From: Longispora fulva
GTDB taxonomy: Bacteria > Actinomycetota > Actinomycetes > Mycobacteriales > Micromonosporaceae
DNA length: 64,000 bases
Direction of reading: 5' to 3'
Assembly (NCBI RefSeq): GCF_015751905.1
Contig: NZ_JADOUF010000001.1
Coordinates: 3,906,001-3,970,000 of the forward strand
Shown here: positions 1 through 64,000 of the stretch, piece by piece
How positions within the stretch are numbered: position 1 is the first letter of the stretch
Layout of the letters: every line of letters starts with the position of its first letter
Notes under the pieces: model-generated
The model's input: the letters and a program-made list of their open reading frames with translations, nothing else
Database searches by the model: none
What the model was told of the DNA's origin: nothing
Position numbers and translations under genes: made by a program

Positions 1-843
1 TGCCTGCGGCTGGTGCCCGAGACCCGCACGCCCACCGCGCCGAGGGTCGACGTCGTGGGCTCGGTGTTCCTGGCCGCGGCCATCGCGCTCGTCCTGCTGC
101 CGCTCACCCTCGGCCGCGCCAGCGGCTGGCCACTGTGGACGTGGCTGTGCCTGGCCGCCGCCGTTCCCGTCGGGATCGGGTTCCTCGTCTCCCAGGGCAG
201 ATCCGAACGCTCGGGGGGCACCCCGCTGCTGCCCCCGTCCCTGCTCCGCCTGCCGGCCGCCCGCCGGGCCCTGGTCGCGATCACCCTGTTCGCGATGTGT
301 ATCGGCGGCTTCCTGTTCACCACGGCCATCACGTTGCAGGTCGGCCACGGGTTCACGCCCGTGGAGGCCGGGTTCACCATGGCGCCGTGCACGCTCGCGT
401 TCCTCGGGGTCGCGGTGTTCAACGGCCGGCTCGTCGCCCGGTACGGCACCCGGATGCTCGTCGCCGGCGGCGTGGCCTTCGCGGTCGGACTGGCCGGCTT
501 CGGGGCCACCGTGGCGCTGTCCCCGCAGGTCACCGTGGTCGGGGCGGCGTTGCCGTTGACCGTGGCCGGGTTGGGGTGGGCGGCGCTGCTGGTACCCCTC
601 ATCGGGTTGGTTCTGGCCGGGTTGCCGGCCGAGCGTGCGGGGCTGGCCGGCGGGGTGTTGTCCACGGCGATGCAGGTGGGCCTGGCGTTGGGCGCGTCGG
701 TGCTCGGGTCGGTGCTGTTCGCGATCGTCGACGGCACCGCGGATCCGGGCCGGTGGCGGGTGGCGACGCTGACCGGGGTGGCCGTCGAGTGCGTGCTGGC
801 GTCGACGGTCGCGGCGGTGGTCGGCAGGCTCCGGGCCCGCTGA
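1..843 (+). CDS. MFS drug-efflux transporter, C-terminal part (5' truncated by window)
   Basis: The reading frame is open from the first base, so the N-terminal half lies outside the window. The visible ~280 residues are strongly hydrophobic with about eight membrane segments and a short charged loop (QGRSERSGG) in the middle. They resemble the second half of 14-TM DHA2-type proton-coupled drug exporters (EmrB/QacA). The gene converges on the flavin reductase gene of the RiPP operon. A role in exporting that peptide is possible from position only; a general multidrug pump is equally likely. Confidence 0.8.
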   Translation, partial: CLRLVPETRTPTAPRVDVVGSVFLAAAIALVLLPLTLGRASGWPLWTWLCLAAAVPVGIGFLVSQGRSERSGGTPLLPPSLLRLPAARRALVAITLFAMCIGGFLFTTAITLQVGHGFTPVEAGFTMAPCTLAFLGVAVFNGRLVARYGTRMLVAGGVAFAVGLAGFGATVALSPQVTVVGAALPLTVAGLGWAALLVPLIGLVLAGLPAERAGLAGGVLSTAMQVGLALGASVLGSVLFAIVDGTADPGRWRVATLTGVAVECVLASTVAAVVGRLRAR

Positions 844-881
844 CCGGGCACGAATTCGGGGCCCGCCGAGCCGGCGGGGGT

Positions 882-914
882 CGGATCGGGCGGCCGGCCC
901 GCCGCCCGGGTCCG
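882..914. terminator. GC-rich hairpin between convergent genes
   Basis: A 13-nt arm at 882-894 pairs with 901-914 around a 6-nt loop, with one bulge. It lies in the 72-bp gap between the MFS gene and the flavin reductase gene and ends two bases before the latter's stop codon. It is probably a bidirectional terminator. There is no U-tract, as is usual in high-GC actinobacteria. Confidence 0.5.
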
Positions 915-915
915 A

Positions 916-1440
916 TCAGGCGGCCAGGTCCGCCGGCCGGGTGTAGCCGCCGGCCACGAAAACCAACGGCTCGCCCCCCTCGGCCGCGTCGAACGCCAGC
1001 ACCTCGCCGGTCACCACGTCGTGGTCCCCCACCCGGCGCACCTCGCGCACGACGCAGTCGAAATACCCCACCGCCCCGTCCAGCACCGGGCTGCCCGTCG
1101 CCGGGGCCGGCGTCCACGGCACGCCCTCGAACGCAGCGGCCCCGACCGGCCGACGCGGGTCAGCGAACCACGCCGACAACCGGTGCTGGTGGGATCCGAG
1201 CACCGTGACCGCGAACGCGCCCCGTTCCGTCAGCTGCGGCCCCAGCCGGCAACCCCGGCGCAGGCAGACCAGCACCAGCCTCGGCGCCAGGGACACCGTG
1301 GTGAAGGAGTTCACCGTCATGGCCTGCGGGCCGGCGTCGGTGGCCACCGCGACCACTGTCACCCCGGTGGGCAGCCGGCCGGCCACTCGGCGGAACTCCC
1401 GGTCGGTACGGCCGGGCACCATGGTCAGCCCCGCGCTCAT
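916..1440 (-). CDS. Flavin reductase family protein (RiPP operon tail)
   Basis: A 174-aa protein of the FMN-binding split-barrel flavin reductase family. It shows the typical early block (PTGVTVVAVATD, then MTVNSFTTVSLAPRLVLVCL), a central FAVTVLGSHQ segment and a GDHDVVTGEV block near the C terminus. Such proteins use NAD(P)H to reduce FMN or FAD, usually for a partner monooxygenase. The start ATG at 1440 overlaps the TPR gene stop (ATGA), so translation is coupled and it belongs to the precursor/protease/TPR operon. It could supply reduced flavin to, or itself carry out, a redox step on the peptide; that part is inference. Confidence 0.85.
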   Translation of the reverse strand: MSAGLTMVPGRTDREFRRVAGRLPTGVTVVAVATDAGPQAMTVNSFTTVSLAPRLVLVCLRRGCRLGPQLTERGAFAVTVLGSHQHRLSAWFADPRRPVGAAAFEGVPWTPAPATGSPVLDGAVGYFDCVVREVRRVGDHDVVTGEVLAFDAAEGGEPLVFVAGGYTRPADLAA

Positions 1441-3404
1441 CCCCGCGCTCCCGCGAGCGTGGCGCTGGCCAGTTCCCGGTTCTCCCGGACCTCGGGGTCG
1501 TCCTCCAGTTCCAGGGCCCGGTCGAAGTACCGGACGGCCTCGGCCGGTTCGCCCCGCTCGAAGCACAGGATGCCGAGGTTGACCCAGGCCCCGGTGAGGG
1601 CCGGCTCGGTCGCCACCGCCGCCAGCAGGTCAGCGAGGGCGGCGTCGACCCGGCCGTCGTCGCTGGCCAGCAGTGCCCGCTGGCAGAGGAGCTGCGGCTG
1701 GTCCGGGGCCAGCGCCAGTCCGGCGTCGACGTCGGCCGCCGCGCCGCGCGGGTCACCGGTCTCGTAGCGCAGCGCGGCCCGGTTGACGTACGCGTCGACG
1801 AACTCCGGGTCCAGGTCGAGCACCCGGTCGAAGTCGGCGAGCGCCCCGGCCAGGTCGCCCAGCTCGGCGCGCAGGTCGCCCCGGTTGTAGTGCGATTCGG
1901 GGTAGGGCAGCGCCAGGGCGATCAGGGTGTCGTAGTCGGCGAGCGCCTCCGCTGCGCGGCCGAGCCGACGCAGCAGGGCCGCCCGTTCGAAGTAGTAGTC
2001 GGAGTGGTTGGGGTCGGCGGCGATCACGTCGGTGTAGTCGGCCACCGCCTGCTCGTGCCGTCCCATCCGCGAGATCAGCTGCGCCCGGTTGTACTGGAGC
2101 ACCGACGGGTGCTGCCCCCGCTCCGCCGGACTCAGCTCGGCGGCCAGCCGGTCCAACCCGGCCTCGACCAGGCGCAGCGCCTCGGCCGGGTCGCCGAGGT
2201 GCATGGCGATCAGGGCGAGCCCGTTCTCGTTGAACGTCAGGTTGTACGCCCGGCGCCTGTGGTCCGGCGCGCCGGACGCGATGGTGATCGCGTTGTTGAT
2301 CCAGGCGCGGGCGAGGGTCAGGTCGCGCCGCCCGGGTTCGAAGTACCGGGTGTACAGCATCGCCCGGCCGTACGCCGCCTGCATCTGCACGCTCGGGGCC
2401 GCCGACGCCGCGCACGCCGCGTCGTAGAGCGCGAGGGCCTCGTCGGCGCGGGCCATCACGGACAGGGCTGTGGCCATCTTGGTGGTGGCCAGCCAGCGCC
2501 GGTCGTGGTGGTGTTCCCAGTCGGCGAGCCCGCACAGCAGCGCGCCCTGTTCGAGGAGGGCGTCGTAGAAGCCGCGCATCGCGAGATGTTCCAGGGCGAA
2601 GTCCAGCGCGTCGAGGCCGGCCTCCGGGTCGGTGCCGTGCAGCCGGTGGTGGATCAGCGCGCCGAGCCGCAGGGACACCTCGTCGCGGGCGTCCAGTTCG
2701 GCGGCGCGGGCGTCGTGCAGCCGGGCCCGCTCGACCTCGGGCAGCGCCCGGTACGCGGCCAGGGTCAGCGGGTCGTCGTCGACGCAGTCGCCGGAGACGT
2801 ACCGGTCGGCGAGGTCGCGGACCGCGTCCGGGTCCGCCGGGAGCTGGACCTCGACCTCGGGCCCCGGGGCGTCGGTGAGGCGCACGGCGTGGGCCGCCAC
2901 CGCCGCCGCGAGCGGCTCGGGCAGCTCGCCCCGGCAGCTCAGCACGATCCGCAGCCGCTCGGGGGCGATCCGGCGGAGCATGATGCCCAGCCAGTCCAGG
3001 TCGGTGCGGTCGGCGTGCTCGACGTGCTCGATCACCAGGGTCAGCCCCGGGGTGCCGGCCGTCGCGTCCCGGAGCAGGTCGGTCAGGCCGTGGGCGATCC
3101 GGGTGGTGTGCGCGTGCGGGTAGTACCGGGTGCGCGACTTCGGGTCGGCCGTGGAGGTCAGGGTCTCGCGGTGCGAGTCGACGACGGCGGCCAGCTCGGG
3201 CGCGGCGGCCAGGATCTCCAGGTCGTGCGCCCGGACGAGGTCGGGCCGTCCGGCGAGCAGCCCGGGGACGAGCAGCCGGACGACGGCGCCCGCGGCGGTG
3301 TACGGGCCGCGCAGCCTTCGGTGCGCGGACACCGTGGCCAGCCGGGGGCCGAGGTCGACGGGGGCCGGGTCGCGGAGCCAGCCGTGGTGGGCGGGGTGGG
3401 TCAT
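1437..3404 (-). CDS. TPR protein with degenerate STAND/MalT-like N-terminus
   Basis: A 655-aa cytoplasmic protein starting at ATG 3404, which overlaps the protease gene stop by 4 nt. The N-terminal ~250 residues look like the ATPase/winged-helix part of LAL/MalT regulators, including a Walker-B-like stretch (LTLVIEHVEHADRTDLDWLG), but no Walker A motif precedes it and there is no C-terminal HTH. From about residue 330 to the end it is built of 34-residue TPR units (for example YNRAQLISRMG, YFERAALLRRLG, YNRGDLRAELGD). It therefore looks like a protein-interaction scaffold, perhaps holding the peptide and enzymes together, or a signalling relic. No enzymatic function is visible. Confidence 0.75.
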   Translation of the reverse strand: MTHPAHHGWLRDPAPVDLGPRLATVSAHRRLRGPYTAAGAVVRLLVPGLLAGRPDLVRAHDLEILAAAPELAAVVDSHRETLTSTADPKSRTRYYPHAHTTRIAHGLTDLLRDATAGTPGLTLVIEHVEHADRTDLDWLGIMLRRIAPERLRIVLSCRGELPEPLAAAVAAHAVRLTDAPGPEVEVQLPADPDAVRDLADRYVSGDCVDDDPLTLAAYRALPEVERARLHDARAAELDARDEVSLRLGALIHHRLHGTDPEAGLDALDFALEHLAMRGFYDALLEQGALLCGLADWEHHHDRRWLATTKMATALSVMARADEALALYDAACAASAAPSVQMQAAYGRAMLYTRYFEPGRRDLTLARAWINNAITIASGAPDHRRRAYNLTFNENGLALIAMHLGDPAEALRLVEAGLDRLAAELSPAERGQHPSVLQYNRAQLISRMGRHEQAVADYTDVIAADPNHSDYYFERAALLRRLGRAAEALADYDTLIALALPYPESHYNRGDLRAELGDLAGALADFDRVLDLDPEFVDAYVNRAALRYETGDPRGAAADVDAGLALAPDQPQLLCQRALLASDDGRVDAALADLLAAVATEPALTGAWVNLGILCFERGEPAEAVRYFDRALELEDDPEVRENRELASATLAGARG

Positions 3405-4558
3405 GACGCCTCCTTGCGTAGCCGGTCGCGCAGCGCGAGGAATCCGGCGAGGCCGAGTTGGAAGAGGGTGAGCGCGAGCAGCAGGGCGGCGTCCCAGAAC
3501 CGGCCGGGCGGGGTGCCCGCGTCGAGGACGGTGCGCGTGGCGGCGCTGAAGAACCGCCAGGCGACGGGAACCGTGATCAGCACCATCGTGGCGATCATCA
3601 CGGTGTAGCCGAGCAGGTAGGCAGGGGCGTACCAGCGGGCGACCGCCACGTCGCGCGGGTGCCAGCCGGCCGGGTCGACCAGCTTCTCCGGCCGGCCGAG
3701 CACCGTCCACAGCCGGTTGCGGACCAGCTGCCTGGCGGTGGTGTGCAGGTCGTGGCAGCCGAGCACGGTGACGATCAGGTGGTACACGTCGGTGCGCAGG
3801 AAGAAGTAGAACTGCCAGCTGATCCGGGGAATGGTGGTGAACGCGACCGCCAGGCAGAGCCGGGCGGCCAGCGGCGGGTCGCCGCCCGGGTCGGTGAGCA
3901 GCCAGGCCACCACGGTGAGCAGGCACAGCAGCAGGCCGTCGGCGAGCATGCCGGCGAGCATGGGCAGGTACCGGCGGCGGCGGGGCACCACGACGAGACC
4001 GTCGAGGACGGTCTCGAAGCCGACGAAGTACAGCCGGCGGCTGATCCTGATCGTGGCGTGCAGGCCGAGCCGGCGTCCCGCGAGCAGGTGAAACAGCTCG
4101 TGCACCATCATCAGCGCCGGCTGGATCACGAACAGGGTCAGTTCCACCACCAGCAGGTAGTGGGTGAAGAACACGTGCCCGCGGACCGGTACGAACCTCG
4201 GGTCGGTCACGCACACCGCGACGGTCGCGGCGACCAGGGCCAGGTAGCAGGCCCAGGCGGGGCGGGAGAACAGCGCCCGGCCGAGGCGCTGCCAGCGGGG
4301 CGGCGCGTGCACGGCGGCGTCGGCGGCGACGATGAAGTCCAGGTCGCGCAGCACGTCGAGGAACTCCGCCATGTCCACCGGCTCGCCGAACCGGTCCTCG
4401 TACCAGGCCTCCGCCTCGTCGACCGGGCGGCCGGACTCCAGTTCGCGCAGCAGTGCCGCCCCGTCGGCCGGGAACACGCCGTAGGAGTCGGTGTCGGTCC
4501 GGCCGACGACCACCTCCTCGCCGTCGGGCAGGTAGGTCAGCGGGTGCAGGCGCAGCAT
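3401..4558 (-). CDS. PqqD/RRE-fused M50-type membrane zinc protease
   Basis: A 385-aa protein with two parts. Residues 1-80 resemble a PqqD-like RiPP recognition element (PLTYLPDGEEVVVGRTD, then an acidic helical segment ending LRDLDFI). The rest is a polytopic membrane domain of about six to seven segments with HELFH at residues 153-157, the HExxH zinc site of M50/site-2-type proteases, and a possible third ligand in the downstream LADG. Start ATG 4558 lies 59 bp after the precursor stop and follows a hairpin; its stop overlaps the next gene by 4 nt. The recognition domain would bind the leader and the protease could cut or export the modified peptide. Length and layout fit the 'peptide zinc metalloprotease' group of RiPP clusters. 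Confidence 0.8.
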   Translation of the reverse strand: MLRLHPLTYLPDGEEVVVGRTDTDSYGVFPADGAALLRELESGRPVDEAEAWYEDRFGEPVDMAEFLDVLRDLDFIVAADAAVHAPPRWQRLGRALFSRPAWACYLALVAATVAVCVTDPRFVPVRGHVFFTHYLLVVELTLFVIQPALMMVHELFHLLAGRRLGLHATIRISRRLYFVGFETVLDGLVVVPRRRRYLPMLAGMLADGLLLCLLTVVAWLLTDPGGDPPLAARLCLAVAFTTIPRISWQFYFFLRTDVYHLIVTVLGCHDLHTTARQLVRNRLWTVLGRPEKLVDPAGWHPRDVAVARWYAPAYLLGYTVMIATMVLITVPVAWRFFSAATRTVLDAGTPPGRFWDAALLLALTLFQLGLAGFLALRDRLRKEAS

Positions 4559-4579
4559 GGCGTTCCCTTCCACGGCGGC

Positions 4580-4609
4580 GGGCCGCCCGCCGGTGAGAGC
4601 GGGCGGCCC
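4580..4609 (-). terminator. Perfect 11-bp hairpin between precursor and enzyme genes (attenuator)
   Basis: Arms 4580-4590 and 4599-4609 are perfectly complementary (GGGCCGCCCGC / GCGGGCGGCCC) around an 8-nt loop. The hairpin is the main content of the gap between the precursor stop and the protease start. A partial terminator here is the classic way to make much more precursor than enzyme; leaky termination is inferred. Confidence 0.7.
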
Positions 4610-4617
4610 TGGGGCCA

Positions 4618-4734
4618 CTAGACGCAGCAGCAGTTGTTGTAGCCGTACTGGTTGCACATCGCGGTCAGCCGCACCGAACCCGGCTTGCGCACGACGATCT
4701 TCTTCATGGCCTTGACAGTCTTGATCTCGCTCAT
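4618..4734 (-). CDS. Short Cys-rich RiPP precursor peptide (lanthipeptide-like)
   Basis: A 38-aa peptide. It has a basic N-terminal part (MSEIKTVKAMKKIVVRKPGS), then VRLTA, then a C-terminal core MCNQYGYNNCCCV. Start ATG 4734 has an excellent Shine-Dalgarno (AAGGAGG at 4744-4750). It heads the protease/TPR/reductase operon and is divergent from lanM, so it is the best substrate candidate. It is unusual: there is no GG/GA cleavage motif, the leader is basic rather than acidic, four Cys sit at 27 and 35-37, and the only Ser/Thr are at 2, 6, 20 and 24. At most two (methyl)lanthionines could form between residues 20-24 and the cysteines, leaving two or more Cys for disulfides or other chemistry. 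Confidence 0.8.
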   Translation of the reverse strand: MSEIKTVKAMKKIVVRKPGSVRLTAMCNQYGYNNCCCV

Positions 4735-4821
4735 CGAGATCCACCTCCTTCGTGGTTGACTTCAGCCTGCCGGCTGGGACGTCGCGGCGAATCAGGGTGC
4801 GTGCCGAACGTTTTCCGGGCC

Positions 4822-4842
4822 GGCCCGTAGGGAATACGGGCC
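4822..4842. promoter_or_regulatory. Palindrome in the divergent RiPP promoter region
   Basis: An 8-bp inverted repeat GGCCCGTA / TACGGGCC with a 5-bp spacer, at the centre of the 4735-4893 intergenic region between the precursor and lanM. Position and symmetry suit an operator for a dimeric regulator acting on both directions; the LAL regulator at 8023 is one candidate. It could alternatively form an RNA hairpin. Confidence 0.4.
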
Positions 4843-4886
4843 ACCGCGCGCCCCCATATCGGTCGAGTGTGGACGGTGGCAGGATC

Positions 4887-4902
4887 ACTGGTCGTGACCA
4901 GT
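4887..4902. promoter_or_regulatory. DasR-like (dre-type) palindrome at the start of lanM
   Basis: ACTGGTC-GT-GACCAGT is a perfect 7+2+7 palindrome. It differs from the dre consensus of the GntR/HutC regulator DasR (ACTGGTCTAGACCAGT-like) only at the two central bases. It overlaps the proposed GTG start of lanM at 4894. If functional it would tie lanthipeptide production to N-acetylglucosamine status. This is inference from motif likeness. Confidence 0.35.
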
Positions 4903-7779
4903 CAGTGGTGGGCCGCGGGCCTTCTCCCGCGGGAACGTCCGGCCGGCGACGCCCCGGTCTGGGCCCGGTTCGTGGCGGAGGTGCTCGCCGGGCTACCGGT
5001 GGCCGTGGCCCCGCCGGCCGACGACCTGACCGGGGTCGAGGGGCTGGGCCGCGTGCTGCGCCCCCTGGTCCGGCACGCGGTCGACGGGCTCGGCGCGGCC
5101 CCGGAGGGGGTGGCCCGGGGACTGGCCGTCCGGCTGGAGCGCGGCCTGCTGCGGATCGCGGCCCGGTGCCTGGTCACCGAGCTGCACGCGTGCGGCGCGC
5201 GCGGCGACCTGACCGGGGACACCCCGCGGCGGCGGTTCGGGTCCTTCGTCGCGCTGCTGTCCGGCCGGGCGGGACTCGCCGGCCTGTTCGAGGGGTACCC
5301 GGTGCTGGGTCGCCTGCTGGCCCAGCACTGCGCGCAGGGCGTCGAGGTGACGGCGGAGCTGCTCGACCGGTACGCCGCCGACCGGCCCCTGATCGTCGAA
5401 CGCCTGCTCGGCGGGGTCGACCCCGGGCCGCTGGTCGAGGTGGACGCCGGCGCGGGGGACGGGCACCGGGGCGGCCGGTCGGTGGCGGTGCTGCGGTTCG
5501 CCGGCGGGGCCCGGGTGGTGTACAAACCGCGCCCGTTGGCCGTGCACGGGCTGTTCAACGAGGTGCTCGACCGGCTGGGCCTGGGTCTGCGGCCGGTGCG
5601 CCTGGTCGAGCGCGACGAGTACGGCTGGACCGAGTTCATCCCGGTGGAGCCGTGCGCCGCACCGGCCGAGGTGCGCGCCTTCTACCGCAGGCAGGGCGCC
5701 CTGCTCGCCCTGCTCTACGCGCTGGACTGCACGGACGTGCACTACGAGAACCTGATCGCGCACCGCGACCAGCCGGTGCTGATCGACCTGGAGACGCTGT
5801 TCCACCCGGAGCTGCCGATGCCGACGGAGACCGGCGTCGACCCGGCCGCCGACGCGCTGGGCTCCTCGGTGTACCGGGTCGCCCTGCTGCCCCGGGTCGT
5901 GGTCGGCGACCAGACGGCGCTGGACGTCTCCGGCCTGGGCGGCGACGCGGGCGTGCTGTCCCCGTTCGAGGGCCTGGACTGGGAGGACCCGGGCACCGAC
6001 CGGATGCGGGTCACCCGTCGGCGGCGGCCGTTCGCGGGCTCGGACAACCGTCCCCGGCTGGGCGACGACCTGCCGGCCCCGGAGCTGTACACAGAGGACC
6101 TCGTCGCCGGGTTCCGCACCGGCTACGACGCGATCCTCGCGGGACGAGCCGCCCTGGCCGCCCTGCTCCCGGGTTTCGCCGACGCGGACGTCCGGGTGGT
6201 GCCGAGGGCGACCCGCTGGTACGGCCGGCTCCTGGACGAGACCACGCACCCCGACGTGCTGCGCGACGCGGCCGACCGGCACCGGGTCCTCGCCGAACAG
6301 CTCGCCGCCGCCTCCCACGACCCGGTCCGCGCCGCCCTGATCGACCAGGAGCTCGCCGAGCTGTGGCGGGGCGACGTGCCCCTGTTCACCGGCCGCCCCG
6401 GCTCCACCGACCTGCTGGGCGCGGATGGCCCGGTGTCGCCGGCCGGCGGGGCCTCCCCCATGCCGATGACCGGACTCGACCGGGTGGAGCGCAAGATCGC
6501 CGCGTTGAGCCGCACCGACCGCTACGACCAGGAATGGATCATCCGTGCCGCGATGGCGACCCGGCACCGCACCCCGCTGCACGTCCCCGCCCCGCCCGGC
6601 CCCCCGGCCGGCTGGGTGGCCCCGGACCACGACCGACTGCTGGCCGCCGCGCGCGGCATCGCCGACCGGCTGGTGGCCACGGCCTACGAGAGCGACGGCC
6701 GCGTCAACTGGCTGGGTCTGGAGCCCTTGGAGGACGGGTACTGGACGGTCGCGGCGCTCGGCGCGGCCCTGGGCTCCGGCTACTGCGGCCCGGCCCTGTT
6801 CCTCGACCAGTTGGCGACGATCACCGGCACCGACCGGTACGCCGACCTGGCCCGCCGGGCCCTCGTCCCGCTGCCGGCCCTGCTCGACGGGCTGGCCCGG
6901 ATCCCGGAGCTGGCCGCGATCGTGGGGCCGGGCGCGTTCACCGGGTTCGGGGGGATCGCGTACACCCTGAGTTGTCTCGGCCCGTCGCTCGACGACCCCG
7001 GACTGGTCGAGCAGGCCGTGACCCTCACCGGCCGCGCGGCGCGGGAGTGCACGGACCCCGGGGTGGCCTCCGGGCTGGCCGGCGGGTTGGCCGCGATGCT
7101 CGCGGTCCACGCGGCCACGGGTCTGTCCGCGGCGCTGGACACGGCCGTGGACTGCGCCGACCGCCTGTTGGCATCCCCCGGAACGGGCTTCGTCGACGGC
7201 TCGATCTGGGACGGCTTCGCTGGCGGCTCGGCCGGGGGCGGCTTCGCCGACGGGGCGGCCGGAGTGGGCTGGGCGCTGGGCCGACTGGCCGACGAACTGG
7301 ACGCCGCCGAGCATCGGGCCGACGCCGGGGAGCCGGGCCGCGGCGGGGAGCGCTACCGGACCGCCGGCCTGGCCACCCTCCGTTCGATCGAACCATCCAC
7401 TATGGTCGATCTGTCCTGGTGTCGCGGCCTGTCGGGTTGGGGACTGGCCGCCGCCGACCCGGCCGCCGCGGACCTGCGCTCGACAGCCGTCTCCGCCGTC
7501 CTGCAGGCGCCCGCCAGCGCCGACCTGGGCCTGTGCCACGGCGAACTGGCCGCCCTGGAACTGCTGGCCACGAGCCCGCAGGCTGCCCAGGCCCGACTCC
7601 GCCGGCTCGGGACGCTGCTCGCGGTGGTGGAACAGTCCGGTCCGACATGTGGGACGCCGACCGGCGTGCAGAGCCCGGGCCTGCTGCACGGCCTGTCCGG
7701 CATCGGTCACGGAATCCTGCTCGCCGGCTTCGGAGAGCGACTATCTTCGGCACTGCTTCTGCAACCGCCGAAGCGGTGA
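4894..7779 (+). CDS. lanM: Class II lanthipeptide synthetase LanM
   Basis: About 961 aa, normal for LanM. The N-terminal dehydratase domain has the kinase-like signatures: VVYKPRP (Lys ~211), DCTDVHYENL (Asp 281, His 283, Glu 285, Asn 286) and LIDLET (Asp 298). It would phosphorylate and eliminate Ser/Thr. The C-terminal LanC-like cyclase keeps the zinc ligands in SWCRG (Cys 843) and LCHGE (Cys 881, His 882), and ends with LLHGLSGIGHG. Start GTG 4894 gives VTSQWWAAGL, like many LanM N-termini, with AGGA nine bases upstream; GTG 4867 in the same frame is the alternative, without a visible RBS. It is divergent from the Cys-rich precursor and followed after 24 bp by a second candidate peptide. 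Confidence 0.93.
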   Translation: MTSQWWAAGLLPRERPAGDAPVWARFVAEVLAGLPVAVAPPADDLTGVEGLGRVLRPLVRHAVDGLGAAPEGVARGLAVRLERGLLRIAARCLVTELHACGARGDLTGDTPRRRFGSFVALLSGRAGLAGLFEGYPVLGRLLAQHCAQGVEVTAELLDRYAADRPLIVERLLGGVDPGPLVEVDAGAGDGHRGGRSVAVLRFAGGARVVYKPRPLAVHGLFNEVLDRLGLGLRPVRLVERDEYGWTEFIPVEPCAAPAEVRAFYRRQGALLALLYALDCTDVHYENLIAHRDQPVLIDLETLFHPELPMPTETGVDPAADALGSSVYRVALLPRVVVGDQTALDVSGLGGDAGVLSPFEGLDWEDPGTDRMRVTRRRRPFAGSDNRPRLGDDLPAPELYTEDLVAGFRTGYDAILAGRAALAALLPGFADADVRVVPRATRWYGRLLDETTHPDVLRDAADRHRVLAEQLAAASHDPVRAALIDQELAELWRGDVPLFTGRPGSTDLLGADGPVSPAGGASPMPMTGLDRVERKIAALSRTDRYDQEWIIRAAMATRHRTPLHVPAPPGPPAGWVAPDHDRLLAAARGIADRLVATAYESDGRVNWLGLEPLEDGYWTVAALGAALGSGYCGPALFLDQLATITGTDRYADLARRALVPLPALLDGLARIPELAAIVGPGAFTGFGGIAYTLSCLGPSLDDPGLVEQAVTLTGRAARECTDPGVASGLAGGLAAMLAVHAATGLSAALDTAVDCADRLLASPGTGFVDGSIWDGFAGGSAGGGFADGAAGVGWALGRLADELDAAEHRADAGEPGRGGERYRTAGLATLRSIEPSTMVDLSWCRGLSGWGLAAADPAAADLRSTAVSAVLQAPASADLGLCHGELAALELLATSPQAAQARLRRLGTLLAVVEQSGPTCGTPTGVQSPGLLHGLSGIGHGILLAGFGERLSSALLLQPPKR

Positions 7780-7803
7780 CCCACCATCCACAGGAGACCC
7801 GAC

Positions 7804-7986
7804 ATGTCCACCCACCCCGCCGGCGAGATGCGATTCCGTGACGCCCCCACCGCCGGGGCCCGGCTCCGCCTGCTGGCCGGCAAGGCCGTCTCGTCGCTCA
7901 ACGTCGACGGCACGTTCGAGACCTCGATGTCGTACCGGACGTGCATCGGGGCGCCCGACACCCTCGACGAGGACCTCTGGTACTGA
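7804..7986 (+). CDS. Small peptide downstream of LanM, candidate second precursor
   Basis: A 60-aa peptide with a good RBS (AGGAGA) 24 bp after lanM. The N-terminal half is Arg/Ala-rich (MRFRDAPTAGARLRLLAGK); the second half is rich in Ser/Thr (positions 30, 31, 37, 40, 41, 43, 46, 53) with a single Cys at 47 and an acidic/aromatic tail (DTLDEDLWY). This could give one thioether ring plus dehydro-residues, so it may be a second LanM substrate. It shares no clear leader with the precursor at 4618-4734. It could instead be a small accessory protein. I do not recognise a family. Confidence 0.6.
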   Translation: MSTHPAGEMRFRDAPTAGARLRLLAGKAVSSLNVDGTFETSMSYRTCIGAPDTLDEDLWY

Positions 7987-8010
7987 CACGACCCACCTGA
8001 CCGGGCGGGA

Positions 8011-8016
8011 TACCGT
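8011..8016 (+). promoter_or_regulatory. -10 box of LAL regulator gene
   Basis: TACCGT lies six bases before the ATG at 8023 and no Shine-Dalgarno is visible, which fits a leaderless transcript. No convincing -35 is seen at 17 bp. Confidence 0.4.
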
Positions 8017-8022
8017 GCCACC

Positions 8023-10926
8023 ATGGTGAGCACCTCCTCCGTCGTCGTGGGCCGCGAGACCGAACTGTCCCTGTTGGACGAACGGCTCCGGGCCGCCGGC
8101 CGGCGGGACTGCGACCCGGTGGTCCTCCTCGGCGAGGCCGGGATCGGCAAGTCCCGGCTGGTCGCCGAGTGCGCCGCCCTGGCGTTCGTCGCGGGGATGC
8201 CCGTGCTGCGCGGCCGCGGCGGCAGCAGGGGCGCGGCGATGCCGTTCCGCCCGCTGACCGAGGCGATGGCCTCCCTGTTCCGGATCACGGGCCCGCCCCG
8301 GGCGCCCGAGCTCGCGCCGTACCGGCCGGCGCTGGCCCGGCTGATCCCCGAGTGGCGCGACAGCGCGCGCCCCGCCGGCCCGGTGAACCTCGTCGACCTG
8401 TCCGAGGCCGTGCTCCGGCTGCTGGGGGTCGTCGGCGGGGACACCGGCTGCCTGATGGTCCTGGAGGACGTGCACGACGCGGACGCCGAGTCCCTCGCGG
8501 TGATCGAGTACCTGATGGACAACATCGCCGGGATGCCCGTTCTGCTGCTGCTGAGCCAGCGGCCGCTGCCGGGTCCGCCGCTCGCCCTGGTCCGCGAGGC
8601 CGCCCGCCGCAGGACGGCCACCCTGCTCGAGTTGGCTCCCCTCACCGGGGACCAGACCCGGGCGCTGGCGGCGCACTGCCTGGAGGCCGGGCCCGGGCAG
8701 GTGCCCGAGCAGGTGCTCGACCGGCTGGTCCGGCACGCCGACGGCAACCCGTTCGTCATCGAGGAACTTCTCGGCGCGATGACCGACTCGGGCGCGCTGC
8801 GCCGGGTGCGCACCGCCGACGGCCGGCCCGGCTGGCGTCTCGACGGCGACCTCGGCCCGCAGATCCCCGACACCGTGGTGCGCGGCATCGCCGAGCGGGT
8901 GGACCGGCTCGGACCCGCCGGGCGGGAGCTGCTCGAGGCCGCCGCAGTCCTCGGCCACCGGTTCTCGCTGTCGACGTTGCAGGCCACCACCGGCCTGGAG
9001 GACCGCCAGCTCCTCAGTCACATCCGCGCGGCCGCCGACCTGCGGCTGATCGCCCCGGACACGGCCCCCGGCGACTGGTACGCCTTCCGGCACGCCCTCA
9101 CCGCCGAGGCGCTGCTCAGCACCCTCATGCCGGTCGAGCGGAGCGCACTGTCCCGCCGGGCCGCCGAGGCCGTGGAGCGGGCCGGCGTCGACGAGGACGC
9201 CCCGTTCGCGGCGGAACTGTGGCTGGCGGCCGGCGAGTCCGGCGCGGCGGCCCGACTGCTGGGCGCGGCCGGCCGGCGCACCCTGGCCATCGGGGCCAGC
9301 ACCTCCGCGGTGGCCCTCCTGCGCCGGGCCCACGCCCTGAGCCCCGCCGACGGGTACGCCACGCCCCTGGTCGAGGCCCTCGCGGACGCCGGCCTGTCCG
9401 ACGAGGCGTTCGCCCTGGCGGCGACCCTGCCCCCGGCCGGGCGGAGCACCCCGGAACGCGAGCACCGCGCGGCCCTGCACACCACGCTGGCCTGGGCGGC
9501 GGTGACCTCCGGCCGGTACGACGAGGCGGAGCGGCAGGCCGGGGCCGCGCGGACCATCCTCGGTCCCGACCCCCGGCCGGTCAGCCTGGCCGCGATCGAC
9601 GTGGTGGCGGCGCGGCTGCTGATGGAGGTGCCGGGGCCGGGGCCCGACCAGCACGTCCGGGCCGAGGCCCTGGCGCGGGGCGCCGCCGACGTGGCGGAGG
9701 CGGCGGCCCTGCCCGAGGTGGCCTGCCGCGCCTGGCAACTGCTCGCCGGCCTGGCCCGCCGGGACGGTTACGAGGAGGGCGACCGCTGCCTGGAGCGGAT
9801 GTTGGACATCGCCGAACGGCACGCCCTGCCGGCCTGGCGGATGCAGGCGCTCCTGCGGCTCGGGGTGAACGAGTTCCTCCGCACCGGCGAGTCCGCCCGC
9901 CTCGAACAGGCCCGGCTCGCGGCCGGGGAGCTCGGCGCGATCGTGCTCGGCACCTCCCTCGACGTGAACCTGGGCCTGCAGCACGTGCTCCGCGGCGACT
10001 ATCCGGCGGCGACCGCCGCGGCCGACCGGTGCGAGCGGGCCACGCTGCGGATGGGCAATCCCGGCGAGCACCGGTCGGTGCTGCTCACCCGCGCCGCCCT
10101 GGCCGCGCACCAGGGGCAGCGTCGGCTGATGGAGTACGAGCTGGCCCGGTTCGAGCAGCACGGCGGGGACCGGTCGCCGCACCGGGCGCTGCTGTTCGGC
10201 CTCGTCCGGGCGGTGTGCGCGCTGCTGGAGGAGAACCACGCGCTGGCCGCCGACGAGCTCGACCGCGCCCTGGAGTGGGAGCTGCGCCATCCGACGGTCT
10301 ACTACCTGGCCGGCCGGTACGGGCTGCGGGTGCTGGTCGAGGTGCTCGCCGGCCGGGCCGGTCAGGCCGAGCACGACGAGATCGCGGCGGCGCCGGCGGC
10401 CCGGCTGCGGTGGAACCGGCAGTTCCTGTTGTTCGCAGGGGCGGTGCTGGCCGGCCGGGCCGGGCGCGCCGCGGAGGCGACCGCCCTGTTCGAGGCGGCG
10501 TGCGAGGCCGCAGCCCCGTTCCCGATGGCCGGACACCTGGGCCGCCGGCTGGTGGCGGAGGCCGCGGTCACGGACGGCTGGGAGGCACCGGTGTCCGCCC
10601 TGCGCGCCGCGGAGGAGTACTTCCACGCGGCCGGGGTGCCGGCGGTGACCAACGCGTGCCGGGGCCTGCTGCGCCGACTGGGCGCCGGGGCCGCCCAACG
10701 CCGGACCGGCCGGGACCGCATTCCGCCGACCCTGCTCCTGCAGGGTGTCACCGTGCGCGAGTTCGAGGTGCTGGAGCTGCTCGGCGAGCACCCGGGGAAC
10801 CAGAGTCTGGCCCAGGTGCTGTTCATCTCCCCCCGTACCGTCGAGAAGCACGTCGGGAACCTGCTGACCAAGACCGGCCTCCCCGACCGCGCCGCCCTCA
10901 CGGCCTACGCCAGGTCCCTCGACTAG
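8023..10926 (+). CDS. LuxR-family LAL transcriptional regulator (AAA + HTH)
   Basis: A 967-aa large ATP-binding LuxR (LAL) regulator. Walker A GEAGIGKS is at residues 37-44, Walker B is CLMVLEDVHDAD near 145-156, a long middle region is MalT-like helical repeat, and the C-terminal ~65 residues are a LuxR HTH (TVREFEVLELLGEHPGN, then SPRTVEKHVGNLL). Such proteins are usually pathway activators in actinomycete secondary-metabolite clusters, so it likely controls the adjacent RiPP genes. The stop overlaps the stop of the convergent acylase gene: both use the palindrome CTAG at 10923-10926, leaving no room for a separate terminator. Confidence 0.9.
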   Translation: MVSTSSVVVGRETELSLLDERLRAAGRRDCDPVVLLGEAGIGKSRLVAECAALAFVAGMPVLRGRGGSRGAAMPFRPLTEAMASLFRITGPPRAPELAPYRPALARLIPEWRDSARPAGPVNLVDLSEAVLRLLGVVGGDTGCLMVLEDVHDADAESLAVIEYLMDNIAGMPVLLLLSQRPLPGPPLALVREAARRRTATLLELAPLTGDQTRALAAHCLEAGPGQVPEQVLDRLVRHADGNPFVIEELLGAMTDSGALRRVRTADGRPGWRLDGDLGPQIPDTVVRGIAERVDRLGPAGRELLEAAAVLGHRFSLSTLQATTGLEDRQLLSHIRAAADLRLIAPDTAPGDWYAFRHALTAEALLSTLMPVERSALSRRAAEAVERAGVDEDAPFAAELWLAAGESGAAARLLGAAGRRTLAIGASTSAVALLRRAHALSPADGYATPLVEALADAGLSDEAFALAATLPPAGRSTPEREHRAALHTTLAWAAVTSGRYDEAERQAGAARTILGPDPRPVSLAAIDVVAARLLMEVPGPGPDQHVRAEALARGAADVAEAAALPEVACRAWQLLAGLARRDGYEEGDRCLERMLDIAERHALPAWRMQALLRLGVNEFLRTGESARLEQARLAAGELGAIVLGTSLDVNLGLQHVLRGDYPAATAAADRCERATLRMGNPGEHRSVLLTRAALAAHQGQRRLMEYELARFEQHGGDRSPHRALLFGLVRAVCALLEENHALAADELDRALEWELRHPTVYYLAGRYGLRVLVEVLAGRAGQAEHDEIAAAPAARLRWNRQFLLFAGAVLAGRAGRAAEATALFEAACEAAAPFPMAGHLGRRLVAEAAVTDGWEAPVSALRAAEEYFHAAGVPAVTNACRGLLRRLGAGAAQRRTGRDRIPPTLLLQGVTVREFEVLELLGEHPGNQSLAQVLFISPRTVEKHVGNLLTKTGLPDRAALTAYARSLD

Positions 10927-13373
10927 GGGCGCAGCACCTGGGTGGACGCGGCCTCCCTGCGGATGGTGGCCTCGTTCCAGCGCATCGGCAGGTCCTGGCC
11001 CTTCTGCCACAGCGGGAACTGGTCGTCGTAGTGCTCGTCGAACGCGTGCCCAGAGTTCCCGGTCAGCTGCACCCACCGCGACGCGTCCAGGTCGGACATG
11101 TCCACGATCATGCGCATCGACGGCACGGCGGTGACCTCGTACCCGTCGGGGGCGTCCCAGCCCGTCGCGTTCGGGATCCCGCCGCCACCGGCCACCGGGA
11201 ACGGCCCCCGGTTGAACAGCCACTCGATCGGCCCGATCCCGGACTTGCCGAACGTCTGGTTGGTCAGGGTCAGGGTGTGCAGGTCACCCCACCGCCACGC
11301 CTTCGGATCCTTGCCGAACCGCTCGGTCAGCTCGCGCTCGGCGTCGGCCATCGCGGCGGCGAGGATGTCCTGCTGCGACTCCACGGCCGGGGTCCGCTTG
11401 TCGTCCCACCACGGCGACGCCGGGTCCGCGAGGAGACTGCGCATGACCTCGAAGTACCGTTCCCCGCCGTTGGGGGCGTGTTCGGTGCCGAGTTCGTCGA
11501 AGGTGTGCGCCATCAGCGCCCGCCACGTCGCGTTGTAGAACGCCGCCGGTGCGGAGTCGGCCGGCTGCTGGAAGTCCCAGCCCTTCAGGAGATCCCGAGC
11601 CGGCGAGGACCCGGGCACCGCGAGCAGCTTGGGAACGACGGCTTCGGCCCCGCCGTTGCGGTTGTCGAACTGGATCCGGCCGATCGCCGCGGCGTCCAGC
11701 TTGTCCGAGGCGAGCAGCAGGTCGGTGATCCGCTGCGACCGGTACCCGAAGGCCCAGTCGTGGGTGAGCATCCGGGGATAGCCGGCCCCGATCACCTCCT
11801 GGTTGGCGGTCACCACATAACCCCGCGCCGGGTTGTACTCGTTCGGCAGCTCCGCGAACGGGATGAACGACTTCCAGTCGTAGTCGGACTCCCAGCCCGG
11901 GGCCGGGTAGCGCCCGTCGCCCTTGCCCCGTACCGGCACCCGCCCCGGGGCCTGGTAGCCGATGTTGCCGTCCACGTCGGCGTACACGATGTTCTGGGAG
12001 GGCACCTCGAACTTCGACGCCGCCGTGCGGAACGATTCCCAGTCCGACGCCCGGTCGATCGCGAACAACGCGTCGATGGTGTGCCCGGGGTCCAGCGCCG
12101 TCCACCGCAACGCCATGCCGTACACGCCGGCGGCCGTGGCCATCTCCTTCGACGTGTCCGACATCAACGGCCCGTGCTTGGTGCTGCGCACCGTGATGGT
12201 CACCGGATCGCCACCGGCGACCTTGAGCACCTCGGTGCGCTTGTCCAGGTCCAGCCACTGGCCGTCGACCTGGTACCGGTCGCCGTCGAGCTTCTCGAGG
12301 TAGAGGTCCGTGACATCCGGGTCGAGGTTCGTGAAGCCCCAGGCGATCCGCCCGTTGTGGCCGATCACGACCCCGGGGACGCCGGAGAAGGTGAATCCGG
12401 CGACGTCGAAACCGCAGGAGGGACAGTGCAGTCCCATCTGGTACCAGATGCCCGGCATCGACGGGGACAGGTGCGGGTCGTTGGCCAGCATCGGCTTGCC
12501 CGACTTCGTCCGGCTCCCGGCCACCACCCACGAGTTGGAGCCGATCCCGTCGGCGTCGAGCCCGGTGGCCCTGGTCGCGGCGGCCACCTTCTCGATCCCC
12601 TCGGACAGGTCCCGGATCAGCGACCGGGGAGCCGGGGGCGGCGGCTCCGCCGTGTACCGCCCGTCGGCCACCGTGCCGGCGGTCGGCACGATCGGGGCGT
12701 GCCGCGCCTCCGGGTACGCCGGATACAGCTCCTCGACCCGCGCCCGGTCCATCCCGCCGGCCGTCAACTGCGCCCGGGTCAGCTCGTCGTCCATGTTGCC
12801 CCGCAGGTCCCACGCCATCGCCTTGAGCCAGGCGAGGCTGTCCACCGGGCTCCACTTCTCGATGACGTAGTCGCCGTTCTGCAACCCCAGGACGGAGTAC
12901 TCCAGGCTCGCGGTGCCGGCGTCGTGGTCGGCGAGCCAGGTGTTGACCCCGGCGGCGTACGCGTCGAGGAAGCCCCTGGTCTCCGGCGTCGCCGCCGCGT
13001 ACTCCGCCTCGGCGACCCGCCGCCACCCCATCGTCCGCAGGTACTTGTCCGTGTCGACCTGCCCGGCCCCGAACAGCTCCGCCAGCCGGCCGGCCGTGAC
13101 GTGCCGGCGGAAGTCCATCTCCCAGAACCGCTCCGTGGCGTGCAGGTAGCCCTGGGCGCGGAACAGGTCGCCGGAGGTGGTCGCGTAGACCTGGGGAATG
13201 CCGTGCGCATCCCACCGGACCGTGACCGGCGCGCTCAGCCCTGCCAGTCTCAGGTCGCCGGACCGTTCCGCCAGGGGCCGGCGCACGGTCCAGAACACGT
13301 AGCCGGCACCGGCCAGCACGAGCACCAGCACCGCGACCAGCGACCACAGCAGGACTCTGCGAAGCTTCCTCAT
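10923..13373 (-). CDS. Penicillin acylase family protein (Ntn hydrolase, secreted/anchored)
   Basis: An 816-aa protein. Residues ~6-27 form a signal/anchor segment (VLLWSLVAVLVLVLAGAGYV) after a basic start. The alpha-chain region (HGIPQVYATTSGDLFRAQGYLHATERFWEMD, given as HGIPQVYA and LHATERFWEMD blocks) is typical of the family. The maturation nucleophile is Ser 279 in GSNSWVV, followed by LANDPHL and a beta chain ending in a block with SGHAFDEHYDDQ. These enzymes cut themselves at that Ser and hydrolyse amide bonds of beta-lactams, acyl-homoserine lactones or lipopeptide acyl chains. The substrate is unknown. The upstream gap to 13556 holds the divergent exonuclease promoter. Confidence 0.88.
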   Translation of the reverse strand: MRKLRRVLLWSLVAVLVLVLAGAGYVFWTVRRPLAERSGDLRLAGLSAPVTVRWDAHGIPQVYATTSGDLFRAQGYLHATERFWEMDFRRHVTAGRLAELFGAGQVDTDKYLRTMGWRRVAEAEYAAATPETRGFLDAYAAGVNTWLADHDAGTASLEYSVLGLQNGDYVIEKWSPVDSLAWLKAMAWDLRGNMDDELTRAQLTAGGMDRARVEELYPAYPEARHAPIVPTAGTVADGRYTAEPPPPAPRSLIRDLSEGIEKVAAATRATGLDADGIGSNSWVVAGSRTKSGKPMLANDPHLSPSMPGIWYQMGLHCPSCGFDVAGFTFSGVPGVVIGHNGRIAWGFTNLDPDVTDLYLEKLDGDRYQVDGQWLDLDKRTEVLKVAGGDPVTITVRSTKHGPLMSDTSKEMATAAGVYGMALRWTALDPGHTIDALFAIDRASDWESFRTAASKFEVPSQNIVYADVDGNIGYQAPGRVPVRGKGDGRYPAPGWESDYDWKSFIPFAELPNEYNPARGYVVTANQEVIGAGYPRMLTHDWAFGYRSQRITDLLLASDKLDAAAIGRIQFDNRNGGAEAVVPKLLAVPGSSPARDLLKGWDFQQPADSAPAAFYNATWRALMAHTFDELGTEHAPNGGERYFEVMRSLLADPASPWWDDKRTPAVESQQDILAAAMADAERELTERFGKDPKAWRWGDLHTLTLTNQTFGKSGIGPIEWLFNRGPFPVAGGGGIPNATGWDAPDGYEVTAVPSMRMIVDMSDLDASRWVQLTGNSGHAFDEHYDDQFPLWQKGQDLPMRWNEATIRREAASTQVLRP

Positions 13374-13519
13374 GTCGCCGGATCGTACGCGCCCCGGTGC
13401 CCCGCCGGGAGACTCCGCGAACCCGCTTCCCGCGCCCGGCCGCGGTCGCGAGGCCCGCCGGCCGCAGCCCCGGACCCGGAGCCGTGACCGGTTGGCCGCC
13501 GTGCCCCGGCCCGGGAGAC

Positions 13520-13548
13520 GTGAACGTGTCGGACCCAGCCTCTAGGGT
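13520..13548 (+). promoter_or_regulatory. Promoter of the exonuclease gene (leaderless type)
   Basis: GTGAAC (13520-13525), a 17-bp spacer and TAGGGT (13543-13548) lie seven bases before the ATG at 13556. This suggests transcription starts at or next to the start codon. Confidence 0.45.
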
Positions 13549-13555
13549 GGGAGCC

Positions 13556-14452
13556 ATGGCCGCACCGCTACTCGCCCTGGACGCCCCGAGCCTGTACTAC
13601 CGGGCGTATTTCGGCGTTCCCGAGTCCATCACCGCCCCGGACGGCACCCCGGTCAACGCCGTGCGCGGGTTCCTCGACGCGCTGAGCACCCTGATCCGGG
13701 GCCGCGCGCCGGACAGGGTCGTGTGCGCGTTGGACTTCGACTGGCGGCCGGCGTGGCGGGTGGCGCTGCTGCCGTCGTACAAGGCGCACCGGGTGGTCGA
13801 TGAGGAGCTCAACGCCGAGGCGACCCCCGACACCCTGTCCCCGCAGGTCCCGATCCTGCTGGACATCCTGGCGGCGCTGGGCGTCCCGGCCATCGGCTCG
13901 GCCGGCTTCGAGGCCGACGACGTGCTCGGCACCCTGGCAGCCCGGGGCCCGGCCCCGGTCGAGGTCGTCACGGGCGACCGCGACCTGTTCCAGCTGATCG
14001 ACGACGGCGTCTCCGTGTTGTACGTGGGCCGGGGCGTCGCCAACCTCGAGGTCCTCGACGACGCGGCGGTCCGCGCCAGGTACGGCGTGCCGGCGGCGGC
14101 CTACGCCGACTTCGCGGTGCTGCGCGGCGACCCGAGCGACGGGCTGCCCGGGGTGGCCGGGGTGGGCGAGAAGACCGCCGCCAAGCTGATCACGGCCTAC
14201 GGCGACCTGGACGGCCTCCTCGCCCACGTGCATGAGCAGCCGAAGGGGCTGCAGGCCAAGCTGCTGGCCGCAACCGACTACCTCAAGGTCGCGCCGGCCG
14301 TGGTGCGGGTGGCCACCGACGTGGAGTTGCCGGAGTTCGACGCGACGTTGCCGAAGGAGCCGGTGGACCCGGAGGGCCTGGCCGCGCTCGCCGAGACGTG
14401 GGGCGTGACCGGGGCGGTCGGCCGGCTGACGACGGCGATGGCCCGCAACTAG
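13556..14452 (+). CDS. 5'-3' exonuclease (Pol I N-terminal / FEN-like)
   Basis: A 298-aa protein of the stand-alone 5'-3' exonuclease family. It shows PSLYYRAYFG, LPSYKAHR, the acidic GFEADDVLGTLA, VVTGDRDLFQL, and the helix-hairpin-helix GVAGVGEKTAAKLI. These are the metal ligands and DNA-binding arch of the nuclease that removes flaps and RNA primers. ATG 13556 was chosen because it precedes the conserved start and has a TANNNT box seven bases upstream. A homologue lies beside helY in mycobacteria, which matches its place here two genes from helY. Confidence 0.9.
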   Translation: MAAPLLALDAPSLYYRAYFGVPESITAPDGTPVNAVRGFLDALSTLIRGRAPDRVVCALDFDWRPAWRVALLPSYKAHRVVDEELNAEATPDTLSPQVPILLDILAALGVPAIGSAGFEADDVLGTLAARGPAPVEVVTGDRDLFQLIDDGVSVLYVGRGVANLEVLDDAAVRARYGVPAAAYADFAVLRGDPSDGLPGVAGVGEKTAAKLITAYGDLDGLLAHVHEQPKGLQAKLLAATDYLKVAPAVVRVATDVELPEFDATLPKEPVDPEGLAALAETWGVTGAVGRLTTAMARN

Positions 14453-14557
14453 TCACCAGGCCGCGCCGGACGGCGGACATGTCAGGGCCGCGTGCGGGCC
14501 GGCCCTGGGCGCGTGGACGGCTGGTGCGCGGGCACGCTGAGCCTGGACCCGCACGGA

Positions 14558-14592
14558 ACTGAGCCGCCGGGGAGGGTCGCCGGCGGCTCAGT
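14558..14592. terminator. Perfect 13-bp bidirectional terminator hairpin
   Basis: Arms 14558-14570 and 14580-14592 are perfectly complementary (ACTGAGCCGCCGG) with a 9-nt loop. It lies between the convergent exonuclease and serine protease genes, 13 bp past the latter's stop codon. Confidence 0.75.
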
Positions 14593-14605
14593 CGGATGGT
14601 GCGGT

Positions 14606-15649
14606 CTAGAAGACGGACACCCCGTAGACGCTGAGCGGCTCGGTGACCGGCTGGAAGAAGGTCGTGCCGCCCGACGAGCAGTTGCCGCTGCCGCCCGAGG
14701 TCAGGCCGAGCGCGGTGCCGCCGGAGTACAGCGACCCGCCACTGTCGCCGCCCTCGGCGCACACCGTCGTCTTGATCATCTGGTACACGGTGCCCTCGGC
14801 GTAGTTCACCGTCGCGTTGAGGCCGGTGACGGTGCCGCTGTGCACGCCGGTGGTGCTGCCCCGGCGGGACACCGACTGGCCCACGACCGCGTTGCCGGCG
14901 GCCGTGATGTCCACCGAGCCGACGGTGCCGGACTTGGTGACCGTCGTGTTGGTGTACTTCACGATCGCGTAGTCGTTGGTCGGGAAGCTGGTGCCCGTGC
15001 GGGTGCCCAGCGTCGTGGTGTGGCTGGAGTTGCTGTACCAGGTCGCGCCGAGGTTGCCGCAGTGCCCGGCGGTGAGGAAGTAGTACGTGCTGCCGCTGCG
15101 GACGTTGAAACCGAGCGAGCACCGGTAGCTGCTGGTGTAGATGGCGTCGCCGCCGGAGATCCGGGTGCTCAGCACGCCGGGGGCCGACTCCATCCGGGCA
15201 GCGTCGCCGAGCTTGGCGACCGCCGCCTTGAGCTGGGCGAGCTTGGCCCCGGTGACCGTACTGTCGGCGGACACCACGACCTGGTTGGTCATCGGGTCGG
15301 TCGCCCACGAGGTGCCGGGGATCCGGGCCTCCTGGTTGAGGAGGTTGGTCGCGGCGGCCAGTTGCGCGCCGCTGCGGCTGACGATCTGCGGCAGGGCCCC
15401 GGCCTCGTACACGGCTGCCGCCGCGTCGGCGTCGGTGACCGTGACGACCATCCGCCCGTTGCCGTCGACGTACGTGCCGGCCGACCGGTCGCCGAGGCTG
15501 GCGGCCAGGGAGTCGGTGGCCTGGGCGCCGAGCCCGGCGCGGATGCCGTAGTCGTCGGCGTGGGCGCCGGGGCCGGCCTGGGCGGTCATGCCCGGGACTA
15601 GGGCGGTCGCGACGAGCGCGCCGACAAAGAGGATTTTCGTGAGTCTCAC
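14606..15649 (-). CDS. Secreted alpha-lytic/streptogrisin-type serine protease (S1E) with propeptide
   Basis: A 347-aa preproenzyme. It starts at GTG 15649, with GGGAGG seven bases upstream, followed by [17 protein letters not shown], a Sec signal. A ~130-residue pro-domain precedes the mature enzyme, which probably begins near residue 164 ([11 protein letters not shown]). The catalytic triad is His 196 (TAGHC), Asp 226 (TNDYA) and Ser 303 (GGDSGGS), with paired cysteines (CSLGF / GHCG and VCAEGGD / NCSSG). Propeptide-dependent folding is the rule for this family. Role: extracellular protein degradation. Confidence 0.93.
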
Positions 15650-15916
15650 AAGAGCCTCCCAGAGGGGTGAGGGCACACCGGACTCGCGCGGCACAAGGGA
15701 CAAATACCGAATCCGATGCTGAACCGTGATGGGGATGTTGCCATGCCGCAACACCCCCAACAAGGCGCACTCCCACCTCAGGGCAACACTGTGGACACCT
15801 GACCCCACAAGCTGGCCCAGGACATGATGAGTGTGAATGTTCGGGCTTCCATCGACGCTCGACGATCACGCCGGGACCGGCCGCGGGCCGACCCGACCGG
15901 CCGACCCGCGACGTCG
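15650..15916. other. 267-bp intergenic region upstream of the protease, downstream of helY
   Basis: It holds the protease upstream region (moderately AT-rich around 15690-15740, without a clear -35/-10) and the 3' flank of helY. No good gene, no strong hairpin and no repeat was seen. Confidence 0.5.
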
Positions 15917-18640
15917 CTACGCCAGCGACGAGTACGCCAGCACACCCCGCCGCATGTCGTCCATCGCCTGCCGCGCGGTGTCCCGCAGCGGCGTGTCCCC
16001 CGACGCCTCCGCCAACTGTCCCAACAGGTCGATCACCTGTCGGCACCAGCGCACGAAGTCCCCGGCCGGCATCTCCGTATCGAGGCCGTGCACGCTGGAG
16101 AGCACCTTCGGCAGGGCCTCGCCGCGCGCCCACCGGTACACGGGCCAGACGAAGCCCAGGTCCGGCTCGCGGGTGAGCTGCAGGCCGCGCGCCGCCTCGT
16201 CGGACTCGACCTCGCCCCACAGCCGCAGGGTCTCCTCCACGGCGTCGCCGACCGGGCCCCGGGGCACGGAGGCACGGTCGTCGGTGTCGCGGCGGGCCTC
16301 GTACACCAGAATGGACGCGGCGGCGGCGAGCTCCGACGGCGACAGCCCGTCCCACACTCCGCGCCGCAGGCACTCGGCGACGAGCAGGTCGGTCTCGGCC
16401 CAGATCCGCGACAGGGTGCGGCCGGCCTTGGTGACCTGCCCGTCGGGGCTGAGGTAGCCCCGGTCGGTGAGCAGCCCGCAGACCCGGTCGAAGGTCCGGG
16501 TCAGCGAGCCGGTCCGGTTCTCCACCTTGTCGCGCAGGGTCTGGGTCTCCTTGTGCAGCCGCTCGCGGCGCTCCGCCCAGCGGGCGTGGTCCTCGCGTTC
16601 CGGGCACTCGTGGCACGGGTGCCGGCGCATCGCGCGGCGCAGCTCGTCGAGCTGGCGGTCGTCGGCGGCACCGGACCGGGCCCGGCGCGCCCCCCGGCGC
16701 GCCGACGGCGAGATCTCGACGTTGCGCAGGCTCGAGACCAGGTCGCGACGGTCCTGTGGGGACCGGGGGTTGAAGTGCTTCGGCACCCTGATGTGGCCCA
16801 GCGGCTCGACGGGCGACGTGAAGTCGGTGGCCGGGATCCGGCCGGCCCAGCGGTCCTCGGTGACGATCAGCGGCTTGGGGTCGCCGAACGCGCCCACCCC
16901 CGGGTCGATGACGATGGCCAGCCCGGCGCGCCGGCCGGTCGGCACCTTGATGATGTCGCCGGCCTTGAGGCGGGCCACGGAGGCGGCGGCGTTGGCCCGG
17001 CGGGTACTGGCCGACTCGCGGGCCAGCCCGCGCTCCCGGTCGGCGATGGCGACCCGGAGCGCGAAGTACTCGTGGAAGTCGCCGAGGTGGCACTCCATGT
17101 CGGCGTCCATCGCCGCCAGGCCCTCCTCGTTGCGCACGACCTGGCGGGACGCGCCCACCACGGACCGGTCGGCCTGGAACTGCGCGAAGGAGGAGGCCAG
17201 CAGCTCGCGGGCCCGCTCGGGGCCGACGCTGGCGACGAGGTTGACGGCCATGTTGTAGGAGGGCCGGAAACTGGACTTCAGCGGGTACGTGCGCGTCGAC
17301 GCCAGGCCGGCCACGTGCCGGGGGTCGGTCTCCGGGGACCACAGCACGACGGCGTGGCCCTCCACGTCGATCCCGCGCCGCCCGGCCCGCCCGGTGAGCT
17401 GCGTGTACTCCCCCGGGGTCAGGTCGACATGGGCCTCGCCGTTGAACTTGACCAGCTTCTCCAGCACCACGGACCGGGCCGGCATGTTGATGCCCAGCGC
17501 CAGGGTCTCGGTGGCGAACACTGCCTTGACCAGGCCCCGGACGAACAGCTCCTCCACGACCTCCTTGAAGACGGGGAGCATGCCGGCGTGGTGGGCGGCG
17601 AGGCCGCGCTCGAGGCCCTCGAGCCACTCGTAGTACCCGAGGACGTTGAGGTCCTCGTGCGGCAGCTGCGCGGTGCGGCTCTCCACGATCCGGCGGATCT
17701 CGCGGCGGTCGTCGGGGTCGGTCAGCCGCAGCCCGGACCGCAGGCACTGCTGCACGGCGGCGTCGCATCCGGCCCGGCTGAAGATGAACACGATCGCCGG
17801 CAGCAGGCCCTCGCGGTCGAGGCGCTCGATGACGTCGACCCGCCCGGCGATCAGGTCCCGGCCGGACCGGCCGCGCCGGCCGCGCTCGTCCCAGCCGATC
17901 TGGCGGAGCAGGTCCCGGGTGCGCCGGAGCAGCTCCGGGTGCACCTCGTGCTTGCTGGCCGCCTCCTGGTCGTGGAACAGGTCGAACATCCGCTTGCCGA
18001 CGAGCATGTGCTGCCACAGCGGCACCGGCCGGTGCTCACTGACCACGATCTTGGTCTCGCCGCGCACCGTGACCAGCCAGTCGGCGAACTCCTCCGCGTT
18101 GGAGACGGTGGCCGACAGCGAGATCAGCGACACCGACGGTGGCAGGTGGATGATCACCTCCTCCCAGACCGCGCCCCGGAACCGGTCGGCGAGGTAGTGC
18201 ACCTCGTCCATGACCACATACGACAGCGTGTCGAGGGTCTGCGACTGCGCGTAGAGCATGTTGCGCAGCACCTCGGTGGTCATCACGACCACCGGCGCGT
18301 CGCCGTTGATGGCGTTGTCCCCGGTGAGCAGGCCGACCTTGTCGACCCCGTGCACCGCGACCAGATCGTTGTACTTCTGGTTGGACAGAGCCTTGATCGG
18401 CGTCGTGTAGAAGCACTTGCGGCCCTCGCGCAGCGCCTGGAACACCGCGAACTCGCCCACCACGGTCTTGCCGGCCCCGGTGGGCGCGCACACCAGCACG
18501 CCGGTGCCCCGCTCCACGGCCTCGCACGCCTCGATCTGGAAATCGTCCAGTTCGAAGTCGAGGCCGCCGAGGAAGTCGTTCAGGGCGGGGTAGGCGGCCC
18601 GCCTGCGGAAGTCACCGTACCGTTCGGCGGGGCTTGTCAT
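15917..18640 (-). CDS. helY: Ski2/Mtr4-like DEVH-box helicase HelY
   Basis: A 907-aa superfamily 2 helicase. It shows Walker A APTGAGKT near residue 54, DEVH in VVMDEVHYLADRFRG, SATVSNAEEFADWL (motif III), and TGRAGRRGID (motif VI), followed by the long C-terminal helical region with a CxxCxE-like HPCHECPE. The family unwinds RNA or DNA and is thought to act in RNA turnover or repair; actinobacterial HelY is little studied. ATG 18640 has AGGAGG just upstream. In mycobacteria tatA-tatC-helY form one run; here a lipid kinase and a HAD gene lie between tatC and helY. Confidence 0.92.
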   Translation of the reverse strand: MTSPAERYGDFRRRAAYPALNDFLGGLDFELDDFQIEACEAVERGTGVLVCAPTGAGKTVVGEFAVFQALREGRKCFYTTPIKALSNQKYNDLVAVHGVDKVGLLTGDNAINGDAPVVVMTTEVLRNMLYAQSQTLDTLSYVVMDEVHYLADRFRGAVWEEVIIHLPPSVSLISLSATVSNAEEFADWLVTVRGETKIVVSEHRPVPLWQHMLVGKRMFDLFHDQEAASKHEVHPELLRRTRDLLRQIGWDERGRRGRSGRDLIAGRVDVIERLDREGLLPAIVFIFSRAGCDAAVQQCLRSGLRLTDPDDRREIRRIVESRTAQLPHEDLNVLGYYEWLEGLERGLAAHHAGMLPVFKEVVEELFVRGLVKAVFATETLALGINMPARSVVLEKLVKFNGEAHVDLTPGEYTQLTGRAGRRGIDVEGHAVVLWSPETDPRHVAGLASTRTYPLKSSFRPSYNMAVNLVASVGPERARELLASSFAQFQADRSVVGASRQVVRNEEGLAAMDADMECHLGDFHEYFALRVAIADRERGLARESASTRRANAAASVARLKAGDIIKVPTGRRAGLAIVIDPGVGAFGDPKPLIVTEDRWAGRIPATDFTSPVEPLGHIRVPKHFNPRSPQDRRDLVSSLRNVEISPSARRGARRARSGAADDRQLDELRRAMRRHPCHECPEREDHARWAERRERLHKETQTLRDKVENRTGSLTRTFDRVCGLLTDRGYLSPDGQVTKAGRTLSRIWAETDLLVAECLRRGVWDGLSPSELAAAASILVYEARRDTDDRASVPRGPVGDAVEETLRLWGEVESDEAARGLQLTREPDLGFVWPVYRWARGEALPKVLSSVHGLDTEMPAGDFVRWCRQVIDLLGQLAEASGDTPLRDTARQAMDDMRRGVLAYSSLA

Positions 18641-18836
18641 CCTCCTAGGCTAAGCCATGGTCAACTCTGTTTCATCGCGGCGCGAAGCCGGATTCGTTTC
18701 CTGACGGACGTCTCCCCCGGCGCTGGCGGCTCCCCGACCTCGCGCTTCGTCCGCTCTCCGGTCGCCGCCCGGGACCGGTGATCGCGAAACCGCACAGGGG
18801 ACCCCATGCCTGCGCGGTCTCGCTGCCGGCAGTCGG

Positions 18837-18842
18837 TATGGT
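18837..18842 (+). promoter_or_regulatory. -10 box of HAD gene
   Basis: TATGGT seven bases before GTG 18850, with no Shine-Dalgarno. It supports the GTG at 18850 over the in-frame ATG at 18838, which lies inside the box. Confidence 0.35.
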
Positions 18843-18849
18843 GCAGAGC

Positions 18850-19569
18850 GTGACGCAGACAGAGCACCCCCCGAGTCCGCGCCGCCCGGTGGAGGCGGTT
18901 CTCGTCGACTTCCACGGCACGCTCGCCCAGGTGGAGGACGCCACGACCTGGCTCGCCGCCGCCGCGCAGGCCTGCGGCACCACCCTCGAGGGCCCCCGGG
19001 CCACGATCCTGCTCGACCGGCTGCTCACCGCCGGCCGGGCCGGTGGCCCCATGCCGGCCCGGATCCCCCCGCAGCTCGCCGAGGTGTGGGCCGAACGCGA
19101 CCTGTACCCGCACGCGCACCGCGCCGCCTACGCCGGCCTGGCCGCCACGGTGCAGTCCCCGATCGAGGGCCTGGCCGACGCGCTCTACGACCGGGTCCTG
19201 CTGGCCGACGGCTGGGTCCCCTACGCCGACACCGTCACCGTGCTCAGCGCCCTCAAGGACGCCGGCATCCCGACGGCGCTGGTGTCCAACATCGGCTTCG
19301 ACCTCCGGCCGATCTGCGAGGCGCTCGGCTTCGGCCACCTGATCACCGAGTGGGTGCTGTCCTACGAACTCGGCCGGTGCAAGCCGGAGAAGGCCGTGTT
19401 CACCCACGCGTGCACGTTGCTCGGCGTGCCCGAGGACCGCGCGCTGATGGTGGGCGACAGCCCGGCCGACGGCGCGGCCGTGGCGGCGGGCCTGCAGACG
19501 CTGCTGCTCCCCGCCTCGCCGCCCGGCGCGGTGCACGGCCTGTCGGCGATCCTGGACCTCGTGTCCTGA
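18850..19569 (+). CDS. HAD-superfamily hydrolase with altered motif I
   Basis: About 239 aa. Rossmann-like HAD fold with motif I VDFHGTLA, motif II SNIGF, motif III Lys in RCKPEKAVF and motif IV GDSPADG, plus a helical cap. The usual second Asp of motif I (DxD) is His here (DFH), so the general acid of ordinary HAD phosphatases is missing and activity may differ. GTG 18850 was preferred for its leaderless-type -10; ATG 18838 is the alternative. It converges on the lipid kinase gene. Confidence 0.8.
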   Translation: MTQTEHPPSPRRPVEAVLVDFHGTLAQVEDATTWLAAAAQACGTTLEGPRATILLDRLLTAGRAGGPMPARIPPQLAEVWAERDLYPHAHRAAYAGLAATVQSPIEGLADALYDRVLLADGWVPYADTVTVLSALKDAGIPTALVSNIGFDLRPICEALGFGHLITEWVLSYELGRCKPEKAVFTHACTLLGVPEDRALMVGDSPADGAAVAAGLQTLLLPASPPGAVHGLSAILDLVS

Positions 19570-19586
19570 CGGTCCAACCCCTGAGA

Positions 19587-19595
19587 CGGTTACGG
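19587..19595 (+). repeat. CGGTTACGG intergenic motif, copy 1
   Basis: This 9-mer lies between two convergent genes. The same core occurs at three other convergent junctions in the window (22904, 26794, 46663). Function unknown. Confidence 0.4.
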
Positions 19596-19671
19596 AGGAG
19601 CCCGACCCGGCACGCGTCGGCCGGAGCCCAGGGGCTTGATCGTCGGTCTCCCGGAGGCCGTGGCGGCGGTG

Positions 19672-20514
19672 TCAGTGCAGCAGGGTCAGCGCGCCCGGCA
19701 CGCACGTGACGGTCACCGGCAGCGGGCCGATCCGCTCCCCGTCGGCGTAGCAGTGCAGGTCCGGGCCGGCGATCTCCAGGGTCGTGGCCCGCAGGGTCCT
19801 GACCCCCGGGTGGTCGACGTGCGCCCCGGTCCGCACCTTCGGCTTCAACGTGGCCAACGCGAGCCGGCCGGCCACCCCGAGGGTCACGTCCAGCAACCCG
19901 TCGGTCGGGTCAGCGCCGGGACAGATCCGCATCCCGCCCCCGTACGCCACCGTGTTGCCCACGGCCAGCAGCACGGAGTCCAACTCCTCGGGCACCCCGT
20001 CGACCACGAGCCGGTACCGCAGCGGCCGCAACCGGGCCATCTCCGCGAAAATGGCGAGGTCGTACCGCCGGGGACCCCTCGGCCAGCGCATCCGGTTCGC
20101 CCGCTCGTTGACCAGCGCGTCGAACCCGGCGGCCAGGACGCTCCCGAACCAGGACGTGCCGTGCGCCCCGTCCACCCGGGCCAGGTCCACCGCCCGGGTC
20201 CGACCGGCCAGGATCGCGGCCACGGCGGCCCGGGGGTCACCGGGCAGCCCCAGGCCGGCCGACAGGTCGTTGCCGGTGCCCAGCGGGACGATGCCGAGCG
20301 GGACGCCCGTGCCGGCCACCGCCTGCAACGCGGCGTGGACCGTGCCGTCCCCGCCCATCGCCACGACGGCGTCGGCTCCCCCGGCGACGGCGGCCCGGAG
20401 CGCGTCGGCTCCCGGCGGCAGCAGTTCGTGCGGGCCGAGCTGGTCGAGGAGGGCCGGCAGCAGGGCGGCATGGCGGCCCTTACCGGCGGTGGGGTTGGCG
20501 ACGACGGCGATCAC
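19672..20514 (-). CDS. Diacylglycerol kinase-like lipid kinase
   Basis: About 280 aa. It carries the DAGK catalytic signatures: VVANPTAGKGRH at the N terminus, AMGGDGTVHAAL and IVPLGTGNDLSAGLGL. It phosphorylates a lipid such as diacylglycerol, or acts in phosphatidylinositol-type lipid synthesis. I chose GTG 20514 because the upstream in-frame extension to GTG 20580 has atypical codons, including a rare TTA, and the family usually begins just before the VVANP motif. No Shine-Dalgarno is visible at either start. It is 45 bp downstream of the end of tatC's neighbourhood, on the same strand. Confidence 0.85.
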   Translation of the reverse strand: MIAVVANPTAGKGRHAALLPALLDQLGPHELLPPGADALRAAVAGGADAVVAMGGDGTVHAALQAVAGTGVPLGIVPLGTGNDLSAGLGLPGDPRAAVAAILAGRTRAVDLARVDGAHGTSWFGSVLAAGFDALVNERANRMRWPRGPRRYDLAIFAEMARLRPLRYRLVVDGVPEELDSVLLAVGNTVAYGGGMRICPGADPTDGLLDVTLGVAGRLALATLKPKVRTGAHVDHPGVRTLRATTLEIAGPDLHCYADGERIGPLPVTVTCVPGALTLLH

Positions 20515-20625
20515 GGAGGAAACGTAGCGGGTCTCCCGGTCCACCGGAAGACCCGCCGGTAACTTACGCGTCGAACCCACGACCCGGACCGCTCCGGGCG
20601 ACCCCGCCCGTCGATCTGGGCCGGG

Positions 20626-21549
20626 TCAGATGCTGTCGTCGAACCTGCTGCGCCGGTCGATCCGCTCGGGCTCCGGCACCGGCTCCGGCTCGGCCACCGG
20701 CTCCGGCCGGTAGTCCAGCGGCGCGGCCTCGTCGTCGTCGAGGTTGCTGTAGTCGGACTCGCCGGTGCGGCGCTTGCGGCGGCGGTCGTTGAGCCACGCG
20801 ATGCCGATCGCGATGAAATACATCGCGCTGAGGCAGATCGCCAGACCCGACATCACGAACGGGTCGGGCGTGGGGGTGGCGATCGCCGAGAAACAGAAGA
20901 ACAGGAAGACGACGGTCCGCCACCAGCTCAGCATCTTCTTCGCGCTGACCAGGCCGGCGAAGTTGAGCATCACCGCCAGCAGCGGGAACTCGAACGCCAC
21001 CCCGAAGATCAGCATGAAGTTGGTGACCCAGCTGACGTACCGGGTGAGTTCGAGGGAGTTGGTCAGGTGCTCCTCGTGGGCCGGCAGCAGGAACGCCAGC
21101 CCCTTGCCGACCACCATGTACGCCAGGAAGGCGCCGGCCAGGAACAGCGGCGTCGCGGCGGCCACGAACAGGTACGCCCAGCGGCGTTCCTTCTTGTGCA
21201 GGCCGGGGGCCACGAAGGCCCAGATCTGGTACAGCCAGACCGGCGCAGAGATCACCAGACCCGCCCACATGGCGACCTTGAGCTTGAGCAGGAACACGTC
21301 GCCCACGCCCAGCTGCAGCATGTCGGGACCGTTGCCGCCGGGGAACAGGTCGTTGTAGGGCCTCTGGAGCTGGTGGAGGATCCAGGCGTGCAGGTTCAGC
21401 GCGTAGATCGCGATGAAGCCGGCGACGATCCCCAGGAACGCCTTGAACAGGCGGTTGCGCAGCTCGCGGAGGTGCTCCATGAGCGGCATGGAGCCGTCGG
21501 CGGCCGGCCTGGGCCGCGCCGCCGACCGTTTACGCAGGACGGGGCTCAC
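20626..21549 (-). CDS. tatC: Twin-arginine translocase subunit TatC
   Basis: A 307-aa, six-TM protein with the TatC hallmarks: MPLMEHLRELRNRL at the N terminus, the FVAPGLHKKERR cytoplasmic loop and the LISAP-type periplasmic region (VISAPVWLYQIW). The C terminus is a long acidic, Pro/Glu-rich tail. It receives RR signal peptides and assembles with TatA to export folded proteins. It is 12 bp downstream of tatA and co-transcribed with it. There is no tatB in the window. Confidence 0.96.
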   Translation of the reverse strand: MSPVLRKRSAARPRPAADGSMPLMEHLRELRNRLFKAFLGIVAGFIAIYALNLHAWILHQLQRPYNDLFPGGNGPDMLQLGVGDVFLLKLKVAMWAGLVISAPVWLYQIWAFVAPGLHKKERRWAYLFVAAATPLFLAGAFLAYMVVGKGLAFLLPAHEEHLTNSLELTRYVSWVTNFMLIFGVAFEFPLLAVMLNFAGLVSAKKMLSWWRTVVFLFFCFSAIATPTPDPFVMSGLAICLSAMYFIAIGIAWLNDRRRKRRTGESDYSNLDDDEAAPLDYRPEPVAEPEPVPEPERIDRRSRFDDSI

Positions 21550-21561
21550 GAGCGGGGTGCG

Positions 21562-21828
21562 TTAGATGCTGGTGTCGCGCGGCGGGGCCGCGGGCGGCTG
21601 CGCGGCCGGAGGAGCCGGCTGCACGTACGGCGCGGCGGCGGGCGGGGCGGCCGGCGGCTGCTGAGCCTGCGCGGCGTTGCCGTCCTCGGCGAGACCCTTG
21701 GTCTCCGCCTTGATGATCCGCATCGACTTGCCCAGAGAGCGGGCGGCGTCGGGGAGCCGCTTGGACCCGAAGAGCAAGACCACCGCAATGATGATCACAG
21801 CCCAGTGCCACGGCTGCAAACTACCCAT
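21562..21828 (-). CDS. tatA: Twin-arginine translocase subunit TatA
   Basis: An 88-aa protein. An N-terminal membrane helix ([15 protein letters not shown]) is followed by the amphipathic helix [19 protein letters not shown], then a Pro/Ala/Gln-rich tail of about 40 residues. It forms the pore of the Tat system. ATG 21828 follows GGAGGTTCCTG. The operon is tatA-tatC, preceded by a recognisable promoter. Confidence 0.95.
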
Positions 21829-21916
21829 CAGGAACCTCCAAGGCTTGTCAACGCAGTTCCATGGTACGCGTCCACCGCTCTCATGAACGGGGAGCGGATA
21901 CGTCGTCCCGCCGGCA

Positions 21917-21945
21917 AGTGTTGCCAACTGACGAGAAAACGTCAA
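21917..21945 (-). promoter_or_regulatory. Promoter of tatA-tatC
   Basis: TTGACG (21945-21940), a 17-bp spacer and AACACT (21922-21917), which would give an ~80-nt 5' UTR. The -35 sits inside an inverted repeat TGACG/CGTCA at 21929-21944, which could be an operator. Confidence 0.45.
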
Positions 21946-22012
21946 CCTCGAGCAGGTATACGCACGGTAACCGCAGCAAGTTGTTACGTTGCGAGCGGCA
22001 CTATGGGCATCT

Positions 22013-22243
22013 TTAAGAAGGTTTACGGTGGGCTGAGGCCGCCTCGACCTTGGCGGTGACCGCCTCGACCGTGCTCTGCAACTGCTCGATCCTGCCCTGC
22101 AACGCCAGCGCGTCGCCCTGCCGCGCCTGCAACCGCTCCGCAGCGAGCCGCAGGGGCCGCAGCCGGCGGACCAGCGGCAGGCTGACGAGCACGAGCAGCA
22201 CGACGCCGGCCGCGAGCCCGGCTCCCAGAATCCACCACACCAC
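22013..22243 (-). CDS. Small membrane protein with coiled coil
   Basis: A 76-aa protein. One N-terminal membrane helix ([20 protein letters not shown]) is followed by a basic stretch and a heptad-like helix rich in Leu, Gln and Glu ([20 protein letters not shown]). GTG 22243 has a TAGGGT box six bases upstream. It sits between pafC and tatA, on their strand. Function unknown; the shape suggests a membrane-tethered oligomer. Confidence 0.65.
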
Positions 22244-22249
22244 GCCCAG

Positions 22250-22255
22250 ACCCTA
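22250..22255 (-). promoter_or_regulatory. -10 box of the small coiled-coil membrane protein gene
   Basis: TAGGGT lies six bases before GTG 22243, in the leaderless arrangement. Confidence 0.35.
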
Positions 22256-22391
22256 CCCTTCCCGCCGCCGGCGTCCCGCCCCGCCACGAACATCCTCCGG
22301 GTACGCCGAAACCAGTCCTCCTCACCGGGGGGTGCCGGCCGGTGAGCTGGGCCTTCACCGGATGTTGAGCGGGGGCGGGGACGCTGACGCC

Positions 22392-22865
22392 ATGACCGCT
22401 CCCGTGCGCCATGACCGCGCCCGATTCCTCGTGGCCGGCGGCTGGCTCGTGCTGTACCTGTCCGCCTGTGCCACGCCGGCTCTCGAGTTCGCCTACCGGG
22501 ACGGCGGCCCCGCCCACAGCGACCTCGGCGTGAACGTGCTGATCGGCGGCGCGTTCGGGCTGTTCGTCGGCCAGTTCGGGTGGTACGCCAACCTGATCGT
22601 CCCGTTCGCGCTCGCGTTGCTCCTGGCCCGGCAGTACCTGGCGGCGGCGATCTGCGCCGCCGTGGCGGTCCTGATCGCCCTGGACACGCTGCTGCTGTTC
22701 GGGCACCCGATCCCGCTGGACGAGGGCGGCTCCCCCGACTACGTCCTGCACCGGCTGGGGATCGGGTTCTTCCTGTGGATCGCGAGCATGCTCGCGATCC
22801 TGGTGCCCTCGATCGGGTGGCAGGTGACCGTGGGGCGCGCCGGCAGGCGCGCACCGACGTTGTAG
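22392..22865 (+). CDS. Four-TM membrane protein of unknown function
   Basis: A 157-aa protein with hydrophobic stretches near residues 12-29, 48-65, 68-90 and 120-145. It has a lone Cys in [13 protein letters not shown] but no lipobox at the N terminus. ATG 22392 is the best start; ATG 22362 is possible. It lies divergently from the small coiled-coil gene and converges on pafC. I recognise no family. Confidence 0.65.
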
Positions 22866-22903
22866 GGGACCACGACGACCGCCGCGCGCCGGCCCAGGTG
22901 TCG

Positions 22904-22912
22904 CCGTAACCG
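22904..22912 (-). repeat. CGGTTACGG intergenic motif, copy 2
   Basis: The reverse-strand copy lies between convergent genes (membrane protein and pafC). Confidence 0.4.
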
Positions 22913-22925
22913 TTGAAGGAAGGTT

Positions 22926-23858
22926 CTAGAGGTAGGCCGACAGGGCCGTGCGCGCCTCGTCGCCGATCGAGGCCACCAGCTCCGGCGGGGCCACCGCGCT
23001 CGCCCGGCCGCCCAGGCCCAGGATCAGGCGGTGCGCCCAGCCCAGGTCGGCCGCGCGCAGGGTCACGATCCAGTCCCCGTCGGGCTGGGGGGTGACGGAC
23101 TCGCACGGGTAGTACTCGGTCACCCAGCGGGCCTCGCGGGCGATCCGCAGGGTCACCAGGGGCAGCTCGGGGGTCGGCCGGAACACGCCGTGCGCGACGT
23201 CGGTGGGGACCGCCCACTCCGGCGGCGCGCTGGGCTCCTCCAGCTCCGTCAGGGCGTCGATCCGGTCGGCCCGGAACAGCCGCACGGCGCAGGCCGACCG
23301 GCACCACGCCTCCAGGTACGTCCGGCCGTCGGCGAGCAGCAGCCGCATCGGGTCCACGACCCGCTCCGTGGAGGCGTCCCGGCGGGCCGTGTAGTAGGTG
23401 ATCCGCAGCGCGCGGCCCCGGTCCATCGCCCGGCGCAGGTCCTCGACCCGCTCCGGCTGGTCCGGCATCCGGACGGCGAACCCCTCGGCGGCGGCCACCT
23501 TCTCGATCTTCGCGAGGGTGCGGTGCACGACGTCGCGGTCCATCGCGCCCGGCGACTCGGCGAGCAGCCGCAGCGCGACGTGCAGGGCGAGGGCCTCGTC
23601 CGGGGTGAGCCGCAGCGGCCGGTCGATGCCGGCGTCGTAGGTGATGGTGACGCTGTCCTCGTCGACGGCCATGTCGATCAGGTCGCCGGGGCCGTACCCG
23701 GGCAGGCCGCACATCCACAGCAGTTCGAGGTCCTCGCGGAGCTGGCGTTCGGTGACGCCCAGGTCGTACGCGGCGTCGGCGATCAGGATGCCGGGGCGGG
23801 CCAGGAGGTAGGGCACCAGGTTGAGGAGTCGGCCGAGCCGGTCGGCGGAGGGGGTCAC
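22926..23858 (-). CDS. pafC: WYL-domain regulator PafC
   Basis: A 310-aa protein with an N-terminal winged helix ([21 protein letters not shown], given as [12 protein letters not shown]), a WYL domain ([22 protein letters not shown]) and a WCX C-terminal domain. With PafB it forms the heterodimeric activator of the RecA-independent DNA-damage response in mycobacteria. It lies 34 bp downstream of pafB, as in other actinobacteria. Confidence 0.92.
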
Positions 23859-23892
23859 GCGGTCACCTCCGGTGGGCCGCTGGGGGAGCCGG

Positions 23893-24876
23893 TCACGCCG
23901 CCACCTCCGCCGGGGAGTGCAGCCCGGCGAGGACCCGCAGCTGGTGGATCACCGCGTCGCGCACCTCGGGCGGGTCGAGGACCAGCACGTCGGAGCCGTA
24001 CCCGACGAGGAACTCGGCGAGCCGGTCGGCGTCGGCGTAGGCGAGGGTGGCCACGTCGCCCTCCAGCCGGTCGGCGCGCCGGCGGATCCCGTGCGCCCGC
24101 CCGGTGGCCAGCCGCACCGTCGCCCGACCGGTCCGCTCGGGGGCCGGGCCGCCGGAGAACCGGGCCACCTGGCCGATCAGATCCACCCCGTCGGGCGTCG
24201 TGTACGCCCCGGACTCCCCCGTCGCGCGCACCTGCCCGACGATCCTGGACAGCCGGAAGCACCGGGTGGCGTCGCGGTCGAGGTCGTGGCCCACCACATA
24301 CCACCGGCCGCGCCAGCACACCGCGCCCCACGGCTGGAGCCGGCGGCGGCGCGGGGCGTCCTCGGTCGGGATCTGGTAGTCGAAGGTGATCACCCGGCGG
24401 TCGCGGACGGCGGCGGTGACCGGCTCGAACGCCGGCTCGACGCCCAGGGTCGGCTCCACGCCGAGGGTGGCGTGCGGGTCGACGTCGATGCCGGCCGCGC
24501 GCAGCTTCGTCAGGCCCGAGGACGCGGCGGCGGCCAGGCCGTGGTCGCGCCACAGCTTGGCGGCGATGCCGACGGCGGCGGCCTCGTCCGGTTCGAGCTG
24601 GACCTCGGGGAGGGCGTAGTCACGCTGGGCGATCCGGTAGCCGGCCTCGGCGTCGAAGACACTGGACGTGCCGGTCTCCAGCGGGACGCCCAGCTCGCGG
24701 AGCTCGGCCTTGTCCCGCTCGAACTTGCGCTGGAACGCCTCGTGGTCCTTCGTCACCGACGGGTCGTGCTCATAACCCGGGACAGTCTGCGCGATCTGGG
24801 CGGCGGTGAGGAACCGGCGGGTCGACAGCAGACAGATCACCAGGTTGACGAGGCGCTCTGTGCGGGTGCGGGACAC
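23893..24876 (-). CDS. pafB: WYL-domain regulator PafB
   Basis: A 327-aa protein with the same architecture as PafC: N-terminal HTH (RLVNLVICLLSTRRFLTAAQIA), then a WYL block (GRWYVVGHDLDRDATRCFRLSRI) and a WCX domain. It activates DNA-repair genes together with PafC. A small internal duplication (TLGVEP-TLGVEP, about 24450-24475) is visible. GTG 24876 has a TAACGT box six bases upstream, so the message is probably leaderless; its promoter is back to back with that of the DUF3866 gene within 29 bp. Confidence 0.92.
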   Translation of the reverse strand: MSRTRTERLVNLVICLLSTRRFLTAAQIAQTVPGYEHDPSVTKDHEAFQRKFERDKAELRELGVPLETGTSSVFDAEAGYRIAQRDYALPEVQLEPDEAAAVGIAAKLWRDHGLAAAASSGLTKLRAAGIDVDPHATLGVEPTLGVEPAFEPVTAAVRDRRVITFDYQIPTEDAPRRRRLQPWGAVCWRGRWYVVGHDLDRDATRCFRLSRIVGQVRATGESGAYTTPDGVDLIGQVARFSGGPAPERTGRATVRLATGRAHGIRRRADRLEGDVATLAYADADRLAEFLVGYGSDVLVLDPPEVRDAVIHQLRVLAGLHSPAEVAA

Positions 24877-24882
24877 CTGTCG

Positions 24883-24900
24883 ACGTTAGCAGGGTAGTTT
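24883..24900. promoter_or_regulatory. Back-to-back -10 boxes of pafB and the DUF3866 gene
   Basis: On the minus strand TAACGT (24888-24883) lies six bases before the pafB GTG. On the plus strand TAGTTT (24895-24900) lies five bases before GTG 24906, with GACACC 17 bp further upstream inside pafB. The 29-bp gap leaves no room for leaders. Confidence 0.45.
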
Positions 24901-24905
24901 GGGGC

Positions 24906-25976
24906 GTGCTGCGCTGGCGATCCGGAACCGTTGTCACCGTCCGTCGATCCTGGAAGGGCGCCGTCGAGCTGGACGTCACCGTTGACCGGAGAAACCCGGA
25001 AGATCCAGATTTGGTACGCGCGCTGGCGTACCCGGCCATGGTCGGTGACCCCGTCGCCGGTGACCGGGTGCTGCTCAACACCAACGCGCTGAGCCTGGGC
25101 CTGGGCACCGGGGGGTACGCCCTCGTCGTCGCCCTCCCTGACCGGCTGCCACCCGACTCGGACGCGCCGGGGCACGTGATGAAGGCCCGCTACACCCCCC
25201 AGCAGGTCACCGTCCTGGCCGCCGACGAGGAGGCGTCACCTTTTCGTTCGGTTCTCGCCGAGGCCGACGACATCGCGGGGCTCCCGGTGGTCGTCGCCGA
25301 CCTGCACTCCGCCCTGCCGGCCCTGCTCGCCGGGATCCTCACGGACTCCCCCGGGGCGCGGGTCGCGTACGTCATGACCGACGGGGGCGCGCTGCCCGCC
25401 TGGTTCTCCCGCAACCTCGACGCGCTCGCCGGGCTGCTCGCCGGGGTCGTCACCGTCGGCCAGTCCTTCGGCGGGGACCTGGAGGCCACCAACACCCACA
25501 CCGGCCTGCTCGCCGCCCGGCACGCGCTGCGCGCGGACGTCGCGATCGTGACGCAGGGGCCGGGGAACCTGGGCACCGGCACCCCGTGGGGCTTCTCCGG
25601 GGTGTCCACCGGGGAGGCCGTCAACGCCGCGGCGACCCTCGGCGGGCGGCCCGTCGGCTCCGTGCGGCTGTCCACTGCCGACGAACGGCCCCGGCACCGG
25701 GGCGTGTCGCACCACAGCCTGACCGCGTACGGCCGGGTCGCCCTCGCGCCCGCCGATCTCGTGCTGCCACGCGGGTGCGACCCCGGGTACGTCGAGCAGC
25801 TCGCGCCCCTGGCCGGGCGGCACCGGATCGTGCAGGTGGATCCGGCGGGGCTCGACGAGGCACTGCGGGCGCTGCCGGTGACGTTGTCGACCATGGGCCG
25901 CGGCCTCGACGCCGAACACGACTACTTCCTGGCCGCCGCCTGCGCGGGCCGACACGCGGCGACCCTCCTGCCCTGA
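24906..25976 (+). CDS. DUF3866 family protein
   Basis: A 356-aa cytoplasmic protein matching the actinobacterial/firmicute DUF3866 family: an N-terminal beta-rich part (RWRSGTVVTVRR, GDRVLLNTNALSLGLGTGG) and a Rossmann-like part with VAYVMTDGGALP, TVGQSFGGDLEATNTHTGL and VTQGPGNLGTGTPWGFSG. The repeated DGGALP and GPGN loops suggest a nucleotide or phosphate site, but no function is established. It is divergent from pafB, a common arrangement. Confidence 0.85.
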   Translation: MLRWRSGTVVTVRRSWKGAVELDVTVDRRNPEDPDLVRALAYPAMVGDPVAGDRVLLNTNALSLGLGTGGYALVVALPDRLPPDSDAPGHVMKARYTPQQVTVLAADEEASPFRSVLAEADDIAGLPVVVADLHSALPALLAGILTDSPGARVAYVMTDGGALPAWFSRNLDALAGLLAGVVTVGQSFGGDLEATNTHTGLLAARHALRADVAIVTQGPGNLGTGTPWGFSGVSTGEAVNAAATLGGRPVGSVRLSTADERPRHRGVSHHSLTAYGRVALAPADLVLPRGCDPGYVEQLAPLAGRHRIVQVDPAGLDEALRALPVTLSTMGRGLDAEHDYFLAAACAGRHAATLLP

Positions 25977-26065
25977 CCCGCCCCCTTCCGGTGATGAGGG
26001 GAGGATTCACCCAGCGGCCACACGCCGGCGGGAATCGGTTCACCGGTTCGGGTCACCATCGGCGC

Positions 26066-26755
26066 GTGACGCTGATCCGGGGCATTCTGCTGGACCTCGA
26101 AGACACCCTGTACCCCCGCGCCCAGTTCCTCGACCAGGCCTGGCAGCGGGTCTGCGCCGTGGGCTCCACGGCCGGGCTCGACCCGGCGCGGTTACGCCCG
26201 GCCCTCGACCGGGCGGCGGCGGGCGGCAGCGACCGGCCCGGCCTGATCGACGAGGCGATCCGCTCGATCGGCGCGGACCTGGCCCTGGTCCCCCGGCTGG
26301 TGTACGCGTTCCGGGAGTACTGGCCGACGACCCTCGTGCCCTATCCAGGCGTCGACGAGCGGCTGGACGAGCTGTCGGCCCGGCTGCCACTGGTGCTCGT
26401 CACCGACGGGAACCCCGCCCAGCAGCGGGCCAAGATCGAGGCGACCGGGCTGGCCCGGCACTTCCGGGCCGTGGTGTGCACCGACGAGGGCGGCGGCCGG
26501 GACTTCCGCAAGCCGCACGGCTCCGGGTTCCGCCGGGGGTTGTCCGCGCTGGCCTGCGCCGCCGACGCGACGATCATGATCGGGGACCGGCCGGACAAGG
26601 ACGTGGCGGGCGCCAGCTCGATGGGGATCCGCTCGGTACGGGTCCGGTGCGGCGAGCACGCGGGCATGCCCGACCACCCGGCGACGTGGCGCACCGTGGA
26701 CAGCACGGTCGACGCCCTCGACGTGGTCCTGGGGCTGACCGTCGCACAGGTGTGA
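26066..26755 (+). CDS. HAD-family hydrolase
   Basis: A 229-aa HAD protein: motif I LLDLEDTLY, motif II VTDGNP, motif III Lys in DFRKPHGSGF and motif IV IGDRPDKDV, with a helical cap at residues ~15-85. Motif I is DLEDT, so the second catalytic Asp is Glu. Substrate unknown; phosphoglycolate- or nucleotide-phosphatase-like members are the nearest in shape. GTG 26066 is followed directly by the conserved beta strand. Confidence 0.8.
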   Translation: MTLIRGILLDLEDTLYPRAQFLDQAWQRVCAVGSTAGLDPARLRPALDRAAAGGSDRPGLIDEAIRSIGADLALVPRLVYAFREYWPTTLVPYPGVDERLDELSARLPLVLVTDGNPAQQRAKIEATGLARHFRAVVCTDEGGGRDFRKPHGSGFRRGLSALACAADATIMIGDRPDKDVAGASSMGIRSVRVRCGEHAGMPDHPATWRTVDSTVDALDVVLGLTVAQV

Positions 26756-26793
26756 CGCGACGCCGAGGGCCGGCGCGCGCAGGGGACGCCCCA

Positions 26794-26802
26794 CCGTAAC
26801 CG
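26794..26802 (-). repeat. CGGTTACGG intergenic motif, copy 3
   Basis: The reverse-strand copy at a convergent junction extends to CGGTTACGGTGGGGC, a 15-mer shared with copy 4 at 46663. Confidence 0.45.
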
Positions 26803-26842
26803 TTATGATCTGGATTTTCGGGGTGAAAGGCCCCGGAAGGCG

Positions 26843-27028
26843 TTACGGCAGGAAGATGAGGGCCAGCCAGCCGACGAGCACGAGCACGAGGATCGTCGCG
26901 AGCACCCAGGTGGGGATCTTGTGTCCGCCCTCGCGGTTGCGCGCGAGCTCCTGTGCGATCTTGGCACGGCGGCGCTGCATCCGGCTCGAGATGAAGTCGG
27001 GGCGGTCGCGCTTCTGCTGGTCACTCAT
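26843..27028 (-). CDS. Small single-TM membrane protein
   Basis: A 61-aa protein. A basic/acidic N-terminal half (MSDQQKRDRPDFISSRMQRR, then AKIAQELARNREG) is followed by one C-terminal membrane helix (VLATILVLVLVGWLALIFL). It lies downstream of pafA on the same strand. It probably has a cytoplasmic N terminus. Function unknown, but composition and codon use look genuine. Confidence 0.65.
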   Translation of the reverse strand: MSDQQKRDRPDFISSRMQRRRAKIAQELARNREGGHKIPTWVLATILVLVLVGWLALIFLP

Positions 27029-27118
27029 AACGGCTCCGAGCCTACCGGCAGCCTCGGCACGGCATCAAGGCACGCCTGGGTAACGCCGGCCGCCACCCCG
27101 CCCAGGGAATCGGCCGCC

Positions 27119-27143
27119 GCCACGGTGTGGTCACGGCCGTGGC
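27119..27143 (-). terminator. Hairpin downstream of pafA
   Basis: GCCACGG (27119-27125) pairs with CCGTGGC (27137-27143), about 100 bp after the pafA stop in an otherwise featureless 215-bp gap. It is a possible terminator. Confidence 0.3.
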
Positions 27144-27243
27144 GACGCACCCTCCGGTGGCACCGGCGAGCAGCCGCGCGCCCTGGGGCACGGAACCCGC
27201 ACGCGGTGGTGAGGCGCCCCGGACGGACGCCCCACCGCCGTGC

Positions 27244-28602
27244 TCACATGCTCGCGATCAGCTTGTCGACCCGCTCGTCGTGCGCCCGGAACGGGTCCTT
27301 GCACAGCACGGTGCGCTGCGCCTGGTCGTTGAGCTTGAGGTGCACCCAGTCGACCGTGAAGTCCCGGCGCTTCTCCTGGGCCTGGCGGATGAACTCGCCG
27401 CGCAGCCGGGCCCGGGTGGTCTGCGGCGGGGTCTCCTTGGCCTCGAAGACCTGGAGCTCGTTGACCACCCGGTCGACGGAGCCCCGCTTCTCGAGCAGGG
27501 AGTGCAGGCCCCGGCCGCGCCGCAGGTCGTGGTAGGCCAGGTCGAGCTGGGCGACCCGGGGGCTGGACAGGGCGAGGTCGTGCTTGTTCTGGTACCGCTC
27601 GATGAGCCTGAGCTTGGCCACCCAGTCGATCTCGCGCTCGATGGCCGCGAGGTTGCCGGACTCCACCGAGTCCAGCACCCGGCCCCACAGCTCCAGCACC
27701 CGGGTCAGGTTAGCGTCGTCGGTGCGCTTGGCGAGGAACTCGACGGCCTTCGCGTAGTACTCCCGCTGGATCTCCAGCGCGCTCGCGTCCTTGCCGTTGG
27801 CGAGCTTGATCGGGCGGCGGCCCGTGACGTCGTGCGACACCTCGCGGATGGCCCGGATCGGGTTCTCCAGGGTCAGGTCGCGCAGCACCACGCCGGCCTC
27901 GATCATGCGGAGCACGATGTCAGCGGTGCCGACCTTCAGGAGGGTCGTCACCTCGTTCATGTTGGAGTCGCCCACGATGACGTGCAGCCGCCGGTACCGC
28001 TCGGCGTCGGCGTGCGGCTCGTCGCGGGTGTTGATGATCGGCCGGGACCGGGTCGTCGCGCTGGAGACGCCCTCCCAGATGTGCTCGGCGCGCTGCGACA
28101 GGCAGTAGACGGCGCCACGCGGGGTCTGCAGCACCTTGCCGGCGCCGCAGATCAGCTGTCGGGTGACCAGGAACGGGATCAGGACGTCGGCGAGTCGGCC
28201 GAACTCGCCGTGCCGGCTGACGAGGTAGTTCTCGTGGCAGCCGTAGGAGTTACCGGCCGAGTCGGTGTTGTTCTTGAAGAGGTAGATGTCGCCGGCGATG
28301 CCCTCGTCGTGCAACCGCTTCTCCGCGTCGACGAGCAGACCCTCCAGGATCCGCTCACCGGCCCGGTCGTGAGCCACCAACTCCGACACCGAGTCGCACT
28401 CGGGTGTCGCGTACTCGGGGTGGGATCCGACGTCGAGGTAGAGCCGTGCGCCGTTGCGGAGGAAAACGTTACTCGAACGCCCCCACGACACCACACGGCG
28501 GAACAGGTAGCGCGCCACCTCGTCCGGGGACAGCCTGCGCTGTCCGTGGAACGTGCAGGTGACCCCGTACTCCGTCTCAATTCCGAAGATGCGCCGATCC
28601 AT
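27244..28602 (-). CDS. pafA: Pup--protein ligase PafA
   Basis: A 452-aa glutamine-synthetase-like ligase. The N-terminal [12 protein letters not shown] with RYLFRR, the [15 protein letters not shown] block, [18 protein letters not shown] and the C-terminal [11 protein letters not shown] are the family hallmarks. It attaches Pup to lysines of proteins, marking them for the mycobacterial-type proteasome. ATG 28602 has TAAGGT six bases upstream (leaderless type). Unlike mycobacteria, no pup or proteasome gene is adjacent: the next upstream gene is a sugar epimerase. Confidence 0.97.
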
Positions 28603-28608
28603 GAACGA

Positions 28609-28614
28609 ACCTTA
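28609..28614 (-). promoter_or_regulatory. -10 box of pafA
   Basis: TAAGGT lies six bases before ATG 28602 and there is no Shine-Dalgarno, the leaderless arrangement. It lies in a 38-bp gap after the epimerase gene, so pafA can be transcribed on its own. Confidence 0.4.
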
Positions 28615-28640
28615 CCGGTACCCACCGACAAAGTAACCGC

Positions 28641-29252
28641 TCAGACACCTTCCGTTTTGAGTTCGGAGTACCAGCGCACGCACGAAGCGTAGTCCGGGAG
28701 TGCTCCGGCCGCCGCCAGTTCGGCCAGCGTGGGGGCCGCCGCGTCCTTATCGGACAGGATCAGCTCGCCCCGGCCGAACGGCAGATCGAGCTGCAGGTCC
28801 GGGTCCAGCGGGGAGAGCACGCGCTCGGCGGCGGGGTCGTAGCGCTCGGACACCAGGTAGAGCAACGTGGTGTGGTCCTCCAGGGCGCAGATGGCGTGCC
28901 CGAGGCCCTCGGCGAGGTACACGCCCCGGCGGTCGACGTCGTCGAGCCGGACGATCCGGTGCTGGCCGAAGGTGGGCGAGCCGACCCGCACGTCGATCAC
29001 GAAGTCGAGCACCGCGCCGCGCTGGCAGGTGACGTACTTGGCCTGGCCCGGCGGCGTGTCGGCGAAGTGCACCCCGCGCACCGTGCCGCGCGCCGACACC
29101 GACGTGTTGGCCTGCCGCAGGCGCACCGGGTGGCCGGCGACCCGGGTGAAGAGGTCGTCGCGGTACCACTCGAGGAACGCGCCCCGGCTGTCGGGATGCT
29201 GGACGGGCGTGATCGTGTACGCCCCGTCGATCCCCAGCGGCTCGATCCTCAC
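28641..29252 (-). CDS. dTDP-4-dehydro-6-deoxyhexose 3,5-epimerase (RmlC-like)
   Basis: A 203-aa cupin epimerase. It shows DSRGAFLEWYRDDLF, RQANTSVSARGTVRGVHF (the His of RGVHF is the catalytic base) and EGLGHAICALEDHTTLLYLVSE. It makes a dTDP-L-sugar intermediate such as rhamnose. GTG 29252 was chosen for the strong AGGAGGAGCT just upstream. It is divergent from the reductase gene at 29404; the nucleotidyltransferase and dehydratase of the pathway are not in the window. Confidence 0.88.
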   Translation of the reverse strand: MRIEPLGIDGAYTITPVQHPDSRGAFLEWYRDDLFTRVAGHPVRLRQANTSVSARGTVRGVHFADTPPGQAKYVTCQRGAVLDFVIDVRVGSPTFGQHRIVRLDDVDRRGVYLAEGLGHAICALEDHTTLLYLVSERYDPAAERVLSPLDPDLQLDLPFGRGELILSDKDAAAPTLAELAAAGALPDYASCVRWYSELKTEGV

Positions 29253-29391
29253 AGCTCCTCCTGCCGTCGCGGGCACCCGGGGAAGCGTAGGACAACCGGG
29301 CGCCCCGGGACTGACCGCAACCGGACACTTCGGGACGCTTCAACGTGGCCTAGGATCGGCCCGCCGTGGTGCCGTCGCCTCTTCCGAGGGG

Positions 29392-29397
29392 TACGGT
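29392..29397 (+). promoter_or_regulatory. -10 box of the dTDP-sugar reductase gene
   Basis: TACGGT lies six bases before GTG 29404, with no Shine-Dalgarno. Confidence 0.4.
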
Positions 29398-29403
29398 GCG
29401 ACC

Positions 29404-30273
29404 GTGGCGTCGTCTGAATTGTTGACCCGCTGGCTGGTCACCGGTGCCGGCGGCATGCTCGGCCGGGACCTGCTCGCCGCCCTCGACAGCGAGTCCGTCA
29501 CCGCCGCCGCCCGGGCCGACCTGGACGTGACCGACCCGGCGGCCGTCCTCGACGCCGTGGCCGGGCACGCCGTCGTGGTCAACCTCGCCGCCTGGACCGA
29601 CGTGGACGGCGCGGAGTCCGCAGAGGCCGCGGCCACCGCTGTCAACGGCGACGGTCCGGCGCACCTGGCCGTGGCGTGCGCCCGGCACGGGGCCCGGCTG
29701 ATCCAGCTGTCCACCGACTACGTGCTGTCGGGCGGCACGGCGCCGTATCCGGAGGACGCCCCGGCCGCGCCGGTCAACGCGTACGGCCGGGGCAAGCTCG
29801 CCGGGGAGCGCGCCGTGCTCGCCGGCCTGCCCGACGCCGGGTACGTGCTGCGCACCTCGTGGCTCTACGGCGCCGGCGGCCCCAACTTCGTCGCCACCAT
29901 GCTCCGCAGGGCCGCCGAGCCGGGCGCGCTGGTCGACGTGGTGGACGACCAGCGGGGCCAGCCCACCTGGAGCGGCGCCCTGGCCGACATGATCGCCGAC
30001 CTCGGCCGGGCGGCGCTCGACGACCGGGTCCGGCCCGGGGTCTACCACGGCACGGCGGCCGGCGAGACGACCTGGTACGGGCTGGCCCGCGCCGTGTTCG
30101 CCGAGGCCGGCCACGACCCGGACCGGGTCCGGCCGATCGGCAGCGTCCGGCTGGCCCGGCCGGCGGTCCGACCGGCGTACAGCGTCCTGGGCCACGACCG
30201 GTGGGCCGGAACCCCGGTGCGCCCGCTCGGCCCGTGGCGGGAGATGTTGACGAGGGCCCTTCGCACCTTCTAG
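29404..30273 (+). CDS. rmlD: dTDP-4-dehydrorhamnose reductase
   Basis: A 289-aa SDR-fold enzyme. NAD(P)-binding LVTGAGGMLGRDL is at residues ~11-23, the STDYVLSG block and YGRGKLAGE (Tyr and Lys catalytic) are in the middle, and RTSWLYGAGG follows. It reduces the 4-keto sugar to dTDP-L-rhamnose or a related deoxysugar for envelope polysaccharide. GTG 29404 is set by the -10 box six bases upstream and the start of the conserved strand. Confidence 0.88.
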   Translation: MASSELLTRWLVTGAGGMLGRDLLAALDSESVTAAARADLDVTDPAAVLDAVAGHAVVVNLAAWTDVDGAESAEAAATAVNGDGPAHLAVACARHGARLIQLSTDYVLSGGTAPYPEDAPAAPVNAYGRGKLAGERAVLAGLPDAGYVLRTSWLYGAGGPNFVATMLRRAAEPGALVDVVDDQRGQPTWSGALADMIADLGRAALDDRVRPGVYHGTAAGETTWYGLARAVFAEAGHDPDRVRPIGSVRLARPAVRPAYSVLGHDRWAGTPVRPLGPWREMLTRALRTF

Positions 30274-30307
30274 ATCCACACCCCTGCCGCGCCGGCCCGC
30301 CCGGCCC

Positions 30308-30313
30308 TAGGAT
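30308..30313 (+). promoter_or_regulatory. -10 box of secreted protease gene
   Basis: TAGGAT lies six bases before GTG 30320 in the leaderless arrangement. Confidence 0.4.
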
Positions 30314-30319
30314 CATGCC

Positions 30320-31090
30320 GTGGTTCAACGGCACAGACGCCCAGCCCGGTACCCGCGACTGCGGCTCGCCCTGCTGGCCATGGCGTTGCTGGTGCCGTCT
30401 GCGGTGGTCGCGGCGTCCGCGCCCCTGTCCGAGTCCGCACCGCGGGCCACCCGGGCGTCGGCTCCCTCCAGCCCCGCCGCCACCGCGCGGCTCGCCGAGC
30501 ACGCCGTCGGCGCGCTGTTCACGGCCGACGGGGCCCGGGGCTGCACGGCCAGCGTGGTGCACAGCCCGGCGCGCAACCTGGTGCTGACCGCCGCGCACTG
30601 CGTGAACGACCAAGACGTGTTCTTCGTGCCCGCCTACCACGACGGCCAGCGGCCGGAGGGCACCTGGAAGGTCGTCGACCAGGTGCTCGACGAGCGGTGG
30701 GACGACGGGGACGATCCGGACTTCGACCTCGCATTCCTCGTGGTGCGCGACACCGACGGCGACCGGCAGGTGGAGGACGTGGCCGGGGCGCTGGAGCTGG
30801 GCACCGGGGGCCCGTACGAGCAGCCGGTCCGGATGACGGCCTACCCGGCGGACCTGGACCACCCGATCAGTTGCGACGGCCGCAGCGAGCGCTGGTCGGC
30901 CACCCAGCTGACGATCACCTGCCCGGGGTTCACGGAGGGCACGAGCGGCGGCCCGTGGGTGACGGCGGCGGGCACGGTCGTCGGCCTGATCGGCGGGTAC
31001 GAGCGCGGAGGGTACTCCGACGACGTGTCCTACAGTCCGTACCTCGGTCCGGACGTGGCGGCGTTGTACCAGCGGGCCACCACCCGCTGA
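30320..31090 (+). CDS. Secreted trypsin-like serine protease (V8/S1B-like)
   Basis: A 256-aa protein. A basic N terminus and hydrophobic LRLALLAMALLVPSAVVAASA form a Sec signal. The catalytic triad is visible: His in LTAAHCVN, Asp in DFDLAFLVV and Ser in GTSGGPW, with a disulfide pair around CTAS / AAHC and a second pair CDGRS / TITC. The compact size and GTSGGP signature fit glutamyl-endopeptidase-like (S1B) proteases rather than the alpha-lytic type. It lies between deoxysugar and glycan membrane genes. Confidence 0.88.
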   Translation: MVQRHRRPARYPRLRLALLAMALLVPSAVVAASAPLSESAPRATRASAPSSPAATARLAEHAVGALFTADGARGCTASVVHSPARNLVLTAAHCVNDQDVFFVPAYHDGQRPEGTWKVVDQVLDERWDDGDDPDFDLAFLVVRDTDGDRQVEDVAGALELGTGGPYEQPVRMTAYPADLDHPISCDGRSERWSATQLTITCPGFTEGTSGGPWVTAAGTVVGLIGGYERGGYSDDVSYSPYLGPDVAALYQRATTR

Positions 31091-31117
31091 GGCCCGGCCG
31101 CGACCGGCCACCGGGCC
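31091..31117. terminator. Hairpin between convergent protease and DUF2142 genes
   Basis: GGCCCGG (31091-31097) and CCGGGCC (31111-31117) pair directly after the protease stop, in the 33-bp gap between the two genes. Confidence 0.5.
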
Positions 31118-31123
31118 GGCACG

Positions 31124-32710
31124 TTACCGGCTCGCGCCCACCGCTGCCGCCGCCGCGCGCGGCCGGGGCACCTCCGCGCCCAGACCCGGCTCCGCCAGAT
31201 CCGCCACGGCCGCGGCCCGCGCCGGCCCCCGCCAGGTCAACCAGCCGATCACCGCGAGCCCGACCACCATGGCGACCAGCGGCAGCACCGACCCGAGCGG
31301 CGGCGTCCAGGCCCCGCCGAACGGGTTCAGGTCGGCGATGCCCGGCCGGTTCACCTTGATGCCGCGTTGCCATCGGATCATCGTGTACCAGAGGAAGACC
31401 AGATGGATCGGCAGCAGCACGACGACGATCATCCGGGTCAGCCGGCGGGCCATCTCGGCGCTGGCCGTCCGGCGCTCGATCACGAACGCGCCGAGCAGCG
31501 GCACGCCGACGAGCAGCGGCATCATGTACCGGGCCTGGGTGATGAACCCGTAGGTGTTCACGTTGATCACCTGGATCGCGGACAGCAGCCCGCCGCCCCC
31601 GGCGACCAGGGCGAGGATCCGCCACCGGTCCGCGCGGGCGCCGAACGCGAACCCGACCAGCACCAGCCCGCCGGCGACGCAGGTCCACACGGCGTAGAAC
31701 GGTCCGGGCACCCGGGTGTCCAGCCAGCCTGTCACGCCGACGAGCTGCTGGAGGTACTGCTCCCACCGGCTGAGCTCCGCCCACATCGCCTGGGTGGGCC
31801 GCAGCGGGGTGGCGAACCTCAGCGGCACCAGCACCGAGGACTTCTCGACCAGGATCCAGGCCCCCGACAGCCCGACGGCGACGGCGATCCCGAGGCCCCA
31901 CCAGCGGATCAGCGGGGTCCGCCACAGGGTGGTGACCTTCCGCCAGCCGAGCGGCAGGAGCAGGACGCCCAGCCCGATCGCGGCGAGCATCGGGCCCATC
32001 GAACGGACGGTCACGAGCAGCACCGCGCTGATCCCGACCAGCCAGACGAGCGGGCGCACGGGGCCGCGCGCCGGGCCGAGGAACAGCGGGATACCGGCTG
32101 CGAACAGGGCGATGCCGGCGCAGATCTCCGCGCCGCTCGGGTTGATCGCCCCGGACATGTGCCCGACGATCGGGCTGGTCACGGCGAGCAGCCCGCCGAG
32201 CATCAGGCCGTACCGCGACCAGCGGGCCAGGACCGTGAACGCGCTGGCCAGCAGGGCCGCGGACAGGGCGGCGCTGAGCAGCCGGGCGAGGATCAGGCCG
32301 GGCCAGCCGGGCCACAGCCGCAGTGGGCCGCCGACGATCGCGTAGTACAGCGGGTTGTACCGGCCGGCGCTGGTCGGCTTGGACACCAGCTCCCGGTCGG
32401 CGGACGGCGCGGCGGCGCACGCGGCGGAGTGGTCGGGCTGGCCGTGGTACCAGCAGCCGGTCTCCAGCGTGCCCTTTATCCCCTTCGGCACGACCTGGAA
32501 CGCCCCGGTGCCCGCGAACGCGTCGGCCGGCTCGGGCATCACGTCGCCCCCGGCCACCCCGGCGGCGCGGACGGAGTGCGCCGGCTCGTCGGGCGGCCCG
32601 TCGTACGGCGCGGCGACCGCCCAGGCGCCGATGACGAGGAAGAAGCCGACGAACGCCAGCAGCCACAGCCGGCGGCCGCCCGGGCGCGCGGTCGGATCGG
32701 ATGAGTTCAC
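31124..32710 (-). CDS. DUF2142 polytopic membrane protein
   Basis: A 528-aa protein with about 11-12 membrane segments and, after the first, an extracytoplasmic loop with PYDGPPDEPAHSVRA and GCWYHGQPDH. The PDEPAH signature, which carries the acidic pair typical of GT-C-like transferases, marks the DUF2142 family, seen in actinobacterial glycan loci. It probably transfers a lipid-linked sugar outside the membrane. GTG 32710 overlaps the GtrA-like gene stop (GTGA), so they are coupled. The C terminus is Ala/Arg-rich. Confidence 0.8.
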   Translation of the reverse strand: MNSSDPTARPGGRRLWLLAFVGFFLVIGAWAVAAPYDGPPDEPAHSVRAAGVAGGDVMPEPADAFAGTGAFQVVPKGIKGTLETGCWYHGQPDHSAACAAAPSADRELVSKPTSAGRYNPLYYAIVGGPLRLWPGWPGLILARLLSAALSAALLASAFTVLARWSRYGLMLGGLLAVTSPIVGHMSGAINPSGAEICAGIALFAAGIPLFLGPARGPVRPLVWLVGISAVLLVTVRSMGPMLAAIGLGVLLLPLGWRKVTTLWRTPLIRWWGLGIAVAVGLSGAWILVEKSSVLVPLRFATPLRPTQAMWAELSRWEQYLQQLVGVTGWLDTRVPGPFYAVWTCVAGGLVLVGFAFGARADRWRILALVAGGGGLLSAIQVINVNTYGFITQARYMMPLLVGVPLLGAFVIERRTASAEMARRLTRMIVVVLLPIHLVFLWYTMIRWQRGIKVNRPGIADLNPFGGAWTPPLGSVLPLVAMVVGLAVIGWLTWRGPARAAAVADLAEPGLGAEVPRPRAAAAAVGASR

Positions 32711-33150
32711 GGTGACGCCTTCACTCGGATGCGGTCGGGGTCCCGGGTGGGGCTGGTGTAGATCCACTTCCGGGAGACTCCGTAGTTCAGCACGAACAGG
32801 CTCGCGGTGCACGCGGCCTTGGCCAGCGGGTACGTCAGGCCCAGTCGGGTGATCCACGGGACGAGGACGACGGTGAGCCCGAGGTTGACCAGGACGAGGC
32901 ACACGTACCGGGCGAAGTGTCGGACCGCTCCGCCGGTCGCCGCGAAGACCCAGATCCGGTTGAGCAGGAAGTTGGCCAGGACGGCCGCGCCGTAGGCCAG
33001 GGCCACCGCGACGGACAGCCTCACGCCCAGGACGCCGTACAGGAGGATCAGCAGAGCCTCGTCGAGCAGGAAGCAGGCACCGCCCACGAGAACGAACCGG
33101 ACTCCCGACGTGCGGGCGAGATTCCCGATCCGGTCAGGAATATCCACCAC
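32707..33150 (-). CDS. GtrA-like membrane protein
   Basis: A 147-aa protein with four membrane helices and the GtrA-family features FVLVGGACFLLDEALL, FLLNRIWVFA and the terminal FVLNYGVSRKWIY. GtrA-like proteins are thought to flip or present polyprenyl-linked sugars. GTG 33150 with AAGGA upstream is preferred to an ATG at 33219. It is coupled to the DUF2142 gene by a 4-nt overlap. Confidence 0.85.
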   Translation of the reverse strand: MVDIPDRIGNLARTSGVRFVLVGGACFLLDEALLILLYGVLGVRLSVAVALAYGAAVLANFLLNRIWVFAATGGAVRHFARYVCLVLVNLGLTVVLVPWITRLGLTYPLAKAACTASLFVLNYGVSRKWIYTSPTRDPDRIRVKASP

Positions 33151-33234
33151 GGACGAGTCCTTCCGGTCAACCCACGGATGGGCCCCGGAAAGTGTAAACG
33201 GTGTTTCCCGCCACATCACACAGGGGTGCCGGAC

Positions 33235-33345
33235 ATCTCACTCATATATGGATCAGGTCTGTATGTCTAGTTTAGCCAGAAGTAACCCTCAAAGAGGGGA
33301 TCAAGGATATCCTTTGTAGGTATTTGTCCTAATCAAGGGGGCAGG
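33235..33345. promoter_or_regulatory. AT-rich intergenic island with two palindromes
   Basis: About 110 bp with roughly half A+T in an otherwise ~72% GC region. It includes CCCTC-AAA-GAGGG (33286-33298) and the perfect 12-bp palindrome AAGGATATCCTT (33303-33314), just before the glycosyltransferase gene. It probably holds divergent promoters and operators for the GtrA-like/DUF2142 and glycosyltransferase genes. Confidence 0.5.
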
Positions 33346-33346
33346 G

Positions 33347-34330
33347 ATGCGGATCGTGATCATCACCACGCGGGATCTGCGCAACCCTCTGGCGGGATCC
33401 GGTGAGCGCTACACCCACGAGGTCGCCCGGCGGTGGGCCGCCGCGGGTCACGAGGTGCGGATGTTCGCCCAGGAGGTGCCGGGCCTGCCGCCGGAGGAGG
33501 ACCACGACGGGGTACGCGTCGAGCGCGCCGGCACCCGGCGCACCGCCCACCGCGAGGCCCGCCGCTGGTACGCGGAGACCCGCCCCGCTCCCGACCTCGT
33601 CCTCGACGCACTCGACCCCCGCCCGTCCGGCTGCCCCGCCTGGGTGACCGACGCGCCCGTCGTCGCCCTCGCCCTGCGGATCCGCCGGCCCGGCGGGCCG
33701 GTCGGCCGGTGGCGGCTGCGCGGCTACCGGACGGTCCCCACCCTGGCGGTCTCCGCCTCGGCCGGCGCGGCACTGCTGGCGCACGGGCTGACCGACGTGA
33801 CCGTCGTCCCCGCCGGCACCGGGTCCGACCTGCTCCCCGCCGCCCGCCGCGCACCGGTCCCGACCGTCGCCTACGCCGGCCCGCACCCCCGCGAGGCGGT
33901 CCGCGCCCACCAGCTCCTGCGGGCCCGGATCCGCGACGCCCAGCTCTGGGTGTTCGACCCCGGACGGCACGCCGACCGGCTGGCCGGCCCCGGGGTCCGG
34001 GTGTTCGCGGAGTCCGACCGCGCCGAGGGGATCGCGCGGGCGCACGCCCAGGTGCTCACGGCCGCGACCGGGGACTGGCCGCTGGCCGTGGACGAGGCGG
34101 CGGCGTGCGGCACCCCCACCATCGGGTACGACCGCCCCGGCCTGCGCGACGCCATCCCCGCCGCCCGGGGCGTCCTCACCGCCCCCAGCGCTGCGGCGCT
34201 CGCCGACGGACTGCTGCACCACCTGCCGCGCTGGGCGGCGCACCCCGCGGCCGGGGGCTGGGCCGGCGGCGCGTTGGGCTGGGACGCCGTCGCCGAGGCG
34301 GTGCTGGCTGCGGCGACCACCGGGCGCTGA
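33347..34330 (+). CDS. GT-B glycosyltransferase (family 1/4-like)
   Basis: A 327-aa protein. The N-terminal RIVIITTRDLRNPLAGSGERYTHEVARRWAAAGH pattern (seen in parts as ITTRDLRNPLAGSGE and RRWAAAGHEV) is the acceptor domain of GT4 enzymes, and LAVDEAAACGTPTIGYDRPG is the donor-site loop with its conserved Glu. It is somewhat short for the family (usually 360-400 aa). It likely adds a sugar to an envelope glycan. ATG 33347 has GGGGGCAGGG just upstream. Confidence 0.85.
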   Translation: MRIVIITTRDLRNPLAGSGERYTHEVARRWAAAGHEVRMFAQEVPGLPPEEDHDGVRVERAGTRRTAHREARRWYAETRPAPDLVLDALDPRPSGCPAWVTDAPVVALALRIRRPGGPVGRWRLRGYRTVPTLAVSASAGAALLAHGLTDVTVVPAGTGSDLLPAARRAPVPTVAYAGPHPREAVRAHQLLRARIRDAQLWVFDPGRHADRLAGPGVRVFAESDRAEGIARAHAQVLTAATGDWPLAVDEAAACGTPTIGYDRPGLRDAIPAARGVLTAPSAAALADGLLHHLPRWAAHPAAGGWAGGALGWDAVAEAVLAAATTGR

Positions 34331-34410
34331 ATCGACGTACATTGACACTCTCCCGGGGCGGGACCCAGCGCTATGCTGCCGGAACCCACCGTCTACATGG
34401 GAGAGTCACC

Positions 34411-34653
34411 ATGAAGCGCATTCTCACGATCGCGGCCGTCAGCGCCGCGGCGATCCTTGGCACCGCAGCCCCCGCCCTGGCCCACGAGCCGCCCGGCGAC
34501 TACACCTACTACAGCTCGTACGCCACCCGGGCGGAATGCTGGGCCGCCGAGGAGCAGGGCCGGCTCGCGGGCGACTTCACCACCGGCCAGTGCCTCTACC
34601 CGCGGTTCGGCGGGCCCGGGAGCTGGGTCGACCTCTGGGTCTACGCCCCGTAG
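34411..34653 (+). CDS. Small secreted two-cysteine protein A
   Basis: An 80-aa preprotein with a Sec signal (MKRILTIAAVSAAAILGTAA, cleavage near APALA-HE). The mature ~55-residue part has two Cys (AECWAAEEQG and GQCLYPRF), many aromatics and an LWVYAP end. It resembles the product of 35518-35754 (shared xxC...AG...T...C...LWV order). It has an RBS (GGGAGAG). No known family; it may be a disulfide-stapled exported miniprotein. Confidence 0.7.
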   Translation: MKRILTIAAVSAAAILGTAAPALAHEPPGDYTYYSSYATRAECWAAEEQGRLAGDFTTGQCLYPRFGGPGSWVDLWVYAP

Positions 34654-34663
34654 CGGTTCCCGG

Positions 34664-34693
34664 GCGGGCCGTCGCCACCCGGCGCCGGCCCGC
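34664..34693. terminator. Hairpin between miniprotein A and the phosphopantetheinyl transferase gene
   Basis: GCGGGCCG (34664-34671) pairs with CGGCCCGC (34686-34693) in the convergent gap. Confidence 0.45.
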
Positions 34694-34708
34694 TCGCGCA
34701 CCACGCCG

Positions 34709-35401
34709 TCAGCCGGCGAGGAGCGGCCCGGCGTCGTGCACCGTGAGGGTCCCGAGCGGCCCGAGGACCGTCAGCGCCGCCGCGTAGCCCGGCCCCGGGT
34801 CCAGGTCCGTCATCGTGGCGTCCAGCGCCAGACCCCCCGGATAGGTCAGCAGCCGCGGCGGCTCCCCGGGCGCGGAGACGTGCAGCTCGTCCATCGGCGC
34901 GTTCAACCCGTCGCCGGTCGCCTTGACCACGGACTCCTTCCGCGTCCAGTACGTGTAGAAGGCCGCCTCGCGCTGCGGCTCCGGCAGCGCGCGCCACCCG
35001 GCCAGCTCGGCCGGGGTGAGCACGGCGTCGGCGACCCCGTCGCGGTCGCGGCCCTCGGCGCGCTCGACGTCAAGGCCCAGCTCCACCCCGGTGGCGAACG
35101 CCACCCCGATCCGGTCGCCGGAGTGCGACACGGAGAACCGCAGGTCACTGCCCACCAGGCGCGGCTTGCCATGCGGGCCGGCGCACCGGGTGCACTCGCG
35201 GTCGAGCTCCAGCTTCTCCGGCGCGATACCGGTCATATCGGCCAGCACGAGCCGGACGATCGCGCAGCCGACCGTGAACTGGTCGCGCGCGGAGGCGACC
35301 CGGAACCGGGCGTGCCGGTCGCGCTCGATCTCGTTGAACAGCTCCACGTGCGCCGCCGACGCCTGGTCGGCCCGTCCCCACCACACCTGCACATCCGTCA
35401 C
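34709..35401 (-). CDS. 4'-phosphopantetheinyl transferase (Sfp-type)
   Basis: A 230-aa protein with the Sfp-type signatures KPRLVG...LRFSVSHSGD, GLDVERAEGRD (Mg-binding acidic pair) and YWTRKESVVKATGDGL. It moves the phosphopantetheine arm of CoA to carrier-protein domains of PKS/NRPS or fatty-acid enzymes; no such megasynthase is in the window, so it probably serves other loci. GTG 35401 has TAGGGT six bases upstream. Confidence 0.92.
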   Translation of the reverse strand: MTDVQVWWGRADQASAAHVELFNEIERDRHARFRVASARDQFTVGCAIVRLVLADMTGIAPEKLELDRECTRCAGPHGKPRLVGSDLRFSVSHSGDRIGVAFATGVELGLDVERAEGRDRDGVADAVLTPAELAGWRALPEPQREAAFYTYWTRKESVVKATGDGLNAPMDELHVSAPGEPPRLLTYPGGLALDATMTDLDPGPGYAAALTVLGPLGTLTVHDAGPLLAG

Positions 35402-35407
35402 GCGCCC

Positions 35408-35413
35408 ACCCTA
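35408..35413 (-). promoter_or_regulatory. -10 box of phosphopantetheinyl transferase gene
   Basis: TAGGGT lies six bases before GTG 35401 in the leaderless arrangement. Confidence 0.4.
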
Positions 35414-35517
35414 CCGCCGCGGACGGGGCCGATCGTCGCGCTCCGGACCCTCGCTTCGACATCGACATCTCCCTATGATTCCGGAACGGGGTCGTCAGTC
35501 CACTGAGGAGGCATCAC

Positions 35518-35754
35518 GTGAGAAAGCTTCTACTCGTCGCGGCGGTGGGCGTCGCGGCACTCGGGATCGCCGCCACCCCGGCGGCGGCGAACTCCGCCCC
35601 GCCCGGCTTCGTCTACCTGCAGACGCTGAGCAGCCACGACCACTGCGTCCGGGCCGGGCGGCTGGGCCAGTCCCCGCCGGTCCCGGACTGGACGACGTTC
35701 GCGTGCGTCGACGTCGACGGCGGCTCCGAGCTGTGGGTGCCGCCCTCGGAGTGA
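35518..35754 (+). CDS. Small secreted two-cysteine protein B
   Basis: A 78-aa preprotein with GAGGAGG as RBS before GTG 35518. Signal peptide KLLLVAAVGVAALGIAATPAAA; mature part with two Cys (DHCVRAGRLGQ and FACVDVDGG) and an ELWVPP end. It looks like a paralogue of the protein at 34411-34653, on the other side of the phosphopantetheinyl transferase gene. Function unknown. Confidence 0.7.
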   Translation: MRKLLLVAAVGVAALGIAATPAAANSAPPGFVYLQTLSSHDHCVRAGRLGQSPPVPDWTTFACVDVDGGSELWVPPSE

Positions 35755-35763
35755 CCGATGTCG

Positions 35764-35787
35764 GAGGGCCGGGTCGCCCCGGCCCTC
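35764..35787. terminator. Perfect 10-bp hairpin terminator
   Basis: GAGGGCCGGG (35764-35773), loop TCGC and CCCGGCCCTC (35778-35787) lie between convergent miniprotein B and the MepA-like hydrolase gene. Confidence 0.75.
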
Positions 35788-35793
35788 CCGCGG

Positions 35794-36717
35794 TCAGTGG
35801 TACCGGATGTGCAGGTGGTCGTCGTGGTTCGGGTACTGGGTCGTCAGCCCCTCGGCGATCAGCGTCGGGTCGTTGAAGAACACCAGGGTCACGTGCCCCG
35901 GCGCGGCCGCCCGCACCGCCTGGAGCAGTTGGCGGGTCGCGGCCCGGTCGTAGGTGGCCGACTGCCAGGTGATCCGCCCGGCCGTGCACTGCGCCGAGTC
36001 GGTTCGGATCGGCCACACGTCGATGTCCATGCCGATGTCGTGGCTCGCGTGGCCGGGAATGTCCCCGCCGTGCTCGAGCGAGGCGTCGCCGAGCGGCACC
36101 CTGCCCTGGCCGGTGCCGGCGAAGGACCGGGCCGCCGCCTCCAGTTGGCCGATGGCCCCGCCGGTGGCCCAGTTGGCCGTGCCGTTGCCGTCCGGATCCT
36201 GGTCGCACATGTCGGCGAAGCTCGGGTACGCGTAGTGCCAGAGCAGGTTCTTCCAGGTCGTGGGCCCGACGACCCCGTCGGCGGTCAGCCCCATGTGCGA
36301 CTGAAAGGTGCGCACCGCGCTGTCGGTGCCGCCGCCGAAGGCCCCGTCGACGGCGAGGGCGAGCCGGCGCTTCTTGTTCAGCTGGGCCTGCAGCGCCTTC
36401 ACCGCCGCGCCCGACGAGCCGGAGCGCACCGTGACGACCAGGGCGCCCCAGGTGGCCGCCCCGACCACGCCGTCGGCGGCGAGACCGTGGCTGGCCTGGA
36501 AGGACTTCACCGCCGATGTGGTACCGGCCCCGAAGTCCCCGTCCGCAGCCACGCTCACGCCGTGCTGTTGCAACAGGTACTGCACCGCCAGGGTGTCCAC
36601 CCCCTTGTTGCCCCCGCTCTGCAGCGGGTACGCGGCGCTCGGGTGCGCGTCCGCCGGCGCGGCCAGCCCGGTGAGGACCAGCACGAACGCCGCGATCAGC
36701 ACGGTCAGCCGGCGCAT
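35794..36717 (-). CDS. Secreted peptidoglycan hydrolase: two PG-binding domains + MepA-like (M74) domain
   Basis: A 307-aa protein with a Sec signal ([22 protein letters not shown]). Two PG_binding_1 repeats follow ([21 protein letters not shown] and [21 protein letters not shown], each ending GVVG-TTW). The C-terminal part has [16 protein letters not shown] and [10 protein letters not shown], the zinc-ligand blocks of penicillin-insensitive murein endopeptidase. It probably cleaves peptide cross-links. It starts one base after the stop of the gene at 36719, so both form an operon. Confidence 0.82.
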
Positions 36718-36718
36718 G

Positions 36719-37465
36719 TCACACCCCGCAGTTCGGCGCGGACCACGACCGGCTCGACCGCACGTCGACGTGCACGTGGTCGTCGTGGTCGGGGTAGCCG
36801 GGCCCGAAGATGCCGTTGAACCCGGCCGAGCGGGCCTGCTGGGCGATCCGACACAGGGTCACGCCGCTGCCGACCAGGTCCAGTGCGGTGCCGTAGGTGT
36901 GCTGGCCGCCGCCGGTCCCGCCGACCGAGGCGTCGCACGCCGTGCTCCGGAACCCGGACGTGACCGTCAGCGGGTGGTCGCCGAGCTGGTGCCGCAGCGC
37001 CTCCGCCTTCCACATGGCCCGCATCAGGTTCGCCTGCACGGTCGCCGCCGGCACGCTGCCGCCGGAGTATCCGCCGGCCCCGCAGCCGCCGTCGACCTCG
37101 GTCCAGGCGAAGTGCACCGGGGTGCAGTCGTTGTCCTGCAGCTCGTAGATCTTGGCGAACGTGGCGGGCCCGGCCACGCCGTCGGCCGCCAGCCCGTACG
37201 CGGCCTGGAAGCGTTTGACGGCCCCGGCGGTGGCCGGCCCGTACGCGCCGTCGACCCCGATCACCTCGCCGTACGCGCCCCAGCCACCGACCCGGATCTG
37301 CAGGGTGGTCACGTCCGCGCCGGACATGCCCTGCGACAGGGCGCGGTTCCAGGTGTAGCAGGTGTCGGCGTGCGCCGGCGCGGCCGTGCCGATGCTGACG
37401 GCGACGACGGCCGCGAGCCCCAGGGCGAGTGTGACGAACGACCGGAATACCTTGTGGAGAGACAT
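36719..37465 (-). CDS. Secreted PG-binding + M15-type D,D-carboxypeptidase-like protein
   Basis: A 248-aa protein from ATG 37465 (AAGGAG upstream). After a signal ([23 protein letters not shown]) there is one PG_binding_1 domain ([21 protein letters not shown]) and a C-terminal zinc peptidase domain with [11 protein letters not shown] and [11 protein letters not shown], as in M15A Zn D-Ala-D-Ala carboxypeptidases, plus three Cys pairs. It likely trims peptidoglycan stem peptides. First gene of a two-gene wall-hydrolase operon. Confidence 0.82.
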
Positions 37466-37633
37466 GGCGCTCCTTGTCCTAGTCGGTCCCCCGATGCCGG
37501 ACATGGTGGCCGCGATGATCCACCCAAGTCAATGCCATTGATCAACTTGTCAGGCACTGTTTCCCCCGCGAGGGGGATCCGTATCCCTTCCGGAGGTGAT
37601 CTCCGGCCGGCCGACGCCCGGCAGGCTGGACGC

Positions 37634-38626
37634 ATGAGAGCAGCGAGACTGGCACTGGTGTGGGCGGCCGGCTACGGCGGATGGCAGACGTGGTGGGCGC
37701 TGGGGCACCGGCCGTCGTTCGGGCGGTTCGGGACGGACCTGACGGTGGGGTCCGCGTGGGCGGCCGTGGGGATGTGCGTCGTGGTGGCGGTGGTGGTGGC
37801 GGCGGGCCTGGGGCTCGGCTCCAGGCCCCGGCCCGGGGCGGGCGCCGGGGCGGTGGCGGTCGCCGGGGTCGGGGCGGGCGTCCGGGCCGGATCGGGCCGG
37901 GGTTGGGAGGTGGCCGGGTGGATCGTCGCCGTCGGCGTGTTCGCCAACTGCCCGATGCTGCTGCTCGACGTCGTCGGCGGACTGCTCCCCGGGCTGGGGA
38001 TCCCGTTCGATCCGGCCGGGTTCGCCAGCCGGGCCGCGTGCGCGGCCGGCGGCGTGCTCCTCGCCCGGGCCCTGGTGACGCACCGCCGGCACCGGGTCGG
38101 GAACTGCGCCGCCTGCGCCCGCACCGACGACGACACCCCCTCGACGGGTACGCCGCGCTGGGCCTGGTGGGCGGCCTACGGCGCGATCGCGTCCTGCCTG
38201 GTCCGGATCGGCGCGCAGGTGGCCGTCGGGTTCGGCGACATCCCGTTCGAGACCGGCGTCTCGATGCTGGTGTTCGAGGCGGGGTTCCTGCTCGCCGGCT
38301 CACTGCTGCCGCTGGCCACGGTGCACTCCTGGGGCAGGGTGTTCCCGCGCTGGACCCCGCCTCTCGCGGGTCGCCGGGTGCCGCGCTGGCTCGTGCTCGG
38401 CCCGGCCCTGGGCCTGGGCGGCGGCCTCGTCGTCTACTTCGGCGTCGGCCTCGCCCAGCTGGCCGTCGAGTCCTGGAACGGCACCTACGACAGCGGCATG
38501 TTCCCGCAGTGGTTCATGTGGGCGGCGATGACCGGCTACCTGCTGTGGGGCCTCGAGATGGGTGCCTCGGCGCTGGCCTACCTGCGGGCGACCCGGCCGA
38601 GGTGCGCGCGCTGCGGCCGCGCCTGA
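37634..38626 (+). CDS. Polytopic membrane protein, unknown function
   Basis: A 330-aa protein with about seven membrane helices and Gly/Ala/Val-rich segments, a cytoplasmic loop with CAACARTDDDTP, and a C-terminal CARCGRA. The two CxxC motifs could bind a metal. It lies opposite the peptidoglycan hydrolase operon. I recognise no family. Confidence 0.7.
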   Translation: MRAARLALVWAAGYGGWQTWWALGHRPSFGRFGTDLTVGSAWAAVGMCVVVAVVVAAGLGLGSRPRPGAGAGAVAVAGVGAGVRAGSGRGWEVAGWIVAVGVFANCPMLLLDVVGGLLPGLGIPFDPAGFASRAACAAGGVLLARALVTHRRHRVGNCAACARTDDDTPSTGTPRWAWWAAYGAIASCLVRIGAQVAVGFGDIPFETGVSMLVFEAGFLLAGSLLPLATVHSWGRVFPRWTPPLAGRRVPRWLVLGPALGLGGGLVVYFGVGLAQLAVESWNGTYDSGMFPQWFMWAAMTGYLLWGLEMGASALAYLRATRPRCARCGRA

Positions 38627-38657
38627 CGCCCGCACCTGGAAGCCCCCGGACAGGCGT

Positions 38658-38688
38658 GACGCCCCGCCTCCGTGCGAGGTGGGGCGTC
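38658..38688. terminator. Strong bidirectional terminator hairpin
   Basis: GACGCCCCGCCTC (38658-38670) and GAGGTGGGGCGTC (38676-38688) pair over 13 bp with one G-U and a 5-nt loop; an outer AGCCCC/GGGGCT can extend the stem. It lies in the 215-bp gap between convergent genes; the rest of the gap is AT-richer with nothing else seen. Confidence 0.75.
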
Positions 38689-38841
38689 CGGGGCTGGCGG
38701 GCCCGATGGCGGGTTGCGGCCGGTACCGCCTCCGAGCCCCGGACAACCGTAGATCCTCCCCGCGATAACTCCAAACGGTAGAGCGATCGTGTACAGATAG
38801 TGACAGAAATGCGGGGCGAAAGGGACAGGTCCACAGTGGTT

Positions 38842-40170
38842 TCAGGCCCAGCTCTCCCCCGGATAGGGCTCCCGGGTGAACCGGAACGTGCCGAGGTCCA
38901 GCTGGTCCGGCGTGCCGTCCGACGCCCGGAGCACGGTGAGTGTCTCGCCGGCGAAGTAGCCTTCCAGGCCGGTCCAGCCGCCCGCGCCGTCCGGCCGCAG
39001 CCGGGTGCCCCGGCCCGCCACGCCCACCGGGGCCAGCTCGAACGTCCCGCCGGCCGCCAGTCGCAGGGTGTGCGGGGTGGGCCCCCAGTACCAGGTGCCG
39101 GTCAGGGCGAGTAGCTCCGGCGGGACGGCCGGGTCCGGGGACCAGGTGGGCAGGGCCGGCTCGTGCTCGGCGAGGATGGCCCGCAGGTCGGAGTCCAGAC
39201 CGGTCAGCGCGCCGTTGGTCGCGTTCGCCGCCAGGACGACCCCGGTGGCCGCCGCCCGGTCCGCCCACACGGTGGCGACGAAGCCGGGCATCGAGCCGGT
39301 GTGCCCGGCCAGCTGGCGGCCCTCGCGCCGGGCGAGCTGCGGGCCGAGGCCGTGCCCGATCCGCCACTCCGGACCGTCGTCCACCCCGGCCGGCTCGCAC
39401 ATCTCGGCGAGGGTGTCCGCCGACAGGACTCCCCCGGTGTCGCCGGCGAAGAACGCCGCCCAGCGGGCCAGGTCGGGCACCGTGGACCACAGCTGACCGG
39501 CCGGGGCCAGCGCGCCGCTGTCGTGCGCCGGCTCGGGCAGCAGCACGTCCGCCCACGGGTGCACGGCCCAGCCCCGGGCGTGGCCGGGCCGGGGCAGGTA
39601 GCTGGTACCCGTCATGCCCAGGGGGTCGAGGATCTCCGCCGTCACGGCCTCGTGCCAGCCGACCCCGCCCAGCCGGCCGACGAGGTGGCCGAGGAGGGCG
39701 TACCCGAGGTTGGAGTAGTGAAAGCGGCGGCCGGGGCGGAACGCCGCCCTCTCCGGACCGAGCATGGCCAGCAGCGCGGCCACGTCGACACCGGGGGCGC
39801 GTTCCCACCAGTCGCCGTCGGGCTCGGCGCGCAGCCCGGCGGTGTGCGACAGGAGCTGGCCGATCGTGACGTGCCCCACGGCCGTGCCGGGGACGTGCCG
39901 CTCCAGGGGGTCGTTGAGGTCCAGGCGGCCCTCGTCGCGCGACCGCATGACGAGTACGGCCACGAAGGTCTTCGTGATCGACCCGATCCGGTACTGGGTC
40001 CCCTCCGTCGGCGCGGCCCCGTCCACCAGCCCGCGCGCCCCGGTCCACACGGTCGCCCCGTCGCGGACGACCGCAGCCGCCAGCGACGGCAGCCGCCCCT
40101 CGGACTGGGCGGTGGCGAGCCGGGCGAGCAGGGCCCGGGCGGTCCCCGGCAGAACGGTCTCAGGCGTCAT
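38842..40170 (-). CDS. Serine hydrolase, beta-lactamase/CubicO (S12) family
   Basis: A 442-aa protein. The catalytic SxxK is SITK in RIGSITKTFVAV, the second motif is YSNLGYALLG (Tyr of YxN), and GHTGSMPGF fits the HTG third motif; a C-terminal lipocalin-like region of ~110 residues follows. The family includes D-aminopeptidases, esterases and penicillin-binding-like hydrolases. No signal peptide was seen, so it may be cytoplasmic. ATG 40170 was preferred to an upstream start at 40203 that lacks family likeness. Confidence 0.85.
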   Translation of the reverse strand: MTPETVLPGTARALLARLATAQSEGRLPSLAAAVVRDGATVWTGARGLVDGAAPTEGTQYRIGSITKTFVAVLVMRSRDEGRLDLNDPLERHVPGTAVGHVTIGQLLSHTAGLRAEPDGDWWERAPGVDVAALLAMLGPERAAFRPGRRFHYSNLGYALLGHLVGRLGGVGWHEAVTAEILDPLGMTGTSYLPRPGHARGWAVHPWADVLLPEPAHDSGALAPAGQLWSTVPDLARWAAFFAGDTGGVLSADTLAEMCEPAGVDDGPEWRIGHGLGPQLARREGRQLAGHTGSMPGFVATVWADRAAATGVVLAANATNGALTGLDSDLRAILAEHEPALPTWSPDPAVPPELLALTGTWYWGPTPHTLRLAAGGTFELAPVGVAGRGTRLRPDGAGGWTGLEGYFAGETLTVLRASDGTPDQLDLGTFRFTREPYPGESWA

Positions 40171-40271
40171 CCCCGGAACGTACCCGGCCGAGGGGGACGC
40201 CACGACGACGTTTCGCGCCCGGCGGACTGGGGTTCCGGGTCCACCGGGCGTCGCCCGGCAGGATGGTTCGG

Positions 40272-40859
40272 TCAGGCCGCGACGAGGGCCTCGAGTGCCT
40301 CCCGCTCGCGGTGCGGGCCGGCGATCTGGCCGGTGGCGTCGAGCACCCGGACGTTGTGGATGCCGAGGAAGCCCAGGTAGTGCCGCACGAACCCGGTGAG
40401 GAAGTCCACCGGGGAGTCCAGCGGCACGCCGTTGCTGCTCACCGCGACGAACGCCTCGCGGATGTTGTCGACGAGGCCCTTCGGCCCGGCCTCGGAGTAG
40501 CTGAAGGTCACGCCGGCCTGGGCGATCTGGTCGAAGTACGCCTTGAGCGACGCCGGGACCGAGAAGTTGTACATCGGCGCGCCGATCACCAGGTAGTCGG
40601 CGGACTTCAGCTCACTGATCAGGTGCTGCGAGCTGGAGAGCAGCTGGCGCTGGGCCGGGGTCCGCTCGCCGGTCGGGGTGTAGACCGCCTCGATGTGGCC
40701 CTCGCTGACGAACGGCACGCCCTGGGCGACGTCCCGGTCGATCACCTCCGCGTCGGGGTGCCGCAGGAGCAGGTCGGCGACGACGGCCTCGGTGAGCCGG
40801 CGGGTGCTCGCGTCGGCGTACCGGGCGCTGGAGTTGATCTTGAGAATGCGAACGGACAC
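40272..40859 (-). CDS. azoR: FMN-dependent NADH:quinone/azo reductase
   Basis: A 195-aa flavodoxin-fold protein with N-terminal ILKINSSARYADASTRRL (phosphate loop), APMYNFSVPASLKAYFD (FMN isoalloxazine loop) and a YLGFLGIHNV block. AzoR-type enzymes reduce quinones and azo dyes using NADH and detoxify electrophiles. It is divergent from an HxlR regulator, a common pairing in which the regulator senses electrophilic stress. Confidence 0.9.
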   Translation of the reverse strand: MSVRILKINSSARYADASTRRLTEAVVADLLLRHPDAEVIDRDVAQGVPFVSEGHIEAVYTPTGERTPAQRQLLSSSQHLISELKSADYLVIGAPMYNFSVPASLKAYFDQIAQAGVTFSYSEAGPKGLVDNIREAFVAVSSNGVPLDSPVDFLTGFVRHYLGFLGIHNVRVLDATGQIAGPHREREALEALVAA

Positions 40860-40888
40860 TGGAGCCTCCGGGCTCAGGGGTTAAGCTA

Positions 40889-40920
40889 CTTACGAAAGAT
40901 AAGCACTTATCAAAGGTAAG
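40889..40920. promoter_or_regulatory. Tandem operator between azoR and the HxlR gene
   Basis: Two 15-bp dyad-symmetric sites, CTTACGAAAGATAAG (40889-40903) and CTTATCAAAGGTAAG (40906-40920), lie 17 bp apart start to start. The second overlaps the -35 of the HxlR gene. They are probably bound by HxlR dimers to repress azoR and itself. Confidence 0.6.
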
Positions 40921-40939
40921 TGCAAGGGGGAGATAGAAT
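40911..40939 (+). promoter_or_regulatory. Promoter of HxlR gene (leaderless type)
   Basis: A strong -10 TAGAAT (40934-40939) lies seven bases before GTG 40947. The -35 area (40911-40916) lies within the second operator half, so binding would block RNA polymerase. Confidence 0.5.
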
Positions 40940-40946
40940 TCTGCAC

Positions 40947-41300
40947 GTGACTCACGCGACAGGACCGGGCTCCTACACGGGCTACTGCCCGCAGGTCCAG
41001 TTCGCGGCCGAGCTGATCGGCCGCCGATGGACCGCGGCGATCATCGGCGTGCTCACCGACCTCGGCCACGCGCGGTTCAAGGACATCCGCTGCCGGGTGC
41101 CCGGCCTGTCCGACCGGCTGCTCGCCGACCGGCTCGAGGAGCTCGAAGGCATCGGCGTCGTCGCGCAGTGCCCCGACGCGATCGGCTACTCGATCACGGA
41201 GAAGGGCCGCGAGCTCGGCCCGATCCTGTGCCAGCTCGCCGCCTGGTCGGACCGATGGAGCACGGAGCTGGGCGACCGCCCCGGCCGTCGAGCCAGCTAG
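40947..41300 (+). CDS. HxlR-family transcriptional regulator
   Basis: A 117-aa winged-helix protein with YCPQVQFAAELIGRRWTAAI, FKDIRCRVPGLSDRLLADRLEEL and YSITEKGRELGP, all typical of HxlR/MarR-like redox sensors. A Cys at the N-terminal YCPQ and another at QCPDA and LCQLA could be the sensing thiols. GTG 40947 was chosen from the -10 box; an in-frame GTG at 40920 would overlap the operator. Confidence 0.88.
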   Translation: MTHATGPGSYTGYCPQVQFAAELIGRRWTAAIIGVLTDLGHARFKDIRCRVPGLSDRLLADRLEELEGIGVVAQCPDAIGYSITEKGRELGPILCQLAAWSDRWSTELGDRPGRRAS

Positions 41301-41414
41301 AGCTGTGCCAGCTAGCTCTGTGCCAGCTCATGCCGTGCCAGCCGGAGCGGTGCCAACTCATGCCGCGCCGCCTGGAGCCGTGCCTGCCCGTGCCGCGCCC
41401 GCCGGAGCCGGGGC
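41295..41414 (+). repeat. 15-bp tandem repeat, eight degenerate units
   Basis: Eight 15-bp units (41295, 41310, 41325, 41340, 41355, 41370, 41385, 41400), most ending in GTGCC or CGCC with a variable middle; consensus about AGCTGGAGCCGTGCC. The HxlR stop codon lies within the first unit and the array fills the gap to the P-loop gene. Later units become GC-richer and decayed. It could be a variable-number repeat; function unknown. Confidence 0.7.
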
Positions 41415-41444
41415 GGATCAGCCAGAGCCGAACCACCTGACGCC

Positions 41445-42065
41445 GTGACGACGCACGACCTGCGCGGGCCCGGAGAGCCCACGACCCTGCGCTATCCGGC
41501 CGGCGCCGTGCTCGTCGTCGCAGGCATCCCCGGCGCGGGCAAGACCACCCTGCTCCGCCGGCTGTTCGACCTCACCGGCCGCGAGACGGGCCCGGTGCCA
41601 CTCCCGGGCGGCGGCTGGCTGCTGGACTCCGAGCAGGCCCGCAACCGGTGGCGTCGCAGGCTCGGCGGCCGGGTGCCGTACGCGGCCTACCGACCGGTGG
41701 TGCACCTCACCCACTACCTCGCGGTGTACCGGGCGGTCCGCGCCGGCCGGGGCGTCGTCCTGCATGACTGCGGCACCCGGCGCGTCCTGCTGCGGTTCCT
41801 CACCGGGAGGCCGACCCACCTGATCGCCCTCGACGTGCCGGCGGCCGTGGCGCGCGCCGGGCAGCACGCGCGGGGCCGGCGGGTCCGCGGCCGGGCGTTC
41901 CGCCGGCACGACCGGGCCTGGCGGTTCCCCGCCGACGGCGGCCCGCCCCCGGTCGCCCGGGGCTACCGCAGCCTGGTGCTGCTCGACCGGGAGGCCACCG
42001 ACCGGATCGCGGCCATCGTCCTGGGCGGTGCGATCAGGTCTGCGACAGGGACTGTCGTGCTGTGA
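41445..42065 (+). CDS. P-loop NTPase (AAA/kinase-like)
   Basis: A 206-aa protein. Walker A AGIPGAGKTTLL is at residues ~26-37; a Walker-B-like VVLHDCG follows near 104-110; the C-terminal half is Arg-rich (HARGRRVRGRAFRRHDRAW) with the ALDVPAAVARAG loop of small-molecule kinases. It resembles the zeta-toxin/nucleoside-kinase-like group of AAA proteins. Substrate unknown. It lies 50 bp before the membrane protein of the DUF692 operon and may be co-transcribed. Confidence 0.75.
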   Translation: MTTHDLRGPGEPTTLRYPAGAVLVVAGIPGAGKTTLLRRLFDLTGRETGPVPLPGGGWLLDSEQARNRWRRRLGGRVPYAAYRPVVHLTHYLAVYRAVRAGRGVVLHDCGTRRVLLRFLTGRPTHLIALDVPAAVARAGQHARGRRVRGRAFRRHDRAWRFPADGGPPPVARGYRSLVLLDREATDRIAAIVLGGAIRSATGTVVL

Positions 42066-42115
42066 CGTCGAACCCCCACAATGGGGTGCACAGCAACCAG
42101 CACGGGGGGACCTCG

Positions 42116-43072
42116 ATGGCGGACGACACACTCGTGGTCGCGTTCCTGCTCTCCGGAGCGGCCCTGCTCGCCGTCTCCGTCGTCGTGCGCGGGCGGCTGT
42201 TCGCCGGCGGCGGCGGACACCACCTGCCGATCGACCCGATCGATGTCGCGTACCTCAAGGGCGGCCCCGGGCTCGCCGAGTACGCGGCGCTCGCGGCACT
42301 GCGCGCGGCCGGCGCCGTGGCCCCCGACGGCACGCCCGGGACTCTGCCCGTCGGGATGCCCAGGCTCGCGCGGGTCGCCCACGAGGGCATCGTCGCCGGG
42401 TCGGGCCCGTGGCAGTCATTGCGCACCCCGGCCGGCCGGGAGGCCCAGGACCAGATCCGGACGAAGCTGGAGCGTCAGGGGCTGCTGACCAGCCGGTCGC
42501 AGCGCGCGGGGGCCCGGGTCGGCCCGATCGTGCTGCTCGGCGCGGCGGCCGGTGGCGTCGCGTTGGCGGCGCGGTCCGTCGAGCCCCGGCACACCGTGCT
42601 GTTCGTGCTGGGCACCGCCCTCCTCGCGATCGTCGGGGTACTGACGCTGCGGGCCCCGTACCGCACCGTGGCCGGGAAGGTGGTCCTGCGCGACCAGACC
42701 CGGCGCAACGGTCACCTGCACCCGCGCAACCGGCCGGCGTGGGAGACGTACGGGCCGGCGGGAGCCGCGCTCAGCGTCGGGCTGTTCGGGACCGCCGCGT
42801 GGTGGGCCTCCGACCCGGACTACGCCCGCGCCCTGGGCATGAGCCGGGTGTACGTGGGCGGCAGTGGCCCGCACCCGTACTCGTCGTGCAGTGCCAGCAA
42901 CGCGCCGTCGTCGAGCTGTTCGTCGGCCGACACGGGTTCGGGATCGTCCTGCAACGCGTCCAGCTGCAACTCCTCGAGCTGCGGCTCGTCGTCGGGGTGC
43001 GGTTCGAGTTCGTCCAGTTGCAGTTCGTCGAGCTGCGGTTCCGGGTCGAGCTGCGGCGGGGGCGGGAATTGA
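42116..43072 (+). CDS. TIGR04222-type membrane protein with Ser/Cys/Gly-rich tail
   Basis: A 318-aa protein. After a first membrane helix (LVVAFLLSGAALLAVSVVV) comes a soluble region (PIDPIDVAYLKGGPGLAEYA, TPAGREAQDQIRTKL), then three more helices (GPIVLLGAAAGGVALAA, VLFVLGTALLAIVGVL, AGAALSVGLFGTAAWWA). The last ~66 residues are low complexity: nine Cys, most preceded by Ser (SSC), mixed with Ser, Gly and Asn. This matches the family whose conserved domain lies next to a low-complexity tail. The tail is a likely substrate for the DUF692 enzyme encoded next. ATG 42116 has GGGGGGA upstream. Confidence 0.8.
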   Translation: MADDTLVVAFLLSGAALLAVSVVVRGRLFAGGGGHHLPIDPIDVAYLKGGPGLAEYAALAALRAAGAVAPDGTPGTLPVGMPRLARVAHEGIVAGSGPWQSLRTPAGREAQDQIRTKLERQGLLTSRSQRAGARVGPIVLLGAAAGGVALAARSVEPRHTVLFVLGTALLAIVGVLTLRAPYRTVAGKVVLRDQTRRNGHLHPRNRPAWETYGPAGAALSVGLFGTAAWWASDPDYARALGMSRVYVGGSGPHPYSSCSASNAPSSSCSSADTGSGSSCNASSCNSSSCGSSSGCGSSSSSCSSSSCGSGSSCGGGGN

Positions 43073-43110
43073 CCGACGGATCCGCGGCCGGTGGCGGGCC
43101 TGGCGCGCGG

Positions 43111-43911
43111 GTGTCCGGGGTGGGGATCGGGTGGCGGCCCGAGATCGCCGGGTTCGTCGCCGACCTCGCCGGGCTGCGGTTCTGCGAGGTGATCGCCGAG
43201 ACCCTGGGCGCGGGGATGCCCGCCCCGCTCGCCGAGCTGCGTGACCGGGGCGTCGCCGTGGTCCCGCACGGGGTGGCACTGTCCCTCGGCGGCGCGGAGC
43301 CGGTCGACCCCGCGCGGGTGGAACGGCTCGCCCGGTGCGCCCGGCTGCTCGACGCCCCGCTGGTCAGCGAGCACGTCGCGTTCGTCCGGGCCGGTGGGGT
43401 GGAGGCCGGGCACCTGCTGCCGGTGCCGCGCAGCCGGGAGGCGCTCGCCGCGACCGTGGCCAACGTCCGGCGGACCCAGGCGGAGCTGGCGGTGCCGCTC
43501 GCGCTGGAGCCGATCGCCGCGCTGTTCGACTGGCCGGACGACGAGCTGACCGAGGCGCAGTTCCTCACCGAACTGCTCGACGCGACCGGCGCGCTGCTGC
43601 TCCTGGACGTCGCCAACGTGTACGCCAACGCCCGCAACCGGGGCACCGACCCGCTCGCCCTGCTCGACGCGCTCCCCCTCGAACGGGTCGCGTACGCGCA
43701 CGTGGCCGGGGGCGCCGAGCACGCCGGCCTCTACCACGACACCCACGCGCACCCCGTGCCGCCGGAGGTGTTCGCGCTGGTCGGCGAGCTGTGCGCCCGG
43801 CACCGGCCGCCGGGGCTGCTCCTCGAACGCGACGACCGGTACCCGTCAGCCGTGGCGTTGCGGGCCGAACTCGACGCGCTGGCGGCGGCGTCCGGCCATC
43901 CCCGTGTCTGA
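43111..43911 (+). CDS. DUF692 / MNIO multinuclear iron-dependent oxidase
   Basis: A 266-aa TIM-barrel protein of the DUF692 (MbnB/TglH-like) family. Candidate metal ligands in order: His in VVPHGVALSLGG, His in SEHVAFV, Glu in LALEPIAALF, Asp/Asn in LLLDVANVYANARN, His in YAHVAGG, Asp/His in YHDTHAHPVP and Glu/Asp in LLERDDRYP. Characterised members bind two or three irons and oxidatively rework cysteines of peptides into oxazolone/thioamide or related groups. GTG 43111 starts the conserved GVGIGWRPEIAG. It lies 38 bp after the Cys-tail protein and overlaps the next gene by 8 nt. Confidence 0.88.
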   Translation: MSGVGIGWRPEIAGFVADLAGLRFCEVIAETLGAGMPAPLAELRDRGVAVVPHGVALSLGGAEPVDPARVERLARCARLLDAPLVSEHVAFVRAGGVEAGHLLPVPRSREALAATVANVRRTQAELAVPLALEPIAALFDWPDDELTEAQFLTELLDATGALLLLDVANVYANARNRGTDPLALLDALPLERVAYAHVAGGAEHAGLYHDTHAHPVPPEVFALVGELCARHRPPGLLLERDDRYPSAVALRAELDALAAASGHPRV

Positions 43912-44395
43912 CCGGCCGTCGCCGGAGACGTCCGCGCCGCCCGCAACCGGGCCGGCCGAACCGGCGCAGCCACCACCCGAGCGGGCCGGTCTCGCCGAGC
44001 GGCAGGCCCGGCTCGTCGCAGCGCTGGTCGCCGGGGACCCGCCGCCGCCCGGCTTCGACCCGGCGCTGCTCGCCGCCACCACGGCCGGGCTGCTCGCCAA
44101 GCGGGCCGGAGACGCGGCCCGCGCCTGGCCGGAGCTCGCCGCGAGCCTCGGGACCGGGGCCGGCTGGGCCCGGTGGTTCGCCGCCTGGGCCGCCGGCCGC
44201 CCGCCCGGCGGGTCCTACGCCGACGGCCTGGCCGCCGCGCGGGACCGGGCCGCGTCGGGTGACCTGACCGGGGCCGCGGCCGTCGAGCTGGCCGTGCGGG
44301 AGGTCGCCCGGCTGCCGTGGCGGTCGGTGCGCTGGAACCGGGCGGCCCGGGTGCTGCGGGTCGCGGGGCGGACCTTCGTCCTGCGGGGACAGTGA
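43904..44395 (+). CDS. Partner protein of the DUF692 enzyme
   Basis: A 163-aa protein starting at GTG 43904, overlapping the DUF692 gene by 8 nt, so the two are translationally coupled. After a Pro-rich N terminus, the region RAGLAERQARLVAALVAGDP...WPELAASLG is helical, a central WARWFAAWAAGRPPGGSYADGL follows, and a basic C-terminal end (WNRAARVLRVAGRTFVLRG) closes it. From memory it resembles small proteins encoded beside actinobacterial DUF692 genes. A substrate-binding role like that of other MNIO partners is inferred. Confidence 0.65.
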   Translation: MSDRPSPETSAPPATGPAEPAQPPPERAGLAERQARLVAALVAGDPPPPGFDPALLAATTAGLLAKRAGDAARAWPELAASLGTGAGWARWFAAWAAGRPPGGSYADGLAAARDRAASGDLTGAAAVELAVREVARLPWRSVRWNRAARVLRVAGRTFVLRGQ

Positions 44396-44447
44396 CGCCG
44401 GACCGGTACCGAAAATTCACGTCATACCGGGACGACAAAACCGTCAG

Positions 44448-44681
44448 ATGCGTATGATGACGACGCCGAAGCCCGGTGACCTGCTGGTTCTCGACCGCGA
44501 CGCCTCACCCCAGTTCGCCGGGCGGGCCCTGACCGTCCGGGTGATCCGGATGACGGACCGACACTCCTCCGTGGGCGGCTGGGGGTGGGCCGAGGTGTAC
44601 GTGCTGGACAGCCGCGGGGACGCGACCGGCAGGCGCGAGGTGTTCGTCCATCTCGCGGGGCTCCGTCCACGGAAGAGCTAA
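44448..44681 (+). CDS. Hypothetical small protein
   Basis: A 77-aa basic beta-rich protein (KPGDLLVLDRDASPQFAGRA, WGWAEVYVLDSRG). ATG 44448 or ATG 44457. There is no signal or membrane helix. The fold may resemble a small SH3-like barrel. It follows the DUF692 set after 52 bp on the same strand. No family recognised. Confidence 0.55.
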   Translation: MRMMTTPKPGDLLVLDRDASPQFAGRALTVRVIRMTDRHSSVGGWGWAEVYVLDSRGDATGRREVFVHLAGLRPRKS

Positions 44682-44741
44682 CCGAACCCGAATGATATTT
44701 TACGTTCGTTCATGATCGGCGATAAATGTACGGGGGGCGCG

Positions 44742-46652
44742 GTGGACGAGTTCGCCAACGTGCTGGACCTCGTCGGGGTGCCCGAACGCGCCCGGCCCGC
44801 CGACCACAACCCGCTGACGGTGTTCGCCGACCTGGGCGCGTGGCACGGGTACGCGCTGCCCGACGCCGGGCACGCCGGCGGCTTCACCGGCCCGTTGTAC
44901 GTGGCCGAGGAGTACCCCTGGTGGCTGGCGACGGTGTTCAGCCGCCTGGGGCTGACCGACCTGGACACCGGCGAGCCGGTCGACCTGGTGCTGGAGAGCG
45001 CCGACGCGCTCCCGGGACGGCTGCGGCAGGTGTGCGTCGGGGCGGGGCTGACGGTGACGCTGGGCCTGTGGTACACGTCGCATCGCGGTGCCACGGTCGA
45101 GGCCCGGGTCCGGCACGACGGTGACGGCGCGCGGCGGCTGGCCGTGTCCTGGACCGGCGCGCTGCTCCCGCACGGGTACGCGCCGACCCTGCGCGCCACG
45201 GCCACCGGGGTCGAGGCCGTGTTCCGGGAGGTCCGCGACCGGCAGGCGTTCCTGTCCACGGCCGACGCGCGGTTCGAGGTCACCCACGACGCACCGGTGA
45301 TCAGCGTCGTCACGGGCGACAGCTACCGCACCGACCGGGTCGCCCCGTTGGTCGTGACCGGCGAGGCCCGGCTGACCTGGCAGGAGAGCTACACGTTCAC
45401 CGCCGCCGAACGCGACCGGCTCGCGGCGGTGCGCGCCGAGCCCCCCGACGCCCGCTGGGCCCGCTACCTCGCCCGGGCCCTCGACGGCGTCGCCCCCGAC
45501 CGCCGCCGCCTGGCCGCCAAGGCCGTCAGCACGCTCGTCACCAACTGGCGCAGCCCGGCCGGGGCGCTGCGCCGCGACGGCGTCACCCCCTCCCTGAGTT
45601 CCGCCGCGCACAACGGCTTCTGGTCCTGGGACTCGTGGAAGCACGCCGCCGGGGTGGCCACGTTCGACCCGGCGCTGGCCGCCTCCGTGATCGAGTCCGT
45701 GTTCGACCACCAGCGCGACGACGGCATGGTGCCCGACGCGGTGTTCTACAACCGCGACGGCGCGAACTGGAACGAGCGCAACACCAAGCCGCCCCTGGCG
45801 GCGTGGGCGGTGTGGCAGGTCTACCACGCCGGCCGCGACCTGGCGTTCCTCCGCCGGCTCTACCCGCGCCTGGTCGCCTACCACCGCTGGTGGTACGACG
45901 CCCGCGACCGGCTCGGATCCGGCGTCTGCGCGTACGGGGCCACCCTCGACCCGGCCAACGACACCGACAAGGCCGTCGCCGAGGCCGCCACCTGGGAGTC
46001 CGGGATGGACAACGCGCCCCGGTTCGACGACGTGACCGTGCTGCCCGCGCGGGCCGGGTTCACGCTCGAGCAGCAGTCGGTGTGCCTGAACGCGTACCTG
46101 GCCGCCGAGAAGGACCATCTCACGCTGATCGCCCGTGCGGTGGGCTCCGCGGACACGTTCCCGTCGAAGCACGTGGCCGGCTATGTCCGCGACCGGATGT
46201 ACGACCCGGCGACCGGCTGGTTCTACGACACCGTCGACGGCGAGCCCCTCGTCGGGCGGGGCAAGGGCATCGAGGGCGTCATCCCGCTGTGGGCCGGCAT
46301 CGCCACCCTGCCGCAGACCGTGGCGGTGCGCGCGGCGCTGCTGGACCCGGGCCGGTTCGGCACCCCGGTGCCGTGCCCGACTGTGTCGGCCGACAGCGCG
46401 TCGTTCGCCCCGGACCGGCGGTGGCGGGGGCCGGTGTGGCTGGACCAGGTGGCGTTCGCCGTGGAGGGGCTGCGGCGGGCCGGGTTCTCCGGGGAGGCCG
46501 GGGCGCTGACGGAGCGGCTGTTCGCGCACGCCGACGGGCTGGCCGGGGACGCGCCGCTGCACGAGAACTACCACCCGTTGACCGGTGCCCGCCAGGGCGT
46601 GCCAAACTTCAGCTGGTCGGCGGCGGCGGTGCTCCTCCTGCTGCGCGGCTGA
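44742..46652 (+). CDS. GH63-like glycoside hydrolase (alpha-glucosidase type)
   Basis: A 636-aa protein: an N-terminal beta-sandwich region (~240 residues) and an (alpha/alpha)6 barrel with HNGFWSWDSWKHA, DDGMVPDAVFYN, ATWESGMDNAPRF and a C-terminal YHPLTGARQGVPNFSWSAA. These are the motifs of GH63 (YgjK/mannosylglycerate-hydrolase/trimming glucosidase). The acid is likely Asp in WSWDSW. No signal peptide, so it probably acts on cytosolic oligosaccharides. GTG 44742 is preceded by GGGGGG; the in-frame ATG at 44712 has atypical low-GC codons after it. Confidence 0.85.
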   Translation: MDEFANVLDLVGVPERARPADHNPLTVFADLGAWHGYALPDAGHAGGFTGPLYVAEEYPWWLATVFSRLGLTDLDTGEPVDLVLESADALPGRLRQVCVGAGLTVTLGLWYTSHRGATVEARVRHDGDGARRLAVSWTGALLPHGYAPTLRATATGVEAVFREVRDRQAFLSTADARFEVTHDAPVISVVTGDSYRTDRVAPLVVTGEARLTWQESYTFTAAERDRLAAVRAEPPDARWARYLARALDGVAPDRRRLAAKAVSTLVTNWRSPAGALRRDGVTPSLSSAAHNGFWSWDSWKHAAGVATFDPALAASVIESVFDHQRDDGMVPDAVFYNRDGANWNERNTKPPLAAWAVWQVYHAGRDLAFLRRLYPRLVAYHRWWYDARDRLGSGVCAYGATLDPANDTDKAVAEAATWESGMDNAPRFDDVTVLPARAGFTLEQQSVCLNAYLAAEKDHLTLIARAVGSADTFPSKHVAGYVRDRMYDPATGWFYDTVDGEPLVGRGKGIEGVIPLWAGIATLPQTVAVRAALLDPGRFGTPVPCPTVSADSASFAPDRRWRGPVWLDQVAFAVEGLRRAGFSGEAGALTERLFAHADGLAGDAPLHENYHPLTGARQGVPNFSWSAAAVLLLLRG

Positions 46653-46662
46653 AAACCTTTTC

Positions 46663-46671
46663 CGGTTACGG
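46663..46671 (+). repeat. CGGTTACGG intergenic motif, copy 4
   Basis: This copy at a convergent junction extends to the 15-mer CGGTTACGGTGGGGC shared with copy 3. A variant CGGTTTACGG lies on the other strand at 46780-46789 in the same gap. Confidence 0.45.
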
Positions 46672-46745
46672 TGGGGCCTGACCCGGGTTCCATCAGCCCC
46701 TCTCGTCGGGGAAAAAGGGCCCGGCCCTGGGTGTATCACTGCTTG

Positions 46746-46782
46746 CGGCCGGGATGTGCGGTCTGTCTACACATCTCGGCCG
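46746..46782. terminator. 13-bp hairpin between glycosidase and ABC permease genes
   Basis: CGGCCGGGATGTG (46746-46758) pairs with CACATCTCGGCCG (46770-46782) with one G-U and an 11-nt loop, between convergent genes. Confidence 0.65.
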
Positions 46783-46809
46783 TAAACCGTGATCATCGAG
46801 GTAGTCAGG

Positions 46810-47577
46810 TCAGTCCAGCGCGCGGCGGTAGAAGCCCTTCAGGCCGGTCGCCGTGAGGACAGCCCCCGCCACGGTCAGCGCCGTCAGGCACAGCCACGGC
46901 GGCAGGTGCGGCACGTCGGGAACGAGCGCGGCGCGGACCCCCTCGGACAGGTAGGTCAGCGGGTTCGCCGCCGTCACCCACTGGAACCACGGCAGCGCGT
47001 GCAGCGACTTCCACGGGTACTGCGTCGCGCCTGTGAACATCAGCGGGGTGAGGATCACGGCGAACCCGACGCTGATCCGGTTCGGCGGCATCCAGGTGCC
47101 CACGTTCATGCCGAGCGCCCCGCCGACCCAGCCGCCGAGCAGCAGGGCCCCGACCAGCAGCGGCAGGCCGGCGGTCCGCCACGGGGCGTGGCCGAGGACC
47201 AGCGCGCCGATCGGGAACATCAGCACGGCGGCGACGATCGACCGGATGACGGCCATGCACAGCTTCTCCACCGCGACGAGCCCGATCGGCAGCGGGGCGA
47301 GCAGCCGGTCCTCGATCTCCCTGGTGAACGAGAACTCCATGACCAGCGGGAACGCCACGCTCTGCAACGCGGTGAGGAACGCCGTCAGCGCCACCATGCC
47401 GGGCAGCAGCAGCCGGCCGAAGCCGGCGGACACGTAGCCGGCGCTGCCGAGGACCTTGGCGAACACGAAGAGCATGAACAGGGGTTGCAGGGCCACCTGG
47501 AGCAGGAAGACCCAGAACTCCTTGCCCGTGACGAACAGGTCCCGCCACAGGATGGCGAGGAACGCCTTGCGGGTCAC
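46810..47577 (-). CDS. ABC-2 type exporter permease
   Basis: A 255-aa six-helix permease with the ABC-2 signature region (NVGTWMPPNRISVGFAVILTPLMFTGATQYP) seen in parts (MPPNRISVGF, LMFTGATQYP) and MEFSFTREIEDRLLAPLP. It forms the membrane half of a drug or lipid exporter with the ATPase encoded just upstream; GTG 47577 overlaps that gene's stop (GTGA). Confidence 0.9.
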   Translation of the reverse strand: MTRKAFLAILWRDLFVTGKEFWVFLLQVALQPLFMLFVFAKVLGSAGYVSAGFGRLLLPGMVALTAFLTALQSVAFPLVMEFSFTREIEDRLLAPLPIGLVAVEKLCMAVIRSIVAAVLMFPIGALVLGHAPWRTAGLPLLVGALLLGGWVGGALGMNVGTWMPPNRISVGFAVILTPLMFTGATQYPWKSLHALPWFQWVTAANPLTYLSEGVRAALVPDVPHLPPWLCLTALTVAGAVLTATGLKGFYRRALD

Positions 47578-48524
47578 CGCAGCCCCCTTCCGGTCAGGTT
47601 GATGAAGACGTCCTCGAGGCTGGGTTCGCCGAGGTGCACGTCGGACAGGCCGGCGTCGTGCGCGCCGAGCAGGGTGGCGACGGGGGCGAGCAGGTCGGGG
47701 CCGGGTCTGGTCAGGTACAACCGGAGTCTGGAGTCCTTGACCTTCTCGACCCGGTCCACGCCGTCGAGGTCGGCGACGAGACCGATCAGCGCCGGATCGT
47801 CGCGGGTGACCGTGAGCTCCAGGATCGACTGTCCGGACAGGCTGTGGGTGAGCGCCGCCGGGGTGTCCAGGGCGAGCAGGCTGCCGTGGTCGATGATGCC
47901 GACCCGGTCGCTCATCTCGGCGGCCTCGTCCATGTCGTGCGTGGTCAGCACGATCGTGGTGCCCCGGTCGCGCAGGTCGCGGACCCGGTCCCAGAGGAAG
48001 AGCCGGGACTGCGGGTCCAGGCCGGCGGTCGGTTCGTCGAGGAACAGCACCTCCGGCTCGTGCATCAGCGCGCGGGCGATCATGACCCGCTGCACCATGC
48101 CCCCGGAGTACTGCTCGACCTTGTCGTCGGCCCGGTCGGCCAGCCCGAACTCGCCGAGCAGCGTCGCGGCCCGCTCGCGCCGCTCGGCCCGGGGCACCCC
48201 GTGGTAGGCGGCGTGGAAGACCAGGTTCTGCCGGGGGGTCAGCGAGCGGTCGAGGTTGCCGCGCTGGGGCACGACGGCGAGTTTCGTGCGGGCCAACACC
48301 GGGTTGGCGATCACGTCGACGCCGCCGACGCTGGCGGTGCCGCCGGTGGCCCGGACCCGGGTGGTGAGCACGCCGATCGTGGTGGACTTGCCGGCCCCGT
48401 TCGGGCCGAGCAGGCCGAAGATCTCACCCCGGCGGACCTCGAAACTGAGGCCGTCGACGGCGTTGACCTCCTTTTTCGGGTACCGCTTGACCAGGTCCTC
48501 GACGACAACCGTGGCGTCAGCCAT
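47574..48524 (-). CDS. ABC exporter ATP-binding protein (DrrA-like)
   Basis: A 316-aa protein: Walker A GPNGAGKST, signature YSGGMVQRV, Walker B VLFLDEPTAGLD and an H-loop TTHDMDEA, followed by a C-terminal ~75-residue DrrA-like extension. It powers export with the permease downstream. Its start overlaps the upstream MarR gene by 8 nt, so the three form a tight operon. Confidence 0.94.
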   Translation of the reverse strand: MADATVVVEDLVKRYPKKEVNAVDGLSFEVRRGEIFGLLGPNGAGKSTTIGVLTTRVRATGGTASVGGVDVIANPVLARTKLAVVPQRGNLDRSLTPRQNLVFHAAYHGVPRAERRERAATLLGEFGLADRADDKVEQYSGGMVQRVMIARALMHEPEVLFLDEPTAGLDPQSRLFLWDRVRDLRDRGTTIVLTTHDMDEAAEMSDRVGIIDHGSLLALDTPAALTHSLSGQSILELTVTRDDPALIGLVADLDGVDRVEKVKDSRLRLYLTRPGPDLLAPVATLLGAHDAGLSDVHLGEPSLEDVFINLTGRGLR

Positions 48525-48990
48525 CGAGCTCGACCTCCTCGCAAGTCAGAGAGATCAGCTCCATCAGGTACTCCCGGACCACCGCCTCCTTGGCCGGGTC
48601 GGCCTCGACGGCGCTCGGCGGGAACACGGTGCTCAACCGGGGCATGATCTGGCCGACCCTGGCCCGGCCCGGCTCGGTGAGGGAGATGAAGACGACCCGG
48701 CGGTCGCCCTCGTCGCGCTCGCGGGCGACGAGGGCGGACTTCTCCAGGGTGTCGACCACCCCGGTGAGGGTGGCCGGCTTGATCCAGCTCAGTTCGGCGA
48801 GGTCGCGGCTGGCGACCCGGTCGCCGTGCCGGGCGAGGAGGAGCAGGACGGAGGCCCCGGCCGGGGTCAGGCCCTCCAGGTCACTGAGTGCCGCGGCCCA
48901 GTTGCGGCCGACGGCGCTGCCCGCGATCGCGACCAGCCGGCGCAGGGGCGCGCCGTCCAGGCTGCGGGCGAGATGGGGTGGCAATGGCAT
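48517..48990 (-). CDS. MarR-family transcriptional regulator
   Basis: A 157-aa winged-helix protein with LTPAGASVLLLLARHGDRVASRDLAEL, the recognition-helix stretch SWIKPATLTGVVDTLEKSALV and the wing RDEGDRRVVFISLTEPGRA. It probably represses the exporter operon in which it is the first gene and is released by the exported drug. Transcription appears leaderless. Confidence 0.92.
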   Translation of the reverse strand: MPLPPHLARSLDGAPLRRLVAIAGSAVGRNWAAALSDLEGLTPAGASVLLLLARHGDRVASRDLAELSWIKPATLTGVVDTLEKSALVARERDEGDRRVVFISLTEPGRARVGQIMPRLSTVFPPSAVEADPAKEAVVREYLMELISLTCEEVELDG

Positions 48991-48996
48991 GCCAAA

Positions 48997-49025
48997 AGAT
49001 TAGCCCCCGAAAGATTTGGGGCCAA
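48997..49025 (-). promoter_or_regulatory. Promoter of MarR-ABC exporter operon
   Basis: TTGGCC (49025-49020), a 17-bp spacer and TAATCT (49002-48997) lie six bases before ATG 48990, a leaderless arrangement. Repeats AAAAGATTAG (48994) and GAAAGATTTG (49009), 15 bp apart, overlap it and may be MarR sites. Confidence 0.55.
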
Positions 49026-49026
49026 A

Positions 49027-49641
49027 CTATTTAGCGGCCGGGTAGTTGATCCCCGCCGCGAGCAGCTCGAACGCCTCGTCGAGGTTGTCCGACAGCGGCC
49101 GGCCGCGGTCCGCCTCGTGCCAGGTCATCGCGACCTGGATCGCCGTGATCGCCATCGACGCCACCAGGTACGCCCGGCGGTCGTCGGCCAGCACGCCCAT
49201 CCGCGCGGCCAGGCACCCGGCCAACTCGTCGGTGCGCACCGCGCTGACGGCCCGGCACCGGGCGGCCAGGGCCGGACTGGCGGCCATCAGGGCCTGCATG
49301 CACGAGACCTTCTCCGGGTCGAAGCCGTGGGTGCCCCGCTCGGCGGCGCGGACCACCTCGACCGCGGCGTGCCGGACGACGTCGAGGACGGCCTCGTGCG
49401 CCGGGCGGGCGCGGATCAGGTCGAAGAGCAGCGCGAACTGCTGCTCCTGGATGGAGAGGAGGAGGTCGTCCTTGCTCTCGAAGTACCGGAAGAAGGTGCG
49501 GGCGGAGACCTCGACGGAGTCAGCGATCTCGTCGACCGTCGCCGCCTCGTAGCCCTTGCGCTGGAACAGGTCGAACGCGGCGTCGACCAGCGCCTCCCTG
49601 GTGCGCTGCTTCTTGCGCTCGCGCAGGCTCGCCGTCTCCAT
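49027..49641 (-). CDS. TetR-family transcriptional regulator
   Basis: A 204-aa protein with an N-terminal HTH (TREALVDAAFDLFQRKGYEA, ATVDEIADSVEVSARTFFRYF) and a helical ligand domain. It is divergent from the MFS gene at 49738, which it probably represses. ATG 49641 has TACACT seven bases upstream. It sits directly upstream of the MarR gene on the same strand. Confidence 0.92.
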   Translation of the reverse strand: METASLRERKKQRTREALVDAAFDLFQRKGYEAATVDEIADSVEVSARTFFRYFESKDDLLLSIQEQQFALLFDLIRARPAHEAVLDVVRHAAVEVVRAAERGTHGFDPEKVSCMQALMAASPALAARCRAVSAVRTDELAGCLAARMGVLADDRRAYLVASMAITAIQVAMTWHEADRGRPLSDNLDEAFELLAAGINYPAAK

Positions 49642-49648
49642 GGCCCGA

Positions 49649-49682
49649 AGTGTATCCCATGGTCAGCCGATGACTAATGTCA
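49649..49682 (-). promoter_or_regulatory. tetR promoter with operator TGAC-TAAT-GTCA
   Basis: The -10 TACACT (49654-49649) lies seven bases before the start. The palindrome TGACTAATGTCA (49671-49682) covers the -35 area. This points to autorepression. Confidence 0.5.
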
Positions 49683-49700
49683 CAGCTTCGCCTTTGTCGG

Positions 49701-49729
49701 TTGACGGCAGATGTCAGTGGCTGACAAAT
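49701..49729 (+). promoter_or_regulatory. MFS promoter with operator TGTCAG-TGG-CTGACA
   Basis: TTGACG (49701-49706), a 17-bp spacer and ACAAAT (49724-49729) precede ATG 49738 closely, so the mRNA may be leaderless. The palindrome TGTCAGTGGCTGACA (49712-49726) fills the spacer, a TetR-type block. Its TGAC half-sites match those at the tetR promoter. Confidence 0.55.
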
Positions 49730-49737
49730 TACCGGGT

Positions 49738-51309
49738 ATGACACTCACGCTCGACGCCCCGGCCCCCGAGGCCGCCCGACGCGGCAGCCGCAACCCCTGG
49801 CTCACCCTCGCCGCCGTCGCGATCGGCATCGCGATGGTCGGTCTCGACGCGACCGTCGTCGCCATCGCCAACCCCGCCATCGCCCGCGACCTCGGCGCCG
49901 GCCTGTCCGGCCTGCAGTGGGTCACCAACGGCTACCTGCTCGCTCTCGCCGTCTCCCTGATCATCGCCGGCCGGCTCGCCGACCGGTTCGGCCGCAAGAA
50001 GCTCTTCCTGCTCGGCGTCGTCGGGTTCGCGGTCGCCTCGGTGGCGATCGGGTTCTCCGGCAGCATCGGCATGGTGATCTTCTGGCGGGTGATCCAGGGC
50101 CTCGCCGGGGCGCTGCTCCAGCCGGCGAGCCTCGCGATCCTGCGCAACGCGTTCCCGGCCGAGAAGCTCAACATGGCCATCGGCATCTGGGGCGGCACGT
50201 CGGCGCTGTCCATCGCCAGCGGCCCGATCGTCGCCGGCCTGCTCGTCGAGAACGTCGACTGGCAGAGCGTCTTCTTCCTCAACGCGCCGCTCGCCGTCGC
50301 CGCCGTCGTCCTCGGCTGGTTCGTGATCCGCGAGTCCAAGGACCCGGGCGCGGCCGGCTCCTTCGACCTGCCCGGGGTCGTCCTGCTGTCCGGCGCGCTG
50401 TTCTCCCTGGTCTGGGGCCTGATCAAGGCGCAGGAGCACGGCTTCGGCGACGCCCTGCCGCTCGGCTTCCTGATCGGCGCGCTCGTCCTGCTCGCCGGGT
50501 TCGTCGTCCGGGAGTCCCTGACCCGGCACCCGCTGCTGCCGCTGAGCCTGTTCCGCAACGTCTCACTGTCGGCCGGCACCGCGCTGGTCACCCTGGCGTT
50601 CTTCTCCCTGTTCGGCGCGTTCTTCTTCCTCACCCTCTACCTGCAGCAGGTGCACGGCATGGGACCGGTCGAGGCCGGCGTCCGACTGCTGCCGCTGACC
50701 GCCACGTTCATGTTCTCCGCGCCGGCGGCGGGTGCGCTGACCGCGAGGTTCGGGCCGCGCCTGCCGCTGGTCGCCGGGATGGGACTCACGGCCGTGGCAT
50801 TGTTCGGACTGTCGCGGGCGGAGGTCGACGCGGAGTACGTGACTCTGTGGCCCTGGTTCGTGCTGCTCGGGCTGGGCTTCGGCCTGGTCATCGTCGCCGG
50901 CACCGAGGCGATCGTCGGCAACGCCCCGGTCGAGCTCGCCGGGGTGGCCGGCGGCCTGCAGCAGACCGGCGCGCAACTCGGCGGGGTGCTCGGCACGACG
51001 GTGTTCAGCACGATCATCGCCAGCCGGGTCGGGGACGTCCTCGTCCCCCGCCTGACCGAGTCGGGGGTGCCGGCCCAGGTGGCGCCGCAGTTCCAGGCCG
51101 CGGAGCAGTACGTCGCACAGGGGGTGGCCCCGGTGCCGCCGGGGACGCCGGCGGACCTCGCCCGGGCCGTCACGAACGGCGCGCACCTGGCCTTCATGGA
51201 CGGATTCCACACCACGCTGACCGTGGGGGCGATCGTGGCCCTGGTCGGGGCGGTCGTGGCGCTCGTGGTCCGCAGGGGCGAGAACGCGGGAGCCGGCGTA
51301 GCACTGTAG
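49738..51309 (+). CDS. MFS drug-efflux transporter (DHA2/EmrB-QacA type)
   Basis: A 523-aa, 14-helix exporter with GLDATVVAIANPAIARDL, the loop motif RLADRFGRKKLF and RVIQGLAGALLQPASLAIL (motif C-like). It pumps drugs out using the proton gradient. It is divergent from tetR, with an operator in the promoter. The ATG at 49711 is rejected because it lies inside that operator. Confidence 0.93.
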   Translation: MTLTLDAPAPEAARRGSRNPWLTLAAVAIGIAMVGLDATVVAIANPAIARDLGAGLSGLQWVTNGYLLALAVSLIIAGRLADRFGRKKLFLLGVVGFAVASVAIGFSGSIGMVIFWRVIQGLAGALLQPASLAILRNAFPAEKLNMAIGIWGGTSALSIASGPIVAGLLVENVDWQSVFFLNAPLAVAAVVLGWFVIRESKDPGAAGSFDLPGVVLLSGALFSLVWGLIKAQEHGFGDALPLGFLIGALVLLAGFVVRESLTRHPLLPLSLFRNVSLSAGTALVTLAFFSLFGAFFFLTLYLQQVHGMGPVEAGVRLLPLTATFMFSAPAAGALTARFGPRLPLVAGMGLTAVALFGLSRAEVDAEYVTLWPWFVLLGLGFGLVIVAGTEAIVGNAPVELAGVAGGLQQTGAQLGGVLGTTVFSTIIASRVGDVLVPRLTESGVPAQVAPQFQAAEQYVAQGVAPVPPGTPADLARAVTNGAHLAFMDGFHTTLTVGAIVALVGAVVALVVRRGENAGAGVAL

Positions 51310-51343
51310 ACAAAGGCGCTTCGCATTGGTTACCGTCGATGCA

Positions 51344-51366
51344 CCTTTAGTAAAGTTTCCTAAAGG
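51344..51366. promoter_or_regulatory. Palindrome upstream of secreted protein gene
   Basis: CCTTTAG / CTAAAGG, perfect 7-bp arms with a 9-bp AT-rich spacer, 21 bp before ATG 51388. This looks like an operator, perhaps for a ROK- or MarR-type repressor (inference from shape). Confidence 0.5.
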
Positions 51367-51387
51367 TCACTTGATGGAGGACCCCTC

Positions 51388-52104
51388 ATGCAGAAGCTCA
51401 TCAGACACGGATGGGTCGTCGGCCTCCTGGCCGGCGCCCTGTTCCTGCTCGGGCTCGGCGTCACCGGTCACACCGCCACCGCGACCACGGCGGTCGGACC
51501 CGGCACGACGAGCACGGTCACCGGCGGCCCGGACACGTTCACGCAGGTCCAGCCGACCGGAGCTCCCTCGGAGTACGACAAGCCCCTCGAACGGTGCGCC
51601 AACGGGACCAGCCACCCCATCTCCGGACCGAACCCGATCCTGTCCGAACCGGCCACCACGAAGTTCACCAGCAACCTGCCGCTCACGCTCAGCGTGCGGA
51701 CCAGCGGCGACATCTGGTGGGGCCAGACCGCACTCGTGTTCACCAACCGGTCGAACACCGCGTTCCACATCGACTGCGCCGTGATCACGTTCGTCGCGCC
51801 GTCCGGCTCCGGTGACCACAGCTTCCAGAACACCGTCACCTTCGGCCACCCGCAGCAGGACTACGTCGAGGTGCCCAAGGGCGGCGGCAACTCCTACTAC
51901 ATCATCCGGCTCGGGTTCCACGACGTGCCGCTCGCGCAGCGGATCGCGCAGCCGGGCAAGCCGTTCGAGTACCAGCTCAACGGGCCGGGCAGCTCGATCG
52001 CCCGCGAGGCCATCCGCGACTCCGTGCGCTTCTACGGCGACCTGGACCTCAAGGCCAACGACGCGCTGGTGAAGAAGTACGGCACCGACCGACTGACCAA
52101 CTGA
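51388..52104 (+). CDS. Secreted protein of unknown function
   Basis: A 238-aa protein. The signal region is HGWVVGLLAGALFLLGLGV with likely cleavage near HTATA. A Thr/Gly/Pro-rich linker (~residues 30-65) precedes a beta-rich domain with one Cys pair (LERCANG / HIDCAVI), aromatic-rich FQNTVTFGHPQQDYVEVPKGG and a C-terminal helix. It may be an exported binding domain. RBS GGAGG. No family recognised. It lies just after the MFS gene but has its own operator. Confidence 0.7.
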   Translation: MQKLIRHGWVVGLLAGALFLLGLGVTGHTATATTAVGPGTTSTVTGGPDTFTQVQPTGAPSEYDKPLERCANGTSHPISGPNPILSEPATTKFTSNLPLTLSVRTSGDIWWGQTALVFTNRSNTAFHIDCAVITFVAPSGSGDHSFQNTVTFGHPQQDYVEVPKGGGNSYYIIRLGFHDVPLAQRIAQPGKPFEYQLNGPGSSIAREAIRDSVRFYGDLDLKANDALVKKYGTDRLTN

Positions 52105-52150
52105 CCGCGTGTGGACCGTGCCGGGTGGAGCGGCACGGCACACTGGTCGG

Positions 52151-53485
52151 ATGGACATCATCGTGATCGGACTGGGCGTCGGCGGCGAGGAAGTGGCCGG
52201 CCGGCTGGCGGAGGCGGGGCTGGACGTGCTGGGCGTCGAGGGTCGCCTGGTCGGCGGCGAGTGCCCGTACTACGGCTGCATCCCCAGCAAGATGATGATC
52301 CGGGCCGGCAACGCCCTCGCCGAGGCCCGCAGGGTGCCGACGTACGCCGGGCAGGCCGCGGTGCGCCCCGACTGGGCCCCGGTGCACGCCCGGATCCGCG
52401 ACGAGGCCACCGACAACTGGAACGACCAGGTCGCCGTCGACCGGTTCACCGGCAAGGGCGGCACGTTCCTGCGCGGGCACGCCCGGCTGATCGGCCCCGG
52501 CCGGGTCCAGGTCGGCTCCGACGTGTACGAGGCGGGCCGCGGCGTCATCATCGCCACCGGCACCACCCCCGTCATCCCGCCGATCCCCGGCCTGGCCGAC
52601 AGCCCCTACTGGACCAACCGCGACGCCATCGAGGCCGCCGAGCTGCCCGGCTCGTTGACGGTGCTCGGCGGTGGCGCGATCGGCCTGGAACTCGCCCAGG
52701 TGTTCGCCCGGTTCGGCGTCGCCGTCACCGTCGTCGAGGCCGGCGACCGGCTGCTCGCGATGGAGGAGCCCGAGTCCTCGACGGTCGCCCAGCGGGCGCT
52801 CGCCGGGGACGGTGTGACCGTGCACCTCGGCCGGCGGGCCGTGAAGGTGGACGGCACGACCGTGTTCCTCGACGACGGCACCGAGATCACGTCGGAACGG
52901 GTCCTGGTCGCCACCGGCCGCAGGGTCGACCTCGCCGGCCTCGGGCTCGACACTCTGGGCCTGGACCCGGGTGCCCGCGCCCTCGAGGTGGACGAGTGGA
53001 TGCGGGCCGGCGAGGGCCTGTGGGCCGTCGGCGACGTCACCGGGCGGGACGCGTTCACCCACATCGCGATGTACCAGGCCGACATCGCCGTCCGCGACAT
53101 CCTCGGCCAGGGCGGGCCGGCGGCCGACTACAAGGCGCTGCCCCGGGTGACGTTCACCGACCCGGAGATCGGGGCGGTCGGGCTCACCGAGCACCAGGCC
53201 CGCGAGAAGGGGCTGGCCGTCGGCGTCGGACACACCCCGCTGGGCTCCTCCACCCGGGGCTGGATCCACGGCGTCGGCGACGAGGGGTTCATCAAGCTCG
53301 TCGTGGACACCGACCGGGGCGTGCTGGTCGGGGCCACCTCCGCCGGACCCGACGGGGGCGAGGTGCTCGCCGGGCTCGCCGTGGCCGTGCACGCCGAGGT
53401 GCCGTTGGACACGCTGCGCAGCATGATCTACGCGTACCCGACGTTCCACCGCGCGATCTCCGAGGCGGTCCGCACGATCCACTAG
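52151..53485 (+). CDS. Pyridine nucleotide-disulfide oxidoreductase (mercuric/lipoamide type)
   Basis: A 444-aa class I flavoprotein: FAD loop IVIGLGVGGEEVAGRLAEAG, redox-active GGECPYYGCIPSK (Cys 38 and Cys 43), NAD loop VLGGGAIGLELAQVFARFG and C-terminal HRAISE (His 433, Glu 438) for the dimer active site. It transfers electrons from NAD(P)H to a disulfide substrate. The exact substrate is not clear: mercuric-reductase N-terminal domains are absent. It is followed by a TetR gene whose -10 box covers its stop codon. Confidence 0.88.
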   Translation: MDIIVIGLGVGGEEVAGRLAEAGLDVLGVEGRLVGGECPYYGCIPSKMMIRAGNALAEARRVPTYAGQAAVRPDWAPVHARIRDEATDNWNDQVAVDRFTGKGGTFLRGHARLIGPGRVQVGSDVYEAGRGVIIATGTTPVIPPIPGLADSPYWTNRDAIEAAELPGSLTVLGGGAIGLELAQVFARFGVAVTVVEAGDRLLAMEEPESSTVAQRALAGDGVTVHLGRRAVKVDGTTVFLDDGTEITSERVLVATGRRVDLAGLGLDTLGLDPGARALEVDEWMRAGEGLWAVGDVTGRDAFTHIAMYQADIAVRDILGQGGPAADYKALPRVTFTDPEIGAVGLTEHQAREKGLAVGVGHTPLGSSTRGWIHGVGDEGFIKLVVDTDRGVLVGATSAGPDGGEVLAGLAVAVHAEVPLDTLRSMIYAYPTFHRAISEAVRTIH

Positions 53486-53488
53486 TGT
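53483..53488 (+). promoter_or_regulatory. -10 box of TetR gene overlapping a stop codon
   Basis: TAGTGT lies seven bases before ATG 53496. Its first three bases are the stop codon of the oxidoreductase gene. Confidence 0.35.
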
Positions 53489-53495
53489 CGGGGGG

Positions 53496-54152
53496 ATGAC
53501 GGGCAGGCGGGAGCAGGAACGGAGCCGGACCACCCGGTTGCGGCTCATGCGGGCCACCGCCGAGTGCCTGGTCGAGCTGGGCTGGTCGGGCACCACCACC
53601 ACCGCGGTGTCCGAACGCGCCGGCGTGTCCCGCGGCGCGCAGCTGCACCACTACCCGACCCGGGCCGAACTCGTCGTCGCCGCCGTCGAGCACGTGGCCG
53701 TCGCGCGCACCGAGGAGCTGCTGCGCACCGCCGACACCCTGCCCCGGGACGGGCGACGGACCCTGGCGGTGCTGGAGCTGCTCGCCGAGCTGTACACGGG
53801 GCCGCTGTTCGAGGCCGCCGTGGAGCTGTGGGTCGCGGCGCGGACCGACCCGCAGTTGCACGCCGTGGTGATGCCGCTGGAGGACCGGCTGGGGCGGGAA
53901 GGGTACCGGCTGGCCCTGGAACTGCTCGGGGTCGACGACACCCGGGCCGAGATCCGCGACGCCGTCGGGGCGACATTGGACCTGGTGCGCGGCTTCGGGC
54001 TGGCGAACCTGCTCAGCGACGACCGGTCGCGGCGGAGCAGGCTGCTGCGGCAGTGGGCGGCGATGCTCGACGCCGTCCTCGCCGAGCCGGCGCCCGGCCG
54101 GGACCGGGAGCCGCCGACGGGGGCCGGGTCGGGGACCTCCGTACCCGTCTGA
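53496..54152 (+). CDS. TetR-family transcriptional regulator
   Basis: A 218-aa protein with HTH (RLMRATAECLVELGWSGTTTT, VSERAGVSRGAQLHHYPTRAEL) and a C-terminal helical domain. The GAQLHHYP recognition helix is typical of a subgroup of actinobacterial TetR proteins. It may regulate the oxidoreductase upstream. It converges on the methyltransferase gene. Confidence 0.9.
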   Translation: MTGRREQERSRTTRLRLMRATAECLVELGWSGTTTTAVSERAGVSRGAQLHHYPTRAELVVAAVEHVAVARTEELLRTADTLPRDGRRTLAVLELLAELYTGPLFEAAVELWVAARTDPQLHAVVMPLEDRLGREGYRLALELLGVDDTRAEIRDAVGATLDLVRGFGLANLLSDDRSRRSRLLRQWAAMLDAVLAEPAPGRDREPPTGAGSGTSVPV

Positions 54153-54230
54153 GGGTGTGATCGTGCCGGCCAACGGCGCCGGCGGGGCCCCACGGTCCGG
54201 GGCGGCGGCGCTGGCCGGCGCGCACAGGCC

Positions 54231-55043
54231 CTACGTCCTCGGGCGGGTGCCGATCACGACCGTGGCGTACAGCTCCTCGGACGTCGCGATCCGCGACACC
54301 AGTCCTGCGGCGGTGAACACGTCGAGGGTCCGGGGCGCCTGGTCCTCGCTCGTCTCGACCAGCAGGTGACCGCCCGGGGCCAGCCACTCCACCGCCCCGG
54401 CGGCGACCCGGCGCTGCACGTCGAGCCCGTCCGAGCCGCCGTCGAGGGTCACGTGCGGCTCGTGCAGCCGGGCCTCCGGCGGCAGGAACCCGATCTCGTC
54501 GGTGGGCACGTACGGGGCGTTGCAGACCAGCACGTCGATCCTGCCGCGCAGCGTGGCGGGCAGGGCCGCGTACAGGTCGCCCTCGTGGACCTCGCCGGAG
54601 GGGCCGAGGTTGCGGCGGGCGCAGCGGACCGCGTCCGGCTCGATGTCCGCGGCGTGCAGTTCGACGCCGGGCAGGGCTGTGACCAGGGCGGCGCCGACCG
54701 CGCCCGAGCCGCAGCAGAGGTCGACGACGACGGGGCGGGCGGCGGTGGCGTCCGCGGCCTCGCGGGCCAGGTCCGTGGCCTCCCGGGCCAGGAACATGGT
54801 GCGGCGACGGGGGACGAACACCCCGGGATCCACGGCGATGCGCAGGCCGCAGAACTCGGCCCAGCCCAGGACGTGTTCGAGGGGTAGTCCGGCGACCCGG
54901 CGGTCCACCATGGCGGCGAGCTCGACCGGGGACGCCCCGGCGGACAGGAGCAGGTCGGCCTCGTCCTCGGCGAAGACACAGCCGACGGCCCGGAGCCGGG
55001 CGACGATGGCGGACGCGGAGAGATGCGACAGTGCGAGTGACAT
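54231..55043 (-). CDS. PrmC/HemK-related protein-glutamine methyltransferase (unknown substrate)
   Basis: A 270-aa SAM-dependent methyltransferase: N-terminal helical domain, then a Rossmann domain with VVDLCCGSGAVGAAL and a catalytic loop VCNAPYVPTDEIG. The usual NPPY of PrmC is NAPY here, matching the PrmC-related group of unknown substrate rather than housekeeping PrmC. It likely methylates a Gln side chain. ATG 55043 is preceded by a hairpin and, further upstream, a 19-aa leader peptide gene. Confidence 0.85.
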   Translation of the reverse strand: MSLALSHLSASAIVARLRAVGCVFAEDEADLLLSAGASPVELAAMVDRRVAGLPLEHVLGWAEFCGLRIAVDPGVFVPRRRTMFLAREATDLAREAADATAARPVVVDLCCGSGAVGAALVTALPGVELHAADIEPDAVRCARRNLGPSGEVHEGDLYAALPATLRGRIDVLVCNAPYVPTDEIGFLPPEARLHEPHVTLDGGSDGLDVQRRVAAGAVEWLAPGGHLLVETSEDQAPRTLDVFTAAGLVSRIATSEELYATVVIGTRPRT

Positions 55044-55081
55044 GAGAGAACCTTTCGGGGGGTACCGACGGGGGCTCTCTC
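55044..55081 (-). promoter_or_regulatory. Leader hairpin directly before the PrmC-like gene
   Basis: On the transcript GAGAGAGCC (55081-55073) pairs with GGTTCTCTC (55052-55044), ending at the start codon. The loop and stem enclose the only RBS-like GAAAGG (near 55053-55058). Leader-peptide codons around 55118-55124 (GCTCTCC) could compete for the first arm, so two mutually exclusive structures are possible. Confidence 0.5.
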
Positions 55082-55087
55082 GGTCGA

Positions 55088-55147
55088 CTACGTCAGGAGG
55101 ACCGCGCGGCCGTACGAGGAGAGCACCCGGCCTGGACTAACGGTCAT
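55088..55147 (-). CDS. 19-aa leader peptide upstream of the PrmC-like methyltransferase
   Basis: An ORF MTVSPGRVLSSYGRAVLLT with a strong Shine-Dalgarno (AGGAGG at 55162-55157) and its own promoter. It ends 44 nt before the methyltransferase ATG; the hairpin at 55044-55081 lies between. This is the layout of translation-attenuated genes such as macrolide-resistance methyltransferases. The peptide has Arg, Leu and Val runs but no simple amino-acid sensor run. Whether it is expressed is inferred. Confidence 0.55.
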   Translation of the reverse strand: MTVSPGRVLSSYGRAVLLT

Positions 55148-55188
55148 GGGTTCCCACCTCCTCGATATGTCCGGCACCGGCACACATG

Positions 55189-55218
55189 ACACTACATGAT
55201 CCATACCACCGCCCACAA
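55189..55218 (-). promoter_or_regulatory. Promoter of leader peptide/methyltransferase
   Basis: TTGTGG (55218-55213), an 18-bp spacer and TAGTGT (55194-55189) give a start near 55182, about 35 nt before the leader-peptide ATG. Confidence 0.4.
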
Positions 55219-55224
55219 TCATCG

Positions 55225-55944
55225 CTACCGACCCAGATAGGCCCCGCCGTTGACGTGCACGACCTGGCCCGTGAGGTGCCCGGCGGCCGGCGAGGCGAGG
55301 AAGTCCACAGTCGCGGCCACGTCCGCGGTGGTGCCCGGCCGGCCGTTGCGGGTGGCCGCGACCCGCTGGGCGACCCCGTCGTCGGTGAGCCGGTCGCGGA
55401 AGAACTCGGTGGCGACGATCAGGCCCGGGGAGACCACGTTCGCGGTGATGCCGCGCGGGCCGAGCTGGGTCGCCAGGGACGCCGTCCAGGCCTCGACCGC
55501 CGCCTTGGCCGCGCCGTAGGAGTTGGCGCCCAGCCGGGCGGCGATCGAGCCGATCGTGACGATCCGCGCGTCGTCGGCGAGGCGGGGGGTCAGCGCCGTG
55601 GTGACCAGGACGGCCGACAGCAGGTTGGCGTCGAGGTTGGCCCGCCAGTTGGCGGCGAGGGCCGCCAGGTCGTCCCCGTCGTCCGGCCGGTCGAAGTCCG
55701 TGTTGCCGCCGGCGTTGTTGACCAGGACGTCGACCGTGGCGGGCAGGTCGGCCAGCGCCGCGGCGACGGCGGCCGGGTCGGCGGCGTCGAACGGCACGGC
55801 CGTGGCCCCGAGCCGGTCGGCGGCCTCGCGCAGCGCGGACTCCCGCCGGCCGGTGATCACCACGTGGTCGCCGGCTCGGGTGAAGGACTCCGCCACGGCG
55901 TACCCGATCCCGGTCGCGCCCCCGGTGACGACAACTGTCCGCAT
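55225..55944 (-). CDS. SDR-family oxidoreductase
   Basis: A 239-aa classical short-chain dehydrogenase: NAD(P) loop TGGATGIGYAVAE, NNAGG, catalytic Ser in TIGSIAARL and YGAAK (Tyr, Lys), PGLI near the C terminus. It oxidises or reduces an alcohol/ketone of unknown identity. AAAGGAG precedes ATG 55944. It is divergent from a MarR gene with a shared palindrome. Confidence 0.93.
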   Translation of the reverse strand: MRTVVVTGGATGIGYAVAESFTRAGDHVVITGRRESALREAADRLGATAVPFDAADPAAVAAALADLPATVDVLVNNAGGNTDFDRPDDGDDLAALAANWRANLDANLLSAVLVTTALTPRLADDARIVTIGSIAARLGANSYGAAKAAVEAWTASLATQLGPRGITANVVSPGLIVATEFFRDRLTDDGVAQRVAATRNGRPGTTADVAATVDFLASPAAGHLTGQVVHVNGGAYLGR

Positions 55945-55954
55945 GCCAAACTCC

Positions 55955-55966
55955 TTTAGGCCTAAA
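55955..55966. promoter_or_regulatory. MarR operator TTTAGGCCTAAA
   Basis: A perfect 12-bp palindrome in the 60-bp gap between the divergent SDR and MarR genes. It overlaps the SDR leader and sits next to TAGTAT (55968-55973), a -10 candidate for the MarR gene. Confidence 0.6.
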
Positions 55967-56004
55967 CTAGTATCCGGGGAGCACGTTAACACGAGGAGCG
56001 CGCC

Positions 56005-56511
56005 ATGGACGATGCCGTCGACCTGATCCAGTCCGCCTGGGCCCGCGAACGCCCGGGCACCCCGGTCGAGTCCATCGGCGTGATCACCCGGGTCTGGCGG
56101 ATCGGCAAGATCCTGTCCGACGAGCGCCGCAGGACCCTGACCCGGCTCGGCATCGACGCCGCGACCCTCGACCTGCTGAGCACCCTGCGCCGGTCGGGGA
56201 CCCCCTACCGGCTGCCCCCGGGTGAACTGGCCCGGTTGTCGCTGGTCAGCGCGGGGGCCATCTCGCAGCGCGTCGCCCGGGCCGAGACCGACGGGCTGGT
56301 ACGCCGGGAGAAGGGCGGGCCTGACGGGCGCTCGGTCCTGGTGACCCTGACGGCCGCCGGGCACGCGCTGCTGGACCGGTCGGTGGACGACCTGCTCACC
56401 CACGAACAGAGCCTGCTCGGGGCGCTCGCCCCTGACGAGCTGGGCCAGCTGTCCGCCCTGCTCAAGGCACTTCTCGCCGGGCTGAGCGAACCACTCGCCG
56501 ACCCGGAGTGA
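56005..56511 (+). CDS. MarR-family transcriptional regulator
   Basis: A 168-aa protein: LTRLGIDAATLDLLSTLRRSG, LARLSLVSAGAISQRVARAETDGLV (recognition helix) and EKGGPDGRSVLVTLTAAGHAL (wing). RBS GAGGAG before ATG 56005. It probably controls the divergent SDR gene through the palindrome at 55955. Confidence 0.92.
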   Translation: MDDAVDLIQSAWARERPGTPVESIGVITRVWRIGKILSDERRRTLTRLGIDAATLDLLSTLRRSGTPYRLPPGELARLSLVSAGAISQRVARAETDGLVRREKGGPDGRSVLVTLTAAGHALLDRSVDDLLTHEQSLLGALAPDELGQLSALLKALLAGLSEPLADPE

Positions 56512-56530
56512 AGGTGCGGTCACCCGGATT

Positions 56531-56558
56531 TTGCCTGAAGGTGGTCATTCGCTAGTCT
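56531..56558 (+). promoter_or_regulatory. Promoter of the O-acetylation pair
   Basis: TTGCCT (56531-56536), a 16-bp spacer and TAGTCT (56553-56558), about 60 bp before ATG 56618. Confidence 0.45.
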
Positions 56559-56617
56559 CTCGGGACCGGGGACCCATCATGCGTCAGCATGCCCTCGCGC
56601 CAAGGAGCCGCACCGCG

Positions 56618-58042
56618 ATGTCGTTCGCTTCCCCGATGTTCCTCTGGTATTTCATGCCAGCCGTCCTGGGGGCGTACTGGCTGCTACCGGCCCGGGCGCG
56701 CAACTGGGTCATCGCCGTGGCCAGCCTGCTGTTCTACGCATGGGGAGCCGGCAGTTTCGTCCTGCTGCTCCTCGGGTGCATGGTGCTCAACTTCGCCTCC
56801 GGCCTGGCCATCGACGGCGGATGGCTCAAGGCCCGGCGACGCCTGCGGTCGGCGCTCCTGGTCGCCACGGTGGGCGCGGACCTGTCGATCCTGGTGATCT
56901 GGAAGTACGCCGGCTTCGGCAGCACCCAACTGCACCACCTCTTCCCCGACGTCCCGATCCTGCACATCCTGCTGCCGATCGGGATCTCGTTCTTCACCTT
57001 CCACCACCTCAGCTATGTCGTGGACGTCTACCGTGGCTCCCGACCGGCACAGCGCAACCCCGTCCAGTTCGTCACCTATATCGCGATGTTCCCGCAGCTC
57101 ATCGCCGGACCTATCGTGCGATACCACGAAATCTCCGAGCAGCTCGCCCAGTCCAGGGCGGGACAGCGGCTGCGGGACTTCGCCGACGGCTTCCCCCGGT
57201 TCGCGCTCGGTCTGGCCAAAAAGGTGATCATCGCCGACTCGATCGCGCCGATCGCCAACGCGGTGTTCGGCGCGCCCGTGGACCAGCTCGACTGGCGGAC
57301 CGCGTGGATCGGGGCCCTGGCCTACACGATCCAGATCTACTTCGACTTCTCCGGATACTCGGACATGGCCATCGGCCTCGCCGCGATGTTCGGCTTCACG
57401 CTGCCGGAGAACTTCAACCGGCCGTACGCCGCGCTGTCGATCACCGACTTCTGGCGCCGCTGGCACATGTCCCTGTCCCGGTGGTTCCGCGACTACGTCT
57501 ACATCCCCCTGGGCGGCAACCGCGGCTCGTCGATGGCGACCTACCGCAACCTGTTCACCGTGTTCGTGCTCACGGGCTTCTGGCACGGCGCCCAGTGGAC
57601 GTTCCTGGTCTGGGGGCTGTTCCACGGCGGCATGCTGGCCCTGGAGCGGCTGACCGGGCTCGCCAGGATCGACGCCACCCGCTGGGTGGCGCCCCGCCGG
57701 ATCCTGACCCTGCTCGCGGTGATCGTCGGATGGGTCCTGTTCCGCGCCGACAGCCTCCCGCACGGGTTGGGCATCCTGAAGATCATGGCGGTACCCCGGT
57801 TCACCGGCACGTCCGCCGTCCTGATCGACGCGGGGATCCGCAACCAGGCGCTGATCCTCCTGGCGTTCGGGCTGCTCGTGGTGTTCATCCCCGCGCGCTT
57901 CACGATGGGGCGGTTCCTCGAGGACAGCCGCACCCGACTCGCCGGGGCCGCGCGCCTGGCCTACAGCGTCGTGGCGGCACCCGCCGCCGCGATCCTGGTG
58001 GCGGCCGGCACGTTCAGCCCGTTCCTGTACTTCCAGTTCTGA
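56618..58042 (+). CDS. MBOAT-family O-acyltransferase (AlgI-like)
   Basis: A 474-aa protein with about 11 membrane helices. Characteristic blocks: YFDFSGYSDMAIGLA, NFNRPYAALSITDFWRRWHMSLS and TGFWHGAQWTFLVWG, with the catalytic His in FWHGA. It moves an acetyl (or acyl) group across the membrane for transfer to an exopolysaccharide or wall glycan. It pairs with the SGNH-type protein downstream, as AlgI does with AlgJ/X. ATG 56618 has AAGGAG upstream. Confidence 0.93.
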   Translation: MSFASPMFLWYFMPAVLGAYWLLPARARNWVIAVASLLFYAWGAGSFVLLLLGCMVLNFASGLAIDGGWLKARRRLRSALLVATVGADLSILVIWKYAGFGSTQLHHLFPDVPILHILLPIGISFFTFHHLSYVVDVYRGSRPAQRNPVQFVTYIAMFPQLIAGPIVRYHEISEQLAQSRAGQRLRDFADGFPRFALGLAKKVIIADSIAPIANAVFGAPVDQLDWRTAWIGALAYTIQIYFDFSGYSDMAIGLAAMFGFTLPENFNRPYAALSITDFWRRWHMSLSRWFRDYVYIPLGGNRGSSMATYRNLFTVFVLTGFWHGAQWTFLVWGLFHGGMLALERLTGLARIDATRWVAPRRILTLLAVIVGWVLFRADSLPHGLGILKIMAVPRFTGTSAVLIDAGIRNQALILLAFGLLVVFIPARFTMGRFLEDSRTRLAGAARLAYSVVAAPAAAILVAAGTFSPFLYFQF

Positions 58043-58077
58043 GCCCAGACATCGTGCGTGACGTTGACGGAGCCATT

Positions 58078-59301
58078 GTGACCATCCGGGATATCTCCAC
58101 CGAGCAGGAACACGCCACCCCGGACCTTCCCACCGGCGGGCGGGTCCGGCGGCGGTGGCCGGTCGGCAGGATCGCCGTAGGGCTGGTCGCGCTCCTGTTC
58201 TTCGGGGGCCCGGCCCTGGCCGGTGCCGCCGGCGAGCGGTCCGGGAACATCGAGAACCGCGCGCTGGCACCGCGGCCCTCGATCTCCGACGGGTGGGAGT
58301 TCTTCCCCGAACTCAACAAGTGGGCGATCGACCGCCTGCCGCTCCGCGACCGCGCCGTGCGGGCCAACGACGAGGTCAGCGAGGCCGTCTTCGACGAGCT
58401 GCCGGCCTCCGCCGGGGGCAAACCGCCGGTGATGATGGGCAAGGACGGCCGCCTCTTCCTCGCCGACGACTTCGGGTACGCGTGCCGGGGCAACGAGCAC
58501 ATGGCCGACGTGGGCGCGAACGTCGCACGGCTGGGCCGGCTCATCGTCCGGGCGGGCGCCACCCTCACCACGTTCGTGGCACCGGACAAGACCTCGATCG
58601 AGACGGAGCAACTGCCCGGCCGGTATCCGTCGGACACCTGCGGCAACGCCGGGAAGCTGGCCCTGCGGCAGAAGCTGGCGAGCACCCCGCCGCAGGGGTA
58701 CGTCGACCTGTACGCCCCGATCGAGGACGTCCGGCGCGAACACGGCACGGCGTACCTGCGGTACGACACCCACTGGAACGACTACGGCCGGATCCAGTTC
58801 GCCAAGGTGTACGCGGGCCATCTCGACCCCGCGCTGCTGAACGGGGTCCGCACCGAGGTGGGGAGCCCGCAGCCGGTGCTCGGGGACCTGAATCTGCTGC
58901 GCGGCCGGCAGGAGAAGACGCCGATCGAACGCGCCTCCCTCGTCCGGCCCGGGGTCACGACCGTGGCCGGCGTCCAGACGGTGGAGAACACCGCGCTGGA
59001 CGTCAGCGTCTCCCGGAGCACCGGGGCCCCGCTGCACCCGGGGCGGACCGTGATGATCGGCGACTCGTTCCTGCACAGCGCGACACCGGCGCTGCAGCCG
59101 TTCTTCAGCGAACTCGTCATCGTCGCCCCGACCTTCCGGAAGATCGACGCGGCGAATCTGGGCCGGCTCCTCCTGACGGCGGACACCGTCGCGTTCGAAC
59201 AGGTCGAGCGGTACTACTACGGGGCCGACGCGGGGATTCTCTCGACGGAGTACCTCGACGAGGTGGAGCGGGCGATCGACGCTGGCCTGGCGGGCCGCTG
59301 A
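58078..59301 (+). CDS. AlgX/AlgJ-like SGNH-type O-acetyltransferase
   Basis: A 407-aa protein. One N-terminal membrane anchor (IAVGLVALLFFGGPALAG) is followed by an extracytoplasmic domain with NRALAPRPSISDG, DTHWNDYG (Asp/His of the catalytic pair) and IGDSFLHS (nucleophile Ser). It takes the acetyl group brought out by the MBOAT protein and adds it to a sugar polymer. GTG 58078 has GGAG six bases upstream; a GTG at 58054 in frame is the alternative. Confidence 0.88.
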   Translation: MTIRDISTEQEHATPDLPTGGRVRRRWPVGRIAVGLVALLFFGGPALAGAAGERSGNIENRALAPRPSISDGWEFFPELNKWAIDRLPLRDRAVRANDEVSEAVFDELPASAGGKPPVMMGKDGRLFLADDFGYACRGNEHMADVGANVARLGRLIVRAGATLTTFVAPDKTSIETEQLPGRYPSDTCGNAGKLALRQKLASTPPQGYVDLYAPIEDVRREHGTAYLRYDTHWNDYGRIQFAKVYAGHLDPALLNGVRTEVGSPQPVLGDLNLLRGRQEKTPIERASLVRPGVTTVAGVQTVENTALDVSVSRSTGAPLHPGRTVMIGDSFLHSATPALQPFFSELVIVAPTFRKIDAANLGRLLLTADTVAFEQVERYYYGADAGILSTEYLDEVERAIDAGLAGR

Positions 59302-59316
59302 GTCACCAGCGGCCCG
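59291..59316. terminator. 10-bp hairpin overlapping the AlgX-like stop codon
   Basis: CGGGCCGCTG (59291-59300), loop and CAGCGGCCCG (59307-59316) are perfect complements, between convergent genes. Confidence 0.7.
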
Positions 59317-59330
59317 TGGGGCCAGGCCGG

Positions 59331-60488
59331 TCAGTAGGAGCGGGGCAGGCCCAGGGTGTGCTGGGCGACGTAGTTGAGGATCATCTCGCGGCTGACCGGG
59401 GCGACCCTGGCCACCCGGGAGGCGACGAGCAGGGCGGCGACGCCGTAGTCGACGGACAGGCCGTTGCCGCCCAGGGTCTGGATCGACTGGTCGACGATGC
59501 GCGCGGCGGCTTCCGCGGCGGCGTACTTGGCCATGTTCGCCGCCTCGCCGGCCCCCTCGTCGTCGCCGGCGTCGTAGAGCCACGCGGCCTTCTGGGTGAG
59601 TAGCCGGGCCTGTTCGAGTTCGATCGCGCACACCGCAAGGGGGTGCGCGATGCCCTGGTGCGCGCCGATCGGGCCCTGCCACACGGTGCGGGTCTTCGCG
59701 TAGTCCACGGCGGTGTCCAGGGCCTGGCGGGCCATGCCGAGGCTGAACGCTGCGACCATGATCCGTTCGGGGTTCAGGCCGGCGAACAGCTGTCGCAGAC
59801 CGGCGTCCTCGTCGCCGACCAGCGCGTCGGCCGGCAGCGCCACGTCGTCGAGGAACAGCGCGAACTGTTTCTCCGGCGCGACGAGTTCCATCTCGATCGG
59901 CTGCCAGGTGAACCCGGGCACGTCGGTGGGCACGATGAACAGGGCCGGCTTGAGCCTGCCGGTGCGGGCGTCGGCGCTGCGGCCCACGACGAGGACGGCG
60001 TCGGCCTGGTCCACGCCGGAGATGAAGACCTTGCGACCGTTGAGAACCCACCCTTCCTCGGTACGGGTCCCCGTCGTCGTCAGGTTGTGGCTGTTGGAGC
60101 CCGCGTCGGGTTCGGTGATGCCGAACGCCATCGTGGTGGAGCCGTCCGCGATCCCGGGCAGCCACCTCTCCTTCTGGGCCACGGTGCCGAACCGGGCGAT
60201 GATCGAGCCGCAGATCGCCGGGGAGACGACCATGAGCAACAGGGGACAGCCGGCGGCGCCGAGTTCCTCGCACACCGCCGCGAGGTCCGCGATGCCGCCG
60301 CCCCCGCCGCCGTACTCGGCCGGGATGTTGACGCCCAGGTAGCCGTACCGGCCGGCCTCTTCCCACAGTTCCGTGGCGCGGCCGTCGGTGCGGACCTTGT
60401 CGCGCATGTAGCGGTGGCCGTAGCGCTTGCCGAGCTCGGCGACCGCCGCGCGCAGGGCGCGACGCTCGTCGGATTCGTGGAAGTTCAC
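59331..60488 (-). CDS. Acyl-CoA dehydrogenase (isovaleryl-CoA type)
   Basis: A 385-aa flavoprotein with FGITEPDAGSNSHNL, GWVLNGRKVFISG and QTLGGNGLSVDYG. The YEGT Glu of short/medium-chain enzymes is absent (APVSREMIL there), but Glu 241 in LNPERIMVAA lies where isovaleryl- and long-chain-type enzymes carry the catalytic base. With the adjacent carboxylase genes this suggests leucine/isovalerate breakdown. GTG 60488 overlaps the stop of the upstream gene (GTGA). Confidence 0.9.
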   Translation of the reverse strand: MNFHESDERRALRAAVAELGKRYGHRYMRDKVRTDGRATELWEEAGRYGYLGVNIPAEYGGGGGGIADLAAVCEELGAAGCPLLLMVVSPAICGSIIARFGTVAQKERWLPGIADGSTTMAFGITEPDAGSNSHNLTTTGTRTEEGWVLNGRKVFISGVDQADAVLVVGRSADARTGRLKPALFIVPTDVPGFTWQPIEMELVAPEKQFALFLDDVALPADALVGDEDAGLRQLFAGLNPERIMVAAFSLGMARQALDTAVDYAKTRTVWQGPIGAHQGIAHPLAVCAIELEQARLLTQKAAWLYDAGDDEGAGEAANMAKYAAAEAAARIVDQSIQTLGGNGLSVDYGVAALLVASRVARVAPVSREMILNYVAQHTLGLPRSY

Positions 60489-62491
60489 TGGTGTGCCTCC
60501 AGTACCGCGAGAAGGGTGTCGGTGTCGACCTGGTCGCCGACGCGGACGTGCAGGGCCGTGAGTGTCCCGTCGGCGTCGGCCGTGACGGGGAAACGCATCT
60601 TCATGGCTTCCAACTCCAGGAGCAGCGCCCCGGCGGGCAGCCGTTGGCCGGCGGTGACGTGCACGGCGACCACGGTGCCGGGCATCGGGGCGAGCAGGGA
60701 ACCGGCGGCGTGCGCGGCCCGGGGCGGCGGGAACCGGTCCACCGGGACCAGGGTCACCGCTCCGAGCGGCGAGTCCACACACACCAGGCCCGGGTAGGTC
60801 GCCACCTCGAACGTGTGCCGCAGGCCGTCGCGGGCCAGCACCACCCGGTCGGGGGTAGCGGAGACCAGTTCCACCCCCGACAGGTCGACACCCTGGTGGG
60901 TCGCGGCCAGGCCGGTGCGGGTCAGGCCGTAGGTCACCTCGTGGCCCACGAACACCTTCACCTGCTGGCTCGATGGCACGTTCCGCCAGCCGGACGGGAT
61001 GCCGCCGAGCACCGGCGCGCCGGCTCGGTTCCGGGCGGCCGCGGCCAGAGCGGCGGCCAACACGGACAGCCTGTCGACCTCCGGGGCGGCGGTCAGGGCG
61101 TGCCGGGCGAAGAAGCCGGTGTCCGTGGCACCGGCCAGGAACTCCGGATGGCGCAGGGTGCGCACCAGCAGGTCCCGGTTCGTGGCCAGGCCGTGCAGGG
61201 CCGCGCCGGCCAGCGCCGAGGCCAGCCGCCGGGCCGCCTCCTCCCGGGTCGGGGCCCAGGCCACCACCTTCGCGAGCATCGGATCATAGTGGACACTGAC
61301 CTGGTCGGCGCCCGCGTCGTCGACCCGCAGGCCGAATCCGACGGGCACCGCGAACCGCGCGTCGATCCCCGGAATCTCACACCGGTGCAGCGCGCCGGCC
61401 TGGGGCAGCCAGTCGCGGGCCGGATCCTCCGCGTACAGCCGGGCCTCGATCGCGTGCCCGGTCGGCTCCGGGGGCTCCGGGGGCAGCGCCGCGCCCTCGG
61501 CGATCCGGAGCTGCCATGCCACCAGGTCCAGCCCCGTGACGCACTCGGTCACCGGGTGCTCGACCTGGAGCCGGGTGTTCATCTCCAGGAAGAAGAACTC
61601 GCCGGTCGGGGCGACGAGGAACTCGACGGTGCCGGCGCCGGTGTACCCGATGGCCCGACAGATCCCGACCGAGGCTGCGGCGAGCTGGCCGCGCAGCGTC
61701 CCGGTGACGAACGGGGACGGGGTCTCCTCGATCACCTTCTGGTGGCGGCGCTGCAGGGAGCACTCGCGCTCCCCCAGGGTCCAGACCGTGCCGTGCGTGT
61801 CGGCGAGGACCTGGACCTCGATGTGCCGGCCGTCGGCGACATAGGGCTCGACGAAGACCTCGGCGTCGCCGAACGCCGCGGCGGCCTCGGCGCGGGCGAT
61901 CGCGAGCTCGGCCTCCAGGCGGGCCGGGTCGTGCACGATCCGCATGCCCCGGCCGCCGCCGCCGGCGTCGGCCTTGATGAGGACGGGGAAGAAGGCTTCG
62001 TCTCCCGCACCGGGAGCGGCGTCGACCGGGCGGGCCGGGGTGGGGGGTGCCGCCTCGGAGGCCGGGCCCGACGAGGGCGGCCCGAGGGTCCGGGACGACA
62101 GGGTGGGGACGCCGGCGTCGATGGCCAGCTTCTTCGCCGCCAGTTTGGAGCCCATCGCGGCGATCATCTCCGCCGACGGCCCGACCCACGTCAGCCCGGC
62201 GTCGTGCACCCGCAGCGCGAACTCGGCGTTCTCCGACAGGAACCCGTATCCCGGGTGCACCGCGTCCGCGCCCGCGCCGAGCGCCGCCGCGATGATCAGG
62301 TCGCCCCTCAGGTACGTGTCCGCCGGCGTCACCCCCGGCAGCCCCACGGCCAGGTCGGCCTCCGCGACGAATGGCGCGTCGGCGTCCACGTCGGAGAACA
62401 CCGCCACCGTCTCGATGCCCAGGTCACGGCACGTCCGGAGGATCCGGCGGGCGATCTCTCCCCGGTTGGCGACCAGCAGTCTGGTGATCAC
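60485..62491 (-). CDS. Acyl-CoA carboxylase biotin carboxylase/BCCP subunit (MCC alpha-like)
   Basis: A 668-aa protein: biotin carboxylase domain (LLVANRGEIARRI, VHPGYGFLSENAEFA, ATP loop KADAGGGGRGM, EMNTRLQVEHPVTE), a linker region and C-terminal biotinyl domain with LELEAMKMRF, biotinyl-Lys 631. It carboxylates biotin for the beta subunit upstream. An unusual ~30-residue Pro/Ala/Ser-rich insertion sits at residues ~134-164 in the ATP-grasp lid. GTG 62491 overlaps the beta-subunit stop by 4 nt. Confidence 0.93.
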   Translation of the reverse strand: MITRLLVANRGEIARRILRTCRDLGIETVAVFSDVDADAPFVAEADLAVGLPGVTPADTYLRGDLIIAAALGAGADAVHPGYGFLSENAEFALRVHDAGLTWVGPSAEMIAAMGSKLAAKKLAIDAGVPTLSSRTLGPPSSGPASEAAPPTPARPVDAAPGAGDEAFFPVLIKADAGGGGRGMRIVHDPARLEAELAIARAEAAAAFGDAEVFVEPYVADGRHIEVQVLADTHGTVWTLGERECSLQRRHQKVIEETPSPFVTGTLRGQLAAASVGICRAIGYTGAGTVEFLVAPTGEFFFLEMNTRLQVEHPVTECVTGLDLVAWQLRIAEGAALPPEPPEPTGHAIEARLYAEDPARDWLPQAGALHRCEIPGIDARFAVPVGFGLRVDDAGADQVSVHYDPMLAKVVAWAPTREEAARRLASALAGAALHGLATNRDLLVRTLRHPEFLAGATDTGFFARHALTAAPEVDRLSVLAAALAAAARNRAGAPVLGGIPSGWRNVPSSQQVKVFVGHEVTYGLTRTGLAATHQGVDLSGVELVSATPDRVVLARDGLRHTFEVATYPGLVCVDSPLGAVTLVPVDRFPPPRAAHAAGSLLAPMPGTVVAVHVTAGQRLPAGALLLELEAMKMRFPVTADADGTLTALHVRVGDQVDTDTLLAVLEAHQ

Positions 62492-64000
62492 GGCCGGAAC
62501 ACCCCGTATCCGTCGGTGCCCTTGACCGGGGCGGAATGGATGGCCGACAGGCAGATGCCGAGGACCGTGCGGGTGTCGCGGGGGTCGATCACCCCGTCGT
62601 CGTAGAGGCGGCCGGACAGGAACATCGGCAGCGACTCCGCCTCGATCTGCGCCTCGACGGCGGCGCGCATCATGGCGTCGCGGCCCTCGTCGTACCGGTC
62701 GCCGGCCGCCTGGCGCGCGATGATCGACAGGACACCGGCCAGCTGCTGGGGACCCATCACCGCGGCCTTGGCGCTGGGCCAGGCGAACAGGAACCGGGGA
62801 TCGAACGCCCGGCCGCACATCCCGTAGTGGCCGGCGCCGTAGGAGGCTCCCATCAGGACGGACAGGTGCGGCACCCGGCTGTTGGAGACCGCGTTGATCA
62901 TCATGGCACCGTACTTGATGATGCCGCCCCGTTCGTACTCCGCGCCGACCATGTATCCCGTCGTGTTGTGCAGGAAGATCAGCGGGGTGTCCGAGGAGTT
63001 GGCCAGCTGGATGAACTGGGCGGCCTTCTGCGACTCCTCCGCGAACAGCACGCCGCGCGCGTTGGCGAGGATACCGACCGGGTAGCCGTGCAGCCGGGCC
63101 CAGCCCGTGACGAGACTTGGCCCGTAGAGGGGTTTGACCTCGTCGAACTCTGACCCGTCCACGATTCTCGCGATCACCTCGCGCGGATCGAAGGGGGTCT
63201 TGAGATCCTCGGGGATGAGGTCGAGGAGGTCTTCCTCGTCCTTCAGCGGGGGCCTCGATTCCTGTGGTGAGGGGCCATGCTTGCGCCAGTTGAGCCGCGC
63301 GACGATCCGCCGCCCGATCCGGATCGCGTCCCGCTCGTCCTCCGCCAGGTGGTCGGCCAGCCCCGACACCCGGGCGTGCATCAACGCCCCGCCCAGGGAC
63401 TCGTCGTCGGACTCCTCCCCCGTGGCCATCCTCACCAACGGCGGACCGGCCAGGAACACCTTCGACCGGTCCCGGATCATCACCACGTGGTCGGACATTC
63501 CCGGGATGTACGCCCCGCCGGCCGTCGAGTTGCCGAACACCAGGGCGATCGTCGGCAGCCCCGCCGCCGACGCCCGGGTCAGGTCCCTGAACACCCGGCC
63601 ACCCGGGATGAAGATCTCCTTCTGGCTCGGCAGGTCCGCGCCCCCCGACTCCACCAGGTTGATCAGCGGCAACCGGTTCTCCATCGCGATGTCGGCCGCC
63701 CTGAACGTCTTCTTCAGCGTCCACGGGTTGCTGGCCCCGCCGCGCACCGTCGGGTCGTTGGCGATGATGACGCACTCGACGCCCTCGACGACCCCGATCC
63801 CGGTGACGACGCTGGCCCCGACCGGGTAGTCGCTCCCCCAGCCGGCGAGGGGGGCCAGCTCCAGGAACGGGGAGTCCTCGTCGATCAGCAGCTCGATGCG
63901 TTCCCTGGGCAGCAGTTTGCCCCGCTGGTGGTGTCTGCCGGTGTACTTCGCGCCTCCGCCCGCGACGGCCTTGGCGTGTTCCGCGTCGAGTTCGGCGAGC
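62488..64000 (-). CDS. Acyl-CoA carboxylase carboxyltransferase beta subunit (MCC beta-like), 5' truncated
   Basis: At least 503 residues; the reading frame runs off the window end. It shows KYTGRHHQRGKLLPRERI, VIIANDPTVRGGASNPWT, STAGGAYIPGMSD and VFLAGPPLVRMATGEE (acyl-CoA site), with ASYGAGHYGMCGRAFDPRF in the second half. The GPPLV-ATGE block is typical of methylcrotonyl/geranyl-type subunits. It is first of the visible genes in a beta-alpha-dehydrogenase operon whose order matches accD1-accA1-fadE19 of mycobacteria. Confidence 0.92.
   Translation of the reverse strand, partial: LAELDAEHAKAVAGGGAKYTGRHHQRGKLLPRERIELLIDEDSPFLELAPLAGWGSDYPVGASVVTGIGVVEGVECVIIANDPTVRGGASNPWTLKKTFRAADIAMENRLPLINLVESGGADLPSQKEIFIPGGRVFRDLTRASAAGLPTIALVFGNSTAGGAYIPGMSDHVVMIRDRSKVFLAGPPLVRMATGEESDDESLGGALMHARVSGLADHLAEDERDAIRIGRRIVARLNWRKHGPSPQESRPPLKDEEDLLDLIPEDLKTPFDPREVIARIVDGSEFDEVKPLYGPSLVTGWARLHGYPVGILANARGVLFAEESQKAAQFIQLANSSDTPLIFLHNTTGYMVGAEYERGGIIKYGAMMINAVSNSRVPHLSVLMGASYGAGHYGMCGRAFDPRFLFAWPSAKAAVMGPQQLAGVLSIIARQAAGDRYDEGRDAMMRAAVEAQIEAESLPMFLSGRLYDDGVIDPRDTRTVLGICLSAIHSAPVKGTDGYGVFRP

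Follow-up and report, generated by a model that had tools for sequence, protein, structure and literature searches.

A conserved short peptide beside a LanM gene in Longispora fulva is probably the precursor of a LanM-independent, RRE-guided maturation system

The window, by which we mean the whole 64,000-nucleotide stretch of the L. fulva genome analysed here, carries a short ORF that starts with ATG, translates as MSEIKTVKAMKKIVVRKPGSVRLTAMCNQYGYNNCCCV and heads an operon: peptide, RRE-M50 membrane protease, TPR protein and flavin reductase (Table 1). Both the protease/TPR and the TPR/flavin reductase junctions are ATGA-type overlaps. On the other side lie a divergently transcribed LanM gene, a second short ORF (P0006) and a LuxR-type regulator; a gene for a Penicillin amidase family protein (10923-13373, minus strand; 828 bits) adjoins the latter.

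Table 1. Features at the peptide locus, in window coordinates
Feature	Position	Strand	Remarks
Flavin reductase-like protein	916..1440	-	PF01613, 123.8 bits; start overlaps TPR stop
TPR protein, 655 aa	1437..3404	-	N-terminus apparently STAND/AAA-like, without the Walker A lysine; start overlaps protease stop (ATGA)
RRE-M50 fusion, 385 aa	3401..4558	-	Predicted RRE ~2-79 and site-2-protease-like part ~133-334; HExxH 153-157, Asp257
Precursor peptide gene, 38 aa	4618..4734	-	Leader motif KKIVVRKPGSVRLT = residues 11-24; core AMCNQYGYNNCCCV
Shine-Dalgarno of peptide gene, AAGGAGGT	4743..4750	-	Before peptide ATG
LanM	4867..7779	+	Divergent neighbour over 132-bp spacer; judged outside the peptide's system
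P0006, 60 aa	7804..7986	+	HPAGEM leader remnant, one Cys, several Ser/Thr; starts 24 nt past LanM stop
LuxR-type regulator with AAA ATPase	8023..10926	+	Downstream of LanM and P0006

A sequence-only reading of this DNA had described the ORF as a non-canonical, LanM-associated precursor of 38 residues. Its coordinates are reproduced, as are the Cys residues at 27, 35, 36 and 37 and the scarcity of Ser/Thr (four, at 2, 6, 20 and 24). The leader is, as that reading held, basic rather than acidic: the peptide has seven Lys/Arg against one Asp/Glu, and its leader contains neither GG/GA nor a WKDP/HPAG-type signature. The C-terminal residue is Val. The core, AMCNQYGYNNCCCV, is devoid of Ser/Thr, and therefore no lanthionine is possible inside it; Ser20 and Thr24 both fall within the conserved leader motif. 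With zero Ser/Thr in the core we abandon the compact LanM product with one or two rings and leftover thiols that had been offered as a first option. The LanA model TIGR03898 did not match the peptide at E<=10, and the Pfam and NCBIfam releases searched gave no match for P0001 or for six other family and sister peptides.

The LanM itself is intact in both domains, just as the earlier reading stated: it scores 626.8 bits against TIGR03897 (cut-off 304), matches both DUF4135 and LANC_like of Pfam, and retains WCxG, CHG and HGxxG, which we take to be the zinc-site motifs of LanM. Its most likely substrate is P0006. Relatives of P0006 lie directly behind LanM in a paralogous locus of the L. fulva genome (E 1.2e-7) and in the only further genome of the genus covered by the search, G001 (E 4.3e-5). 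G001 encodes a third relative as well (L158, contig C23, 8449-8622; E 1.1e-6), which has no LanM match within 16 kb, and therefore P0006 alone is no proof of LanM pairing; the window P0006 lacks the N-terminal leader part seen in its relatives, which makes its own fate less certain. Among the 48 LanM places and the P0006 matches, 14 regions were read, and LanM is present in 13. In ten of these 13, the window included, the HP[AS]G motif of a short same-strand ORF lies 36-144 nt past the LanM end, against a background of 188 in 2,600 random same-strand stretches of LanM loci. A WK[DT]P stretch precedes the motif in six of the ten (L155, L156, L157, L159, L160 and L161), and the remaining three LanM loci (L163, L165 and L166) show TCC close to the end of a short ORF. 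The peptide of the L. fulva LanM paralogue reaches 14.8 bits against TIGR03898, below the cut-off of 23.5. Neither an M50 gene nor the ORF at 4618-4734 was matched in 12 of the 13 LanM loci, that is, in all but the window. The sequence-only reading had itself said that a different conserved precursor in homologous clusters, together with a lack of conservation of this ORF, would speak against it, and this is the pattern that the LanM loci display. The L. fulva genome also holds two more LanM genes, both followed by HP[AS]G-type short ORFs (C1:3889824-3892670, which ends ~13 kb before the window, and C1:3563824-3566598), as well as a LanM fragment with two in-frame TGA codons (C1:4051345-4052346). 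At L168, two short HPAG-type peptides with several Cys are encoded upstream of LanM and a further one downstream; together they may form a multi-peptide lantibiotic set.

The peptide, the protease and the TPR gene are found together in 88 of 89 distinct loci from Actinomycetota and Chloroflexota. A peptide search gave a match at E<=1 in 19 of 61 genomes, L. fulva included (the sole other peptide match in the L. fulva genome has E 4.2), and of 19 loci taken from other genomes the 11 with protease and TPR genes were kept. The loci L025, L032, L034, L035, L036, L038, L039 and L040, without these genes, were set aside as chance matches; the L025 match (E 0.0025) contains one internal stop. In 84,980 species genomes, scanned after a pattern prefilter, we found 169 stretches encoding a protease relative, of which the best 80 were read. 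Together with the 11 loci and the window this makes 92 rows, reduced to 89 distinct loci by removal of L047, L074 and L105, which duplicate L023, L031 and L037. The TPR gene adjoins the protease gene in all 92 rows. The peptide was found by regular expression in 85 of the 89 loci and by eye in three more (L050, L051 and L068, with MKT/VKT variants); at L076 no peptide was seen by either route. Two loci are from Ktedonobacter (Chloroflexota; L070 and L078), and most others are from actinomycetes. A protease profile search of 298 genomes of the order detected relatives, counting the sister group described below, in 35; a search of a plasmid collection returned no match.

A LanM match accompanies the peptide in three of the 89 loci (the window, L043 and L051; 5.6-21 kb examined per locus), the other 86 having none. 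At L051 LanM starts 5.6 kb past the TPR gene. At L043 LanM is adjoined by an ABC transporter and by a 66-aa DUF6229 peptide (5703-5903, minus strand; PF19740, 64.6 bits), which would be the LanA of that LanM; this peptide has four Cys near its end. We regard it as highly improbable that the window peptide is a (second) LanM substrate in which Ser20 and Thr24 lose one or two waters, Cys residues form rings and free thiols remain: while the window LanM is intact and divergent across the 132-bp spacer, the L043 LanM lies ~4 kb from a CCC-type peptide and P0006 has the LanM-free relative at L158, the core offers no Ser/Thr, the two candidate residues sit inside the conserved leader motif, 86 loci lack a LanM match, P0006 follows LanM just as the LanM relatives are followed by short ORFs of their own, and the L043 LanM has its own DUF6229 peptide. 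For the same core composition, for the basic leader and for the lack of conservation of its gene beside LanM, the peptide was rejected as a LanA. What stands of the earlier description is the non-canonical precursor with a basic leader, and what finds no support is its association with LanM, a gene present in so few of the peptide-protease loci and provided with a candidate of its own. The second option of the sequence-only reading, a substrate of different machinery in the operon, agrees with the recurrence of the peptide alongside protease and TPR gene.

Across 97 distinct peptides the leader is nearly invariant, with the consensus KKIx[VI]RKxGxVRLT (R6 in 97 of 97, K1 and L13 in 96 each, T14 in 95). 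The leader regular expression matched 107 times on the right strand within 2.5 kb upstream of the protease and zero times elsewhere (1,676 kb, six frames). Of the 107 peptides, 106 have an in-frame start preceded by a permissively defined Shine-Dalgarno-like site, in 91 of them directly before the motif. A chance ORF or a pseudogene in the LanM promoter region, which the shortness of the ORF and the lack of a family-model match might suggest, is barely conceivable against the conserved leader, the Shine-Dalgarno site, the gene overlaps and the zero motif matches elsewhere: the ORF is a genuine, conserved, LanM-independent precursor-like peptide.

Downstream of the leader, the length and sequence of the core are variable. 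Both Cys and Tyr, neither of which the regular expression demanded, are present in all 97 distinct cores; the first Tyr stands at motif position 21, seven residues past the Thr, in 79 of them, and the nearest Cys is at most six residues from the first Tyr in 95. Four of the 97 cores, that of the window included, lack Ser/Thr. Loci carry from 1 to 9 peptide copies. Tandem arrays of 9, 7 and 7 peptide genes are seen at L030, L033 and L037, with a shared leader and differing tails. Small residues usually follow the LT of the leader; this run is lost in the CCC cores, and therefore one cleavage rule may not be common to all. The ten CCC-type loci (defined by CCC or CSC in the peptide; L024, with CGCC, failed the label and sits elsewhere on the tree) fall to one side of a single branch in a protease tree built from 65 loci, the omitted 24 of the 89 being mostly close relatives of others. 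The SH-aLRT support of this branch, 92, is below the program's mark of 95, and 0 of 500 shuffles scored as low as the observed grouping. Core type and protease therefore tend to be co-inherited. The peptide family is widespread and, it seems, undescribed, with a leader code of its own: searching the literature accessible without subscription (motif text, titles and beginnings of abstracts) with the family's motif strings and gene set, we found no description of it.

The AlphaFold model of the RRE-M50 protein (pLDDT 92.2) suggests what might read this leader. Its RRE part aligns with TbiB1 (Z 10.1, rmsd 2.4, 78 residues aligned), TfuB1 (Z 9.7) and TigE (Z 9.3), and its site-2-protease-like part with RseP (Z 8.6, rmsd 4.1, 161 aligned) and SpoIVFB (Z 8.4); by the aligner's own caveat a Z below ~13 can reflect a common arrangement in helical folds, and the site-2-protease match (Z ~8) is modest. 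Foldseek returned no PDB match to the model at E<=0.001, the RRE and site-2-protease matches having E values of 0.1 and above. H153, E154, H157 and D257 are kept in all 61 aligned relatives, and D257 would be the distal ligand. No Pfam or NCBIfam model matches the protease encoded in the window; among the 61 relatives Peptidase_M50 matches 21 (E<=1; best E 4.4e-5) and PqqD, weakly, five (E<=1; best E 0.017). The window protease has the HExxH, the distal Asp and, in the predicted model, the membrane fold of M50/site-2 proteases, and we read it as a probable RRE joined to a site-2-protease-like part, with a modest fold match for the latter. The 'PqqD-M50' protein named earlier does exist, although family models miss the window protein.

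The model of the TPR protein (pLDDT 96.3) forms a generic TPR solenoid from ~residue 218, and its N-terminus, judged from sequence, seems to resemble a STAND/AAA domain. The place of the P-loop reads GPYTAAGA in the window and mostly GPYTAAGT in relatives, with no Lys; none of 53 aligned sequences carries GxxxxGK[ST] within its first 120 residues. The model matches LGN (Z 21.8), Rap (Z 16.5) and, over 197 aligned residues, PlcR (Z 16.8). Around the cassettes, clustering of ~6,580 of 7,655 neighbour ORFs, which makes the cluster counts lower bounds, produced a cluster seeded by a SARP-type regulator in at least 45 loci (BTAD domain in 10 of 10 such regulators scanned) and an ABC-transporter-like cluster, far from the cassette, in at least 7. 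Ten proteins sampled from clusters present in 5-14 loci comprise four SARPs, two histidine kinases, one response regulator, one ABC transporter, one permease and one unmatched protein. A pheromone version of our main explanation, compatible with it, would have the freed Cys-Tyr peptide sensed by the TPR protein and feeding the SARP-type regulator. We consider this a tentative possibility: the TPR fold is comparable with PlcR and Rap, among many TPRs; the SARP-type cluster is frequent, no known maturase recurs among the scanned neighbours, and up to 9 tandem copies have differing tails. However, the TPR matches are generic and LGN scores higher, no DNA-binding domain was seen in the TPR protein, and a receptor alone leaves the Cys and Tyr of every core unexplained. 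An RRNPP pheromone receptor combines a peptide-binding TPR domain with an output domain, and of these features the TPR protein shows the TPR fold.

Flavin reductase profile matches are present in 47 of the 89 loci, mostly directly behind the TPR gene, and absent from 42, where some contigs are short; in L048, L053, L063, L069, L080 and L111 the gene is upstream or on the opposite strand. Families were scanned for 89 of 233 candidate neighbour ORFs (18 near-duplicates omitted), with 25 of 100 families listed. Flavin reductase is the commonest enzyme among the scanned neighbours (11 of 89 ORFs), no known maturase is recurrent among them, and the listed families include neither a radical SAM gene nor a metal-transport family. 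At L052 an FMN_red gene (12339-12884) lies downstream of the CCC-type cassette in the place of the flavin reductase, and the single AsnB-like gene seen in any locus (6531-8381) lies upstream of it. Cys-rich cores such as AMACYCYGCCCCGGRAAI, along with the prominence of flavin reductase, could point to a metal-binding or redox peptide (a metallophore or cofactor), an idea clearest for the CCC type; with a single Cys in 67 of 97 cores and no metal-transport family listed, we think it quite unlikely.

A second RRE-M50 group gives weaker profile matches (180-250 bits). The members read are L199, in the L. fulva genome itself (C1:1929367-1930536), and L200-L212. In seven of the 14 sister loci (L202-L208) a short Cys peptide whose leader is related (such as MKKLxVRKLExVKTS...C) is encoded 208-353 nt upstream, L207 having a second peptide at 560. 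No TPR or flavin reductase profile match of at least 40 bits occurs in any of the 14; a ThiF-like gene, so labelled by reading its sequence, is upstream in eight (L199, L200, L201, L207 and L209-L212). The leader code, the RRE-protease and Cys may be the common core of both families.

We propose that the ORF probably encodes the precursor for an RRE-guided maturation system that works independently of LanM. As in RRE-dependent RiPPs, an RRE domain (in the predicted model) is encoded with a precursor, and across the 97 distinct peptides the leader is conserved and the core variable. The folds and motifs suggest that the leader docks on the RRE domain, probably in the form of beta strands around its central Gly, and that the membrane-embedded HExxH protease would cut just past the leader, near the small residues after LT. 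The released peptide would be, at a very rough estimate, 10-15 residues long, its Cys and Tyr either free or later modified. More tentatively, the TPR protein might act in the cytosol as the peptide's adaptor or receptor, and in loci that have the flavin reductase this enzyme might contribute to redox chemistry on the Cys/Tyr core. The neighbouring LanM would act on P0006. An ABC-transporter-like cluster seen in few loci (at least 7) and the lack of a recurrent known maturase among the neighbours scanned are unusual for an exported RiPP and count against this explanation. Cys and Tyr are kept in every core found with no known maturase alongside, so that an unrecognised enzyme or a signalling role may be involved. 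Rather unlikely, in our view, is the more far-reaching version: a new RiPP class with Cys-Tyr modification (e.g. a thioether or macrocycle) made by no known maturase, relying on a minimal set of RRE-protease, a TPR protein of pseudo-ATPase type and a flavin-dependent partner for redox chemistry, with the CCC clade as its thiol-rich branch. The analysis corrects a tempting lanthipeptide assignment; what it adds is a family of peptides that have a leader code to themselves, along with a protease bearing what appears to be the matching recognition domain.

How does this system relate to known ones? Class II lanthipeptides share with the window the LanM, here a divergent neighbour, yet the core has no Ser/Thr and LanM is not conserved with the peptide. 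The lasso peptide B1 proteins TbiB1 and TfuB1 have the leader-holding RRE fold that the protease RRE resembles; unlike in lasso B1, the window RRE is joined to a site-2-protease-like part, and the single AsnB-like gene seen is that at L052. The epipeptide maturation metalloprotease YydH/LiaK is, as here, a membrane HExxH protease in a RiPP operon, and its family is weakly matched by two of the 61 protease relatives (best E 0.0095). Epipeptide operons include a radical SAM gene, whereas none is among the neighbour families listed for window-type loci. The NCBIfam model daptide_HExxH is weakly matched by three of the 61 relatives (best E 5.8e-4). The daptide peptidase MpaP/DapP is an RRE-dependent intramembrane peptidase with short precursor ORFs nearby, several per cluster (PMC10036551); RRE, M50 peptidase and nearby short precursor ORFs are thus common to both systems. 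Daptide precursors have, in the same text, an invariant C-terminal Thr and an ELExMEAP leader (PMC10036551), in contrast to the Val and KKIVVRKPGSVRLT of the window peptide, which we did not assign to the daptides on account of this leader and C-terminus. The daptide MpaB/C/D/M set (oxidative decarboxylase, aminotransferase, methyltransferase, DUF-RRE) is not recurrent among the 89 of 233 neighbour ORFs scanned, with 25 of 100 families listed. By analogy, MpaP would be the closest precedent for the leader cleavage proposed here (PMC10036551).

Follow-up and report, generated by a model that had tools for sequence, protein, structure and literature searches.

The locus and its genes

The window, a stretch of 64,000 nucleotides within the 8.68-Mb one-contig genome of Longispora fulva, contains three plus-strand genes, each overlapping the next, that probably form one protein-modification unit. 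Their positions, and that of the cysteine-rich tail on which much of the following turns, are:

42116..43072, + strand: gene 1, ATG start, 318 residues, TIGR04222 membrane protein with a C-terminal Cys/Ser/Gly tail, putative substrate carrier
42878..43069, + strand: tail of the gene 1 product, 64 residues (255-318) with nine Cys, putative modification sites
43069..43911, + strand: gene 2, MNIO (DUF692/MbnB_TglH_ChrH) oxidase, PF05114 match of 261.5 bits
43904..44395, + strand: gene 3, GTG start, 163 residues, PME-type 2-like partner

In profile searches the gene 1 product scored 83.8 bits against TIGR04222 (near_uncomplex; cut-off 43) over residues 11-229, the PF05114 match of gene 2 lay far above its cut-off of 25, and the product of gene 3 had no Pfam or NCBIfam match. 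Gene 2 is read from a TTG at 43069 that overlaps the stop of gene 1, with a GTG at 43111 as an alternative start, and the start of gene 3 in turn overlaps the stop of gene 2. An earlier note on this DNA had described the three genes in this order, and its coordinates, family names and count of nine Cys all agree with the profile matches and open reading frames; its remark that the operon seems conserved among actinobacteria is likewise borne out, as an intact MNIO, a Cys-tailed membrane protein and a partner recur together across the Actinomycetota. Across 70 loci no neighbour was shared beyond carrier, MNIO and partner, and no copper gene, protease, transporter or exporter, or other enzyme was conserved beside them. 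A gene for a P-loop nucleotide-binding protein (41445-42065) lies on the same strand and ends 51 bases upstream of gene 1; it is absent from the conserved neighbours of the unit in those 70 loci.

The genome encodes a single MNIO. It also holds a second TIGR04222 protein (50.6 bits; L216 1-7801, G000:C1:2028900-2036700), which has no MNIO nearby and carries a short tail with a single Cys, outside the pattern described below.

The locus is a new member of a class that has been described in silico. Antoine et al. (2025; PMC12452194) presented TIGR04222 proteins, which have Cys tails rich in Ser and Gly, are often linked to an MNIO and come with PME-type 2 partners, as putative substrates of these enzymes. 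In that survey more than a quarter of the TIGR04222 proteins had no Cys, one third of the TIGR04222 genomes had no MNIO, and a PME-type 2 partner was assigned to at least 10% of the TIGR04222 clusters, many of which appeared to have no partner; the tail was predicted from AlphaFold models to lie outside the membrane (PMC12452194). The architecture that the earlier note put forward had thus already been predicted in print, both the association and the hypothesis having appeared in 2025 (PMC12452194). A search of the literature found no experiment on the TIGR04222 subset of MNIOs. What is new here, and in our view worth testing, is that the tail is portable, that the partner is universal and often fused, that a mini-protein may serve as substrate in trans, and that the tail likely lies on the cytosolic side.

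The cysteine tail

The nine Cys of the tail are found at residues 258, 268, 279, 284, 289, 295, 302, 307 and 313, most of them after a pair of Ser, and at the 0.48% Cys of the core domain in the TIGR04222 family the chance of nine Cys in 66 residues is about 4e-11. The pattern is regular across the family. In 150 distinct MNIO-linked tails, which hold 728 Cys, Gly or Ser stands before 94% and after 97% of the Cys, the spacing peaks at 6, and 107 of the tails have their last Cys two residues from the end; gaps of two or fewer between Cys were seen once, against 129 expected on shuffling. In an alignment of 49 homologues about 30% identical to the gene 1 protein, only two columns are invariant, one of them C313, and C307 comes close to invariance. 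The AF2 model of the gene 1 protein (mean pLDDT 81) leaves the tail disordered.

For the survey, both families were sought in 297 genomes of the class and the MNIO in 200 genomes of the order, and 140 loci were fetched. The Cys pattern is present in 74 of the 87 nearest MNIO-linked TIGR04222 proteins and in one of 19 from MNIO-less genomes, the single case looking like a read-through artefact; the corresponding Fisher test gives p = 3e-11, uncorrected for descent. With correction on the tree, 3.5 pairs agree and 0.1 disagree (median p 0.25), a result that is not significant because the MNIO-less TIGR04222 proteins fall into nearly a single clade. The association is thus consistent, but the tree test alone does not prove it independent of descent. 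In a second set of 80 loci, picked by MNIO similarity and partly overlapping the first in species, a TIGR04222 gene was found in all 73 cases where the upstream DNA was covered, and 69 of these 73 proteins have at least three tail Cys. The earlier note had held that tails devoid of Cys in most homologues keeping the oxidase gene would speak against its reading; in both sets most such homologues retain tail Cys.

The oxidase and its partner

An HMMER alignment of gene 2 to TglH, whose structure displays nine iron ligands (PMC10880893), places the corresponding residues at H67, H102, E147, D180, N183, H211, D224, H226 and E253. All nine are invariant in the 97 enzymes of the subfamily that were surveyed, E253 being a gap in one row, and this includes Streptomyces enzymes whose linked TIGR04222 protein has no Cys; the loss of metal ligands, which the earlier note had also named as evidence against its proposal, was not seen. 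At residue 148 (window 43510-43512), beside the bridging Glu147, the window and 29 relatives have Pro, 63 enzymes have Asn and four have His. Against neighbouring families the gene 2 product scores 179.2 bits with the BufB equivalog, below the cut-off of 310, and 28 bits with MbnB, for which the cut-off is 325.

With an HMM grown from gene 3, a partner homologue was found at 97 of 97 MNIO loci of the subfamily, the window included, and at 80 of 80 loci of the second set; in 32 of the 97 it is fused to the MNIO in one uninterrupted frame. The same HMM found no partner at five loci with bufferin-like or divergent MNIOs, and among TIGR04222 loci without an MNIO it matched only a weak remnant at one (L207). 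At that locus (L207 3320-4336, genome G038) the TIGR04222 tail frame runs into the partner fragment, as if a deletion had taken out the MNIO and left this scar. The universal presence of the partner in this MNIO subfamily, and its frequent fusion, add to the published picture.

The partner lies directly after the MNIO and has no DUF2063 (PME-type 1) match, as expected of PME-type 2. Its AF2 model (pLDDT 90) has N-terminal helices and a three-stranded end. The best structural match of this model is MbnC of the methanobactin MNIO complex, at a weak Z of 4.5 over 98 residues; weak as the resemblance of the model is, MbnC is the protein that one would predict for such a partner. Neither NGO1945 nor TglI was among the structural matches, and Foldseek returned nothing significant with the same model.

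The same tail on unrelated carriers

The tail also occurs apart from the TIGR04222 protein, on unrelated carriers encoded beside the same enzyme. At three loci of another family (L132, L136 and L146, family f19) no TIGR04222 gene was found near the MNIO, and between MNIO and partner lies instead the gene of a protein of 83-104 residues with one N-terminal helix and the same kind of tail, GGCGG; this gene begins near the MNIO stop or overlaps it. A further locus (L385, family f28) has the order MNIO, partner, mini-protein, and another (L113) has a mini-protein with one Cys between the TIGR04222 gene and the MNIO. A carrier of quite another kind occurs at L141 (4951-7862, minus strand), where two tandem proteins of about 440 residues adjoin a fused MNIO and partner, and the one closer to the fusion has a regular Cys tail. 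We call these HEAT-like from a reading of the sequence rather than from a profile match; no export signal or membrane helix was seen in the tailed protein on inspection.

None of the carriers tested reached the cut-off of any Pfam or NCBIfam family. As they are not recognisably homologous, their common tail and common linkage constitute independent evidence that the tail is recognised by the enzyme unit. Most likely, then, the substrate element is the tail and not the TIGR04222 domain, and further proteins that bear this tail would be modified as well, even where their genes lie outside the locus. A broader formulation is quite possible, and we advance it tentatively: the tail would be a C-terminal tag for modification, portable and cytosolic, through which one MNIO-partner pair serves several unrelated hosts in cis or in trans. 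If it is true, the tag would represent a general, tail-directed protein modification at the inner face of the membrane and not a peptide natural-product pathway. Neither the transfer of the tail to unrelated carriers nor trans mini-proteins were found in the text of Antoine et al. (2025), and the very small ‘adjamnio-V’ proteins left unexplained there could overlap with the linked mini-proteins.

A mini-protein encoded in trans in Streptomyces

At 15 Streptomyces loci, which at first sight seemed to be exceptions, an intact MNIO-partner pair accompanies a TIGR04222 protein without Cys, or none nearby, and in all 15 of these genomes a tail-pattern search combined with a family search found a mini-protein encoded elsewhere. 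In most cases the gene has a strong ribosome-binding site, and the protein combines a basic stretch with an SWWAGG-like motif and a Cys tail. These mini-proteins make up an undescribed family (L352 1279-1569 and its relatives, L339-L363) of 73-117 residues with one N-terminal helix, for which no Pfam or NCBIfam family reaches its cut-off. The first tail pattern tried was too loose, as it matched 24 of 24 genomes and its reversed control matched more often, and a tighter one was used.

Among 199 Streptomyces genomes sampled, an MNIO was present in 187 and the mini-protein was detected in 145. The two are associated, the mini-protein occurring in 142 of the 187 MNIO-positive and three of the 12 MNIO-negative genomes (p = 5e-4). 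The three with a mini-protein and no detected MNIO (G476, G564 and G628) are assemblies in 120 to 1420 contigs, and none of the seven better MNIO-negative assemblies has the mini-protein (p = 7e-5, for a subset chosen after seeing the data).

Two further features of these genomes were recorded. A DNA element, CTCTGgAGTTgCTCAACTCTGCTTTGG followed after about 15 bases by GGGCATC, is strongly conserved upstream of the mini-protein genes (for example at L358, about 1100-1270) and may be the gene's own promoter or operator; as a marker of a shared regulon it was rejected, because no searched genome had more than one copy and none of the copies lay near the MNIO. In addition, a peptidyl-tRNA-hydrolase-like protein is encoded upstream of the MNIO in some Streptomyces (L125 2903-3625, L097 3063-3884, L120 4984-5691), with a Cys near its end in the first and Ala instead in the second. 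This protein probably corresponds to the ‘adjamnio-II’ described by Antoine et al. (2025).

The side of the membrane

The side on which the tail lies depends on the hydrophobic segments of the gene 1 product, placed by its AF2 model, by charge and by insertion energy on a re-implemented scale:

42119..42202, + strand: helix 2-29, transmembrane segment 1, predicted N-out (AF2; insertion energy -1.2; K/R after, few before)
42494..42574, + strand: helix 127-153, transmembrane segment 2 (AF2, insertion energy, charge)
42584..42643, + strand: helix 157-176, transmembrane segment 3, then a strongly basic stretch (AF2, insertion energy, charge)
42740..42787, + strand: helix 209-224 (16 residues), marginal fourth hydrophobic segment, which decides the side of the tail (AF2, insertion energy)

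The first helix of gene 1 is long, without a basic n-region and with K/R after it, so that a retained membrane helix is likelier than a Sec signal peptide. In TIGR04222 proteins generally, three of the helices are clear, and basic stretches follow helix 1 and helix 3. When the TIGR04222 model was compared with known folds, it matched just generic helical bundles and no clear relative.

According to the published reading, an N-out protein with an even number of helices would place the Cys tail outside the membrane, where its modified Cys would act like bufferins. This reading of the topology from AlphaFold models (Antoine et al. 2025; PMC12452194) receives some support from the window and most Micromonosporaceae, in which segment 4 is uncharged and moderately hydrophobic (median KD 1.45) with few K/R after it. 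We nevertheless regard it as rather unlikely. The insertion energy of segment 4 is +1.3 in the window, with a family median of +1.0 and 8% of values below 0, as against -1.1 to -2.0 for the other three TIGR04222 segments; the segment is a helix of only 16 residues in the AF2 model and is charged in Streptomyces relatives, and in eight of nine Streptomyces Cys-tailed proteins no membrane-like segment was found in its place. An outward tail would also oblige a cytosolic enzyme to finish before the tail crossed the membrane. The mini-proteins point the same way: K/R number 0-1 in their first six residues (none at all in 22 of 23 mini-proteins) and 4-12 beyond the helix, and by the positive-inside rule they are therefore predicted to be N-out, with the tail in the cytosol. 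The HEAT-like carrier, with no export signal or membrane helix visible, is likewise difficult to reconcile with a tail outside.

A tail in the cytosol is the simplest answer common to these carriers, the HEAT-like protein and a cytosolic enzyme included, and we consider it fairly probable. The ‘envelope-fixed’ tail of the earlier note is doubtful in the sense of an outward orientation, since charge and hydrophobicity favour the cytosolic side for the mini-protein and probably for TIGR04222 as well.

A proposed role for the modified tail

That the tail is modified at all appears likely. In the scheme that we propose, and towards which as a whole we lean slightly, the MNIO and its partner would assemble into a cytosolic holoenzyme, in the manner of MbnB-MbnC and TglH-TglI, and bind the unstructured Ser/Gly tail of a membrane-anchored carrier. 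The isolated Cys, each within a (G/S)C(G/S) unit, would then be oxidised, most likely to 5-thiooxazoles by analogy with other copper-binding MNIO products; characterised MNIO-PME1 pairs install this group, and their products generally bind copper (PMC13097082). The carrier would be neither secreted nor cut, but would stay in the membrane and present 3-10 modified sulfur ligands as an array, most probably to the cytosol. Tethered in this way, the array could buffer copper or another soft metal, a role that is our best guess for the function and a tentative one.

It is also conceivable that the tail Cys are never modified and bind metal as free thiols, or have a redox role, with the MNIO acting on some other substrate. 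Cys-rich sequences are able to bind metals without any enzyme, and several Streptomyces keep an intact MNIO beside a Cys-less TIGR04222 protein. Those same genomes, however, carry the tail on the trans mini-protein, a mini-protein lies between enzyme and partner at the three f19 loci, and 18 of the 19 TIGR04222 proteins from MNIO-less genomes are without the patterned Cys, so that unmodified tails seem unlikely.

A second alternative retains the modification and has the tail cut off afterwards as a free peptide, to serve as a metallophore or a signal. Most MNIO products known from the literature are indeed peptides, and the disordered tail could be released by a general protease. Yet no protease or exporter is conserved beside the unit in the 70 loci, inspection revealed no leader or cleavage motif, and every carrier except the HEAT-like one keeps a membrane helix. 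With no other enzyme conserved there either, we find it more plausible that a resident protein is modified permanently, and we judge the release of a peptide improbable. Finally, the notion of a functionless low-complexity tail that gained Cys by drift in a Gly/Ser repeat, to which the variation of tail length and Gly/Ser order between species might lend itself, is already contradicted by the non-random Cys spacing, by the invariance of C313 and by the recurrence of the same pattern on unrelated carriers.

MNIOs are best known as makers of metal-binding peptides. Should the tails of resident membrane proteins be among their substrates as well, most Streptomyces (an MNIO is present in 187 of 199 sampled genomes) and many other actinobacteria would carry this protein modification. 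The Streptomyces mini-protein is a short, well-defined candidate substrate in a standard laboratory genus, and so the role of TIGR04222-type MNIOs becomes directly testable.

Comparison with known systems

The closest relatives of the locus are the clusters of Antoine et al. (PMC12452194), which share its three gene families, its Cys/Ser/Gly tail and the proposal that this tail is the substrate; one partner modelled there comes from Micromonospora matsumotoense, a species represented in the present set by locus L229. The two accounts differ in the partner, assigned to at least 10% of clusters there and found with every MNIO of the subfamily here, and in the tail, placed outside there and favoured in the cytosol here. 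The bufferins and captophorins (BufABC, FonABC, HvfABC) similarly pair an MNIO with a partner, the two acting on several Cys of one protein, and their product binds copper, but bufferin precursors have Sec signal peptides and DUF2063 (PME-type 1) partners, whereas the partner in the window has no DUF2063 match. Methanobactin biosynthesis by MbnABC also relies on an MNIO with a small substrate-recruiting partner, although its precursor is a free peptide with a leader and its product carries oxazolone-thioamide groups. Finally, the nine iron ligands of TglH are conserved in gene 2, and the partner, as in TglHI, combines N-terminal helices with a C-terminal beta part; TglH differs in acting on a small peptide, TglA-Cys, from whose Cys it excises a carbon.
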